NCBI GenBank assembly: GCA_937934185.1
Contig: CALHAB010000013.1
Location: 1-44,798 of the forward strand
Direction: 5' to 3'
DNA length: 44,798 bases
DNA from: an uncultured Ignavibacterium sp.
GTDB taxonomy: Bacteria > Bacteroidota > Ignavibacteria > Ignavibacteriales > Ignavibacteriaceae
Below are positions 1 through 44,798 of this stretch, piece by piece. Position 1 is the first letter of the stretch. Every line of letters begins with the position of its first letter. Both the position numbers and the translations under genes were made by a program. Under the pieces are notes generated by a model that did not search any database, was not told the DNA's origin, and was given only the letters and a program-made list of their open reading frames with translations.

Positions 1-1820
1 GGAACTTCTTTGATTTGAAATATTCTGGAAGGAACATGTCTTGGTGTGGTTGCGTTTCTGATTTGTGATTTTATTTTGCTGATGAGTTCATCGTCAAGAA
101 TTCGGTCATCTTTTGTTACAACGAATAAAATTACTTCAACATCACCGTTTGTATTTTTCCCGACAACCAAACTATCTGCGATTTCTTCCATTGACTCAAC
201 TACTTTATAAATTTCAGCAGTACCGATTCTTACGCCGCCGGGATTTAGTGTTGAATCAGATCGGCCGTAAACAACAACTCCGCCATTCTTCGTAATTTTT
301 ATATAATCACCGTGTCTCCATACTCGCGGGAAATAATTAAAGTAAGCATTAAAATATTTTGAACCGTCTTCATCATTCCAGAAGTATATTGGTCTCGATG
401 GAAAAGGTGCTGTGCAAACAAGCTCTCCTTTTTCTTCAATCAATGAATTACCTGAATCGTCCCACGCTTCTACTTTCATTCCTAATCCACGGCATTGAAT
501 TTCACCTGAATAAACAGGAAGAATCGGACATCCAAGCATAAAGCAGGAAATGATATCAGTTCCACCTGAAATAGAGGAGAGCAAAACATCATCTTTTACA
601 TTTTTGTAAACCCAATGGAAATTTGCATCAGTTAATGGTGATCCGGTTGATAATATTGTTTCAAGGGAATTCAAATCAAATTTTTCTTTTGGAATTAAAC
701 CTGATTTTTCAATCAGTGTAAGATACTTCGGACTTGTTCCGAAGATATTGATTTTTTCGTCCTCGATAATTTTCCAGAGTCTTTCATTTGGATAAGCCGG
801 ATTGCCATCAATCAAAACTATTGTAGATCCGATTTGAAGTGAACCAACCAACCAGTTCCACATCATCCAGCCGCAGGTTGTGAAATATGTAATTACATCT
901 TCTCGCTTTAAATCAGTGTGTAATGCAAGTTCTTTGTAATGCTGTATTAAAGTTCCGCCTGCACCGTGAACGATGCATTTTGGTTTTCCTGTAGTACCTG
1001 ATGAGTACATTATATAAACAGGATGATCAAAATCTGTTTGAATAAATTGAAAATCTTTTTCAGACTGAGTTAATAGTTGTGAGAAATGAATAAAGTTATC
1101 TTCCTCGATTTGTTTATTTGATGATGATTTTAAATCAAAATATTCATCAATCAGAATTATTTTTTGAATTGATGGAATTCTTTTTTTAACCTCAATAATC
1201 TTTTCCTGATTGTCAATATGCTTTCCGCCATAATAATAAGACTTTGTAGCAAATAAAATTTTTGGCTCGATTTGTCCGAAACGATCAACAACACCTTCAA
1301 TTCCGAAATCTGGTGAAGTGCTGCTCCAGACAGCTCCGATTGATGTTGTTGCAAGCATTGCTATAACTGCTTCAGGAAGGTTTGAAACATAACCTGCTAC
1401 TCTGTCTCCTTTACCAATTCCAAAACTTTTAAGTGCGGTTGCAACTTTACGAACAACCGAATTTAATTCTGAATATGATATTCTTACCGATGGATAATTT
1501 TCACGATAAGAAATTAAAGCTGATTTATCATCATTAAATCTTAAAAGATTTTCGGCAAAGTTTAACTTCGCACCAACAAACCACTTTGAGTCTTTTATTC
1601 CTTTATCAATTAAGACTGCATCATAATTTTTTGAATGAATAATTCCTGCATAGTCCCACATATACTCCCAGAATTTTTCAATATTGTTAATTGACCATTC
1701 ATAAAGTTGATGGTAATCCGAAATGTTTATTTTTTCTTTTTCATTAAGATAAGAAATGAACCTGGTGATGTTAGCTTTTTCGATTCGATCTTTTGAAGGT
1801 GTCCAAAGTAATTCATTCAC
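1..1820 (-). CDS. aacS: Acetoacetyl-CoA synthetase (acetoacetate-CoA ligase), 3' end cut by window
   Basis: Not in the ORF track because it runs off the left edge; I read it on the minus strand from a GTG at 1820. It is an ANL-superfamily acyl-CoA ligase that converts acetoacetate, CoA and ATP to acetoacetyl-CoA. Visible signatures are the N-terminal NELLWTPSKDRI block typical of acetoacetyl-CoA synthetases, the AMP-binding loop YSSGTTGKPKCIVHG, and the late hinge motif YGRSDSTLNPGGVRIG. About 606 residues are present of a usual 650 or so, so only the C-terminal tail is missing. The GTG follows a GGAG and lies 17 nt after the flavin-reductase stop. As the last gene of the tyrosine operon it would activate the acetoacetate released by fumarylacetoacetase. 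Confidence 0.93.
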   Translation of the reverse strand, partial: MNELLWTPSKDRIEKANITRFISYLNEKEKINISDYHQLYEWSINNIEKFWEYMWDYAGIIHSKNYDAVLIDKGIKDSKWFVGAKLNFAENLLRFNDDKSALISYRENYPSVRISYSELNSVVRKVATALKSFGIGKGDRVAGYVSNLPEAVIAMLATTSIGAVWSSTSPDFGIEGVVDRFGQIEPKILFATKSYYYGGKHIDNQEKIIEVKKRIPSIQKIILIDEYFDLKSSSNKQIEEDNFIHFSQLLTQSEKDFQFIQTDFDHPVYIMYSSGTTGKPKCIVHGAGGTLIQHYKELALHTDLKREDVITYFTTCGWMMWNWLVGSLQIGSTIVLIDGNPAYPNERLWKIIEDEKINIFGTSPKYLTLIEKSGLIPKEKFDLNSLETILSTGSPLTDANFHWVYKNVKDDVLLSSISGGTDIISCFMLGCPILPVYSGEIQCRGLGMKVEAWDDSGNSLIEEKGELVCTAPFPSRPIYFWNDEDGSKYFNAYFNYFPRVWRHGDYIKITKNGGVVVYGRSDSTLNPGGVRIGTAEIYKVVESMEEIADSLVVGKNTNGDVEVILFVVTKDDRILDDELISKIKSQIRNATTPRHVPSRIFQIKEV

Positions 1821-1837
1821 TTCTTCAATTCTCCGGC

Positions 1838-2812
1838 TTAACTAAACTGATTTGAATATAAAGCAGTCTTCCAGGCAAAATCTGAATCGTTTTTTTCCAA
1901 AGCAAGTTTTGCAGTCAGTTCAAGGAAATATTTTTTCTGATGTTGAGATAAATTCAAATCAAGAGCACATCGAAGCATGTATCTGAAATTTCCCAATCTC
2001 TGATAACGATAAAACGCTTCTTCAGAAATTTCATAATCTGAAAAAGTTTCCGATTTAATCTGATTGATAAAATCATTTACTTCTTTATCATCAGGAATTT
2101 TTTCAACATTTGCAAACTTGCCTAAGTTGTTGGCAGAATAAACAAATGATTGTTTAATAAATTCAGGAAGCTGGTCATAACCTATCCCCTTTTTCTTAAT
2201 CGGTTTCTCAACCTCAAAAATTGCATCACCGCTTGCTCTGCAATAAAAGTCTGCTGACATTCTTGCAACCAGATCAATTTTATCGGGATGAATGACTCCA
2301 TTTACAAATAAATCCTCGGCAATATGAAATTTGACAACTTCACAAATTGCAATGTTTGCAGAAGCACCGCCTTCTCCAAAGCTTCTCATCTCAAGTAATT
2401 TACATTCCATCTGAAAAGGTGATTCCTTAACTCTTTTTGGTTTTACGATATCAGAATCAATTGGAGTTAAACCCGATTTAATAAACTCATCAACGCCATA
2501 TTCATATTCAGTTGAAGCTAAGCTGACTTGTTCAACCATTGAGTATGTAACCGCATTGACAACACACTCTTTAGTTTCAACAAGATTGATGTAAGTATCT
2601 TTTAAAGAACCATCTTTTCCTCTACGTGAAGGAGAGAATGCAATCACAGGTGGATTTGCACCAAAAACATTGAAGAACGAAAATGGTGTTAAGTTATTTG
2701 CACCATTTTTAGAGATAGTTGAAACCAATGCGATTGGTCTTGGCCCGACTCCTCCTTGCAATAATCTTTGAACTTCGGGAACAGAAATTTCAGAAGGTAT
2801 AATTGATTTCAT
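1838..2812 (-). CDS. Flavin reductase-like (FMN-binding split barrel) family protein
   Basis: A 324-residue protein. The N-terminal half is a flavin reductase-like split barrel (GPRPIALVSTIS near residue 23, then NLTPFSFFNVFG and PPVIAFSPSRR), the family that binds FMN and often supplies reduced flavin or acts as a small oxidoreductase. The last 110 or so residues (from about 215) are charged and helical and have no obvious family. It sits between fumarylacetoacetase and acetoacetyl-CoA synthetase on the same strand, so it probably belongs to the aromatic catabolism operon, but its substrate cannot be read from the sequence. The start is an ATG preceded by an A-rich stretch with no clear Shine-Dalgarno. 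Confidence 0.85.
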   Translation of the reverse strand: MKSIIPSEISVPEVQRLLQGGVGPRPIALVSTISKNGANNLTPFSFFNVFGANPPVIAFSPSRRGKDGSLKDTYINLVETKECVVNAVTYSMVEQVSLASTEYEYGVDEFIKSGLTPIDSDIVKPKRVKESPFQMECKLLEMRSFGEGGASANIAICEVVKFHIAEDLFVNGVIHPDKIDLVARMSADFYCRASGDAIFEVEKPIKKKGIGYDQLPEFIKQSFVYSANNLGKFANVEKIPDDKEVNDFINQIKSETFSDYEISEEAFYRYQRLGNFRYMLRCALDLNLSQHQKKYFLELTAKLALEKNDSDFAWKTALYSNQFS

Positions 2813-2859
2813 TTTTATTTCCGTTAAAATCCGTTTAATCAGTTAAATCCGTGTTGCCA
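2813..2859. repeat. Degenerate short repeat in operon spacer (AATCCGT/TTAATCAG type)
   Basis: The 47-bp spacer between the flavin-reductase-like gene and the fumarylacetoacetase gene is made of near-repeats: CCGTTAAAATCCG, TTTAATCAGTTAAATCCG, then GTGTTGCC. It looks like a decayed oligonucleotide tandem repeat. The two other large spacers of this operon also hold repetitive sequence of different wording. Confidence 0.4.
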
Positions 2860-3876
2860 TTAAATTTTTTTCTTTGCAAGAATTGAACGACTGACTTTTG
2901 ATTTTTTTATTTTATTCTTCAGTACTCCCAATCCAGTAATTTCAAGCTCCATTTCATCTCCATCCTGCAGCCAGATTGGAGTAAACTGCTCGCCCTTTGA
3001 TTTTGCTTCCAGTGCCCAGGTTCCATTCAGCTCAAGATAACAACCAGTGCCGACTGTACCGCTGCCAATTACATCACCTGGATAAAGAGTAACTCCGTAA
3101 GAAGCTCTCTCAATTAACTCTGCAAAAGTCCAGTTCATATCTTTCAGGTTTCCATCTGATATTTGCTTACCATTGTGCCGTGCAATCATCCTCAAATCAT
3201 ATTTATTTCCATAAGGAGTAGAAATTTTATATGGCTCAAGTTCGTCAGTTGTTACTAACCACGGACCTAATGAAGTTGCAAAATCTTTTCCCTTAGCCGG
3301 ACCGAGATTTAATTTCATTTCTTCCATCTGTAAGACTCTCGCAGACCAATCATTCATAACCATATATCCGGCAATATAACTATCTGCTTTTTCTGCTGGG
3401 ATGTTCTTCCCTTTCTTACCAATGACTATTGCACATTCAAGTTCAAAATCCAATTGCTGCAGATGATCATCCTCGACTTCAATAATGCCTTCTCCAAATA
3501 CTGCATTGTGATTTGTAAAATAGAAAACAGGAAATTGATCGAACTCAGGAATCATCGGCACACCGCGGTTTCTTCTTGCAGTTTCTACATGCTGTCTGAA
3601 AGCATATCCGTCACGCATTGAAGTTGGGTTCGGAACAGGTGAAAGTAATCTGACTGATTTCAGCTTTAAATCAGATTTTATATTTCCATTTTTTATTTCA
3701 CTGAAAACTTTTTTTGCGAGTTTCATTGTTCCGGCTTCGCCTTCCAGAAACTCTTTCATAGTTGAGGGTAGTTTTAACTTTAGTCTTCGTGCTGAATTTT
3801 GTAAATCGAAAATTAAATCATTGTATAAAATGCCGAGTCTTTGATCTTTTCGAAATTGATATGTAATAAGTTTCAT
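2860..3876 (-). CDS. Fumarylacetoacetate hydrolase family protein (probable fumarylacetoacetase)
   Basis: A 338-residue FAH-family hydrolase. The metal-binding core is visible as FELECAIVIGK (acidic pair in the ELE segment, about residues 144-150), followed by the family blocks MVMNDWSARVLQ and LGPAKGKDFATSLGPW, which match fumarylacetoacetases more than the short FAH-like decarboxylases. It would hydrolyse fumarylacetoacetate to fumarate and acetoacetate, the last step of homogentisate breakdown. The location downstream of homogentisate dioxygenase and upstream of an acetoacetate-activating enzyme supports that substrate. A repeat-flanked four-helix-bundle pseudogene lies immediately upstream, so this gene is now about 680 bp from hmgA. 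Confidence 0.9.
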   Translation of the reverse strand: MKLITYQFRKDQRLGILYNDLIFDLQNSARRLKLKLPSTMKEFLEGEAGTMKLAKKVFSEIKNGNIKSDLKLKSVRLLSPVPNPTSMRDGYAFRQHVETARRNRGVPMIPEFDQFPVFYFTNHNAVFGEGIIEVEDDHLQQLDFELECAIVIGKKGKNIPAEKADSYIAGYMVMNDWSARVLQMEEMKLNLGPAKGKDFATSLGPWLVTTDELEPYKISTPYGNKYDLRMIARHNGKQISDGNLKDMNWTFAELIERASYGVTLYPGDVIGSGTVGTGCYLELNGTWALEAKSKGEQFTPIWLQDGDEMELEITGLGVLKNKIKKSKVSRSILAKKKI

Positions 3877-3903
3877 TTTACACTTTCTATCTGTTTTAGT
3901 TAT

Positions 3904-3930
3904 GTGGTATAAGGTATATGGTATAAGGTT
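3904..3930. repeat. Left GGTATAAGG repeat cluster of the four-helix-bundle insertion
   Basis: Two exact copies of GGTATAAGG (3906-3914 and 3920-3928) separated by TATAT. The reverse complement of the same 9-mer recurs on the far side of the four-helix-bundle pseudogene at 4491-4551, so the clusters form an inverted pair around the gene. A further 10-bp inverted repeat, GGTTTATAAT (3927-3936) / ATTATAAACC (3969-3978), starts inside the second copy. Confidence 0.7.
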
Positions 3931-3992
3931 TATAATTTAAGTTAAATTTTAATTTCAATTAGATTTTTATTATAAACCAAATCATCTTATGA

Positions 3993-4404
3993 TTAAGCTT
4001 TCTGGGATTTCACAAAATTTATATAACCATTTAAAGTTTTCTTGGCTTCTTCGATTAAAAATTCTCCTTCTATCTTTAAAGTTTCATCAATAAAATTTAA
4101 GTCGAAACAACTTAACAGATGGTCTTTTAATTCGTATAAAGAAGCCCGTGATATTCGATAGAATTGGATTCCTTCCTGATAATGAAATCTGCCATATCCT
4201 TCTGCAATATTTGCCGTTGAGCTGACACTTGCTTTCCTTATCTGAAAATCCAGATTATGTTTTTCTTCCTTAGGCAGATGCCTGAGAATTTTCATTATAA
4301 AAAAATAATTTCACATCACGACATTTTTGCCATTCAACCAGACTTGTAAAATCTCTGTCACTGTTATAAAACTCTTTAAGTTCATTTATAAAATCATCTT
4401 CCAT
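3993..4404 (-). pseudogene. Four-helix-bundle protein (23S rRNA IVS / Avd-like family), frameshifted
   Basis: The track lists only 3993..4295. Upstream, in another frame, an ATG at 4404 opens a 44-codon reading frame (stop at 4270-4272) encoding SLVEWQKCRDVKLFF, the expected N-terminus of this family. The second part has the family hallmarks RKASVSSTANIAEGYGR, YRISRASLYELKDHL and CFDLNF. The frames separate at a run of seven T (4299-4305 on the plus strand as A7). Removing one base gives one continuous protein of about 136 residues, the usual length. This may be a true frameshift, slippage at the homopolymer, or a sequencing error. Known members lie in rRNA intervening sequences or accompany diversity-generating retroelements; this one is in an operon spacer between inverted repeat clusters. 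Confidence 0.85.
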
Positions 4405-4490
4405 AGTCTTTACTACTAATTTCTATAAGATTTAACTTTTAATAATTTTAATTAACGACAATTCAAAATATTTAAAAACTATAAACATTA

Positions 4491-4551
4491 TCCTTATACC
4501 TTATACCGTAACCTTATACCTTTTACCGTATACCGTATACCTTACACCTTA
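4491..4551. repeat. Right CCTTATACC repeat cluster of the four-helix-bundle insertion
   Basis: About 60 bp of degenerate 7-9-mers (CCTTATACC at 4492-4500 and 4512-4520, interspersed with TTATACCG, TTTTACCG and TATACCG units). It is the reverse complement of the GGTATAAGG units at 3904-3930. It ends 5 bp before the hmgA stop codon. The stretch between this cluster and the pseudogene start (4405-4490) is plain AT-rich sequence in which I see nothing else. Confidence 0.7.
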
Positions 4552-4556
4552 TTTCC

Positions 4557-5723
4557 TTATCCCTTTTCCAGCCACGATTGAGCATAATCCTCAACCATAG
4601 TTTCCTTAACATTCCTTGTTACCTGAAGCGGCTGAAAAGTATCAATCATTACAGCATATTCTTCAGTTTCTTTTTTGCCGATTGATGCTTCTGTTTTACC
4701 CGGCTGTGGTCCGTGCGGAATTCCCATCGGATGCAATGTAATTGATCCTTCCTGAACACCTGTTCGTGACATAAAATCTCCGTGGACGTAATAAAGAACT
4801 TCGTCGCTGTCAACATTTGAATGATAATATGGAGCAGGAATTGCCTGCGGATGAAAATCATATAATCTCGGAACGAAGTTGCAAACAACAAAATGTTCTG
4901 TTACAAAAGCAAGATGAATCGGAGGCGGTAAATGTATTTTACCAACTTTAGGAGCATATTCTTTTATGTTGAATGCATAAGGATAAAGAAATCCATCCCA
5001 ACCGACAACATCAAAAGGATGATGCGGCAATCTGTATTCAAACATTCTGTTTCTTACTTTAAGCATTAGTCTGAAGTCCCCTTTCTTATCAATTGGTTCC
5101 ATATAAGCTGGTGGACGAAAATCTCTTTCGTAATACGGCGCATCTTCAGTCAACTGACCATATTCATTCCTGAAGTGTCTTGGTATTTCAAAAGGTGTGT
5201 CGGATTCAACAATAAGTAGTTTGTTATTTTTATAATCATCAAACTTTAATTGATATGTAGTTCCCTTTGGAATAATAAGGTAATCCCATTGTTCAAATTT
5301 TAAATCACCATATTCAGAAAGTAAATGACCACTTCCGTAATGAACGAAAATCATCTCGTGCATCTGAGCATTTCGATAAAAGAATTCCGCATCTTCAGTT
5401 ATTGTTGCTGTTGAAATAGTGATATGACTGTTTTTCAGAAATTCATTTCTTGCAGTGATGATATTTCCTTTACTTTCTTTTTTGCCAGTTATAAAATGAT
5501 AGTACTGTAACGGAGCATCATTCCAGTCATTTGCAGAGGTATCAATATCAACTTCGCTAATTTTCTCTGTTTCAGGCGGCATATACAGATGGTATTTATT
5601 AGAGTAAATTCCGGAAAAACCTTTTGTGCTGAATAATTCTTCACGATATAAAGTTCCGTCTTCTTTATAGAATGTTATGTGACGCTTTGGTGGAACTTTA
5701 CCAAGTCTAACATAATATGGCAT
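4557..5723 (-). CDS. hmgA: Homogentisate 1,2-dioxygenase
   Basis: A cupin-fold iron dioxygenase that opens the ring of homogentisate to give maleylacetoacetate. The track starts at a TTG (5729), but an ATG two codons later (5723) sits 6 nt after a GGAGG, so I use that; the product is 388 residues (MPYYVRLGKVPPKRH...). The C-terminal active-site region is visible: PAPYYHSNVDSDEV (iron-ligand His and nearby acidic residue, about 301-308) and LHPMGIPHGPQPG (second His, about 337). This is the shorter bacterial form rather than the 430-450-residue form. It lies directly downstream of 4-hydroxyphenylpyruvate dioxygenase on the same strand, giving consecutive pathway steps. Confidence 0.95.
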   Translation of the reverse strand: MPYYVRLGKVPPKRHITFYKEDGTLYREELFSTKGFSGIYSNKYHLYMPPETEKISEVDIDTSANDWNDAPLQYYHFITGKKESKGNIITARNEFLKNSHITISTATITEDAEFFYRNAQMHEMIFVHYGSGHLLSEYGDLKFEQWDYLIIPKGTTYQLKFDDYKNNKLLIVESDTPFEIPRHFRNEYGQLTEDAPYYERDFRPPAYMEPIDKKGDFRLMLKVRNRMFEYRLPHHPFDVVGWDGFLYPYAFNIKEYAPKVGKIHLPPPIHLAFVTEHFVVCNFVPRLYDFHPQAIPAPYYHSNVDSDEVLYYVHGDFMSRTGVQEGSITLHPMGIPHGPQPGKTEASIGKKETEEYAVMIDTFQPLQVTRNVKETMVEDYAQSWLEKG

Positions 5724-5763
5724 AAACAACCTCCGTTAAAATTTTAATTTCAATTTTTGTTTT

Positions 5764-5852
5764 CAATCAATCATTCATTCAATCAGTTAATCTCTCATTT
5801 TTTTTATCTGAACTACAGTGGATTGAATGATTTGCTGATTGAGTGACTGAAT
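5764..5852. repeat. Imperfect inverted repeat of ATTCAATC-type units in the hpd-hmgA spacer
   Basis: The spacer holds CAATCAATCATTCATTCAATCAG (5764-5786, quoted here as tandem CAATCATT units) and, about 35 bp on, GATTGAATGATTTGCTGATT (5821-5840), whose reverse complement shares AATCATT(CATT)CAATC with the left arm. Transcribed, the arms could form a long imperfect stem. There is no T-tract, so it does not look like a simple terminator. Confidence 0.5.
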
Positions 5853-5853
5853 T

Positions 5854-6972
5854 TTATTCTTCTTTATCGAAACTTCCTCTTTGCATCTGATCTCTTTCAA
5901 TTGATTCAAATAATGCCTGAAAGTTTCCTTGTCCGAAACCTTCTGCACCTTCGCATCTCTGAATTATTTCATAGAAGAATGTCGGTCGATCACTAATAGG
6001 CTTAGTAAACAACTGAAGCAAATATCCTTGCCCTTCAGTGTCACAAAGAATACCGTACTTTCTCAGTTCATTTATGTCTTCTTTTACTTTGATTCCTTTT
6101 TCTTTCAGCATCTCATAATAAGTGTCGGGAGGATTGCTCAGAAATTCCACTCCATTATTTCGCATCGCTTTAATAGTTGATATTATATCATTTGTTGTAA
6201 TTGCAACATGCTGAATTCCGCTTCCGAGATATTCTTCAATGAATTCTTCAATCTGAGATTTTTTAATTCCTTCATAAGGTTCGTTGATTGGATTTTTTAC
6301 TACTGCTTCCTTTGAACGCACAACTTTCGAAAGTAATGCAGAATATTGAGTTGAAATATCGCCTGGACCAAATTCAATAAAAGTTTCAAAGTTTAATGTA
6401 GTGTTGATATAATTTGCCCAAAGATTCATTTCATTGGTTCTGACATTTCCAACTATATGGTCAATCGTTTGCAAACCGGTTTCTTCTCTGTGAATTGTAA
6501 TATTCTGAATTGGTTTTCCAAATCCGGGTTTGAAGATTCCTTTGTAGTTATCTCTGTTAATAAAAACTATTTCACAATCATCATAAAGACGAATAGCAGC
6601 TTCTTCAACAAATCCGTTTTCATCTTCAAATTTCTTTGGCGGTCGAATTGGAATTCCCCCGTTCTTGATTGCAACTTCAAAAGTTTTTTTAACATCATAA
6701 ACTTTCAGAGCCCATCTTTTAACTCCATCACCGTGTTTCTCAACAAACGAGGCAATTTCAAAATTAGTTGGCTTAATTGCAGATGAAACAACAATGTTGA
6801 TGTTATTTAATGAAAGCAGATATGATACTTTATCCTTAACACCTGTCTCGGGTCCGCTGTAACCGACTATATTCAAACCCATTGCTTTGGCATGCCAATA
6901 TGCCCACATCTTTGCAGAGCCGACATAAAACTCTACATAATCATATCCAATGATTCCTGCTTTGTCACTCAT
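5854..6972 (-). CDS. hpd: 4-Hydroxyphenylpyruvate dioxygenase
   Basis: A 372-residue Fe(II) vicinal-oxygen-chelate enzyme that converts 4-hydroxyphenylpyruvate (from tyrosine transamination) to homogentisate. The three expected metal ligands are visible: His172 in IDHIVGNV, His255 in SGIQHVAITTNDI, and Glu335 in FFYEIIQRC. The C-terminal GFGQGNFQALFESIERDQ block is also typical of the family. The ATG is preceded by AAGGAGTTTTAAT, a good Shine-Dalgarno. It is the first gene of the tyrosine operon. A TAAATTTG (minus strand, 7013-7020) resembles the Bacteroidota -7 element, but a TTG lies 27 rather than about 20 nt upstream, so the promoter is uncertain. Confidence 0.96.
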   Translation of the reverse strand: MSDKAGIIGYDYVEFYVGSAKMWAYWHAKAMGLNIVGYSGPETGVKDKVSYLLSLNNINIVVSSAIKPTNFEIASFVEKHGDGVKRWALKVYDVKKTFEVAIKNGGIPIRPPKKFEDENGFVEEAAIRLYDDCEIVFINRDNYKGIFKPGFGKPIQNITIHREETGLQTIDHIVGNVRTNEMNLWANYINTTLNFETFIEFGPGDISTQYSALLSKVVRSKEAVVKNPINEPYEGIKKSQIEEFIEEYLGSGIQHVAITTNDIISTIKAMRNNGVEFLSNPPDTYYEMLKEKGIKVKEDINELRKYGILCDTEGQGYLLQLFTKPISDRPTFFYEIIQRCEGAEGFGQGNFQALFESIERDQMQRGSFDKEE

Positions 6973-7071
6973 ATTAAAACTCCTTGGATTAGTTGAGGGA
7001 AATTTTCTTGCTCAAATTTAACAGAATTTCATCGTAATAGAAAAGTTCAAAGAACTATCTTTTATTCATTT

Positions 7072-7782
7072 TTATTTGATGCTGTCAAGTAAAAAGAAAT
7101 TATTCTGCTTGACATTTTTCTTTACATCAAAATTTTTATCTGAGTAATTACAAATATTTTCGACAGGACATTCATAACATTTGGGATGTGTCGGAGTGCA
7201 AAACTCTCTTCCCAATCTTAAAAGATTAGTATGAAAAGAATGTGCAACACCTTCGGGTAAATGTGATTTGATTTCATTGAATGTTTTTTCAGGTGATGAT
7301 GTTTTAACCAATCCAACACGATTTAATATTCTGTGAACATGTGTATCAACAGGACAAACATTTCTGTCAAATGCAAAAAGTAAAACACAACTTGCTGTCT
7401 TTACTCCTATACCTTTATGTGATGATAATTCTCCAAGAACTTCATCATCATTTTTTCGTTTGAGATAGTTTAACGAAAGTTTGCCATTTTTCTTTTGAAG
7501 ATTTGAAAGAAAATTTTTTATTGCTTGTGATTTCTGTTTAGCTAATCCGGCGACTTTAATAAGCTTTTCAAGTTGCGAAGTTTTCAATGTCAGAACATCG
7601 TCCCAACTCTTAATATGATTTTTAAGATTAAGAAAAGCTTTGTAAGAATTTTTGTCATTAGTATTCTGAGAAAGAATTGTTCCAATGATTATATCAATTG
7701 GATTCGGAAGTTTCTTTTGCCTTTCGGGAATTCCGAAGTGGTTAATTAACAATTGATTGATTTTTTCTATTTGTTTTTTCAT
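7072..7782 (-). CDS. nth: Endonuclease III-type DNA glycosylase/AP lyase
   Basis: A base-excision repair enzyme of the HhH-GPD family, 236 residues from the ATG at 7782. The track's TTG start at 7809 adds nine residues not seen in the family. Seen in the sequence: the helix-hairpin-helix SSHKGIGVKTA with the catalytic lysine (about K128), the catalytic aspartate in PVDTHVHR (about D146), and a complete [4Fe-4S] cluster loop C-x6-C-x2-C-x5-C (C195, C202, C205, C211). The cluster sets it apart from cluster-less relatives. It is transcribed away from glmM, 99 bp upstream of hpd, so joint regulation with the tyrosine operon is unproven. Confidence 0.93.
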   Translation of the reverse strand: MKKQIEKINQLLINHFGIPERQKKLPNPIDIIIGTILSQNTNDKNSYKAFLNLKNHIKSWDDVLTLKTSQLEKLIKVAGLAKQKSQAIKNFLSNLQKKNGKLSLNYLKRKNDDEVLGELSSHKGIGVKTASCVLLFAFDRNVCPVDTHVHRILNRVGLVKTSSPEKTFNEIKSHLPEGVAHSFHTNLLRLGREFCTPTHPKCYECPVENICNYSDKNFDVKKNVKQNNFFLLDSIK

Positions 7783-7849
7783 ATAAGATTTCTCACACAA
7801 AGATATCAATGTATTTGATTATTTTTGAAAAAAATTTTTAGGAGATTAA

Positions 7850-9199
7850 ATGCCTACTTTAATGGTTAGTATTTCCGGAATCAGAGGAATTGTTGGAGAT
7901 GGACTAACTCCGGAAGTTATTGTTGAATACACTTCAGCTTATGCAGATTTCATAAAACAAGGTAAAGTAATCGTAGGAAGAGATGCAAGAATAACCGGCG
8001 ATATGGTCAGCAGAATTGTTGTTGGAACTTTGCTTGCAAAGGGTCTTGATGTTGTTGAAATCGGAATAGTCCCAACACCAACAGTTCAGTTCACAGTTAA
8101 AAGTTTGGAAGCTCAGGGCGGAATAGTGATTACCGCTTCACACAATCCAAATGAATGGAATGCTTTGAAGTTATTAAACTCTACCGGACAGTTTATGAGT
8201 CCGGAAGAACACGAAACTTTGAAAAGATTATTATCAACAGAAACATTATATGAATCATGGCAAAAGGTAGGTAAGCATTTTGAATACTTTGAAGCGATTG
8301 ATAAACATATCGAAGCAATATTGAAACTTCAGTTGATAAATGTTGATTTGATTAAGTCAAAAAAATTCAAAGTTCTACTGGATTGTGTTAATGGAGCTGG
8401 AGTTTATTCTGTTCCTAAATTATTGGATAAGCTTGGTGTTGAATACATTAAACTTAATTGTGAAACTTCAGGAATTTTTCCAAGACTTCCTGAACCGATT
8501 CCTGAGAATCTGACGGAGACTATGCAGGCAGTAAAAGAAAATAATGTTGATATGGGAATAGTCGTTGACCCGGATGTTGATCGTCTTGTACTGATTACAG
8601 AAAAAGGAGAACCTTTTGTTGAAGAGAATACTATAACTCAGGTTGTTCAGTTCATCCTATCAAAAACACCAGGTAATGTTGCCGTTAATCTTTCAACAAC
8701 AAGAGCAGTTGATGATGTTGCAAAAGAATTCGGCTGCAAAGTTTTCCGTTCGCCGGTTGGTGAAGCAAATGTTGTACAAAAAATGAAAGAGGTTAATGCA
8801 GTAATTGGTGGTGAAGGCAGTGGTGGAGTTATTTATCCGGCATTGCATTACGGTAGAGATGCACTTGTTGGTATCGCTCTAACTCTTCAGCATCTTGCAG
8901 AAAAGAACATAACCTTATCCGAACTAAAAGCTAAACTTCCTGAATACTTCATCACGAAGAAGAAGATTGAACTTCAAAGTGTTGAACCTGACGAAGTAAT
9001 AAATAATCTGATATTTAAATACAGAAGTCACAGTATTAACACTGATGATGGATTGCGAATTGATTTTGATGATCATTGGGTACATTTAAGAAAATCCAAT
9101 ACAGAGCCAATTATCCGTATTATTGTTGAGGCAAAAAATAAAGCGATCGCAGAAAGTTTGGCTGAAAAATATCTGAAGGAAATTGAGGAATTAGTATAA
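7850..9199 (+). CDS. glmM: Phosphoglucosamine mutase / phosphomannomutase family (GlmM-like)
   Basis: A 449-residue alpha-D-phosphohexomutase. It has the phosphoserine loop VITASHNPNEWNALKLL (Ser97), the Mg-binding loop DPDVDR (240-245), the sugar-specificity loop GGEGSGGV (about 320-327) and the phosphate-binding loop LRKSNTEPIIRI near the C-terminus. All four catalytic elements are intact. It most likely interconverts glucosamine-6-phosphate and glucosamine-1-phosphate for peptidoglycan and LPS precursors. The sequence type is the COG1109 GlmM/ManB group, where specificity is hard to assign by eye. The start follows TTTAGGAGATTAA. Its 3' end overlaps the convergent DUF58 gene by 9 bp. Confidence 0.88.
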   Translation: MPTLMVSISGIRGIVGDGLTPEVIVEYTSAYADFIKQGKVIVGRDARITGDMVSRIVVGTLLAKGLDVVEIGIVPTPTVQFTVKSLEAQGGIVITASHNPNEWNALKLLNSTGQFMSPEEHETLKRLLSTETLYESWQKVGKHFEYFEAIDKHIEAILKLQLINVDLIKSKKFKVLLDCVNGAGVYSVPKLLDKLGVEYIKLNCETSGIFPRLPEPIPENLTETMQAVKENNVDMGIVVDPDVDRLVLITEKGEPFVEENTITQVVQFILSKTPGNVAVNLSTTRAVDDVAKEFGCKVFRSPVGEANVVQKMKEVNAVIGGEGSGGVIYPALHYGRDALVGIALTLQHLAEKNITLSELKAKLPEYFITKKKIELQSVEPDEVINNLIFKYRSHSINTDDGLRIDFDDHWVHLRKSNTEPIIRIIVEAKNKAIAESLAEKYLKEIEELV

Positions 9200-10099
9200 T
9201 CTTTTTCTTTTCTGAATGTAACTGAAGAGTGCTTTATCAAATGGAGTTGAAGTATCAATTAGTGTGTAATCAAAATTTGAATTGAGACATTCTCTTTTAA
9301 TTCGCTCTGTAAATTCATTCATTGCCTGCTGATAAGCTTTCTGAATCTGATAGGGTTGAGTTGCCATTTGTTCTTCTGTTTCGAGGTCAACAAAAATAGC
9401 ATCTTTACCAAAGCCAAAATTTCTTTCCATAGGATCTAATATCTGAAATACAATTACTTCATTTTTCATATAGGAAAAATGTTTTAGTGATTTAATTGTT
9501 TTTTCAATATCATCAAAGAAATCTGAGATGATAATAACCAATCCTCTTCTTTTAATTTTCTCAGCAACTTTTGACAAAGAATCAGAAGTATTAGTTTTAT
9601 CTGAAGAGGTAGTTTGATTGAGTTCAAAAAGAATCTGATATAAATAAGACCTTGAAGCTTTTGGAGGCAGAAATTTTTTTACTGAATCAGAATAAGTTAT
9701 TAAACCAGCAGCATCCTGTTGCTTGATCAGAAGATATGAAAGAGCAGCAGCAAGAGTTTTTGCATATTCAAGTTTATTATAATCTTTCATTGAGGAATAA
9801 GACATTGACCTGCTGCAGTCAAGAATTATATATGCTTTCAGGTTTGTTTCTTCTTCAAATTGTTTGATAAAATATTTTTCAGTTTTACCAAAAACTCTCC
9901 AATCTACATTCTTCAAATCATCGCCCTGCATATAAGGTCTGTGCTCACTGAATTCTACACTGAATCCATGATAAGGACTTTTATGAAGTCCAACCATAAA
10001 ACCTTCAACTACAAGTCGGGCTCTTAATTCAAGATTATTTATTCTGGGAATGATAGAGGGATTTAGATAACTTTTATAATCTGTTAACTTAAATTCCAT
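9191..10099 (-). CDS. DUF58 domain-containing protein (VWA-like fold)
   Basis: A 302-residue cytoplasmic protein with the DUF58 signature GDDLKNVDWRVFGKTEKYFIKQFEEE (about residues 56-82), followed by a von Willebrand A-like segment that begins AYIILDCSRSMSYSS. The DxSxS metal-site pattern (LDCSRSMS) is present. DUF58 proteins usually sit with MoxR ATPases and act as chaperone or adaptor partners. No MoxR gene is visible here, so the partner is probably elsewhere. The start codon overlaps the stop of the upstream TPR lipoprotein (TAATG), indicating translational coupling. Confidence 0.88.
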   Translation of the reverse strand: MEFKLTDYKSYLNPSIIPRINNLELRARLVVEGFMVGLHKSPYHGFSVEFSEHRPYMQGDDLKNVDWRVFGKTEKYFIKQFEEETNLKAYIILDCSRSMSYSSMKDYNKLEYAKTLAAALSYLLIKQQDAAGLITYSDSVKKFLPPKASRSYLYQILFELNQTTSSDKTNTSDSLSKVAEKIKRRGLVIIISDFFDDIEKTIKSLKHFSYMKNEVIVFQILDPMERNFGFGKDAIFVDLETEEQMATQPYQIQKAYQQAMNEFTERIKRECLNSNFDYTLIDTSTPFDKALFSYIQKRKRLY

Positions 10100-10590
10100 T
10101 ATTGCTGAGCCATTTTCTTTTTCAGAATTTCTTCTGGTGATAATCCGATATATTCTAATTCCTGTTTTGCAGATGCAGCTAATTCATGATTCGGAAATTT
10201 TTCAAGGAATAAATTATATGTTTTGGTTGCTTCATCATACTTATTCAATTCATTAGCAAGGATGAAAGCTGACATAAACAATGCTTTTGGAGCATCAGGA
10301 TTTTCAGGATATTTGTCATAAACAGTTCTGAAATAAAACTGTGCTTTATCTGCTGATTCAGAGGCAGATATACTCTTGTCCATTTTATTCTGATAAATAG
10401 TTGCAAGCTGAATTAAAGCTTTTGGTGAAAAATTTTTGTCGCCGCTTTCAGCAATTTTACTGAACTCTGAAACAGCTTCTTCAATTTTATTTTGTTTCAA
10501 TAATTCATTTGCCTGATTAAAATCGTTTTCCCAGGACTTAGAGCAAGAGATTAATCCAATAATAAAAACAAAAACAAAAAATTTTTTCAT
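10099..10590 (-). CDS. TPR-type lipoprotein (BamD/YfiO-like fold)
   Basis: A 163-residue protein with a type II signal peptide, MKKFFVFVFIIGLISC, where LISC is the lipobox and Cys16 the predicted lipidated residue. The remainder is helical with three TPR-like repeats (NQANELLKQNKIEEAVSEF, PKALIQLATIYQN, YDEATKTYNLFLEKFPNHELA). The repeat style resembles BamD/YbgF-type proteins, but it is much shorter than BamD and I would not call it one. It overlaps the DUF58 gene by one base and follows the MORN lipoprotein by 20 bp, so the two lipoproteins and DUF58 are probably co-transcribed. Confidence 0.8.
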   Translation of the reverse strand: MKKFFVFVFIIGLISCSKSWENDFNQANELLKQNKIEEAVSEFSKIAESGDKNFSPKALIQLATIYQNKMDKSISASESADKAQFYFRTVYDKYPENPDAPKALFMSAFILANELNKYDEATKTYNLFLEKFPNHELAASAKQELEYIGLSPEEILKKKMAQQ

Positions 10591-10610
10591 GCTTATTTCT
10601 CTTAAATTTT

Positions 10611-11135
10611 TTAATTAAAAACTGTTGAATCTGTTACTTCACCGTTTTCAAATTTTCTTAAAACTCGGAGTTTGCCATACTGATCAAAAGTTTTCCACTC
10701 ACCAATCCGAATTCCATTTCTAAAATTTCCCTGTTCGAAAATTTTTCCGTCCTGATAAAACCATGTCCAGGTACTTTCAGGAAGATCATTAACATAAACT
10801 CCTACTGTCTGCAAAGTTCCATCCGGTAAAAAATATTTCCACTCACCCTCATTTTTATCACTAACTAATTTCCCCTGCATTTCAATTTTGCCATTCGGAT
10901 AATAAAGGATGAAATCTCCGTGCTTTATACCATCTTTAACTTCGTACTCAATAACTTTATCCATAACCCTTGATTTATGTCTTCCTGTAAAAGGAACAGA
11001 GGAAGTGCTATCCTTATAAAGCAATCCATCTTTTAGAACAAGAGGCTGCTCCAAATCACTTTTTTTTGTTTGTTCACAGGAAAAAAATATTGTTGAAATA
11101 AAAACTAGTAAAAAAAGTTTGTGTGAAATATTCAT
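10611..11135 (-). CDS. MORN-repeat (YwqK-like) lipoprotein
   Basis: A 174-residue protein with signal MNISHKLFLLVFISTIFFSC (lipobox FFSC, Cys20) and at least four YwqK/MORN-type repeats, for example GDFILYYPNGKIEMQGK, GEWKYFLPDGTLQTVG, STWTWFYQDGKIFEQG and GEWKTFDQYGKLRVLR. The family is often labelled a toxin-antitoxin 'antitoxin', but nothing here supports a toxin partner. It is more simply a surface-layer or periplasmic repeat lipoprotein. It starts 12 bp after the HIT gene stop on the same strand. Confidence 0.8.
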   Translation of the reverse strand: MNISHKLFLLVFISTIFFSCEQTKKSDLEQPLVLKDGLLYKDSTSSVPFTGRHKSRVMDKVIEYEVKDGIKHGDFILYYPNGKIEMQGKLVSDKNEGEWKYFLPDGTLQTVGVYVNDLPESTWTWFYQDGKIFEQGNFRNGIRIGEWKTFDQYGKLRVLRKFENGEVTDSTVFN

Positions 11136-11147
11136 CTATAACCTTAT

Positions 11148-11651
11148 TTAATTTTTTAATTCCTTAAATGCCTGTAACAATTTAATTTTAGTCTCCAATA
11201 AATCCTGTGAAATAACTTTTACCTCTCCGATAACAGGCATAAAGTTAGTATCACCATTCCACCTTGGCACAATGTGAAAGTGAATATGCTCTTCAATACC
11301 AGCACCACTAACTCGACCAATATTCGCTCCGATGTTAAAACCGTGAGGCGACATAACTTTCCGCAAAGCTAATTCAGATTTCTGAAGCAAATCCATACAC
11401 TCTGTAATTTCATCTTTTGTGAGATTCGGAAAATCATTTGTGTGACGCTTGGGTACAATCATCAAATGACCGTTGTTGTATGGATAAAGATTTAAAACAA
11501 CGAACGCAAGTTCGCCATTATAAACAAGCAGATTATCCTTATCATCTGCATTCAGATCAGTCATCTGACAGAAGATACATTTAGACTTATCTTCATCAGA
11601 CTTGAATGATTCAATATATTTCGAACGCCAGGGTGACCAAAGTTTTTCCAT
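11148..11651 (-). CDS. HIT family nucleotide hydrolase
   Basis: A histidine-triad protein of 167 residues from the ATG at 11651 (MEKLWSPWRSKYIESF, a typical family N-terminus). The track's longer start at 11675 lies inside a strong hairpin. The catalytic triad motif EEHIHFHIVPRWNGDTNFMP is present, as is a C-x2-C pair (CIFCQM) plus HTND that can form a zinc site in the Ap4A-phosphorylase-like subgroup. The probable activity is hydrolysis or phosphorolysis of Ap4A or AMP-X substrates. The start is ambiguous: the ATG at 11651 has no Shine-Dalgarno and follows the T-rich side of the hairpin. Confidence 0.9.
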   Translation of the reverse strand: MEKLWSPWRSKYIESFKSDEDKSKCIFCQMTDLNADDKDNLLVYNGELAFVVLNLYPYNNGHLMIVPKRHTNDFPNLTKDEITECMDLLQKSELALRKVMSPHGFNIGANIGRVSGAGIEEHIHFHIVPRWNGDTNFMPVIGEVKVISQDLLETKIKLLQAFKELKN

Positions 11652-11680
11652 ATAAAATAAAGGCGGATTATTCATCCGCC
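11652..11680 (-). terminator. Rho-independent terminator-like hairpin after the EF-G paralogue
   Basis: On the minus strand a 7-bp GC-rich stem (GGCGGAT / ATCCGCC, 11662-11680) with a GAATA loop is followed by TTTATTTT. It lies 8 bp downstream of the EF-G-like stop codon and directly abuts the HIT start, so it may terminate transcription or modulate HIT translation. Confidence 0.7.
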
Positions 11681-11687
11681 CAATGAA

Positions 11688-13781
11688 TTACTTCTCCTCT
11701 TCTCTTGATTTGTTATACTCTTCAATTACTTTTTGTTCTATTTCTTTTGGAACTTCTTCATAATGAGAGAATTTTCTTTTGAATAATCCTCTTCCCTGAG
11801 TTAAGCTTCTTAACTGAGAAGAGTATTTATAAAGTTCTGCTAATGGAACCAATGCTTTAATAACCTGAAACTGACCATCAGCATCCATTCCAAGAATTTT
11901 TCCTCTTCGGCTTGAAATATCACCCATTACATCGCCCATATATTCTTCAGGAACTTTAACTTCAATTTCATAAATAGGTTCAAGCAAACATGGTTTTGCT
12001 TCCAAAAATCCTTTTCTGAAGCACATTGAAGCAGCTATCTTGAATGACATTTCATCTGAGTCAACTGTGTGATAAGTTCCATCGAAAAGAGTAACTTTAA
12101 CATCAACTACTTTATTACCTGAGATTACCCCTTTTGCCATTGTTTCCTGAATTCCTTTTTCAACTGCAGGAATAAATCTTCCGGGAACTACGCCACCGAC
12201 AATAGCATCAACGAATTCAAATCCTTTTCCTCTCGGAAGTGGTTCCATCTTGAAATGAACATGCCCATATTGACCTCTTCCACCTGATTGCTTTTTGTGT
12301 TTATATTCAACATCGTTAACTGTTGCTTTAATTGTTTCTCTGTATGGAATTTTTGGCTCAACTAAATCTACATCAACACCGTATCTTTCTTTCAGTCTTT
12401 TAACTGCAAGAGCCAGTTGAAGTTCACCTTGTCCGGATACAACGGTCTGAGAAATTTCAGGATCATACTTAACATTAAATGATGGATCTTCTTCGTGTAA
12501 TGTATGAAGTCCGGCAGAAATTTTATCTTCATCACCTTTTGCCTTTGGAATAACTGCTCCGTGAATTACCGGCTCAGGAAAAACAATTGGTTTAATGATC
12601 ACCGGAAAATTCTTTGAAGATAGTGTATTATTTGTGTGGGTATCTTTAAGTTTAACAACAGCACCAATATCACCAGCCAGAAGCTGCGGTACTTCTTTTC
12701 TGTTTCTGCCATTAAGAATTGAAAGCTGACTGAGTCTTTCAACTTTGTTGTTTGATTGATTGACTAAATCCATTCCGGGTCTTACAGTGCCCGAATAAAC
12801 TTTGAACAATGATAATTCACCAACATGTTGTTCTGACAAAGTTTTAAAGACAAACAATACTGGCTCGCCACTTGGGTCAGGTTTAACCAGCACTTTTTCT
12901 TTTTTATCCGCAAAAGTAGCTTCTTCGCCGCCTCTGTCTAAAGGTGTTGGAAAGTACTTTGCCACAAAATCTAAAAAGTTATTTATTCCAACTGCTGAAG
13001 TAGCAGAGATTGCGAAGACAGGTGTTAAACTCCTTCCGATGATAGCAGACTTTATTCCTTTAGTTATTTCCTCTTCACTTAACGAACCTTCTTCAAAATA
13101 TTTGTTCATAAGATCTTCACTGGTTTCAGCGATTTTTTCAATCAAAAATGTCCTTAATTCTTCTGCTTTATCTTTTAACTCAGATGGAATTTCTTTTTCG
13201 GTTACTTTTCTGCTACCGGGTTCACCATATTCATAAGCTTTCATTCGTAGTACATCAACTACTGTATTAAATCCAACTCCTTCTTTTACAGGAAAAGTAA
13301 TAGCTGCTGCGCCGTTGGTTAATCTTTTTTTGGCTTTTTCTAATGTTTCAAAAAATGTGGAATGTTCATTATCAACTTTATTTATAACTATTGAAGAAGG
13401 AAGTGCAAACTCATTGATATATCCGCCTGTTAATTCTGTTCCTACTTCAATTCCCTCAGCAGATTTAAGAAGCATTACAGCAGTATCGGCAACTCTCATA
13501 GCAGATTTTACATCTCCGATAAAATCGCTGTAACCAGGAGTATCAAGTATATTAATTTTGCTTCCTTCCCATTCGACATGCATAAGAGATGTAGAAATTG
13601 AAATTTGTTTTTCAATCTCATTTGGTGAGTAATCTGAAACAGTATTTCCTTCTGTTACTGAGCCAATTCTGTTTATTTCGTGTGCTGTATATAAAATTAT
13701 TTCGGACAATGATGTTTTTCCGGTTCCACCGTGTCCTATGAATGCAATATTACGGATTGTATCAGGGCCATGTTCTTTCAC
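11688..13781 (-). CDS. Elongation factor G-like translational GTPase paralogue (EF-G2 type)
   Basis: A 697-residue five-domain protein co-linear with EF-G. The G domain differs from canonical EF-G: the P-loop reads GHGGTGKT (16-23) instead of AHIDAGKT, and the G3 motif reads DTPGYSDF (80-87) instead of DTPGHVDF, so the catalytic histidine position is tyrosine. The NKVD G4 motif (134-137) is intact. Later domains are complete (EEDPSFNVKYD, GQGELQLALAV, SGGRGQYGHVHF, SSRRGKILGMD). Such paralogues coexist with the main fusA gene and are thought to work under stress or starvation. Start GTG at 13781 behind AGGAGG. No rpsL/rpsG/tuf genes surround it, consistent with a paralogue. Confidence 0.9.
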   Translation of the reverse strand: MKEHGPDTIRNIAFIGHGGTGKTSLSEIILYTAHEINRIGSVTEGNTVSDYSPNEIEKQISISTSLMHVEWEGSKINILDTPGYSDFIGDVKSAMRVADTAVMLLKSAEGIEVGTELTGGYINEFALPSSIVINKVDNEHSTFFETLEKAKKRLTNGAAAITFPVKEGVGFNTVVDVLRMKAYEYGEPGSRKVTEKEIPSELKDKAEELRTFLIEKIAETSEDLMNKYFEEGSLSEEEITKGIKSAIIGRSLTPVFAISATSAVGINNFLDFVAKYFPTPLDRGGEEATFADKKEKVLVKPDPSGEPVLFVFKTLSEQHVGELSLFKVYSGTVRPGMDLVNQSNNKVERLSQLSILNGRNRKEVPQLLAGDIGAVVKLKDTHTNNTLSSKNFPVIIKPIVFPEPVIHGAVIPKAKGDEDKISAGLHTLHEEDPSFNVKYDPEISQTVVSGQGELQLALAVKRLKERYGVDVDLVEPKIPYRETIKATVNDVEYKHKKQSGGRGQYGHVHFKMEPLPRGKGFEFVDAIVGGVVPGRFIPAVEKGIQETMAKGVISGNKVVDVKVTLFDGTYHTVDSDEMSFKIAASMCFRKGFLEAKPCLLEPIYEIEVKVPEEYMGDVMGDISSRRGKILGMDADGQFQVIKALVPLAELYKYSSQLRSLTQGRGLFKRKFSHYEEVPKEIEQKVIEEYNKSREEEK

Positions 13782-13829
13782 GGAAGTTCCTCCTAATCAG
13801 TTAAATAGGTGAGAAATGATTGATTGTAA

Positions 13830-14216
13830 CTATCTTTCTTTGAATTTCCTCCAAAATGTCTCAATACCCTTCCCTATTGCAGATAAATTTTGAATCAAAG
13901 GTGTTACAGCATAGTCAATACCGTCCCGAACTTTTTCCTCGAGTTCAAGAACTTTATCGACACGATACCTAACATCTTCAAGAATGGATTTAGAGACTTG
14001 TAATTGTTTCTTCGCAGTATCTGAAACCTCGTTGAGGTTTTTTGTTAATTCAAGCGTTGAACTGATTAAAGGTTTTAAAGTCGTATTTAGATCCTTAATT
14101 TCTCTTTCAAGTTCAAGCATCGAACCAACAATTTTTTTAAAATAAAATATCAGCGCTATGCAAAGCATAGCAGCTGATAATAGCAAAATCGCAGTCAGGA
14201 TTTGAATAATATCCAT
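13830..14216 (-). CDS. DUF948-like single-pass membrane protein
   Basis: A 128-residue protein with one N-terminal transmembrane helix (about residues 5-27, ILTAILLLSAAMLCIALIFYF) followed by a long amphipathic, coiled-coil-like region (LELEREIKDLNTTLKPLISS... through LELEEKVRDGI). This matches the general plan of DUF948 proteins, which commonly pair with YtxH proteins as they do here, 10 bp apart on the same strand. The function is unknown; an envelope-stress or structural role is conjecture. Confidence 0.7.
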   Translation of the reverse strand: MDIIQILTAILLLSAAMLCIALIFYFKKIVGSMLELEREIKDLNTTLKPLISSTLELTKNLNEVSDTAKKQLQVSKSILEDVRYRVDKVLELEEKVRDGIDYAVTPLIQNLSAIGKGIETFWRKFKER

Positions 14217-14225
14217 TAAACTAAC

Positions 14226-14645
14226 TTATGATTTCTTAGCTTCTTTATAAGCATCGACTCCGGCTTTAAAAGAACTTTTAATTCTCTCAGCTTCTTCTTC
14301 TATTTTCTCTTTACCTGTATGAACAGCTTCTGAGGTTTTTTCTTTGGCTTCAAGAATTATCTTCTCGGCATCTTTTATAATTTCCTGAGACTTTTGTTTA
14401 GCATCAGTGATAATCTTTTCAGATCTTTTCTTGCCCTCATTTATTAGTTCGCGTGCTTTTTCTCTTGCCTCTGAAAGATATCTTTCTGCATCATCAAGAT
14501 ATTCTTCACCTTTTTGTCTTAAGTCAGCTCTTAATTCTTTACCGCTTTTGGGTGCGAATAAAAGCGCAATTGCTGCACCTACAGCTCCGCCGGCGAGAAA
14601 GCCGATAAGAAAACCTTTTCCCAAATTATTATTGTCCTGTGCCAT
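14226..14645 (-). CDS. YtxH domain-containing protein
   Basis: I use the ATG at 14645, which follows AAAGGAGTTGAT; the track start at 14672 adds nine unlikely residues. The 139-residue product has the YtxH pattern: a glycine-rich N-terminal membrane segment (GKGFLIGFLAGGAVGAAIALLFAPKSGKELR, about 9-39) ending in the characteristic APKSGKELR, then a long charged apolipoprotein-like coiled coil of KSEKIITDAK-type repeats. YtxH proteins are often general-stress proteins. It is the first gene of a pair with the DUF948-like protein. Confidence 0.87.
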   Translation of the reverse strand: MAQDNNNLGKGFLIGFLAGGAVGAAIALLFAPKSGKELRADLRQKGEEYLDDAERYLSEAREKARELINEGKKRSEKIITDAKQKSQEIIKDAEKIILEAKEKTSEAVHTGKEKIEEEAERIKSSFKAGVDAYKEAKKS

Positions 14646-14746
14646 ATCAACTCCTTTGTTTTTTACACTCAAAAAATATTACTGATGCTTCTTAAAATCA
14701 AGGTAAATGACTCTATAAATGATTAAATATCAAATATCAATCACTG

Positions 14747-15026
14747 CTGTCCAAAACAAGTTAGAAATCAAAATAAACTCATAACCTGCCTGTGCAGGCA
14801 GGTGCGATAAAATTGTTTAGCTTACCTTATAACTATTACTTTATATCGTCCCGATTGGGACTTTTAATTTTTAATTTTTAGAATCATAAATATTTCTAGA
14901 AATATTCAATCCCTAAAAGGGATTAAACTAACTTTAATTCAAACCTGCCTGTTTGTAATTCTGCGGCAGGCGGTTCCTGATGGCTTTTTGTCCCAGAGAG
15001 ACGGAATATAAGATTATTTTGGACAG
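14747..15026. mobile_element. Candidate MITE/REP-type non-coding element with 10-bp terminal inverted repeats
   Basis: The 413-bp gap between YtxH and the flippase-like gene has no ORF but is full of structure. CTGTCCAAAA (14747-14756) and TTTTGGACAG (15017-15026) are exact inverted repeats 280 bp apart. Inside lie ACCTGCCTG-TG-CAGGCAGGT (14784-14803), GTCCC-GATT-GGGAC (14848-14861), an 18-bp perfect palindrome (14889-14906), AATCCCT-AAA-AGGGATT (14908-14924) and an imperfect second CCTGCCTG...GGCAGGCGG hairpin (14944-14973). TTATATCGTCCC-type sequence near the left end recurs, diverged and inverted, near the right end. No target-site duplication is obvious. The flanks (14646-14746, 15027-15058) show nothing further. 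Confidence 0.6.
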
Positions 15027-15058
15027 ATAAGGCAACAATATAATTATTAAAAGAAATT

Positions 15059-16012
15059 TTATTCGTTATTAAAATTTATTTTACCAAATTTTCTCTGGAA
15101 AAAGATAACTGCAATTACTCCGACCAAAACAGCAAACCATAAAGTAGCTACTCGAGTAATGAATGTTGTTGCTGCCGCATCATTTGCTGAAAGACCTTTT
15201 GAAGTAAGCATTAAAAGGAATGAACCTTCAGTTACTCCAAGTCCACCCGGAAGCATAGATACAGCACCCACAATTGTCGAAAAACTGTAACTGAAAAAAG
15301 ACCAGCTTACATTAATCAAGCTGTTAAAATTATTAATTACAAGATAATAACCATAACACTCGAATCCCCATGAAACAACGCTAATCAGAACTGCGATTAT
15401 AAGTGGCTTAATTTTTAACAAAGTATATGTGGAATGATAGAGTTTTTCAATTGACTCAATTCTTTTTTCTACAAACTTAATTTTCGAAAGAAGCTTCATT
15501 ATTGAGTCAAAAAGTTTTCTGTTTGTAAGAATAAAAATTCCAATGAGGATAACAATAGTAATTATTAACGCAGCATTTCTTCCGTAATCATAAATATATG
15601 CACCGATTAAAGCGAGAATAGTTAATGAAAGAAAATCCGTCGCTCTCTCAGCAAATATTATAGGTGCAGTCACAGAAACAGGAGTTTTATTTACAGTTTT
15701 GACTAAATAAGCTTTAAGTAATTCACCAATTTTTCCAGGAGTTACACTCATCAGCAAGCCGGACATAAATATCATTAAAGAATCTTTCTTATCGACTTCT
15801 ATGTTAAGAATTGATAAATAATAGTTCCATTTAAAGTATCTTGCAAAATAATTCCCTAATGAAAGTAACAACAGGATTGGAATCAGAAGAAGATTAAATT
15901 TTGAGAATGAAAGTAAGAGTAAATCAAAATCAATATAAATTGTAATAGCAAGATAAAGTATTCCTGCAAATGCAATAGAAATGAGAGTTCGCTGCTTAAG
16001 TTTTTCTAACAA
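15059..16012 (-). CDS. Flippase-like polytopic membrane protein (lysylphosphatidylglycerol synthase TM / UPF0104 family)
   Basis: A 317-residue membrane protein with about eight hydrophobic helices and the family blocks LLMSVTPGKIGELLKAYLVK (about 86-105), APIIFAERATDFLSLTILALIG and SMLPGGLGVTEGSFLLML. This fold is the flippase half of MprF and also occurs alone (AglD-like), where it is linked to lipid or polyprenyl-glycan translocation; the substrate here is unknown. Initiation is from a TTG at 16012 directly after the Maf stop codon (TAATTG), with GAGG inside the Maf 3' end acting as Shine-Dalgarno, so translation is probably coupled to Maf. Confidence 0.87.
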   Translation of the reverse strand: MLEKLKQRTLISIAFAGILYLAITIYIDFDLLLLSFSKFNLLLIPILLLLSLGNYFARYFKWNYYLSILNIEVDKKDSLMIFMSGLLMSVTPGKIGELLKAYLVKTVNKTPVSVTAPIIFAERATDFLSLTILALIGAYIYDYGRNAALIITIVILIGIFILTNRKLFDSIMKLLSKIKFVEKRIESIEKLYHSTYTLLKIKPLIIAVLISVVSWGFECYGYYLVINNFNSLINVSWSFFSYSFSTIVGAVSMLPGGLGVTEGSFLLMLTSKGLSANDAAATTFITRVATLWFAVLVGVIAVIFFQRKFGKINFNNE

Positions 16013-16591
16013 TTATATAATCCTCAAAAGTGCGTGATAAAATTTTGATAATGGTAAACCTACAACATTGTAATAGCACCCATTAATTCTGTCAACGAAA
16101 ACTGCACCAAAGTCATCCTGAATCCCGTAAGCGCCCGCTTTATCCATTGGACTTCCGGTTTTAATATAATCTCTTATTTCCTGATCAGTAAGTTTCCTAA
16201 ATGTTACATTTGTTTTTACAAACTCTGTTATCGTTTTACCACTATGTGTGTTATGAATACAATAAGCTGAGAAAACCTGATGAGTTTTTCCGCTGAGTTT
16301 TCTCAACATTCTGAAAGCATCCTTTTCATCTTTGGGCTTTCCAAGTACTTGGTTATTAAGGAAAACTATAGTGTCAGCAGTGATAATAATTCCACTTTTA
16401 ATTTTCCTTCTTGCCAGGTACATTTTTTCTTTTGCAATTCTCATCACAGCTCGATGAGGTAATTCATCTGGTTTTACTAATTCATCTGAATCAACCGACA
16501 ACGATTTAAATTTAAGATTAAGTTGTTTGAGAAGTTTCCTTCTTCTCGGAGATTTTGAAGCAAGATAAAGTGTTAAAGATGTTTTAATCAT
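16013..16591 (-). CDS. Maf family nucleoside triphosphate pyrophosphatase
   Basis: A 192-residue Maf/Ham1-like house-cleaning enzyme that hydrolyses non-canonical or methylated NTPs (dTTP/UTP or m7GTP type). The N-terminal phosphate loop LYLASKSPRRRKLLKQL, the catalytic acid in IITADTIVFLNNQVLGKP, LSGKTHQVFSAYCI and the C-terminal GSPMDKAGAYGIQD and NVVGLPLSKF blocks are all present. The ATG at 16591 lies within the 3' end of the SpoIID-like gene (8-bp overlap). The 3' end abuts the flippase-like gene with no gap, so the three genes are probably one unit. Confidence 0.93.
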   Translation of the reverse strand: MIKTSLTLYLASKSPRRRKLLKQLNLKFKSLSVDSDELVKPDELPHRAVMRIAKEKMYLARRKIKSGIIITADTIVFLNNQVLGKPKDEKDAFRMLRKLSGKTHQVFSAYCIHNTHSGKTITEFVKTNVTFRKLTDQEIRDYIKTGSPMDKAGAYGIQDDFGAVFVDRINGCYYNVVGLPLSKFYHALLRII

Positions 16592-17837
16592 TGAGCTTTT
16601 TTATTTCTGTACCGGGAAAATAGTGAGAAAGAATTTCTTTATACGATTTGCCCAATCTTGACTGCCCTATTGCACCCCATTGACAAAGCCCAACGCCGTG
16701 TCCGTATCCTTTACCAATTATCTCAACATTTCTTTCTGCTGTTAGTTCAATAGTAAAATTATTACTTTTCAAAATTCCATTGCCTGATTGATTTTTAATA
16801 ATACTTCTGATTTGATTCCCAAAGATACTGATGGTGGATAAACCTTCACCATTTTTTAAAGTGATTTCTAATTCATTGATTCTGCCTGAAGGGAATCTTG
16901 ACTTAATATTGAATTTTTCTATAAAGTAATCAGAACTTTTTATCAGTTTTGCATCGTATAATCTTTTGATGAAGGTTTTTTCCGGCAGAACTTCCTTCCA
17001 ATTAAAATTCGGAGAAACAGAACAAAATGGCGTATCTCCGTCCCTTATTGATCGTAAATATTCAATATCATCATTCGTAAAAACATTTACAGAGTTTTCT
17101 GTAAATCCTGCACAGGTTGAATGATAAAATACAATTGCTGGTTTGCCATTGTATAAGAGAATCAAATCTTTAGTCTCATCAACAGCCATATTCGAAAGAG
17201 GATGTTCAGCATCAGCACCACCATAAACCTGATCACGAACATCAGGAAGCAAATCATAATATGTTGTGCTTTTGAAAATTTTATTCAAAGCATAAGTTCG
17301 TGCAGTGATAGCAAAAGCTTTCAGTGCTTCATAATTTTCTAAACCTTTACCTACAGGCATTTCCTTGGTCATTACTCCTTTTATATAATCTTCCAAAGAA
17401 AGTTGATTAATCATTTTTAATTCTTTATCAATATTAATCAACTTTATTCTGCCGCGATATTTTTTATTATTAACCTTAATTAAAGAATCATTTACAGATT
17501 CCAGATAATATACTTTTGAATTAAAATTTTTTGTACCAAGTTTAATAAATAAAATCTGATTGATTGGCTCAACAAGAATTTTATTTCCGGCTTTTATCAA
17601 TGCCAGTCTTTCATTTTCTGAAATCAGATAAACATCAGAATCTATTTTTAACTCACGGGCAGAATCGCCAAGTAAAACACGAACTTCATTTTTATAATCT
17701 TCAATTTTTGTTTCTTTGTACTCAGTGAATCTTTTTGAAGGAGCACAAGATGAGATTAAAATAAAAAAGGTTAAAAGCGAAAGAAATTTATAAAGGAAAA
17801 TTTTGTTGTGTAGGGTTAGATTGGTTAATACATTCAA
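16584..17837 (-). CDS. SpoIID/LytB-domain lipoprotein (peptidoglycan lytic enzyme family)
   Basis: A 417-residue protein with an N-terminal hydrophobic segment and lipobox LISSC (Cys about 31), then a SpoIID domain: SLEDYIKGVMTKEMPVGKG with the glutamate of the EMP motif, EALKAFAITARTYAL, FYHSTCAGFTENS, and C-terminal GKGYGHGVGLCQWGAIGQSRLGKSYKEILSHYFPGT. In sporulating Firmicutes SpoIID is a lytic transglycosylase acting on denuded glycan. In a Gram-negative-type genome this is likely a periplasmic peptidoglycan remodeller related to rare-lipoprotein/LytB proteins. No ATG is available near the front; the TTG at 17837 is the best start. It overlaps maf by 8 bp. Confidence 0.88.
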   Translation of the reverse strand: MNVLTNLTLHNKIFLYKFLSLLTFFILISSCAPSKRFTEYKETKIEDYKNEVRVLLGDSARELKIDSDVYLISENERLALIKAGNKILVEPINQILFIKLGTKNFNSKVYYLESVNDSLIKVNNKKYRGRIKLINIDKELKMINQLSLEDYIKGVMTKEMPVGKGLENYEALKAFAITARTYALNKIFKSTTYYDLLPDVRDQVYGGADAEHPLSNMAVDETKDLILLYNGKPAIVFYHSTCAGFTENSVNVFTNDDIEYLRSIRDGDTPFCSVSPNFNWKEVLPEKTFIKRLYDAKLIKSSDYFIEKFNIKSRFPSGRINELEITLKNGEGLSTISIFGNQIRSIIKNQSGNGILKSNNFTIELTAERNVEIIGKGYGHGVGLCQWGAIGQSRLGKSYKEILSHYFPGTEIKKLND

Positions 17838-17843
17838 GATAAA

Positions 17844-18245
17844 TTACCGGAACATAGCTTTGATGCTTCCCCAGGTACGTTTAACACCGGAAATACTGTG
17901 GGAAACTGATACTTCAGTTGAGTAAGTAATCTGAGAATTGTTATCGACTATTTTTAATCGATAAGTGAAAATGTAATCGTTACCTTTGAAAATATTATTA
18001 TCAACAAAAGTATAAAATGAATTTGAACCCTTGGGCGTTACAGTTCCAATTTCAATGAAACCGTTGTTAGGAGTTTTTCTTTCAACAACAAATTTGCTGA
18101 GAGATGAGGATTCTTCTCCGGTTTTCCATTCGACTATTATATTCTCGCCGTCACTTCTGGCGGTGATGCTCTGAATAAAAGCCGAAGCAAAAACAGAAGT
18201 AATTAGCAGTAAAATTAATGATATTTTCAAAAGTGTATTTTTCAC
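17844..18245 (-). CDS. Small secreted protein with fibronectin-type-III-like fold, function unknown
   Basis: I place the start at GTG 18245, giving KNTLLKISLILLLITSVFASA, a clean signal peptide with cleavage after ASA; the track's TTG (18263) would put an odd six-residue extension in front. The 133-residue product then reads as a single beta-sandwich: TARSDGENIIVEWKTGEES, FVVERKTPNNGFIEIGTV, NDYIFTYRLKIVDNNSQITYS, the strand pattern typical of FnIII domains in Bacteroidota surface proteins. It ends 7 bp upstream of the SpoIID-like gene. Function not recognised. Confidence 0.7.
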   Translation of the reverse strand: MKNTLLKISLILLLITSVFASAFIQSITARSDGENIIVEWKTGEESSSLSKFVVERKTPNNGFIEIGTVTPKGSNSFYTFVDNNIFKGNDYIFTYRLKIVDNNSQITYSTEVSVSHSISGVKRTWGSIKAMFR

Positions 18246-18319
18246 GACCAAAATATATTCCAAGCATTTCTTATTGTCAATAGATTTTACAAATAAAGTT
18301 CTCAGGCAATGTTCATCAA

Positions 18320-19684
18320 TTATGAATTTTTTAAGGGAATTTTTTCATACCAATCTTTCGATAAGTATTTCGATAGAATAATTCCGGAATAAATAACAAT
18401 ATAAACCGGCATTGCCATCCAGGCACCTGTTAGACCATAACCTAAAACTACTCCAAATAAATATGATAGCGGAACTAAAATCAAAAGGTTTGATATGATC
18501 TCTGCTTTCATTACAAATAACATTTTTCCGGCTGCCTGCAATGCATTCGCAAGCACAACTCCGATTGCATAAAAGATTTGAGCAAAGCCGGCAATTCTAA
18601 GAGCAGGTTTTGCTGTCTCGATGATTGAATAATCATTCGTTATAATAAGTAAAACATATTGAGGTACAAGTATGAATATAAATCCCAAAGCCAATGTATA
18701 AATTGTTGCAACTTTAGCAGTCTCAAGTCCATAAATTTTTGCGAGATTAAGTTTACCTGCACCAAGATTATTTCCAACCAAAGTCTGTACAGCTATACCA
18801 AATCCAAAACAAGGTAGAAATGATATAAACAAAGTGCTAATTGTTGCCTGAGTTGCTGCTTGTTCCTGAGTTCCAATAATTCCTGTTATCGCAACAAAAA
18901 TTAAGAAGCCAATCAGAATAAAAACATTCTGAAGAGAAACGGGAATCGAAATTTTCCAGATGGATTTTATCACATCAAAATCAATTTTAATTTTTTTAAA
19001 GTTTTGGAATTTGTTTCTGTAAGAAGGTAAAAGCATTATTGAAGTATAAAAGAAAAAATCAAATGATGAAGCTAATGTAGAACCAAGACCGGCTCCTGCC
19101 AAACCCATTCTCGGCATTCCGAAATTACCAAATATGAAAATGTAATTAAATATAATGTTAAGAAGATTTGTGATGATTCCTGAGAACATAAAAATTTTTG
19201 TTTTACTGATTCCAAAATAAAATCCGCGGTATGAAACAGATATCAGAAAAAATGGAATCCCAAGAAAGCGATAAAAGATATACTCAGACGCATAGTGTGC
19301 AACCGTATCATCTGAAGCAAATAAATCAGAAATTGGTTTTGCGAAGAAAGCCCCAATTGCAGCTACAATTACTCCAATTGATAACGAAATGAGTAGTGAG
19401 TTATTTAAAGTATTTCCACATTCAACAAAATCATTTTGACCAAATCTTCTTGCAACTATAACATGGGTTCCTGTGGCAAGACTTGAGAAAAAACTTATTA
19501 AAGCCCAGGTTGCAAGAACTCCAATTCCCATTGCGGCCAGAGCATATGTAGCTTCACTTAATCTTCCAACCATAGCAGTATCCACTAAGGAAACAACCAT
19601 TTGAGTTGAGAGGCCTGCAATAGCTGGTAATGCAATGCGGAGAATTTTCTTATAGAAGTTATTAATTGGTAATAATGTATTCAT
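18320..19684 (-). CDS. MATE family multidrug/cation efflux transporter
   Basis: A 454-residue protein with about 12 transmembrane helices in two similar halves, typical of MATE transporters (NorM/DinF type): LPAIAGLSTQMVVSLVDTAMVGRL near the N-terminus, RRFGQNDFVECGN, and the second-half counterpart ISIPVSLQNVFILIGFLIFVAITG. It would export cationic drugs or metabolites by Na+ or H+ antiport; the substrate cannot be told. The ATG at 19684 is just downstream of the tRNA-Ala terminator and lacks an obvious Shine-Dalgarno. Confidence 0.93.
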   Translation of the reverse strand: MNTLLPINNFYKKILRIALPAIAGLSTQMVVSLVDTAMVGRLSEATYALAAMGIGVLATWALISFFSSLATGTHVIVARRFGQNDFVECGNTLNNSLLISLSIGVIVAAIGAFFAKPISDLFASDDTVAHYASEYIFYRFLGIPFFLISVSYRGFYFGISKTKIFMFSGIITNLLNIIFNYIFIFGNFGMPRMGLAGAGLGSTLASSFDFFFYTSIMLLPSYRNKFQNFKKIKIDFDVIKSIWKISIPVSLQNVFILIGFLIFVAITGIIGTQEQAATQATISTLFISFLPCFGFGIAVQTLVGNNLGAGKLNLAKIYGLETAKVATIYTLALGFIFILVPQYVLLIITNDYSIIETAKPALRIAGFAQIFYAIGVVLANALQAAGKMLFVMKAEIISNLLILVPLSYLFGVVLGYGLTGAWMAMPVYIVIYSGIILSKYLSKDWYEKIPLKNS

Positions 19685-19696
19685 TCAGAAAATTAA

Positions 19697-19734
19697 ATAA
19701 AAAAATTGTCAGCCCCTTTTCCGAGACTGACAAT
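19697..19734 (-). terminator. Intrinsic terminator of tRNA-Ala
   Basis: On the minus strand ATTGTCAGTCTC pairs with GGGGCTGACAAT (12 bp including two G-T pairs) around a GGAAAA loop and is followed by seven T. It ends tRNA-Ala transcription just before the MATE gene. Confidence 0.85.
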
Positions 19735-19750
19735 AAAATGTAAAATATCG

Positions 19751-19823
19751 TGGAGCTAAGCGGGATCGAACCGCTGACCTTCTGAATGCCATTCAGACGC
19801 TCTCCCAGCTGAGCTATAGCCCC
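19751..19823 (-). tRNA. tRNA-Ala (anticodon GGC)
   Basis: A 73-nt cloverleaf on the minus strand. The acceptor stem GGGGCTA / TAGCTCC contains the G3:U70 wobble pair that identifies alanine tRNAs. The D-arm is GCTC...GAGC, the anticodon stem TCTGA/TCAGA with loop ATGGCAT (GGC at 34-36), and the T-arm AGCGG-TTCGATC-CCGCT. A73 is followed by CGA, so CCA is not encoded and must be added by the CCA enzyme found later in this window. Confidence 0.97.
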
Positions 19824-19845
19824 AGAAATTTATATTTTTGCACAG

Positions 19846-19876
19846 CAAATTTAAGTTAATTGTTAACTTTTTACAA
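19846..19876 (-). promoter_or_regulatory. Predicted Bacteroidota-type promoter of tRNA-Ala
   Basis: On the minus strand, TTG (19874-19876) is followed by 20 nt and then TAAATTTG (19846-19853), fitting the TTG / TAnnTTTG pattern described for Bacteroides primary-sigma promoters. The box ends 22 nt before the first tRNA base. The tRNA-Leu gene has the same spacing. Confidence 0.6.
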
Positions 19877-19933
19877 TTATCGGAAACCAATAATTCTGCC
19901 TTTTTTTCTTTCAATTGATTAAATAGGTTTGAA

Positions 19934-20338
19934 ATGAATATGAAAATAATTTTCAAAATACCTCTTCTTCTTTATGTTTTAATTTTCATCCCGGCTTGTG
20001 ATGATACAATCACTAATCAGGATGTTGATAATATGATTATTCCAAATTCCAATGTTAGCTTCTCTCAGCATATTTATCCCGTATTTCAGGTTAAGTGTTT
20101 TAGTTGCCACGGAAACGGAATATATGAAGCTGGTCTGGATCTTACTCTTCGATCAAGATTTGTTGATGGGAGAATTGTAGTTCCCGGAGATACATTAACA
20201 AGTATTCTAGTTTGGAGAATTGACAGACCTCCGAGAGCAGGATTTAATCCGATGCCACCGGAATTTATGCCTCAGTTAACACCCAATCAGATTAAAGGAA
20301 TTAAGATTTGGATTGCTGAAGGTGCCTTAGATAATTAA
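19934..20338 (+). CDS. Mono-haem c-type cytochrome-like lipoprotein
   Basis: A 134-residue protein with a type II signal peptide (MNMKIIFKIPLLLYVLIFIPAC, Cys22 in IPAC) and a single haem-binding motif, CFSCH (residues 55-59). The region SQHIYPVFQVKCFSCHGNG, then GLDLTLRSRFVDG, VPGDTLTSILVWRI and MPPEF...LTPNQIKGIKIWIAEGA, matches the small cytochrome domain also seen at the front of planctomycete-type cytochrome proteins; the Met in the MPPEFMP segment could be the distal ligand. Likely an outer-membrane-anchored periplasmic electron carrier. It stands alone and overlaps the convergent reductase gene by 4 bp. Confidence 0.82.
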   Translation: MNMKIIFKIPLLLYVLIFIPACDDTITNQDVDNMIIPNSNVSFSQHIYPVFQVKCFSCHGNGIYEAGLDLTLRSRFVDGRIVVPGDTLTSILVWRIDRPPRAGFNPMPPEFMPQLTPNQIKGIKIWIAEGALDN

Positions 20339-21327
20339 ATCCATTTCATTTCTTTGTACCATTCAACTGTTCTTTTTATTCCTTCATCAATTGAAATATT
20401 CTGATGATAACCAAGATCTCTGATTGCTTTCGAAGTATCGCAAATCCAATATTGCTGTGTTATGTCTTTTGCCTTTTCAATATTCAATGTTGCCGGCTTC
20501 GAACTGAACATTGCTGCAAATTGTGCAACTGCAGCAATTGTATAAACCAAAAAGTGTGGAACTTTAATGACAATCGGTTTTTTACCAATAATTTTTGCAG
20601 TGATGTTATTTATCTGAGGCCAGGTATAAAATTCCTCTGAACTTATGAAATAAATTTTTCCAATTGCAATATCATTTGTAGCAGCGAGATAAAAGCCATT
20701 TACCAAATCCTGAACATGAATTAAACTTAATTTCTTTTCATTAAAACCTATTGTAGTAGTTAATCCTTTACTAAATGTCTTGAAGTATATAAATATCTCA
20801 GTATCTCTTTCACCATAGACCGCAGGTGCACGGCAGATTGTTACAGGTAACTGATCTTTAAATGAAAGAACCAACTTCTCTTCTTCTAATTTGCTTTTGC
20901 CATAAGTGGTAATTGGTTTACACTCAGACTCTTCATTAACCGGTTTTCCATCATAAGATGGACCTGTAACTGTTTGGCTGCTTACTACCAAAAATCTTTT
21001 CAGATTAGCTCCGCTTTCTAATGCTGCTTCAATCAGAGTTCTGGTGGTTTCAACATTTCCTTTAAAGTAGCCTTCCCTGGTTTTTGATTTCACTACACCA
21101 GCAACATGAAATATATAATCTGAATCTTTAATTACTTCTTTCAAAGCTTCCTTATTATACAATCCGCAATCGTATATTTTAACATCTTTACCTTGAAGCC
21201 ATTTCAGATCAGAGGATTTTCTTGTAATGCATCTTACTTCATAACCTTTGTCAAGCAATAAGTCAACTAAATGACTACCGACAAAACCGGTTCCTCCGGT
21301 AACAACAGCAACTTGTTTATCTCCCAT
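20335..21327 (-). CDS. NAD(P)-dependent epimerase/dehydratase, candidate ceramide reductase (CerR-like)
   Basis: A 330-residue extended short-chain dehydrogenase. It has the Rossmann loop [13 protein letters not shown] (TGxxGxxG, 10-17), active-site Ser around 116-117 (VVSSQTVTG) and the YxxxK pair Tyr142/Lys146 in TYGKSK. The C-terminal half has a hydrophobic stretch ([17 protein letters not shown]) compatible with membrane association. By itself it could be any sugar or steroid-type SDR. It is divergently adjacent to a serine palmitoyltransferase and near a ceramide-synthase-like protein; in Caulobacter a gene annotated as an epimerase/dehydratase (cerR) performs the keto reduction of ceramide synthesis. 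That function is inferred from context. Confidence 0.75.
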
Positions 21328-21432
21328 ATACTCCGTCTTAATTTGATTTTACAAACTTATATTTTAATTTTCGCCGACAAAATTACTAAAAAGAATAATT
21401 ATCCTTTAATATTGTATAATACAGGAGGAATT

Positions 21433-22623
21433 TTGGACTTATTCAAAAAGTGTTACGAGTTCACAAGAGCTGATGAAGTTAAAGCAATGGGGGTTTATCC
21501 ATATTTCAGACCAATCGAAGAAAATGAAGGACCTGTCGTTAAGATTGAAGGTAAGAGAATCATAATGGCTGGCTCCAACAATTATCTTGGGCTGACCGGA
21601 CATCCGAAGGTTAAAGAAGCAGCAATTAAAGCTGTTGAAAAATACGGAACAGGCTGCTCAGGTTCACGTTATCTCACTGGCACACTTGATTTACACATCG
21701 AGCTTGAATCAAGACTAGCTAAATTTTTCAATACCGAAGCTGTTTTACTTTACAGCACTGGTTATCAAACAGCACAAGGTATTATCCCAACACTTGTTCA
21801 GAGAAACGAATATGTCATTTCAGATAAAGATAATCATGCTTGTATTGTTGCTGGTACTTTGATGACTAAAGGTTCAATGGGAGAATTAGTTCGTTATAAA
21901 CATAATGATATGGATGACCTTGAAAGAGTCATTTCAAAAATTCCGCTTGATGCAGGAAAGCTGATCGTTAGTGATGGTGTATTTAGCACTGGTGGTGAGA
22001 TTGTTGAATTGCCTCGCTTGAATCAAATTGCCAAAAAATATAATGCGAGAATTCTTATTGATGATGCTCACGCAGTAGGTGTAATTGGAAAAGGTGGAAG
22101 AGGTACAGCAAGTGAGTTCAATCTTGAAAAAGAAGTGGACCTCACCATGGGAACTTTCAGTAAGACTTTCGCTTCTTTGGGTGGATTTGTTGCTGGTGCA
22201 GAAAGAGTTATTAACTATCTTAAGCATTTTTCATCGGCTTTGATTTTCAGCGCTTCGCCTACCCCTGCTTCTGTAGCTGCTGCTTTAGCTGCTTTGGATA
22301 TACTTGAGAAACACCCTGAATTAGTTAATAAATTAATTGACAACGCAAATTATATGAGAACAAATCTTCGTTCTCTGGGTTTCAATGTTCTTGATGGAAG
22401 AACAGCTATTGTACCAGTAATCGTTGGTGACGATGCATTAGCTTTTCAAATGTGGAGAATGCTTTATGATAACGGTGTTTTCGTAAATGTATTTATATCT
22501 CCTGGTGTACCTCCGGGCAGACAAATGATGCGTACAAGCTATATGGCTACACATGAAAAGAGTCATCTTGATGAAATTCTTAATGTGTTTGAAACAGCCG
22601 GTAAAAAACTTGGAATCATATAA
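21433..22623 (+). CDS. spt: Serine palmitoyltransferase-like alpha-oxoamine synthase
   Basis: A PLP-dependent enzyme that condenses serine with an acyl-CoA to 3-ketosphinganine, the first step of sphingolipid synthesis. The track start (21271) is an artefact overlapping the divergent gene; a TTG at 21433 four bases after AGGAGG gives 396 residues, the normal length. Seen: [10 protein letters not shown] near residue 21, [47 protein letters not shown], and [13 protein letters not shown] with the PLP lysine (about K244). The [10 protein letters not shown] front and KHNDMDDLE segments resemble Bacteroides SPT more than KBL or BioF, but those relatives cannot be excluded by eye. An intrinsic terminator follows. 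Confidence 0.85.
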
Positions 22624-22640
22624 CCAAATTCATTCCTGTG

Positions 22641-22674
22641 ATAGCATACTCTTTTGAGTATGCTATTTTTATTT
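22641..22674 (+). terminator. Intrinsic terminator after the SPT-like gene
   Basis: ATAGCATACTC (22641-22651) pairs perfectly with GAGTATGCTAT (22656-22666) over a TTTT loop and is followed by TTTTATTT. It begins 17 nt after the SPT stop and ends just before the Shine-Dalgarno (AAGAGG) of the next gene. Confidence 0.85.
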
Positions 22675-22687
22675 AAGAGGTTTATCA

Positions 22688-23809
22688 ATGAGTGAAATAA
22701 AAATTTCAACAGTTAAAACAAAATCCGATTTAATGCGGTTTATAAAATTTCAATGGAAAATTTACAAAGGTGACCCATACTGGGTTCCGCCTTTGATAAT
22801 GGATAGGAAAAAACTTTTAAGTAAAGAAAAGAATCCCTTTTTCAAACACGGTGATGCTGAATATTTTCTTGCGGAAAGAGATGGAGAACTTGTAGGCAGA
22901 ATTGCCGCAATAAGAAATGACCTGCACAATAAATATCATCACGATAAGGTTGGTTTCTTTGGTTTCTTTGAAAGCATCAACGATCAGAAAGTTGCCAATG
23001 CTTTATTTGATGCAGCAAAGAATTGGTTAAAAGAGAGAGGATTTAATGCAATGCGCGGTCCGGCAAATCCATCAAGTAATGATGAGTATGCAATGCTGAT
23101 TGATGGCTTTAACGATTCACCAAGACTGCTAATGCCTTACAATCCACTTTACTACATTAATCTTTGCGAAAATTATGGATTTAAAAAAGCTAAGGATCTT
23201 TATGCTTATAGTCTTGAACACGACAAAGTTGTTTCTTCTGATAAAGTAAGAAGAGTTGCTGAGATTGCAGCTAAACGAACAGGCATAAAAATCACTTCAT
23301 TGAATATGAAAGATTTTAAGAATGAGCTTATGAAAGTTAAATATGTTTATAACAAAGCATGGGCTCCCAATTGGGGATTCGTTCCGATGACTGATGAAGA
23401 GATTGACGCTGCTGCAAAAGATCTAAAACCACTTGCTGAACCTTCACTTGTTTTGTTTGGCGAGATAAACAATCAGTTGGTTGGTTTTGCTCTTGTGATG
23501 CTTGACTACAATCAAGTCTTTAAGGAAATGAACGGACATCTGTTCCCTTTTAATTTTATCAAGCTATACACAAAAAAGAAAAATATCACCTGGGCAAGAA
23601 TAATTACTTTAGGTATTATTCCTGAATATCAAAGGAAAGGTTTGGATGCAGTTTTCTATTGGGAAATTGTAAACCGCGCTGCTAAAGTTGGAATTTATAA
23701 AGGCGAAGCAAGCTGGATACTCGAAGACAACGATATGATGAATCGCGGTGCAGAAGCTCTCAATGCAGAAATCTATAAAAAATATCGTGTATGGGAAATT
23801 CCTATCTGA
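22688..23809 (+). CDS. GNAT-fold acyltransferase-like protein, candidate bacterial ceramide synthase
   Basis: A 373-residue protein. The N-terminal half carries the block WKIYKGDPYWVPPLIMDRKKLL, NPFFKHGDAEYFLAERDGELVGRIAA and KVGFFGFFES, followed by MRGPANPSSNDEYAMLIDGF and PYNPLYYINLCENYGF. The C-terminal half has a GNAT motif-A-like segment, TLGIIPEYQRKGLDAVFYWE (about 307-326). The family is usually annotated only as N-acetyltransferase or hypothetical. Recalled knowledge: the ceramide synthase of Caulobacter (bCerS) is a GNAT-type acyltransferase encoded near spt and cerR. With those two partners adjacent here, N-acylation of a sphingoid base is the best guess. The next gene overlaps it by 19 bp. 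Confidence 0.72.
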   Translation: MSEIKISTVKTKSDLMRFIKFQWKIYKGDPYWVPPLIMDRKKLLSKEKNPFFKHGDAEYFLAERDGELVGRIAAIRNDLHNKYHHDKVGFFGFFESINDQKVANALFDAAKNWLKERGFNAMRGPANPSSNDEYAMLIDGFNDSPRLLMPYNPLYYINLCENYGFKKAKDLYAYSLEHDKVVSSDKVRRVAEIAAKRTGIKITSLNMKDFKNELMKVKYVYNKAWAPNWGFVPMTDEEIDAAAKDLKPLAEPSLVLFGEINNQLVGFALVMLDYNQVFKEMNGHLFPFNFIKLYTKKKNITWARIITLGIIPEYQRKGLDAVFYWEIVNRAAKVGIYKGEASWILEDNDMMNRGAEALNAEIYKKYRVWEIPI

Positions 23810-25770
23810 AAAAGATTTTAATTTATTCAGTTTTATTTTTTACTTCTTCAATATGTTTTGCTCAATTCGATTCAAATAAAATTGATTTAATTGAAACTAC
23901 TGCTAAAAGAGAATTCGATAAAAATATTTTATATAAATATCTCTTATCATCTGACAGCACTGATATTATTGCTGCTCTTTTATCCATTTCTCATTCCGAG
24001 GACACTTCATTCGTTCAGGACTTAACTAAACTTAATTTTAACAAATATGGTAAATGGATTTCCTTTGCATTAGGCCAGATTGGGAATTCTTTTTCTTCCA
24101 AAGAATTTCTTTTTGATAAATTAGCTCAGAACGACTGTAATTGCTCAGAGTTTATCTTTAGCGCTCTTGGAAAAACAGGAAATCAAACTGCCCTTGCAGA
24201 ACTAATAAACTTTTACAATGAACATCCGGAAATTGAAGGAATCGAGGAAGCTATACTTCAATTTCGTAATAGAAATATAACAGATGAACGAAGCAAGGAA
24301 ATTTTAATAAACGAATTCAATAATTCTAAATCATCATTCGAGAGAAAGAAAAAAATTTTATTCACACTTGCAAGGTTAGGCAGTAATAGTTTATTAAATA
24401 GTGAGTTAATTAAAATACTTTCCAAGAGTAATGATAATGAAATGCTTCAGTTAGTTCTGATGAATTTCAGAGTTCAGAAATATTTTCCTGATAATTCTGA
24501 ACTGATAGACAAGCTTTTCAACGAAGATGATGAAGTTAGAATAGAATTAATAAAAGCACTTCCTTACTCAAAAGCAACAAATGAAGTACTTAAGCTTTTC
24601 ACATTGATCTTATCAGATACAACAATGAATGAAAATATTTTGATTGAAACACTCAGAGCACTTCAAATTCAAAAATGGGAAACTGACTTATTGCATAATT
24701 ATGGCATCGCGGCTCTTCTTAAACAGATAATTAAAAACAAGGAGAAAACTTTTATAGTTACTGAAGCGATTAGATCATATTCGCATCTTTATGGAACCAA
24801 AGATTTAAGTCAGGATACTTTACTCATAAGGAACCTATCAGAAATTAACCTAATTCAATTGTTAGTTATTGAAAGTAATGATTTACAATTTTCCTCTTTG
24901 CTCAACCATTATAGTAGAATTTCAGCACCAAAAGAAAAACTTAATGCTCTGGAAATAATTTTGAATCTGAGTAATGAATTTTCAGGAGATAAAGACTTCA
25001 ATAATTTTATTTTTAATGAACTCCAATCAGAAGATCCTGCAGCTATTTCTATTATTGCAGATGGAGTTGATTCAGTGTTTATTTCGAATAATTCTGATAT
25101 GCTCTTAAAAATAATTCAGAGTCAAGCTAATAAATTCAAGCACAGCTCAGATTTTATTGAAGCAGAGATATCATTGATCAATCTTGCGGGAAAGATTTCC
25201 GATGATTATCAAAGAAAATTAATTGCAGATTTATCTGATACACAACTTTATTCTCTAAGAAAATTCTTAAAGAAATTTAATCCTGCAATAGGGGCAATCA
25301 ATAAATCTTTCGATAATTTATCAAAGCTTCTACGGGATGCGTTTAATTATTCCGGCGCAATAATAAAAACCAACAAAGGTGCTATCGAAATAAAATTCAG
25401 GCCGGAATTAGCTCCGATAACTGTAGGTAATTTTATCTTTCTTGCAAAGAATAATTTTTATGACGGAATAATTTTTCACAGAGTTGTTCCGGGGTTTGTA
25501 ATACAAGCTGGTGATCCAACAGGAACCGGCTGGGGCGGACCTGGTTATGAGATTATTTCTGAATTTTCGCCAGAAGAATTTAGAACGGGTTCAGTTGGAA
25601 TCGCAAGTGCCGGAAAAGATACCGAAGGTTCGCAATTCTTTATTATGCAAGGTTATTATCCACATTTAAATTCAAGATACACATTATTTGCAGAAGTGAT
25701 AAGCGGACTTGATGTTGCAATGAGAATATCTGAAGATGATCAGATTATTTCAATTGAAATAGTGAAATAA
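23791..25770 (+). CDS. Secreted HEAT-repeat / cyclophilin-type peptidyl-prolyl isomerase fusion
   Basis: A 659-residue exported protein. After a signal peptide (YLKKILIYSVLFFTSSICFAQ) there are about 480 residues of alpha-helical HEAT-like repeats (for example FALGQIGNSFSSKEFLFDKL, FSALGKTGNQTALAELINFY, EVRIELIKALPYSKATNEVL). The last 140 or so residues are a cyclophilin domain: AIIKTNKGAIEIKFRPELAP, FYDGIIFHRVVPGFVIQAGD (catalytic Arg in FHRV), GSQFFIMQG and RYTLFAEVISGLDV. All core cyclophilin motifs are intact. It probably folds or chaperones envelope proteins in the periplasm, with the HEAT array as a binding surface. The ATG lies 19 bp inside the preceding acyltransferase gene, indicating coupled translation. 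Confidence 0.88.
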   Translation: MGNSYLKKILIYSVLFFTSSICFAQFDSNKIDLIETTAKREFDKNILYKYLLSSDSTDIIAALLSISHSEDTSFVQDLTKLNFNKYGKWISFALGQIGNSFSSKEFLFDKLAQNDCNCSEFIFSALGKTGNQTALAELINFYNEHPEIEGIEEAILQFRNRNITDERSKEILINEFNNSKSSFERKKKILFTLARLGSNSLLNSELIKILSKSNDNEMLQLVLMNFRVQKYFPDNSELIDKLFNEDDEVRIELIKALPYSKATNEVLKLFTLILSDTTMNENILIETLRALQIQKWETDLLHNYGIAALLKQIIKNKEKTFIVTEAIRSYSHLYGTKDLSQDTLLIRNLSEINLIQLLVIESNDLQFSSLLNHYSRISAPKEKLNALEIILNLSNEFSGDKDFNNFIFNELQSEDPAAISIIADGVDSVFISNNSDMLLKIIQSQANKFKHSSDFIEAEISLINLAGKISDDYQRKLIADLSDTQLYSLRKFLKKFNPAIGAINKSFDNLSKLLRDAFNYSGAIIKTNKGAIEIKFRPELAPITVGNFIFLAKNNFYDGIIFHRVVPGFVIQAGDPTGTGWGGPGYEIISEFSPEEFRTGSVGIASAGKDTEGSQFFIMQGYYPHLNSRYTLFAEVISGLDVAMRISEDDQIISIEIVK

Positions 25771-26652
25771 TTACTTCAGCACTTCATTATATTTTGAGAT
25801 ATGTGAAGGATCAATTCTCTTTAATCTGTTAAAAATATTTATATCACGATAATCTCTGAGAAGGTCAGTTATTTCGCCATTCTTAGCATCAAAAAAAGTT
25901 CGGATCAGAACACTGTTAATATCAGTTTTGTTTTTCATATCGTTCAAAACATTAACAAGATTTGCAATGTGTTCCTGAGCTTCCTGTTTATTTACCTGAT
26001 AAAGATCTAATCCATAGTGATATTCATAAAAAGCTTCGCGGAAAGGTCTGAATTTATCATTCAGCAAATCCTCACAAAGTCTTGTACGATTGTATGCATC
26101 GCTTGTTCTTTCCCAACCTTTTTTATAATTGCTGTTCATACCAAGATTGGCAATGTTAAATGCCTTCTGAAAAAATTCTGTACCGTAAAATTCGCCCCAG
26201 GTCTCATAATCGAAACCGATAATTATATTAGCATAAAAATCAAGAAAGCTTGTTATCGGATCATAAATGCTCTGATTAGAATAAAGTGGCTGACCTTTTT
26301 CATATTTAAAATTCCAGTTACCGTCATTGATTGTAAGCATTGGTGATTGTTTGTCAGATTTGAAAACTGGTCTTGTACTCGTTACAACAACCTGAGCAGA
26401 ATATTCAATATCACTTGCAGCATTTGTAAAAAATATATTTAATGCACAATTAATTTTTTCACCTTCAAATGGCTCGTTTGTAAACTGAGTTTTGTTCATA
26501 TATGTTTCTATTTCAGAGGCAAAGTTTGCAAGCAGTTCACGGTTGTTTATCGGAAGTTTTTCATAATTAACTGTTACACGACAATTTAATTCCTGAGCAG
26601 AAATACTAATCGTGAGTAACAAACTAAAGATAATTAAAATATTTTTTTTCAT
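25771..26652 (-). CDS. DUF4835 family secreted protein
   Basis: A 293-residue protein with a Sec signal peptide (MKKNILIIFSLLLTISISAQ) followed directly by ELNCRVTVNYEKLP, the usual mature N-terminus of DUF4835 proteins, which are widespread in Bacteroidota. Other family-like segments are QFTNEPFEGEKINCALNIFF, YDPITSFLDFYANIIIGFDYETWG and WERTSDAYNRTRLCEDLLNDKFRPFREAFYEYHYGLD. The function is unknown; it is presumably periplasmic. It is convergent with the HEAT-cyclophilin gene with no gap and divergent from the PorV-like gene. Confidence 0.85.
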   Translation of the reverse strand: MKKNILIIFSLLLTISISAQELNCRVTVNYEKLPINNRELLANFASEIETYMNKTQFTNEPFEGEKINCALNIFFTNAASDIEYSAQVVVTSTRPVFKSDKQSPMLTINDGNWNFKYEKGQPLYSNQSIYDPITSFLDFYANIIIGFDYETWGEFYGTEFFQKAFNIANLGMNSNYKKGWERTSDAYNRTRLCEDLLNDKFRPFREAFYEYHYGLDLYQVNKQEAQEHIANLVNVLNDMKNKTDINSVLIRTFFDAKNGEITDLLRDYRDINIFNRLKRIDPSHISKYNEVLK

Positions 26653-26724
26653 ATTTGAACCAGCTATTTTTTACAAGTTTAATATATAGATTTAGCATAT
26701 ATCTGACAATCAATTAAATAATTG

Positions 26725-27570
26725 ATGAAATATCTTTCTCTGATATTGTTTTGCACAACATTAACATTAGCGCAATTTAATCCCGGAGCCAAACAAATTT
26801 CTCTGGCTAATTCAGATGCAGCACTAAGCAATGATGTTTTCTCATTGTTTAATAACCCTGCAGGACTATCACAACTGAATTGGCGGGAAGTTGGTATTTA
26901 TTACTCACCTGCTCCATTCGGTTTAACTGAACTTGCAAATGGTTATGTAGCTTTTAACGAACCATTTAGTTTTGGTTCTGTATCGCTTGGCGGAATGACT
27001 TACGGCTATGAAGTTTATCGGGAATCAAAAGTATTATTAGCTTACTCTTACAACTATCAAAATAAATTCTTTGCTGGTGCTGCAGTGAATTATCACACTG
27101 TTTCAATTCAGAATTACGGCAGCGATAACGCATTCTATTTTAATTTGGGAGGATTAGCATATTTAACAAACGATTTCAGATTTGGTTTTTCATTTCATAA
27201 TATCAATCGTGCTTCTTTCGGGAATGACGATGGACAGATTCCAGTGGTATTGAACACCGGAATAAGTTATGATGTAATTAATACGCTCACATTAAACGCA
27301 GCAATTGAGAAAGACATTAAACATAAAGCTTCCTTTATGTTTGGTGCTGATTATGATTTGATTGAATATCTCTCACTAAGAACCGGATTCTCAAATGAGC
27401 CGTCAAGGTTTTCTGTCGGTTTAGGAATAAATTATTCTTTGTTAAGTCTGGATTATGCAATGTTTACTCATTCTGATTTGGGATTAACGCATCAGGTTGG
27501 TCTTATTATTAGCTTTGACAAAAACGGAAGTCGAAGAGAAATGATCAGGAATTATCTTGGAATTAAATAA
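26725..27570 (+). CDS. PorV/PorQ-type outer-membrane beta-barrel protein
   Basis: I use the ATG at 26725 rather than the track's TTG at 26722. The 281-residue product has a signal peptide (MKYLSLILFCTTLTLAQ) and then the typical start of this family: NPGAKQISLANSDAALSNDVFSLFNNPAGLSQL. The rest alternates amphipathic strands with aromatic girdles (for example VLLAYSYNYQNKFFAGAAVNYHTV, FRFGFSFHNINRASFG, FSVGLGINYSLLSLDYAMF). PorV is a shuttle for type IX secretion, but this protein is shorter and could be any member of the wider family. Its stop overlaps the next start (TAATG). Confidence 0.82.
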   Translation: MKYLSLILFCTTLTLAQFNPGAKQISLANSDAALSNDVFSLFNNPAGLSQLNWREVGIYYSPAPFGLTELANGYVAFNEPFSFGSVSLGGMTYGYEVYRESKVLLAYSYNYQNKFFAGAAVNYHTVSIQNYGSDNAFYFNLGGLAYLTNDFRFGFSFHNINRASFGNDDGQIPVVLNTGISYDVINTLTLNAAIEKDIKHKASFMFGADYDLIEYLSLRTGFSNEPSRFSVGLGINYSLLSLDYAMFTHSDLGLTHQVGLIISFDKNGSRREMIRNYLGIK

Positions 27571-29588
27571 TGAAAACCCTTGCGTTTATTTTTTATCTGC
27601 TTACAGGATCATTACAAATCATTTATCCACAGGTTATTGATTCTACTGAAATTAAAACTGAAGATGCATTGGATGAATTTCTTGAAGAATCTTTTGAAGA
27701 AGATGATAATTCAGATTTGTACAATTCAATTGAAGAATTAATTCTTAATCCTATTGATTTAAACTCTGCTGATATTTTTGAGCTGCAAAAAATTCCGGGC
27801 GTAACTTCAAACATTGCTGAAGTAATTCTATCATACCGTAACCGATTTGGTCCTTTTTATTCTGTGAATGAACTTTATGCAATGAGAGAATTAGACAGAG
27901 AGCTGATAAATAAAATTATTCCATTTTTAAAAACCGACATAAAAGCTTTTCAGTTTGATTCTTCTGCAACAGAGGAAACATTTCAGAGAAAAATTTTTAT
28001 TCCTTCGAAATTAAAAGTACAATTAAGAAGCCGCTATGGGAACGATTTGCAGACAAGAAAAGGATTTGAAAAAGGAATTTATCTCGGAAGTAAATTAAGA
28101 GCTTATAACAGAATGCTGATAAAATACTCAAATCAAATTCAGGCTGGAATTATTTTCGATAAAGATGCCGGGGAAAAAGATTTTAATGACTTCAATTCTT
28201 TTCATATCAATGCCAAAGACATCGGAATGATTAAAAATATTGTTCTTGGTGATTATGTTTTAGAATTCGGTCAGGGTTTAATGCTTTGGAGTCCATACAG
28301 TTTTTCGAAAGGAGCTGATGCAATATTCCCTGTTAAGCGGAGAGGAAAAACAGTTAAACCATATACAAGTGCTACTGAATATGATTTTATGCGCGGCGGC
28401 GCTTTCACAATCAATTTTTCCGATTTTTCTGTAACAGCTTTTTATTCATCAAAAAAAATTGATGCTAATGTTGATTCAGTTACGAATAAAATTATTTCAA
28501 CACCAAAAACAGGATTGCATTTAACTGTTAATGATCTGAATAAAAAAAATCGTGTTAAGGAAAACATTATTGGAGGAAGAATTTCTTACAAGTATCAGAA
28601 TTATTTTAATGTTGGTTTAGCAGGTTACGATTCAAAATTCAGTAACGAATTTGAGCCATCAAATATTTATGATTTGAAAGGCAGTCAATTCAGATTTTAT
28701 TCATTTGATTATGATTTAAATTTTAATCAACTAAACTTTTTCGGCGAGCTTGTATATAACGAAAAATCAGTTGCATCATTAAATGGTTTGATAATATCCC
28801 CGATTAAAAATTTTATTCTGACAATCAGTTTAAGAAGTTACCCGGCAAATTTTATAAACTTACACGGATTTGGATTCGGTGAACAGTCAGGGAAAACCAG
28901 CAATGAATTCGGAATATATTATGGAATAAAGTGGGCAAGTAAATTTGGAGTAATTAATCTTTACTATGATCAATTCAGATTTCCTTATGCAACTTTTGAG
29001 AATCCTGTACCATCAACCGGTGATGAAATCTATTTGAGCTTTTCGAGAAGAATATTCAGTAAGACAAATTTAACATTGAGATTTAAATCCGAAAGAAAGG
29101 ATGTTTCAGAAAACTTTGAAGAAATAAAGTCAGTCTTAAAAAGAATAAGAAATTCTTATCGTGCTGAACTCATTTATGATGTTTCAAACAGCTTAAGAAT
29201 GAAATCAAGGATTGAATACAACACATTTGAAATTGGTGAAGTCGGCAGAAATGAAAAAGGATATTTAATCTTACAGGATGCAAGATTTGCTTTGACGAAA
29301 GATCTTCAACTTTATGGCAGAATTATATTTTTTGAAACTGATTCATTCAACTCAGCAGTATATGAATTTGAAAATGATTTAGCAGGAGTTTTAACAAATC
29401 TTGCAATGTATGATAAAGGAATGAGATGGTATCTGATGATGAGATATAAACCAGCCAACTTTATAACACTCTCACTGAAATATTCGGAAACCTATAAACC
29501 AGATGCAAAGACTTTGAGTTCAGGCAATAACCTGATTAACAATAACATAGATAACCGGATAAGTTTTCAGATTGATATCAACTACTGA
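27570..29588 (+). CDS. Helix-hairpin-helix outer-membrane protein (ComEA-like domain plus C-terminal strands)
   Basis: A 672-residue protein with a signal peptide (about residues 1-21), an acidic linker, and a ComEA-type helix-hairpin-helix region at about 60-115: NPIDLNSADIFELQKIPGVT with SYRNRFGPFYSVNELYAM, the second half of the domain. Residues from about 140 to the end are rich in amphipathic beta-strands (YLGSKLRAYNRMLIKYSN, IFSKTNLTLRFKSERKD, WYLMMRYKPANFITLSLKYS), suggesting an outer-membrane barrel. HhH domains bind DNA non-specifically, so a role in DNA uptake or surface attachment is possible but unproven. It is translationally coupled to the PorV-like gene. Confidence 0.8.
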   Translation: MKTLAFIFYLLTGSLQIIYPQVIDSTEIKTEDALDEFLEESFEEDDNSDLYNSIEELILNPIDLNSADIFELQKIPGVTSNIAEVILSYRNRFGPFYSVNELYAMRELDRELINKIIPFLKTDIKAFQFDSSATEETFQRKIFIPSKLKVQLRSRYGNDLQTRKGFEKGIYLGSKLRAYNRMLIKYSNQIQAGIIFDKDAGEKDFNDFNSFHINAKDIGMIKNIVLGDYVLEFGQGLMLWSPYSFSKGADAIFPVKRRGKTVKPYTSATEYDFMRGGAFTINFSDFSVTAFYSSKKIDANVDSVTNKIISTPKTGLHLTVNDLNKKNRVKENIIGGRISYKYQNYFNVGLAGYDSKFSNEFEPSNIYDLKGSQFRFYSFDYDLNFNQLNFFGELVYNEKSVASLNGLIISPIKNFILTISLRSYPANFINLHGFGFGEQSGKTSNEFGIYYGIKWASKFGVINLYYDQFRFPYATFENPVPSTGDEIYLSFSRRIFSKTNLTLRFKSERKDVSENFEEIKSVLKRIRNSYRAELIYDVSNSLRMKSRIEYNTFEIGEVGRNEKGYLILQDARFALTKDLQLYGRIIFFETDSFNSAVYEFENDLAGVLTNLAMYDKGMRWYLMMRYKPANFITLSLKYSETYKPDAKTLSSGNNLINNNIDNRISFQIDINY

Positions 29589-29590
29589 TG

Positions 29591-30814
29591 TTATTCATAT
29601 CTTAATGCCTCGATAGGATCAAGATTGGCTGCTTTGTATGCCGGATAGGTTCCGAAAATTACTCCGATTAAAACACAAAGAGTTATACCAATAATAACCC
29701 AATCAACAGGAATAGCAGTTTGTGCGTTTAAGAAACTTCCTGCAAAATTTCCGATTCCCAACCCAAGAAGAATTCCTATTATACCACCGATAAAACATAA
29801 TACAACTGCTTCGATAAGAAACTGAGTAAGGATCCAGGTTTTTCTTGCACCAAGCGCTTTTCGAATTCCAATCTCTCTGGTTCTTTCTGTAACTGATACA
29901 AGCATAATATTCATTATTCCAACTCCTGCCGCAATCAATGCGATAATTGAAACTGCAAGCGCACCGATTTTTATTGGTCCTGTTATATCATTAACCTGAC
30001 TAATCATTGATTCATTGCTGTAGATATAAAAATTGTCTGGTTCGCCGGGAGAAAGTTTTCTTATTATTCTCATATAACCTGTAGCAGCTTCAATTACATC
30101 ATTATAATCTTCTTTGCCATATGACATTACTGTAATGTTAACACTTCTTCCGTATTTCCCGTACATTGATTGCCAGGTGGTAATTGGCAGAACAATATAA
30201 TTATCTCTGCTCTGTCCGAATAAAGCTGGTTGTGCTTCAATAACTCCGATTACCTGTAATGGTCTTCCGCCCACTCTTATTGTTTGTCCGACAGGATTAA
30301 TGTTCGGGAAAAGTTTGTCAACAATATCCTTTCCAATTAAACAAACATTTGCAGAATACTGCACATCGGTTTCTCTGATTTCTCTACCATACTCAATATT
30401 CCAGTTATTTGTTTTAATAGCATCAGCAGTAATTCCCGCAACCTGAATATTTGGATTTGTTTCTTTGTTACCGTATTTAACAACAATACCGAACTGCCAC
30501 TGTTCGGCAGCAACATACTTTGCATTTGTCAGTAATTCTTTAAGTCTGTATGCTTCTTCAATTTTAATGTCTGGTCTTGTTTCTCTGAATCTTGGTCCGC
30601 CGCCAAAAGTTGGGTCATTTTTTTGTATCTGAAAAGTATATTTATTCAACTGCGATAAACCTTCTTCAATACTTTTCTGAAGCATAGTTATGATTGTCAT
30701 AATTACTATGATGGAAAATATACCTACCACAACTCCGAGAATTGTTAAGCCGGTTCTTAGTTTATTATTTCTTAATGACTGAACAGCTATTGAAAAAGTT
30801 TGACTGATATTCAT
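29591..30814 (-). CDS. ABC transporter permease, MacB/FtsX family (second permease)
   Basis: A 407-residue protein with the MacB architecture: one N-terminal helix (LRTGLTILGVVVGIFSIIVIMTIITML), a periplasmic MacB_PCD domain of about 220 residues, and three C-terminal helices. The FtsX/MacB core motif IMNIMLVSVTERTREIGIRKALGARKTWILTQFLIEA is present, and it ends in the family's AYKAANLDPIEALRYE. There is no fused ATPase domain; that is the separate gene at 32074. It lies 27 bp downstream of a paralogous permease, so the complex may be a heterodimer rather than the MacB homodimer. Confidence 0.92.
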   Translation of the reverse strand: MNISQTFSIAVQSLRNNKLRTGLTILGVVVGIFSIIVIMTIITMLQKSIEEGLSQLNKYTFQIQKNDPTFGGGPRFRETRPDIKIEEAYRLKELLTNAKYVAAEQWQFGIVVKYGNKETNPNIQVAGITADAIKTNNWNIEYGREIRETDVQYSANVCLIGKDIVDKLFPNINPVGQTIRVGGRPLQVIGVIEAQPALFGQSRDNYIVLPITTWQSMYGKYGRSVNITVMSYGKEDYNDVIEAATGYMRIIRKLSPGEPDNFYIYSNESMISQVNDITGPIKIGALAVSIIALIAAGVGIMNIMLVSVTERTREIGIRKALGARKTWILTQFLIEAVVLCFIGGIIGILLGLGIGNFAGSFLNAQTAIPVDWVIIGITLCVLIGVIFGTYPAYKAANLDPIEALRYE

Positions 30815-30841
30815 ATTGATTGATTGTAATGATTTAAAGGT

Positions 30842-32077
30842 TTATTCATATCGTAAAGCTTCAACCGGATCCATTTTTGCAGCAGTATAAGCTGGCGCAA
30901 TTCCAGAAACTATTCCGGTTATAAGTGAAATACCGATTCCAAGTATAACAGAACCAATCTGAATTGATGTTGGGATAAACTGATTTATTAACATACTCAG
31001 AATTACTGCAGCAATTAATCCTGCAAGTCCGCCAACCAGACAAATAACAGAGGACTCAAGCAGAAATTGTGCAAGAATTGTTCTTCGCTTTGCACCAATC
31101 GCTTTACGCAATCCGATCTCTTTTGTTCGCTCTTTAACTGATACAAACATTATGTTCATTATTCCAATTGCACCTACAAACAATGAAAGACCAGTGATAA
31201 ATAATCCTGCAATCTGAATTACACCGACAACTGAATTATAATTTTCCTGCAAACCTTCCTGCTGATTTATAGAAAAGTCATTTTCCTGGTCGTAAGAAAG
31301 ACCGCGCACTTTTCTCATAATTCCTTCTGCTTCAGCTTTTGTTTCTTCAACCATAGCAGGACCAGCAGCTCTTACATTGATTGTAATCGATCTCCATCTG
31401 TTGCTTGCAAAGTTTTTGAAAATAGTTCCGATTGGTACATAAATCTGATTATCAGGATTCCAGGGTCCAAGGATGAAACTTCCCTGCTCGGCTAACACAC
31501 CAACAATGCGAAAGTTTTCTCCACCGATTTTAATTGTCTTATCCAAAGCAGATATATTAGGAAAAAGTTTTTTGGCTATTTCACTTCCGATTACTGCAAC
31601 CTGCCTTGAACCACTGCTTTCAATCTCTGAGTAAAATCTGCCTTCAGAAAAAGAAAAGTTTGTAGTTTTCACATAGTCAGCATTTGATCCGTTGATAAAA
31701 ACATTTTCAACTCTTCTTTCCTGATATTTAACTGTCTGAACAGTATTTATAACCGGTGCAACTGCAACGGGCAGCTTTGCAAGATTTTTAAACTTCTCAA
31801 ATTCATCCATCGTGATGTTTCTTCTGTTACGCATTTTCCACCATTCAACATTTGAGAACCAAGCCCATTTGTCAATATATAAAACATCTGAACCAAGCGA
31901 ACTGATTCCCTGTTGAAATGAATTGTCAATTCCCTTAATAGCTGTTGACATAGTTACAACAACAGTAACTCCGATAAATATTCCGAGCATCGTAAGCATT
32001 GCACGAATTTTATTTGATGCAATTGCTCTGAGTGCAATCATCATTCCTTCTTTAAATTCAAAAAGTATTATTCTCAT
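30842..32077 (-). CDS. ABC transporter permease, MacB/FtsX family (first permease)
   Basis: A 411-residue paralogue of the downstream permease: N-terminal helix ([26 protein letters not shown]), a periplasmic MacB_PCD domain with [16 protein letters not shown], and C-terminal [37 protein letters not shown] followed by [20 protein letters not shown]. The ATG overlaps the stop of the ATPase gene by 4 bp (ATGA), so the two are translationally coupled. It would transmit ATPase action to the periplasmic adaptor; substrate unknown (macrolide, lipoprotein or peptide export are the family precedents). Confidence 0.92.
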
Positions 32078-32796
32078 TGTGCAACTGTAGTTTTAATTTT
32101 AGGAATATACCTTCTTTCAACACGTTCATCACTTTCGATCAAACCATCTTTTAATCTAACGATTCTTGCTGCGTGTTCGGCGATATATTCTTCGTGAGTT
32201 ACAAGAATAATTGTATTTCCTTTTTCATGGATCTCATGAAAAAGTCCCATAATCTCTTCGCCTGTTTTCGAATCGAGATTTCCTGTTGGTTCATCCGCAA
32301 GAATTATTGATGGATTAGTTACAAGTGCTCTTGCTATTGCAACTCTTTGCCTCTGACCGCCGGAAAGTTCGTTCGGTTTATGATGAAGACGATCTTTCAA
32401 ACCTACATCAATCAGTGCCTGAATTGCCCGCTCTCTTCTTTCAGCAGTTGGAATACCCGCATAAATTAATGGTAATTCAACATTGTGAACGGCATCTGAT
32501 CTTGCAAGAAGATTAAATGTCTGAAATACAAAACCAATTTCTTTATTTCTGATCTTTGCTAATTCGTTATCAGTCATTTCACTTACACTTACGCCTTTGA
32601 ATTCATATTTCCCTGAAGTCGGAGTATCCAGACAACCGAGCATATTCATCAAAGTTGATTTTCCTGAACCAGACGGACCCATTATTGCGACATATTCATT
32701 CTTATCAATTCTTAATGATACATCACGAAGCGCGTGAACTTCTTCAAGACCAACTTTATAAATCTTTGTAATGTGTTCTATGTTAATTATGTTCAT
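32074..32796 (-). CDS. ABC transporter ATP-binding protein, MacB/LolD type
   Basis: A 240-residue ATPase with every canonical motif: Walker [10 protein letters not shown] (40-48), signature [15 protein letters not shown], Walker [13 protein letters not shown], and H-loop VTHEE. The Q-loop reads [23 protein letters not shown], characteristic of the MacB/LolD/FtsE export subgroup. It energises the two permeases encoded immediately downstream. It sits 12 bp after the adaptor protein stop. Confidence 0.95.
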
Positions 32797-32808
32797 TTCA
32801 AACTCAAA

Positions 32809-34086
32809 TTATTTTTTAGTTACTGCAGTTTTTCTTTTTTCTTCAACACGAACTTTTGAACCATCCTGAAGTTCTCTCGAAATCGCACGATAGCTTCCTG
32901 ATACAACATCCTCACCACCCTTCAAACCAGATTTGATTTCGATATAATCTGCATCACTTATTCCGGTTGTTACCTCAACGGACTGTGCTTTTCCATCAAC
33001 TACAATGAAAACTATTTCTTTTGGTTTATCAGTTTTACCATTGCTTTTTCTCTCCACAGCTTCTTCGCCTTCTTCTGCTGGTTTTTCAGGTGTTGTTGAT
33101 CTTATAGTTACACTTTGAATCGGAACAGCTAAAACATCCGTTACAGTTTCAGTCTGAATATCTGCTGTGCAGGACATTCCGGGTCTTAATTTTTCATCGG
33201 GATTGAGCAGTTTGATTTTCACTTCAAAGTTTACGACCTGTTCCTGAGTTCCTAAACCTTTTGTCTTGGCACTGTTTCCAATCTGAGTAACAACTCCCTT
33301 AAATTCTTTATCCTTAAATGCATCAACTTTTACTATTGCAGTATCACCTTTTGAAATAAGAATAACATCATTTTCATCAACCTCAACAACAGCTTCGATA
33401 TTTTTTAAGTCAGAAACTGTCATTATTTCAGTGCCCTGAGTAAAACCACTTCCGAGAACTCTTTCGCCAAGTTCAACATTCAGCGAAGTAATAATGCCAT
33501 CCATCGGAGAATAGATTGTTGTCTTATAAAGTGACTCGAGTATTTCTTTCAGTCTTGCTTCGCTTTGCATAACATTAGCAACAGCGGCATCGTAAGAAGC
33601 TTTTGCAGTAAGATAATTTGCCTCTGCAGTTTCTTTCTCTGCATCACTAGCTAAATTTTTTGCGTGAAGTTCTTTTATTCTGTTGTAATCAGAAGTGATT
33701 TTTTGCAATTCAGCTTCTCTTATCTTCAGTGATGCCTTCGCTGATTGCAAACCGGCTTCAAGCTGCTCCTTCTGAGCTTTGTATTGATCTCCTTTTATTC
33801 GTATCAATAATTGTCCTTTTCTAACCTGATCACCTTCTTTAACTGGTAATTCAATAATTTCACCTGTAACTTCAGGAGTAATTACAACTTTAAATTCGGG
33901 CTCAATCTTTCCGGTTGCAGCAACGGTTTGAGTGATGGTTCTTTTCGAAACTTTTTCAGTTGTTACTAAAATTATATTTTCTTTACTTCCGGCAGCAAAA
34001 ACTACAATGAGAAGAATAACAAGCAATAATCCCAATCCGCCGAAAATAAATAATTTCTTTTTCGATTTTGTTTTTCCGTTAGCCAT
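32809..34086 (-). CDS. Periplasmic adaptor (membrane fusion) protein, MacA/HlyD-like
   Basis: A 425-residue protein with one N-terminal membrane anchor (KLFIFGGLGLLLVILLIVVFAAG), a biotinyl-lipoyl-like half domain (TVAATGKIEPEFKVVITPEVTGEIIELPVKEGDQVRKGQLLI), a long alpha-helical hairpin of about 100 residues, the returning lipoyl half (TTIYSPMDGIITSLNVELGERVLGSG), and beta-barrel and membrane-proximal domains with LRPGMSCTADI. A Glu/Lys-rich insertion (PEKPAEEGEEAVERKSNGKTDKP) lies near the C-terminus. It would bridge the inner-membrane ABC complex to the TolC-like channel. The start follows TAGGAGAATATTAA. Confidence 0.93.
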   Translation of the reverse strand: MANGKTKSKKKLFIFGGLGLLLVILLIVVFAAGSKENIILVTTEKVSKRTITQTVAATGKIEPEFKVVITPEVTGEIIELPVKEGDQVRKGQLLIRIKGDQYKAQKEQLEAGLQSAKASLKIREAELQKITSDYNRIKELHAKNLASDAEKETAEANYLTAKASYDAAVANVMQSEARLKEILESLYKTTIYSPMDGIITSLNVELGERVLGSGFTQGTEIMTVSDLKNIEAVVEVDENDVILISKGDTAIVKVDAFKDKEFKGVVTQIGNSAKTKGLGTQEQVVNFEVKIKLLNPDEKLRPGMSCTADIQTETVTDVLAVPIQSVTIRSTTPEKPAEEGEEAVERKSNGKTDKPKEIVFIVVDGKAQSVEVTTGISDADYIEIKSGLKGGEDVVSGSYRAISRELQDGSKVRVEEKRKTAVTKK

Positions 34087-34110
34087 TTAATATTCTCCTA
34101 TAATTAAAAT

Positions 34111-35460
34111 TTATTCGTACTTAGTTATATCAAGTATTCCGAGGTAATATCTAATCTGATCACTGATTATTATGTATGAGTATTGAGCATTTACATAATC
34201 AGTTTTTGCAGTGATGTATGATGAATTTGCGATTACCAAATCGAGTAGTTTGCCTGAACCGAGATTATATCTCTCCTGTTCAATTTTTAATCTCTCTTCA
34301 GCTGCTTTAACATTCTTTTCACTTACAGATAGGGATTTTTTTGCAGTAATCAATGATAGATATGACTCATTTATCTGTTGTTTTATTTGTCTCTCTAATT
34401 CTCTTACTTCAAGTTCTTTGTTCATCGATTGAACTTCAGCAATCTGAACACGATTAGAAACTGAAAATCCTGAGAAGATTGGAATATTAAGATTCAACCC
34501 CACAGAGTATGTTCGTGATTTAAATAATTCTTCAAATTTATTTGAGTAAGAAGAAAACCCGAGTGAGCCGGTTAATCTCGGAAAATGCCCTGACCGTGCA
34601 ATTGTAATTTGGTCACTTGAACTTTCTAATTCCAACAATTTGCTTTTGTAATCAAGACGATTATTGTAAGCATCACTGATTCTTTCCTGAATATTTTTAT
34701 AATCTTCTTCTAAATCTGTTGAGAGAATATTTTCTTCACGAATTGTAAAATCTGTTTCGAATGTGTAATCACCGGTTACATCAAGTCCTAAAAAGATGAG
34801 CAGGTTATTTTTTGCTTTCTGTACTTCAAGGCTTTGATTGATTACCTGCAATTCAGCATTACCGAGTTCCACCTGTTGTTGGTACAAATCAGCCAGAGTA
34901 GCAGCGCCTAATCTGTTCTTCTCTTCGATTGTCTGATAATTTATTTCCTGCTTTTTGACATTTTCCTCACGAACTTTCAGTAATGCAATTTGAGTCATAA
35001 GATTATAATAACGCGTAATAGTATTAACTACGGTTTGCTGTTTTAAGAATTCTACATAAAATTTAGTCGAGCTCAGATTTTTATTTGCAGCCGACAGATT
35101 AGCAAAGTTTGAGAGCCCGTCAAATAAAGTAATATCGGAATTTACTGATGCAATGAAACTTCTGGTTTCGCTTGTGATTCTGGGAATGTTGAAAGGGATT
35201 CCATTTATATAACGAATCGATCCGGCTTGTTCATTTCTGTCCCAGCCCCAGGAAGCAAATCCATTTAATGAAGGAAGAAAATTTCCATAAGCTGCTGTTA
35301 AACCTGACTCCTGAGATAAGATATTGTTTTCAGCCTGATTAAGGATTGTATTTTTCTGAAGTGCTAATTGAATTGCGTCTTTCAAAGTTATTTTAGTTTG
35401 TGCGAATGAAAGTCCGCTAATTAAGAATATCAGAAGAAAATATTTTAAGTTCATAATCAT
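34111..35460 (-). CDS. TolC family outer-membrane efflux channel
   Basis: A 449-residue protein with a signal peptide (MNLKYFLLIFLISGLSFAQ) and two outer-membrane efflux repeats made of long coiled helices (ITLKDAIQLALQKNTILNQAENNILSQ for the first, DYKSKLLELESSSDQITIARSGHFPRLTGSLGFSSYS for the second). It would be the outer-membrane duct for the ABC exporter encoded downstream. ATG 35460 is chosen because GGAG lies 5 nt upstream; an in-frame ATG two codons on is the alternative. It is the first gene of the five-gene export operon, after a 169-bp spacer that holds no recognisable gene. Confidence 0.93.
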   Translation of the reverse strand: MIMNLKYFLLIFLISGLSFAQTKITLKDAIQLALQKNTILNQAENNILSQESGLTAAYGNFLPSLNGFASWGWDRNEQAGSIRYINGIPFNIPRITSETRSFIASVNSDITLFDGLSNFANLSAANKNLSSTKFYVEFLKQQTVVNTITRYYNLMTQIALLKVREENVKKQEINYQTIEEKNRLGAATLADLYQQQVELGNAELQVINQSLEVQKAKNNLLIFLGLDVTGDYTFETDFTIREENILSTDLEEDYKNIQERISDAYNNRLDYKSKLLELESSSDQITIARSGHFPRLTGSLGFSSYSNKFEELFKSRTYSVGLNLNIPIFSGFSVSNRVQIAEVQSMNKELEVRELERQIKQQINESYLSLITAKKSLSVSEKNVKAAEERLKIEQERYNLGSGKLLDLVIANSSYITAKTDYVNAQYSYIIISDQIRYYLGILDITKYE

Positions 35461-35629
35461 TGATACTCCAATGATAAGTTTGTTTGATTAAGAATTTTAT
35501 AATTGCTGCTCAAAAATAGTTTAATTATGGTTGTTTTTGATTCAATCTTTATGAACGGCAAAATAATTACACTATCGGCATCAGCAAACTATAACGAAAT
35601 AAAAAAACTATTAGTTCTAATTGCAGGAA

Positions 35630-37045
35630 TTATTTTGAGTCATCAGACTTGAGAAGGTCATCTTTTATTTTCATCAGGTATGATAATGCAGCTTCATAAT
35701 TATTCTCGATAATACCATCAAGAATAGCTTCTTCTATTGCCTTCTTGATTTCACCAACTTTTCTTGATGGTTTAAGATTACAGATTTTCATTATCTCATC
35801 GCCTTTTACAGGAGATTGAAAAGCACGCAGCTTATCTTTTTCCTGTACTTCCAAAACTTTTTGCATCACTGCTTCATAATTGGCGAGATACTTTTCAACT
35901 TTTTGTGGATTCTTACTTGTTATATCAGCACGGCACAATGTAATTAAGTCCTGCAAATCATCTCCTGCCTGAACAATTAATCTTCTTATTGCTGAATCAG
36001 TAACTTCCTCTTTAGCCAAAGCAATTGGTCTGAGGTGAAGTCTTACAAGTTTCTCAACATATTCAAGTTTATGCATTGGCAATTTCATACGATGAAAAAT
36101 ATTTTTCATCATCCTTGCACCGAGTTCTTCGTGACCGTGGAAAGTCCAGCCGATTCCTTCAATAAATTTTTTAGTCTGCGGTTTGGCAATATCGTGAACC
36201 AATGCAGCAAACCTCAACCATAGATTATCAGTTGCCTGAGAAATATTATCAACGACAATTAATGTATGAAGAAAAACATCTTTGTGATGGTAGTCCTGTC
36301 TTTGTTCAACACCTGCAAGATTATGAATTTCAGGAAAAACGATTTCTAATACTTCAGAATCGTAAAGTAATTTTAATCCGATTGATGGTTTCGGTGAAGC
36401 TAAAATTTTCATAAACTCATCGGTTATTCTTTCCTGAGAAACAATGCGTAATCGTTCGCGCATCTGTTTTGCAGCTATCATAACAGATTCATCAACATTA
36501 TAATCGAGCTGTGCAGCAAAACGAAAAGCTCTCATAATTCTTAACGGATCATCATCAAAGGTTTGGAACGGATCCAGAGGTGTTTTTATTATTTTATTCT
36601 GAAGGTCCTGATAACCTTTAAATAAATCAATCAGTTCACCGAAAAAATTTTTATTCAACGAAATTGCCATTGAATTAATTGTAAAATCTCTTCTTCTGAT
36701 ATCATCTTCAAAAGTGCCATTTTCAACGATGGGCTTTCTTGAATTTCTATCATAAGATTCTTTTCGTGCACCGACAAATTCAATGTCATAATTATCATAT
36801 TTGAAATGTGCTGTTCCAAAATTTTTATATTTAGTTACTTTTTGTATTCCAAGTTTTTCAGCAACTTTTTCTGCAAACTCAAGACTATTTCCAATTACCA
36901 GAAAATCCAGATCATTTCTTTCTCTTTTAAGAATTAAATCTCTTACAACACCTCCAACCATATAAACATCAACTTTATCTTCATCCGCAATTGATGATAT
37001 GGTTTTGATAACAGGGATTTTTTCTATTTCATCTTTAAAGTTCAT
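35630..37045 (-). CDS. cca: CCA-adding tRNA nucleotidyltransferase with HD domain
   Basis: A 471-residue class II nucleotidyltransferase. Seen: the nucleotide-binding MVGGVVRDLIL (29-39), the catalytic carboxylates DLDF (45-48), the template motif DIRRRDFTINSMA (115-127), the DDPLRIMRAFRFAAQL motif, and a C-terminal HD domain (HHKDVFLHTL... and AALVHDIAKP). It adds or repairs the 3' CCA of tRNAs and is needed for tRNA-Ala in this window, which lacks encoded CCA. A poly(A) polymerase role cannot be excluded by eye. Its ATG overlaps the stop of the preceding membrane-protease-like gene by one base. Confidence 0.93.
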   Translation of the reverse strand: MNFKDEIEKIPVIKTISSIADEDKVDVYMVGGVVRDLILKRERNDLDFLVIGNSLEFAEKVAEKLGIQKVTKYKNFGTAHFKYDNYDIEFVGARKESYDRNSRKPIVENGTFEDDIRRRDFTINSMAISLNKNFFGELIDLFKGYQDLQNKIIKTPLDPFQTFDDDPLRIMRAFRFAAQLDYNVDESVMIAAKQMRERLRIVSQERITDEFMKILASPKPSIGLKLLYDSEVLEIVFPEIHNLAGVEQRQDYHHKDVFLHTLIVVDNISQATDNLWLRFAALVHDIAKPQTKKFIEGIGWTFHGHEELGARMMKNIFHRMKLPMHKLEYVEKLVRLHLRPIALAKEEVTDSAIRRLIVQAGDDLQDLITLCRADITSKNPQKVEKYLANYEAVMQKVLEVQEKDKLRAFQSPVKGDEIMKICNLKPSRKVGEIKKAIEEAILDGIIENNYEAALSYLMKIKDDLLKSDDSK

Positions 37046-39240
37046 TATTGATTTTCTTCCAGATTAATAACTCTTTCATAATTCTTAATAAACCAATTAC
37101 ATTTTTCGAATTGTTCTTTAATCGCAAAATAATAAACTGAATCAAATGATTTTCTGTTTGCCAACGACGCTAATTTTCTTGCATTTATAAAATCGTTATT
37201 CTTTAACAGATACTTCGAAAACCTGTATAAAACATAAGCATCCTCAACACTTGCAGGAATAAGCGGTGAATGAAAAACTTCCAGCAAAACTTTTGGTTGA
37301 ATTTTGTTTTTCTCTGCTAAACTAATCATTGATAGAATTGAAGACATCAGAAGTCTATCCCTGTTTATTTTAACTAATATCTGAAATTTAACTGAATCAC
37401 TATTCTCAAGATAAATTTTTAACATAGATTTTTTTTGCAGTTCGATTCTTAATTCTGCTATTAATTTCAGCTGAATGTGAGGATTTCTATTAATTATGTA
37501 TCTGTAATCAAACAAAGCAAGCGAGTCGTTACCAATTAATAAATTAACATCACCATTAAGAAACTTTAGTAGATAATAATACGGTGTTTCTTGAAAATCT
37601 TTTATGTAATTATCAATTAAAGATTTTGCCTGAGTATAATTTTTCTGCTCAATGTAAATGTTTATCAGTCCGGCTATTGCAGAATAATTTGGAGTTTTAT
37701 CCAGAATTCTTTTGAGCACTTTCTCAGCTTCTGAAAATTTTTTCTGGATAATTAAATCCTCGGCTTCTTTCAAATCATAAGCGATTTGTCTGGGACAAAC
37801 TTTTTGAAATATGGAACTTCTTCCAAAGTAATATTGAATTTGATTTTTGAATAAACTGATATTCTGATTTTTTAGAAAGTCATAATAATTATTGGAAAGC
37901 TCATCCAAAGTTTTACCAAATGCCTTCCGACTATCACCTGAATGATAGAAAACAGAAAAAGAACCTAAACCATATTTTTCAATAAGATATTTTGAGAATG
38001 AACCAGCATATAAATATGACAGACCTGAAAAAGATCTAAAGAAATTTAATCCACTGAACAAATCCGGTATATGGATTTTATATCCGTAATGATATGCTGA
38101 GGAAGCAAGTGTATGTAAATCAATATCATCATAACTGTTGTCAATTGCTTCAGCAAAGCCCTCAATCAAAGCAGGATTAAACGAATCAGCAAGTCTGAAA
38201 ATTCCTTTTCCGATTTCTGCAGAGAAAATATGAACAAGTTCGTGATTCAATGTTGCCTCATAGGAATCTTTGCTGATGTAAATTTCATTCAACCATGGTT
38301 TTGCTATATCTGCCTGCTCAGACCCGAAAAATTTTTTCTTCTGTTTTCGATCGCTAAAAATAAAAGAAGTGATTTTTCCTGCCGGACTGAAACCTAATTG
38401 CTGTTTTAACTTAGCAAAATAGTATTCGTGATTTAATAACAAAATTTTTATCTCGGTTGAATCAAGTATTTCTTTATCATATTGAATAATAAAATTCTCC
38501 GAATCGATTTTTCCAGATAAAACTTTTTCCAGTTTGCTGCGACTTGTTGAGAACCCCAGTTCAGGAGAGAACCATAAGAAAAGTATTGCAATAATTCCAA
38601 AGAGAATTATTGATAAGGACTTATTTTTTATCAGATTTCTTTTAACAACTAAATAAAAAATTCCGAAGTAGAATAAATTAAATAGCCGGTATAAAATCAA
38701 AGACAAAGAAATGTTTAGTTCTTCATCATATAAAGTACCGGGGAAATATCCGATTATCGGTGAGTAGAAATAGACCTGTGGATTGAAGTAAATCTCATAA
38801 ACTGGAATGAAGATAATAACAATAATAACAGTCAGGAAAATTATTTTGTGAAATTTTGAAAATGACTGATAAATAATTTCACTGATAAAAAAACTGAGAA
38901 TGTATGAGACAGTAGTTACAGTGAGATAAAAGGAAACACCAAACCAAAATGAACAAATATCTTTTGTAAATGATATAAGTATTGCAACAAAAATTGGAAC
39001 AAGTAAAACAATAAAAGAAAATTTAAAGTAATCTTTTGAAGGAATATTCTTCTTTAATCTCCATAGATTAACAAATCCACTCAGCAGAAAAAAAAGAAAT
39101 GCGAGAATAATTGCAAATTCGTAACCAAAAGTAGATACCAGTGGAAGCTGAAAAAGAATTAAGGAAACACCCGCAACTGTTGAAGTCAGAAAAATGGAAA
39201 TGGATTTAAAGTTAAAGATTTTAATATTCACTTCCCTCAA
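37045..39240 (-). CDS. Polytopic membrane protein with HExxH (peptidase MA-like) domain and TPR tail
   Basis: A 731-residue protein I cannot tie to a characterised gene. Residues 10-225 contain about seven transmembrane helices. Residues 245-450 look like a soluble gluzincin: SYEATLNHELVHIFSAEIG gives HELVH (333-337), and PALIEGFAEAID supplies candidate third-ligand glutamates (E360 or E364), a pattern of peptidase MA-like metalloproteases. From about 475 the sequence is a TPR-like helical array (AEDLIIQKKFSEAEKVLKRIL, AIAGLINIYIEQKNYTQAKSLI). The start is uncertain: TTG 39240, 20 bp inside murA, or GTG 39231. It lies between murA and cca. Confidence 0.75.
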   Translation of the reverse strand: MREVNIKIFNFKSISIFLTSTVAGVSLILFQLPLVSTFGYEFAIILAFLFFLLSGFVNLWRLKKNIPSKDYFKFSFIVLLVPIFVAILISFTKDICSFWFGVSFYLTVTTVSYILSFFISEIIYQSFSKFHKIIFLTVIIVIIFIPVYEIYFNPQVYFYSPIIGYFPGTLYDEELNISLSLILYRLFNLFYFGIFYLVVKRNLIKNKSLSIILFGIIAILFLWFSPELGFSTSRSKLEKVLSGKIDSENFIIQYDKEILDSTEIKILLLNHEYYFAKLKQQLGFSPAGKITSFIFSDRKQKKKFFGSEQADIAKPWLNEIYISKDSYEATLNHELVHIFSAEIGKGIFRLADSFNPALIEGFAEAIDNSYDDIDLHTLASSAYHYGYKIHIPDLFSGLNFFRSFSGLSYLYAGSFSKYLIEKYGLGSFSVFYHSGDSRKAFGKTLDELSNNYYDFLKNQNISLFKNQIQYYFGRSSIFQKVCPRQIAYDLKEAEDLIIQKKFSEAEKVLKRILDKTPNYSAIAGLINIYIEQKNYTQAKSLIDNYIKDFQETPYYYLLKFLNGDVNLLIGNDSLALFDYRYIINRNPHIQLKLIAELRIELQKKSMLKIYLENSDSVKFQILVKINRDRLLMSSILSMISLAEKNKIQPKVLLEVFHSPLIPASVEDAYVLYRFSKYLLKNNDFINARKLASLANRKSFDSVYYFAIKEQFEKCNWFIKNYERVINLEENQ

Positions 39241-40486
39241 CTCTTTCGATATCAGCGCCTAATGTTTTCAACTTTTCTTCTATTTTCTGATAACCTCTGT
39301 CGATGTGATAAACACGAAGTACTTCGGTTGTTCCCTCAGCAGCTAAACCGGCAAGAACGAGCGAAGCACTGGCTCTTAAATCAGTTGACATTACTTTTGC
39401 TCCGGTTAATTTTTTTACGCCCACGACTCTTGCAGTATTTTCATTCACAACAATATCAGCTCCCAACCTTACCAGTTCCGGAACATGATTGAATCTATCC
39501 TTATAGATTGTGTCTGTAACATTAGAGGTTCCGTTTGCTAAAGACATATAAGCAATCCACTGCGCCTGCATATCAGTTGGAAATCCTGGGAAGACAGCAG
39601 TTGTTACATCTACAGGATTTATCTCAACATTTTCAGCGTCTATTTCGATATAATCCTTATTGTAAAATAATTTACATCCGCTGTTTTCAAGTTTTGATAA
39701 GATTGAATGTAAATGATGAGTAACTCCGCCGATAACTTTAATATTACTTCTTGTTATTGCACCAGCAACCAGAAGAGTTCCGGCTTCAATGCGATCAGGA
39801 ATAGTTTCAATTTCGGTAGGTTTTAATTCATCAACACCTTCAACCTCAATGATTGATGTTCCTACCCCATTAATTTTTGCTCCCATACGTATCAGATAAT
39901 TACAAAGATTTGTAATCTCAGGTTCGCAAGCTGCATTATTTATAATTGTGTTCCCTTTTGCTAATACTGCAGCCATCAAAGTATTACCTGTGGCTCCAAC
40001 AGACGGAATATCAAAATTGATGTAATTACCTTTAAGCTTTTTAGATTTTGCAATTATATAACCCTGCTCCAGCTCTATTTCCGCACCCAATTTTTCCATC
40101 GCCATCAGATGCAAGTTAACTGGTCTTGGACCCCAGGCACACCCTCCGGGCATTGACACTTTTGCATAACCGTAACGAGATAACAGCGGACCGAGAACAT
40201 AAATTGAAGCTCTCATTTTTTTTACATGTTCATATGGTGCTTCGTAACTGCTTATTTTATTTGTATCTAATTCAAGTAAATGATTATTAAATGAATACTT
40301 AACTCCCATTTGCGATAATAATTTCAACATAGTATAAACATCATTAAGCTCTGGTGTATTGTACAGTTTATTAACACCATTTGTTAGTAATGCCGCTGGC
40401 ATCAAAGCAAGCGAAGCATTCTTTGCACCACTTACAGTTACAGTTCCTTTGAGTTTTTTTCCACCGCGAATTATAAATTTATCCAA
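39221..40486 (-). CDS. murA: UDP-N-acetylglucosamine 1-carboxyvinyltransferase
   Basis: A 421-residue enolpyruvyl transferase for the first committed step of peptidoglycan synthesis. Seen: Lys22/Asn23 in [17 protein letters not shown], the active-site loop [15 protein letters not shown] with the fosfomycin-target cysteine (Cys116), [28 protein letters not shown], and the late block [17 protein letters not shown]. The cysteine is retained, so the protein is not of the Asp-type intrinsically fosfomycin-resistant class. It initiates at TTG 40486 behind AGGAGTATAA and starts 12 bp after the Ser/Thr kinase stop, suggesting joint expression with the kinase and PP2C. Confidence 0.96.
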
Positions 40487-40498
40487 TTATACTCCTGA

Positions 40499-42385
40499 TC
40501 AAATTTTATTTTTTAGAATTAGTCCGTTATTTCCGACTAAAAAAATCAAACCGTTATTTAGAATTAATATCTTGTTTAGTGCACCCTTAAAACCTATTTG
40601 AATTTTTAACCAATCCTCACCAGAATTTTCTGAAATGAAGAATTCACCATCAGAGGTAACAATGTAACCTGTTTTCTGATTTACAAAAATAATATCATTT
40701 ATTGTTGCTGTGGTATTTATATTAACTTTATTCCAGTTTACACCACCGTCTGTGGTTTTGAAAAGCTTTCCATCTGAGCCGCCTACAAATCCCAAAAATT
40801 GGTTTATAAATAATAATCTTTTAAGATAGTTTTGAGAAAGTTTTATTTCGTCATAACTTATTCCGTTATTTGATGTTTTGTAAATTGTTCCATTCCAATC
40901 ACAAACAATAAAAGAGGAATTATCAATTTCAGCAACATCATAAATAGTATTTTTAGTCGGAGAATTTATTTTTTCAAAATTCAAATTGGATTTATCTGAC
41001 CTCAAAATTATCCCACCGCTGCCGCAAATGTAGATTCTGTCACCGATTTTGATTGATAATAAATTTTCATCAGTCAATTTAATTGATTGAAGATGCTTAC
41101 CCTTTTCGTCCGTGATAAAGATTCGCCCATCTGAGGTACTCATCAATGATTTTCCGCCCAAGGATGCAGAGGAATTTATATCAACCTTGTTTTCGAAATT
41201 AATTTTTTCCCAACTTTGACCATAGTTCTTGGATAAAAGAATGCTGCCGTTTGATCCTGCTGCAAATAAAATTGAAGAGATGCTGATGATTGTATTCAGA
41301 TTAGCCGTAATATTTGGGTTTAAATGCTCCCATTCCGCAGAAAAATAAGTATGATTGTTTAAATAACTAAATTCCGTTTTATTATCAGATAAGGAGTTCA
41401 ATTTTTCTTTGAGAATAAACCTGTCAACCAAAAAATAGGAAGTTCCTACAACTGTTAAAGTAATAAGAATTACGAAAGTAACAATCAAATTTGTAATTCG
41501 GGTTTTTTTATAAGCTACAGATCTAATCTGATTCTGAGTTGTAGATGATTTTCCAACCAGAAGAGGTAAATTAAAAATTAGATTTTCAATAGAAGTTCTG
41601 AATTCATAAGCATTTACGAAATTTTTTTTATCAGATTTATTTAATGCAGAAAGAATCAGCTCATCAACCTCATTTGGTATTTCAGGATACTTATCTGATA
41701 ACTTTTCAGGAATCATTTTCAAATGAGCTTCGTAAATTTCATAATCTGACTTAAAGTTAAACGGAGGTAATCCTGAAATCATTTCATACAAAGTTATTCC
41801 CAAAGAGTATATATCTGTCCTCGGTGATGGTTCAAGTCCTTTTATTTGTTCGGGACTCATATAATGAATTGTCCCGATATTAAATCCGACTCTTGTTATG
41901 TTCTGATTTTCATTCAGAGACTTTGAAATACCAAAATCCATTATCTTGACAATTCCATTTCTGTCAATTATAATGTTTGAAGGTTTTAAATCTCTGTGAA
42001 CAAAACCCATTGAATGAGCATAATCAATTGCAATCAGAACCTGCTGCAAAACTCTTAACGAATAGATTAAATCAAGTCTACCATACATTGAGATTAGCTG
42101 ACTTATTGTTGACCCATCAACATACTCCATTACAAATCCAGTAGCCTCTTTCGTTTCGATAAAACCGTAAATCATAACGATGTTAGGGTGGTTAAGCTTT
42201 GCCTGATTCTTTGCTTCAAAACGGAATCTTTCAATAAAGATTGGATCTTTTACAAGTTTAGGATTGATAATCTTAATGGCAACAAATCTTTCAAGCTGAG
42301 TATCATAAGCTTTATAAACACTGCCCATTCCTCCTTCGCCCAAAAGAGAAATTATCTGATAATTAAGAATTCTCTTTCCGACCAT
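40499..42385 (-). CDS. Transmembrane Ser/Thr protein kinase with extracytoplasmic Ycf48/BNR-like propeller
   Basis: From ATG 42385 the protein is 628 residues (the track start is a TTG five codons earlier). The cytoplasmic Hanks-type kinase is complete: glycine loop LGEGGMGSVYKAYD (about 15-28), catalytic Lys38 in VAIKII, FVHRDLKPSNIIID (128-141), DFGIS (150-154) and the activation-segment MSPEQIKG. One transmembrane helix (about 298-320) is followed by about 300 external residues with repeating propeller blades (LFAAGSNGSILLSKNYGQSWEKI, FVGGSDGKLFKTTDGGVNWNKV, GYIVTSDGEFFISENSGEDW), the Ycf48-like type, not PASTA. It overlaps the PP2C gene upstream and is 12 bp from murA downstream. Confidence 0.9.
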   Translation of the reverse strand: MVGKRILNYQIISLLGEGGMGSVYKAYDTQLERFVAIKIINPKLVKDPIFIERFRFEAKNQAKLNHPNIVMIYGFIETKEATGFVMEYVDGSTISQLISMYGRLDLIYSLRVLQQVLIAIDYAHSMGFVHRDLKPSNIIIDRNGIVKIMDFGISKSLNENQNITRVGFNIGTIHYMSPEQIKGLEPSPRTDIYSLGITLYEMISGLPPFNFKSDYEIYEAHLKMIPEKLSDKYPEIPNEVDELILSALNKSDKKNFVNAYEFRTSIENLIFNLPLLVGKSSTTQNQIRSVAYKKTRITNLIVTFVILITLTVVGTSYFLVDRFILKEKLNSLSDNKTEFSYLNNHTYFSAEWEHLNPNITANLNTIISISSILFAAGSNGSILLSKNYGQSWEKINFENKVDINSSASLGGKSLMSTSDGRIFITDEKGKHLQSIKLTDENLLSIKIGDRIYICGSGGIILRSDKSNLNFEKINSPTKNTIYDVAEIDNSSFIVCDWNGTIYKTSNNGISYDEIKLSQNYLKRLLFINQFLGFVGGSDGKLFKTTDGGVNWNKVNINTTATINDIIFVNQKTGYIVTSDGEFFISENSGEDWLKIQIGFKGALNKILILNNGLIFLVGNNGLILKNKI

Positions 42386-43112
42386 TATTGGCTTTTTCAA
42401 CTAAGATAAAAGAATAATCATCTGCTGCACCACGACTTCGAACAAGAGATATTATACTATTCTGAATTGAATCGAAATCTTTACTGGTAAGAATTTGATT
42501 AAGTTCAGTATCACTTATGAGAGATGTAACTCCATCGGAGCAAAGGAAAAATCTATGCGTCTCCATATCACTTAAACGCATTTTGCTCAAATCGGGTTCT
42601 GGATTTTCTTTTCCAAGAGCCTTCAAAATAACATGACTGCTTGGGTGATTACTCGCTTGCTTTAAGGTAAGATATCCTTCTTCAATCAACTTTTGAATGA
42701 GTGTGTGATCTTTAGTCAATAATCTCAGGTTATTACCTCTTAAATGATAAATTCTTGAATCACCGATATGACCCCAATAAGCAAAGTTATCTTTAAGGTA
42801 AAGAATATCAAGAGTAGTTGTCATCTGATTATTTTCTTTTTTCTGTTGTGAATACTTCAAAAGAAAATCATTTGCATCAAAAATTGTTTCTTTAATTCTT
42901 TCAAGATAGTTAGGTTTATTTGAAGCATCGAAAAGATTTTTAACTGCTGAAACAGTGATTCTGGAGGCAACTTCAGGGTCAGAATCTGCGCCTACGCCAT
43001 CACAAAGTATGCAAAGTAAACCATCGTCAATTATTAAGGTATCAATTGCATCTTCATTGATGGTTTTATTTGTTCCTCTGGCTGTAAATTTTGATATTAA
43101 ATAATGATCCAT
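42363..43112 (-). CDS. PP2C-family Ser/Thr protein phosphatase
   Basis: A 249-residue PPM phosphatase with the metal-binding motifs in order: NEDAID (Asp21), CDGVGADSDPEVAS (Asp38-Gly39), WGHIGDSRIYHLR, FFLCSDGVTSL and GAADDYSFILVE. These cover the aspartates that hold the two catalytic Mn/Mg ions. It has no signal or transmembrane segment, so it is cytoplasmic. The gene overlaps the kinase by about 23 bp, the usual phosphatase-kinase pairing in which it reverses the kinase's phosphorylation. The 154-bp upstream gap contains only the tRNA-Leu promoter region. Confidence 0.93.
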   Translation of the reverse strand: MDHYLISKFTARGTNKTINEDAIDTLIIDDGLLCILCDGVGADSDPEVASRITVSAVKNLFDASNKPNYLERIKETIFDANDFLLKYSQQKKENNQMTTTLDILYLKDNFAYWGHIGDSRIYHLRGNNLRLLTKDHTLIQKLIEEGYLTLKQASNHPSSHVILKALGKENPEPDLSKMRLSDMETHRFFLCSDGVTSLISDTELNQILTSKDFDSIQNSIISLVRSRGAADDYSFILVEKANNGRKENS

Positions 43113-43211
43113 ACAACATATTAAATTATGCGTTCGTTTATTTCTTTGTTCAAAAATAAGTATTTATTATCAGATTATTCAGTGGTACTGTGCTTTATGA
43201 CCAAAGCTTTA

Positions 43212-43243
43212 TTTGATAAACAAGCACCTCAAATTTATATTTA
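43212..43243 (+). promoter_or_regulatory. Predicted Bacteroidota-type promoter of tRNA-Leu
   Basis: TTTG (43212-43215), 20 nt, then TATATTTA (43236-43243), one base off TAnnTTTG. The box ends 23 nt before the first tRNA base, nearly the same geometry as the tRNA-Ala promoter in this window. Confidence 0.55.
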
Positions 43244-43266
43244 CCACTCAAAAATTTTCAATCTAT

Positions 43267-43352
43267 GCGAGAATGGCGGAATTTGGTAGACGCGCTAGAC
43301 TTAGGATCTAGTACCGAAAGGTGTCGGGGTTCGAGTCCCCGTTCTCGCACCA
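43267..43352 (+). tRNA. tRNA-Leu (anticodon TAG)
   Basis: An 86-nt class II tRNA: acceptor GCGAGAA / TTCTCGC, anticodon stem around loop CTTAGGA (TAG at 34-36), a long variable arm (GTACCGAAAGGTGTC), T-arm CGGGG-TTCGAGT-CCCCG, and an encoded CCA end. The following bases (GTTTTTAATATTTTCT) are T-rich but do not form a convincing terminator hairpin. Confidence 0.97.
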
Positions 43353-43391
43353 GTTTTTAATATTTTCTAAAGATAAAAATAAGAGGATAAT

Positions 43392-44711
43392 TTGGAATAT
43401 CAGGTAAATGAAATAAATGCTTCTGAAAAAGAAGTCGAGATTAAGCTTTCCTATGATGAAATCAGAGAAAGCATCGAAAATGAAGTAAAGAAACAAACAA
43501 AAAATATTCAGGTTCCGGGATTCAGAAAAGGCAAAGTTCCGAAAAATATTTTGAAGAAAATGTTTGGCGATGCACTTGAATATGAAGCTGCTGATAAAGT
43601 TGCCACAGAATTTTTCTGGAAAGTTGCTGATGAAAAAGACCTAAGACCAATCGGCAAACCTGCAATGACAAGTCTGGATTTTGAACCTGAGAAACAACTT
43701 ATTTTCAAAGTTAAGTATGAGACTATTCCTGATATCAATGTCAAAAATTACAAAGATATTGAGATTGAAGTTCCGGACTTTGTTGTAACAGATGAAGAAG
43801 TTCAGAAAGAAATTGAATATATAATTAAAGCAAATCAGACTACTGAAACAGTAGATGAGATTGGTGATGACAGAAATTATCACATCGAAGTCGAAATAAA
43901 TCGTACTGATGAACAAGGCAATATCTTACCTGACACAAAGCCGGAAAAACTTACAATTGACCTTACCAATGAACAGATTCATCCACAGATTGTAGAAAAT
44001 TCAAAAGGCAAAAAAGTTGGTGAATCATTCTCTTTTCATTTTACAGACGAAAGAAAACAGAAAAACAGTGATGGGAATGAGGAAGAAATAACAGAAAACT
44101 ATTATTACACAGCTAAAATTCTCAGCATCAAAAAAGTCATTCTTCCTGAATTAAACGAAGAGCTGGTTAAGAAAGTAACCAAAGACCGACTATCTGATGT
44201 TGAAGCTTTCAAAGATGAAATTAAAAAAGACATTCAGAAATATTATGATCAGCGAGTCGAAGAAATTACAAGAAGCAGACTGCTTTCCGAAATCATTAAG
44301 AATAATGATTTTACTCCGCCTCAGACTTTGGTTAATAATATTTTGGAGGAATATTTAAAAAGCGAAGAGAATTATTCAAAGCAGAATAAAATTCCGTTCA
44401 ACAGAGAGGAAGCCCGAAACCGCCTGTTTAGAAATGCTGAGAATGAAGTCAAATGGTATTTGATCAAAGAACAAATTCAGAAAGCCGAAAATATTTCTGT
44501 AACCGAAGAAGAGTTAAAAGAATATGCTCAGAAAGAAGCTGAACAAACAGGTTTGCCGTTGGACAAAATCATGAATTATTACAAAGCTTCAAATCAGGTT
44601 GAAAGAATTATTGACGAAAAACTTTTTGATTTTCTTAAAGCCAACAACAAAATAAAAAGAGTTGACCCTAAAACACTTTACCCACAGAAAGAGGAAATAA
44701 ATGAGCAGTAA
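43392..44711 (+). CDS. tig: Trigger factor (ribosome-associated chaperone and PPIase)
   Basis: A 439-residue protein. The N-terminal ribosome-binding domain carries the signature [19 protein letters not shown] (about 42-60). A middle FKBP-like domain follows, divergent, with an acidic insertion, and then the long helical C-terminal chaperone domain ([46 protein letters not shown]). It binds L23 at the ribosome exit and shields nascent chains. It initiates at TTG 43392 after AGAGGATAAT. It lies 39 bp downstream of tRNA-Leu and overlaps clpP by 11 bp, the common tig-clpP arrangement. Confidence 0.95.
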
Positions 44712-44798
44712 ATTAGAAATCTTCAATCAATTAGTACCTTATGTAATTGAACAAACCGGACGCGGTGAACGCGGAATGGATATCTATTCCCGTTTGTT
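44701..44798 (+). CDS. clpP: ATP-dependent Clp protease proteolytic subunit, 5' fragment
   Basis: The window ends 98 bases into this gene. The visible product, [20 protein letters not shown] followed by [12 protein letters not shown], is the standard ClpP N-terminus (LVPYVIEQT...GERxxDIYSRLL). The ATG overlaps the trigger factor 3' end by 11 bp, and GAGGAAATAA supplies a Shine-Dalgarno. Catalytic residues lie beyond the edge. Confidence 0.93.

What the first reader, a model, noticed from the sequence alone, without database searches (positions are those of the whole stretch)
20335..23809. Compact candidate ceramide/sphingolipid biosynthesis locus: CerR-like SDR, SPT-like synthase, GNAT-type ceramide synthase candidate
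Three neighbouring genes match the three enzyme classes of the bacterial ceramide pathway known from Caulobacter (spt, bcerS, cerR). Seen: a Bacteroides-like SPT of normal length with the [12 protein letters not shown] site, an extended SDR with [10 protein letters not shown] and YGKSK, and a GNAT-fold protein with the WVPPL / FFGFFES / MRGPANPS blocks. Established: SPT makes 3-ketosphinganine; a GNAT-type acyltransferase and an epimerase-annotated reductase complete bacterial ceramide. Inference: this organism makes dihydroceramides, with the reductase divergent from the other two genes. The acyltransferase would normally be annotated as hypothetical or acetyltransferase.
Basis: partly seen in the sequence, partly recalled or inferred. 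Interest (0 to 1): 0.75.

Follow-up and report, generated by a model that had tools for sequence, protein, structure and literature searches.

The report
Bacterial ceramide-making gene trio
Three neighbouring genes in an uncultured Ignavibacteria bacterium almost certainly encode the known three-enzyme bacterial route to ceramide-type membrane lipids; that route is already known from many phyla, but in two sister families the first two enzymes are fused into one protein, which bears on a disputed point about the order of the steps.

Summary
In detail: an extended SDR (20335-21327, -), a serine-palmitoyltransferase-type enzyme (21433-22623, +; TTG start behind AGGAGG) and a tandem-GNAT acyltransferase (22688-23809, +) lie at the stated coordinates. 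In trees the PLP enzyme falls with solved SPTs and apart from Kbl/BioF and from cysteate acyltransferases (CFAT). The GNAT falls with spt-linked acyltransferases of many phyla and with the bCerS orthologues of Sphingomonas and E. coli. The SDR falls, with moderate support, with CerR and spt-adjacent SDRs. SPT and GNAT genes co-occur in 112 Bacteroidota genomes outside the class (73 both, 36 neither, 3 mixed). About 115 of 119 sampled Ignavibacteria carry the SPT. So the window holds the Spt-bCerS-CerR ceramide pathway: a new member of a known kind, since Spt-like genes are already reported from 38 phyla. No activity or lipid has been shown. The new point is outside the window: in 17 genomes (two families, seven genera) SPT and bCerS are one 799-947-aa protein of single origin. 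This supports direct hand-over of 3-ketosphinganine to the N-acyltransferase, i.e. acylation before reduction, an order the literature calls unsettled. I found no published account of this fusion in the open-access library.

The parts
20335..21327 (-). CerR-like extended SDR (candidate ketoceramide / 3-ketosphinganine reductase), 330 aa
   Evidence: Pfam Epimerase 2.3e-37; best NCBIfam HpnA 150.5 bits, cut-off 367.65, as for rhodobacterial CerR controls; grouped with spt-adjacent SDRs and CerR; beside spt in 62 of 112 Ignavibacteria genomes
21328..21432 (.). 105-bp divergent intergenic region, probable bidirectional promoter (not tested)
   Evidence: coordinates; inference
21423..21428 (+). 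Shine-Dalgarno AGGAGG for the SPT gene, 4 nt before the TTG start
   Evidence: sequence
21433..22623 (+). serine palmitoyltransferase-type alpha-oxoamine synthase (Spt), 396 aa, PLP lysine in GTFSK (K244 of the protein)
   Evidence: PDB: Sphingobacterium SPT 387 bits against 290 for Thermus BioF/Kbl and 240 for CFAT; trees; SPT-side residue at all six columns that separate SPT from Kbl/BioF
22688..23809 (+). tandem-GNAT N-acyltransferase, bCerS homologue, 373 aa, 64 bp downstream of spt on the same strand
   Evidence: 33% to E. coli YghO and 32% to the Sphingomonas spt-locus GNAT; tree; AlphaFold2 pLDDT 94.1 and Foldseek hits to tandem GNATs

Best explanation
The three genes encode the bacterial (dihydro)ceramide backbone pathway. 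The PLP enzyme (Spt) condenses L-serine (possibly also alanine or glycine) with a fatty acyl thioester to a 3-keto long-chain base. The tandem-GNAT protein (bCerS) N-acylates that ketone directly, giving ketoceramide. The SDR (CerR) reduces the 3-keto group to dihydroceramide. Shown here: enzyme family memberships, co-occurrence, co-location and, in relatives, fusion of the first two enzymes. Inferred: substrates, products, the acylation-before-reduction order, and that the organism makes such lipids.
For: SPT family: PDB ranking, ML trees with Kbl/BioF and CFAT, discriminating residues. bCerS: tree with rhodobacterial orthologues named in PMC9386255 as 'aca'/yghO, tandem-GNAT fold. CerR: tree. 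Functional linkage: the trio near-universal in the class; co-occurrence of SPT and GNAT 73/2/1/36 in 112 Bacteroidota genomes; trio clusters in distant phyla in other arrangements and in Aureispira and Rubrobacter plasmids. Order: 17 natural SPT-bCerS single ORFs with 19-38-aa linkers and intact GTFSK, single origin (100/99 for each half); the SDR is never beside the fusion.
Against: Score below the curated NCBIfam SPT cut-off (494.6 against 640). SDR only 23-27% identical to rhodobacterial CerR. No activity or lipid data for any carrier in this class were found. In Bacteroides a different, classical SDR (BT_0972) reduces 3-ketosphinganine before acylation (PMC9278070), so the reductase and the order can differ between lineages.
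Confidence: 0.85

Rival explanations
1. The same three enzymes make ceramide in the eukaryote-like order: the SDR reduces 3-ketosphinganine first and the GNAT then acylates sphinganine.
For: One published model for Caulobacter and the BT_0972 activity support this order in other bacteria; the window SDR has no visible signal peptide, so a cytoplasmic reductase acting early is possible.
Against: SPT is fused to the GNAT, not to the SDR, in 17 genomes, and the SDR is not near spt there; accumulation of oxidised ceramide in a Caulobacter cerR deletion (cited in PMC11087976).
Confidence: 0.2
2. The PLP enzyme prefers alanine or glycine, so the products are 1-deoxyceramides or related lipids.
For: 1-deoxyceramides were abundant where anaerobic Bacteroidota with Spt-like genes occur in the Black Sea (PMC11334938); residue columns here do not settle amino-acid preference.
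Against: No sequence evidence either way; nearest solved relatives are named serine palmitoyltransferases.
Confidence: 0.15
3. The PLP enzyme is a cysteate fatty acyltransferase and the locus makes sulfonolipids.
For: CFAT belongs to the same superfamily and occurs in the same phylum.
Against: CFAT scores 240 bits against 387 for SPT; a real Bacteroidota CFAT scores 720 to the CFAT structure, and such proteins form a separate 100/100 clade apart from L231; window motif TFSK, not TFAK.
Confidence: 0.03
4. The PLP enzyme is a Kbl or BioF homologue and the neighbours are unrelated.
For: Shared superfamily; scores to Kbl and BioF models are high.
Against: Trees (100/99 split), discriminating columns, a second, lower-scoring match to the SPT model in the same genome at C129, linkage and fusion to the GNAT.
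Confidence: 0.02

Closest known systems
Caulobacter crescentus / rhodobacterial spt-bcerS-cerR ceramide pathway (Stankeviciute 2022, as cited in PMC11087976; PMC9386255)
   Same: Same three enzyme classes; window proteins share clades with the E. coli and Sphingomonas orthologues.
   Different: No dedicated acyl carrier protein or acyl-ACP synthetase gene next to spt here; SDR divergent from spt-bcerS; identity only 23-36% to the rhodobacterial proteins.
Spt-like clade B of Black Sea MAGs (PMC11334938)
   Same: Spt-like proteins co-located with bCerS and CerR homologues in many uncultured phyla including Bacteroidota; the window very probably belongs here (not tested against their sequences).
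   Different: That paper's main text does not mention Ignavibacteria; no fusion came up in its passages or in the paper searches.
Bacteroides/Sphingobacterium SPT (PDB 3a2b, 8guh)
   Same: Closest solved structure, 387 bits.
   Different: Window SPT lies outside that clade; Bacteroides has the classical SDR BT_0972 with 3-ketosphinganine reductase activity.
Aureispira anguillae plasmid pAUEa locus (NZ_AP026868)
   Same: Identical divergent layout SDR / SPT-GNAT; 47, 65 and 44% identity.
   Different: Saprospirales plasmid, annotated only as oxidoreductase, aminotransferase and hypothetical protein.

Membership tests
Serine palmitoyltransferase (SPT) | Groups with characterised SPTs apart from Kbl/BioF and CFAT | tested here: met
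   SPT clade 100/99, 96/86 with CFAT in the tree
Serine palmitoyltransferase (SPT) | PLP lysine in GTFSK and SPT-type discriminating residues, ~400 aa | tested here: met
   [15 protein letters not shown]-side residue at 6 of 6 columns; 396 aa
Serine palmitoyltransferase (SPT) | Passes a curated NCBIfam SPT model (NF047600, NF047599 or NF047603) | tested here: not met
   494.6 against cut-off 640, 347 against 500, 293 against 670. The models are tuned to narrower clades (Bacteroides SPT passes at 700.5, E. coli SPT at 599.9), so this is a naming threshold rather than a biochemical feature
Serine palmitoyltransferase (SPT) | Condenses serine with a long-chain acyl thioester | not testable with these tools
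   needs an enzyme assay
bCerS (bacterial ceramide synthase) | Clade with bCerS of spt loci | tested here: met
   98/83 clade with Sphingomonas and E. coli orthologues and spt-linked GNATs of many phyla; bootstrap had not fully settled
bCerS (bacterial ceramide synthase) | GNAT fold | tested here: met
   pLDDT 94.1; best PDB folds are tandem GNATs, E 5e-14
bCerS (bacterial ceramide synthase) | Direct comparison with Caulobacter CCNA_01212 | not tested
   Caulobacter sequence was not obtained; Sphingomonas and E. coli orthologues used instead
bCerS (bacterial ceramide synthase) | N-acylates a long-chain base | not testable with these tools
   needs an enzyme assay
CerR | Extended SDR with TGxxGxxG and YxxxK | tested here: met
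   [15 protein letters not shown]; Pfam Epimerase
CerR | Clade with rhodobacterial CerR to the exclusion of other extended SDRs | tested here: inconclusive
   grouped at 91/93 apart from 3wj7, one Ignavibacteria paralogue and sugar epimerases; few outgroups, long branches
CerR | Periplasmic, inner-membrane-associated (as in Caulobacter) | not testable with these tools
   no signal peptide visible; same is true of the E. coli and Sphingomonas CerR sequences
HpnA hopanoid-associated epimerase | Passes TIGR03466 | tested here: not met
   150.5 against 367.65
Kbl / BioF | Clade with Kbl/BioF | tested here: not met
Cysteate C-fatty acyltransferase | Clade with CFAT, TFAK motif | tested here: not met

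The most novel reading that the evidence does not exclude
Ignavibacteria as a class make ceramide-type lipids by acylation before reduction, and two of their families have turned the first two steps into one bifunctional 'ketoceramide synthase' (SPT-bCerS fusion of single origin) that channels 3-ketosphinganine straight into N-acylation.
Probability: 0.65. Interest if true: 0.6.

Novelty: new member of a known kind. Interest (0 to 1): 0.42.

Why it matters
The window adds Ignavibacteria, a class for which the searches here found no sphingolipid data, to the likely sphingolipid producers, and explains genes whose Aureispira and Rubrobacter relatives are annotated only as aminotransferase, oxidoreductase and hypothetical protein. 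The natural fusion found in its relatives gives a single protein with which the disputed order of bacterial ceramide synthesis could be tested in one tube.

Tried and rejected
Kbl, BioF and CFAT identities for the PLP enzyme. HpnA for the SDR. A genome-contig scan with an alignment that included rhodobacterial and Bacteroides GNATs failed for lack of conserved blocks and was redone with closer sequences. Two candidate CFATs (L157, L170) proved not to be CFAT; true CFATs came, except L231, which I labelled CFAT from its search score but which groups elsewhere. A 5556-aa 'fusion' in G178 is a masked run of N, and the 620-aa frame in G181 showed no second enzyme by eye. Surveying Planctomycetota for further fusions was not possible with this tool. 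Conserved gene neighbourhood within Ignavibacteriales is not by itself evidence, because the flanking genes are syntenic too; distant phyla and the fusion carry that argument.
Full report
OBSERVATION. The PLP enzyme's listed ATG (21271) overlaps the divergent SDR gene. A TTG at 21433 behind AGGAGG gives a 396-aa protein, the usual SPT length. The gap to the GNAT gene is 64 bp on the same strand; the gap to the divergent SDR is 105 bp. All named motifs are present. The window is contig C13 of an 86%-complete, 2.84-Mb genome; the closest named relatives found by the GNAT are Ignavibacterium, Ignavibacteriales and Melioribacter MAGs.

THE PLP ENZYME. By sequence its best solved relatives are Sphingobacterium SPT (387 bits), then Thermus BioF/Kbl (290), Sphingomonas SPT (253), Kbl (about 229-250) and cysteate C-fatty acyltransferase (240). 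It misses the curated NCBIfam SPT cut-off (494.6 of 640), so I tested the family by tree. With Kbl, BioF and other AOS enzymes the window protein sits in a 51-protein clade (100/99) that holds both the Bacteroides/Sphingobacterium and the Sphingomonas/E. coli SPTs. I then looked for true CFATs in Bacteroidota (14 loci fetched); the one searched against the PDB scores 720 bits to CFAT 28eh. With these in the tree the SPT group remains one side of a branch (96/86). Six of the seven CFAT-labelled rows form their own 100/100 clade; L231, which I had labelled CFAT from its search score, groups elsewhere. Six alignment columns separate the SPT group from Kbl/BioF completely, among them the residue after the PLP lysine (S/T against A/G); the window has the SPT-side residue at all six. 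A second, lower-scoring match to the SPT model lies elsewhere in the genome (C129, 337 bits).

THE GNAT. It has no NCBIfam name and no PDB relative by sequence. An AlphaFold2 model (pLDDT 94.1) matches tandem-GNAT acyltransferases. It is 33% identical over 98% of its length to E. coli YghO, which lies beside a spt-acpR-epi-aasR operon and is the 'aca' acyltransferase of PMC9386255, and 32% to the Sphingomonas spt-locus GNAT. In the tree it groups with these and with spt-adjacent GNATs of many phyla (98/83), apart from a second GNAT clade. That second clade is not free of spt: one Bacteroidota family (L160) has it between SPT and SDR, so acyltransferases of both clades may serve SPT.

THE SDR. 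It is an extended SDR whose nearest curated model, HpnA, is far below its cut-off; the E. coli and Sphingomonas CerR behave alike. The tree joins it with spt-adjacent SDRs of Gemmatimonadota, Zixibacteria and Acidobacteria and with rhodobacterial CerR, apart from sugar epimerases and 3wj7, at 91/93 with long branches. I call this membership probable, not shown. No signal peptide is visible; Caulobacter CerR was reported periplasmic.

LINKAGE. In 119 sampled Ignavibacteria about 115 have the SPT, 116 a GNAT match and 114 an SDR match (the SPT count leaves out genomes with only Kbl-like matches). SPT and GNAT are adjacent or fused in 84 of 114, the SDR lies within 3.8 kb of SPT in 62 of 112, and all three cluster in 47 (tables transcribed by hand). 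In 112 further Bacteroidota genomes SPT and this GNAT type go together: 73 both, 36 neither, 3 mixed, Fisher p 9e-26, not corrected for phylogeny (transcribed, with score thresholds chosen after seeing the gap). In named genomes the same genes adjoin in different orders in other phyla and on Aureispira and Rubrobacter plasmids. Within Ignavibacteriales the flanks are syntenic too, so only the distant cases count as independent.

FUSION. In all five sampled genomes of one family and 12 of 13 of another (the thirteenth is 67% complete and lacks both), seven genera in all, SPT and GNAT are one open frame of 799-947 aa without a stop, with a linker of 19-38 aa and the GTFSK site intact. Each half forms a single clade in the sampled rows (100/99), so one origin is the simplest reading. 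The fused genomes checked keep a separate second GNAT copy, and the SDR is not near the fusion. In the 148-genome phylum sample no fusion outside these families appeared apart from artefacts.

MECHANISM. Spt makes the 3-keto base, bCerS acylates it, CerR reduces it. The literature states that the order of acylation and reduction is disputed. Fusion and tight pairing of SPT with the acyltransferase, but not with the reductase, favour acylation first in this group. This is inference from gene architecture; I found no enzyme of the class that has been assayed. The amino acid used (serine, alanine, glycine) and the acyl donor are open; no dedicated acyl carrier gene lies beside the trio.

NOVELTY. 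Spt-like genes, many with bCerS and CerR nearby, are already reported from 38 phyla of Black Sea MAGs, so the window is a new member of a known kind. A search for Ignavibacteria with sphingolipids returned six papers, none about this pathway by title or abstract (not read in full), and searches for the fusion found nothing relevant; the library is open-access only.

Noticed in passing
L031-L047 (for example L032 7102-9543, L033 281-2683): Natural SPT-bCerS fusion proteins in two Ignavibacteria families, apparently of single origin, with a second stand-alone bCerS copy retained; part of the argument but outside the window.
   Followed up: yes
L234 4290-6783, L235 4413-6870, L236 5429-8544: In three of five loci with a cysteate fatty acyltransferase-like gene, a GNAT of the second (paralogue) clade lies next to it: a candidate N-acyltransferase for sulfonolipids.
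   Followed up: partly
window 19934-20338: Small c-type cytochrome-like protein (PSCyt1, CFSCH) convergent with and overlapping the SDR stop codon, conserved beside the SDR in other Ignavibacteriales. Caulobacter CerR is thought to need an unknown electron donor; the convergent orientation gives no proof of a link.
   Followed up: no
L061 1008-2210: A second, 50%-identical SPT-clade protein in one Ignavibacteriales genome (G079), grouping with a sequence from a MAG labelled Caldisericaceae rather than with its own class.
   Followed up: no
NZ_CP108162.1 398649-399761: Streptomyces protein annotated as a bifunctional SDR / PLP-dependent enzyme hit by the SPT query: a possible fusion of the opposite kind, not examined.
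   Followed up: no
window 23791-25770: HEAT-repeat plus cyclophilin-type PPIase gene whose start overlaps the end of the GNAT gene; relatives at the same place are only 33-40% identical.
   Followed up: no
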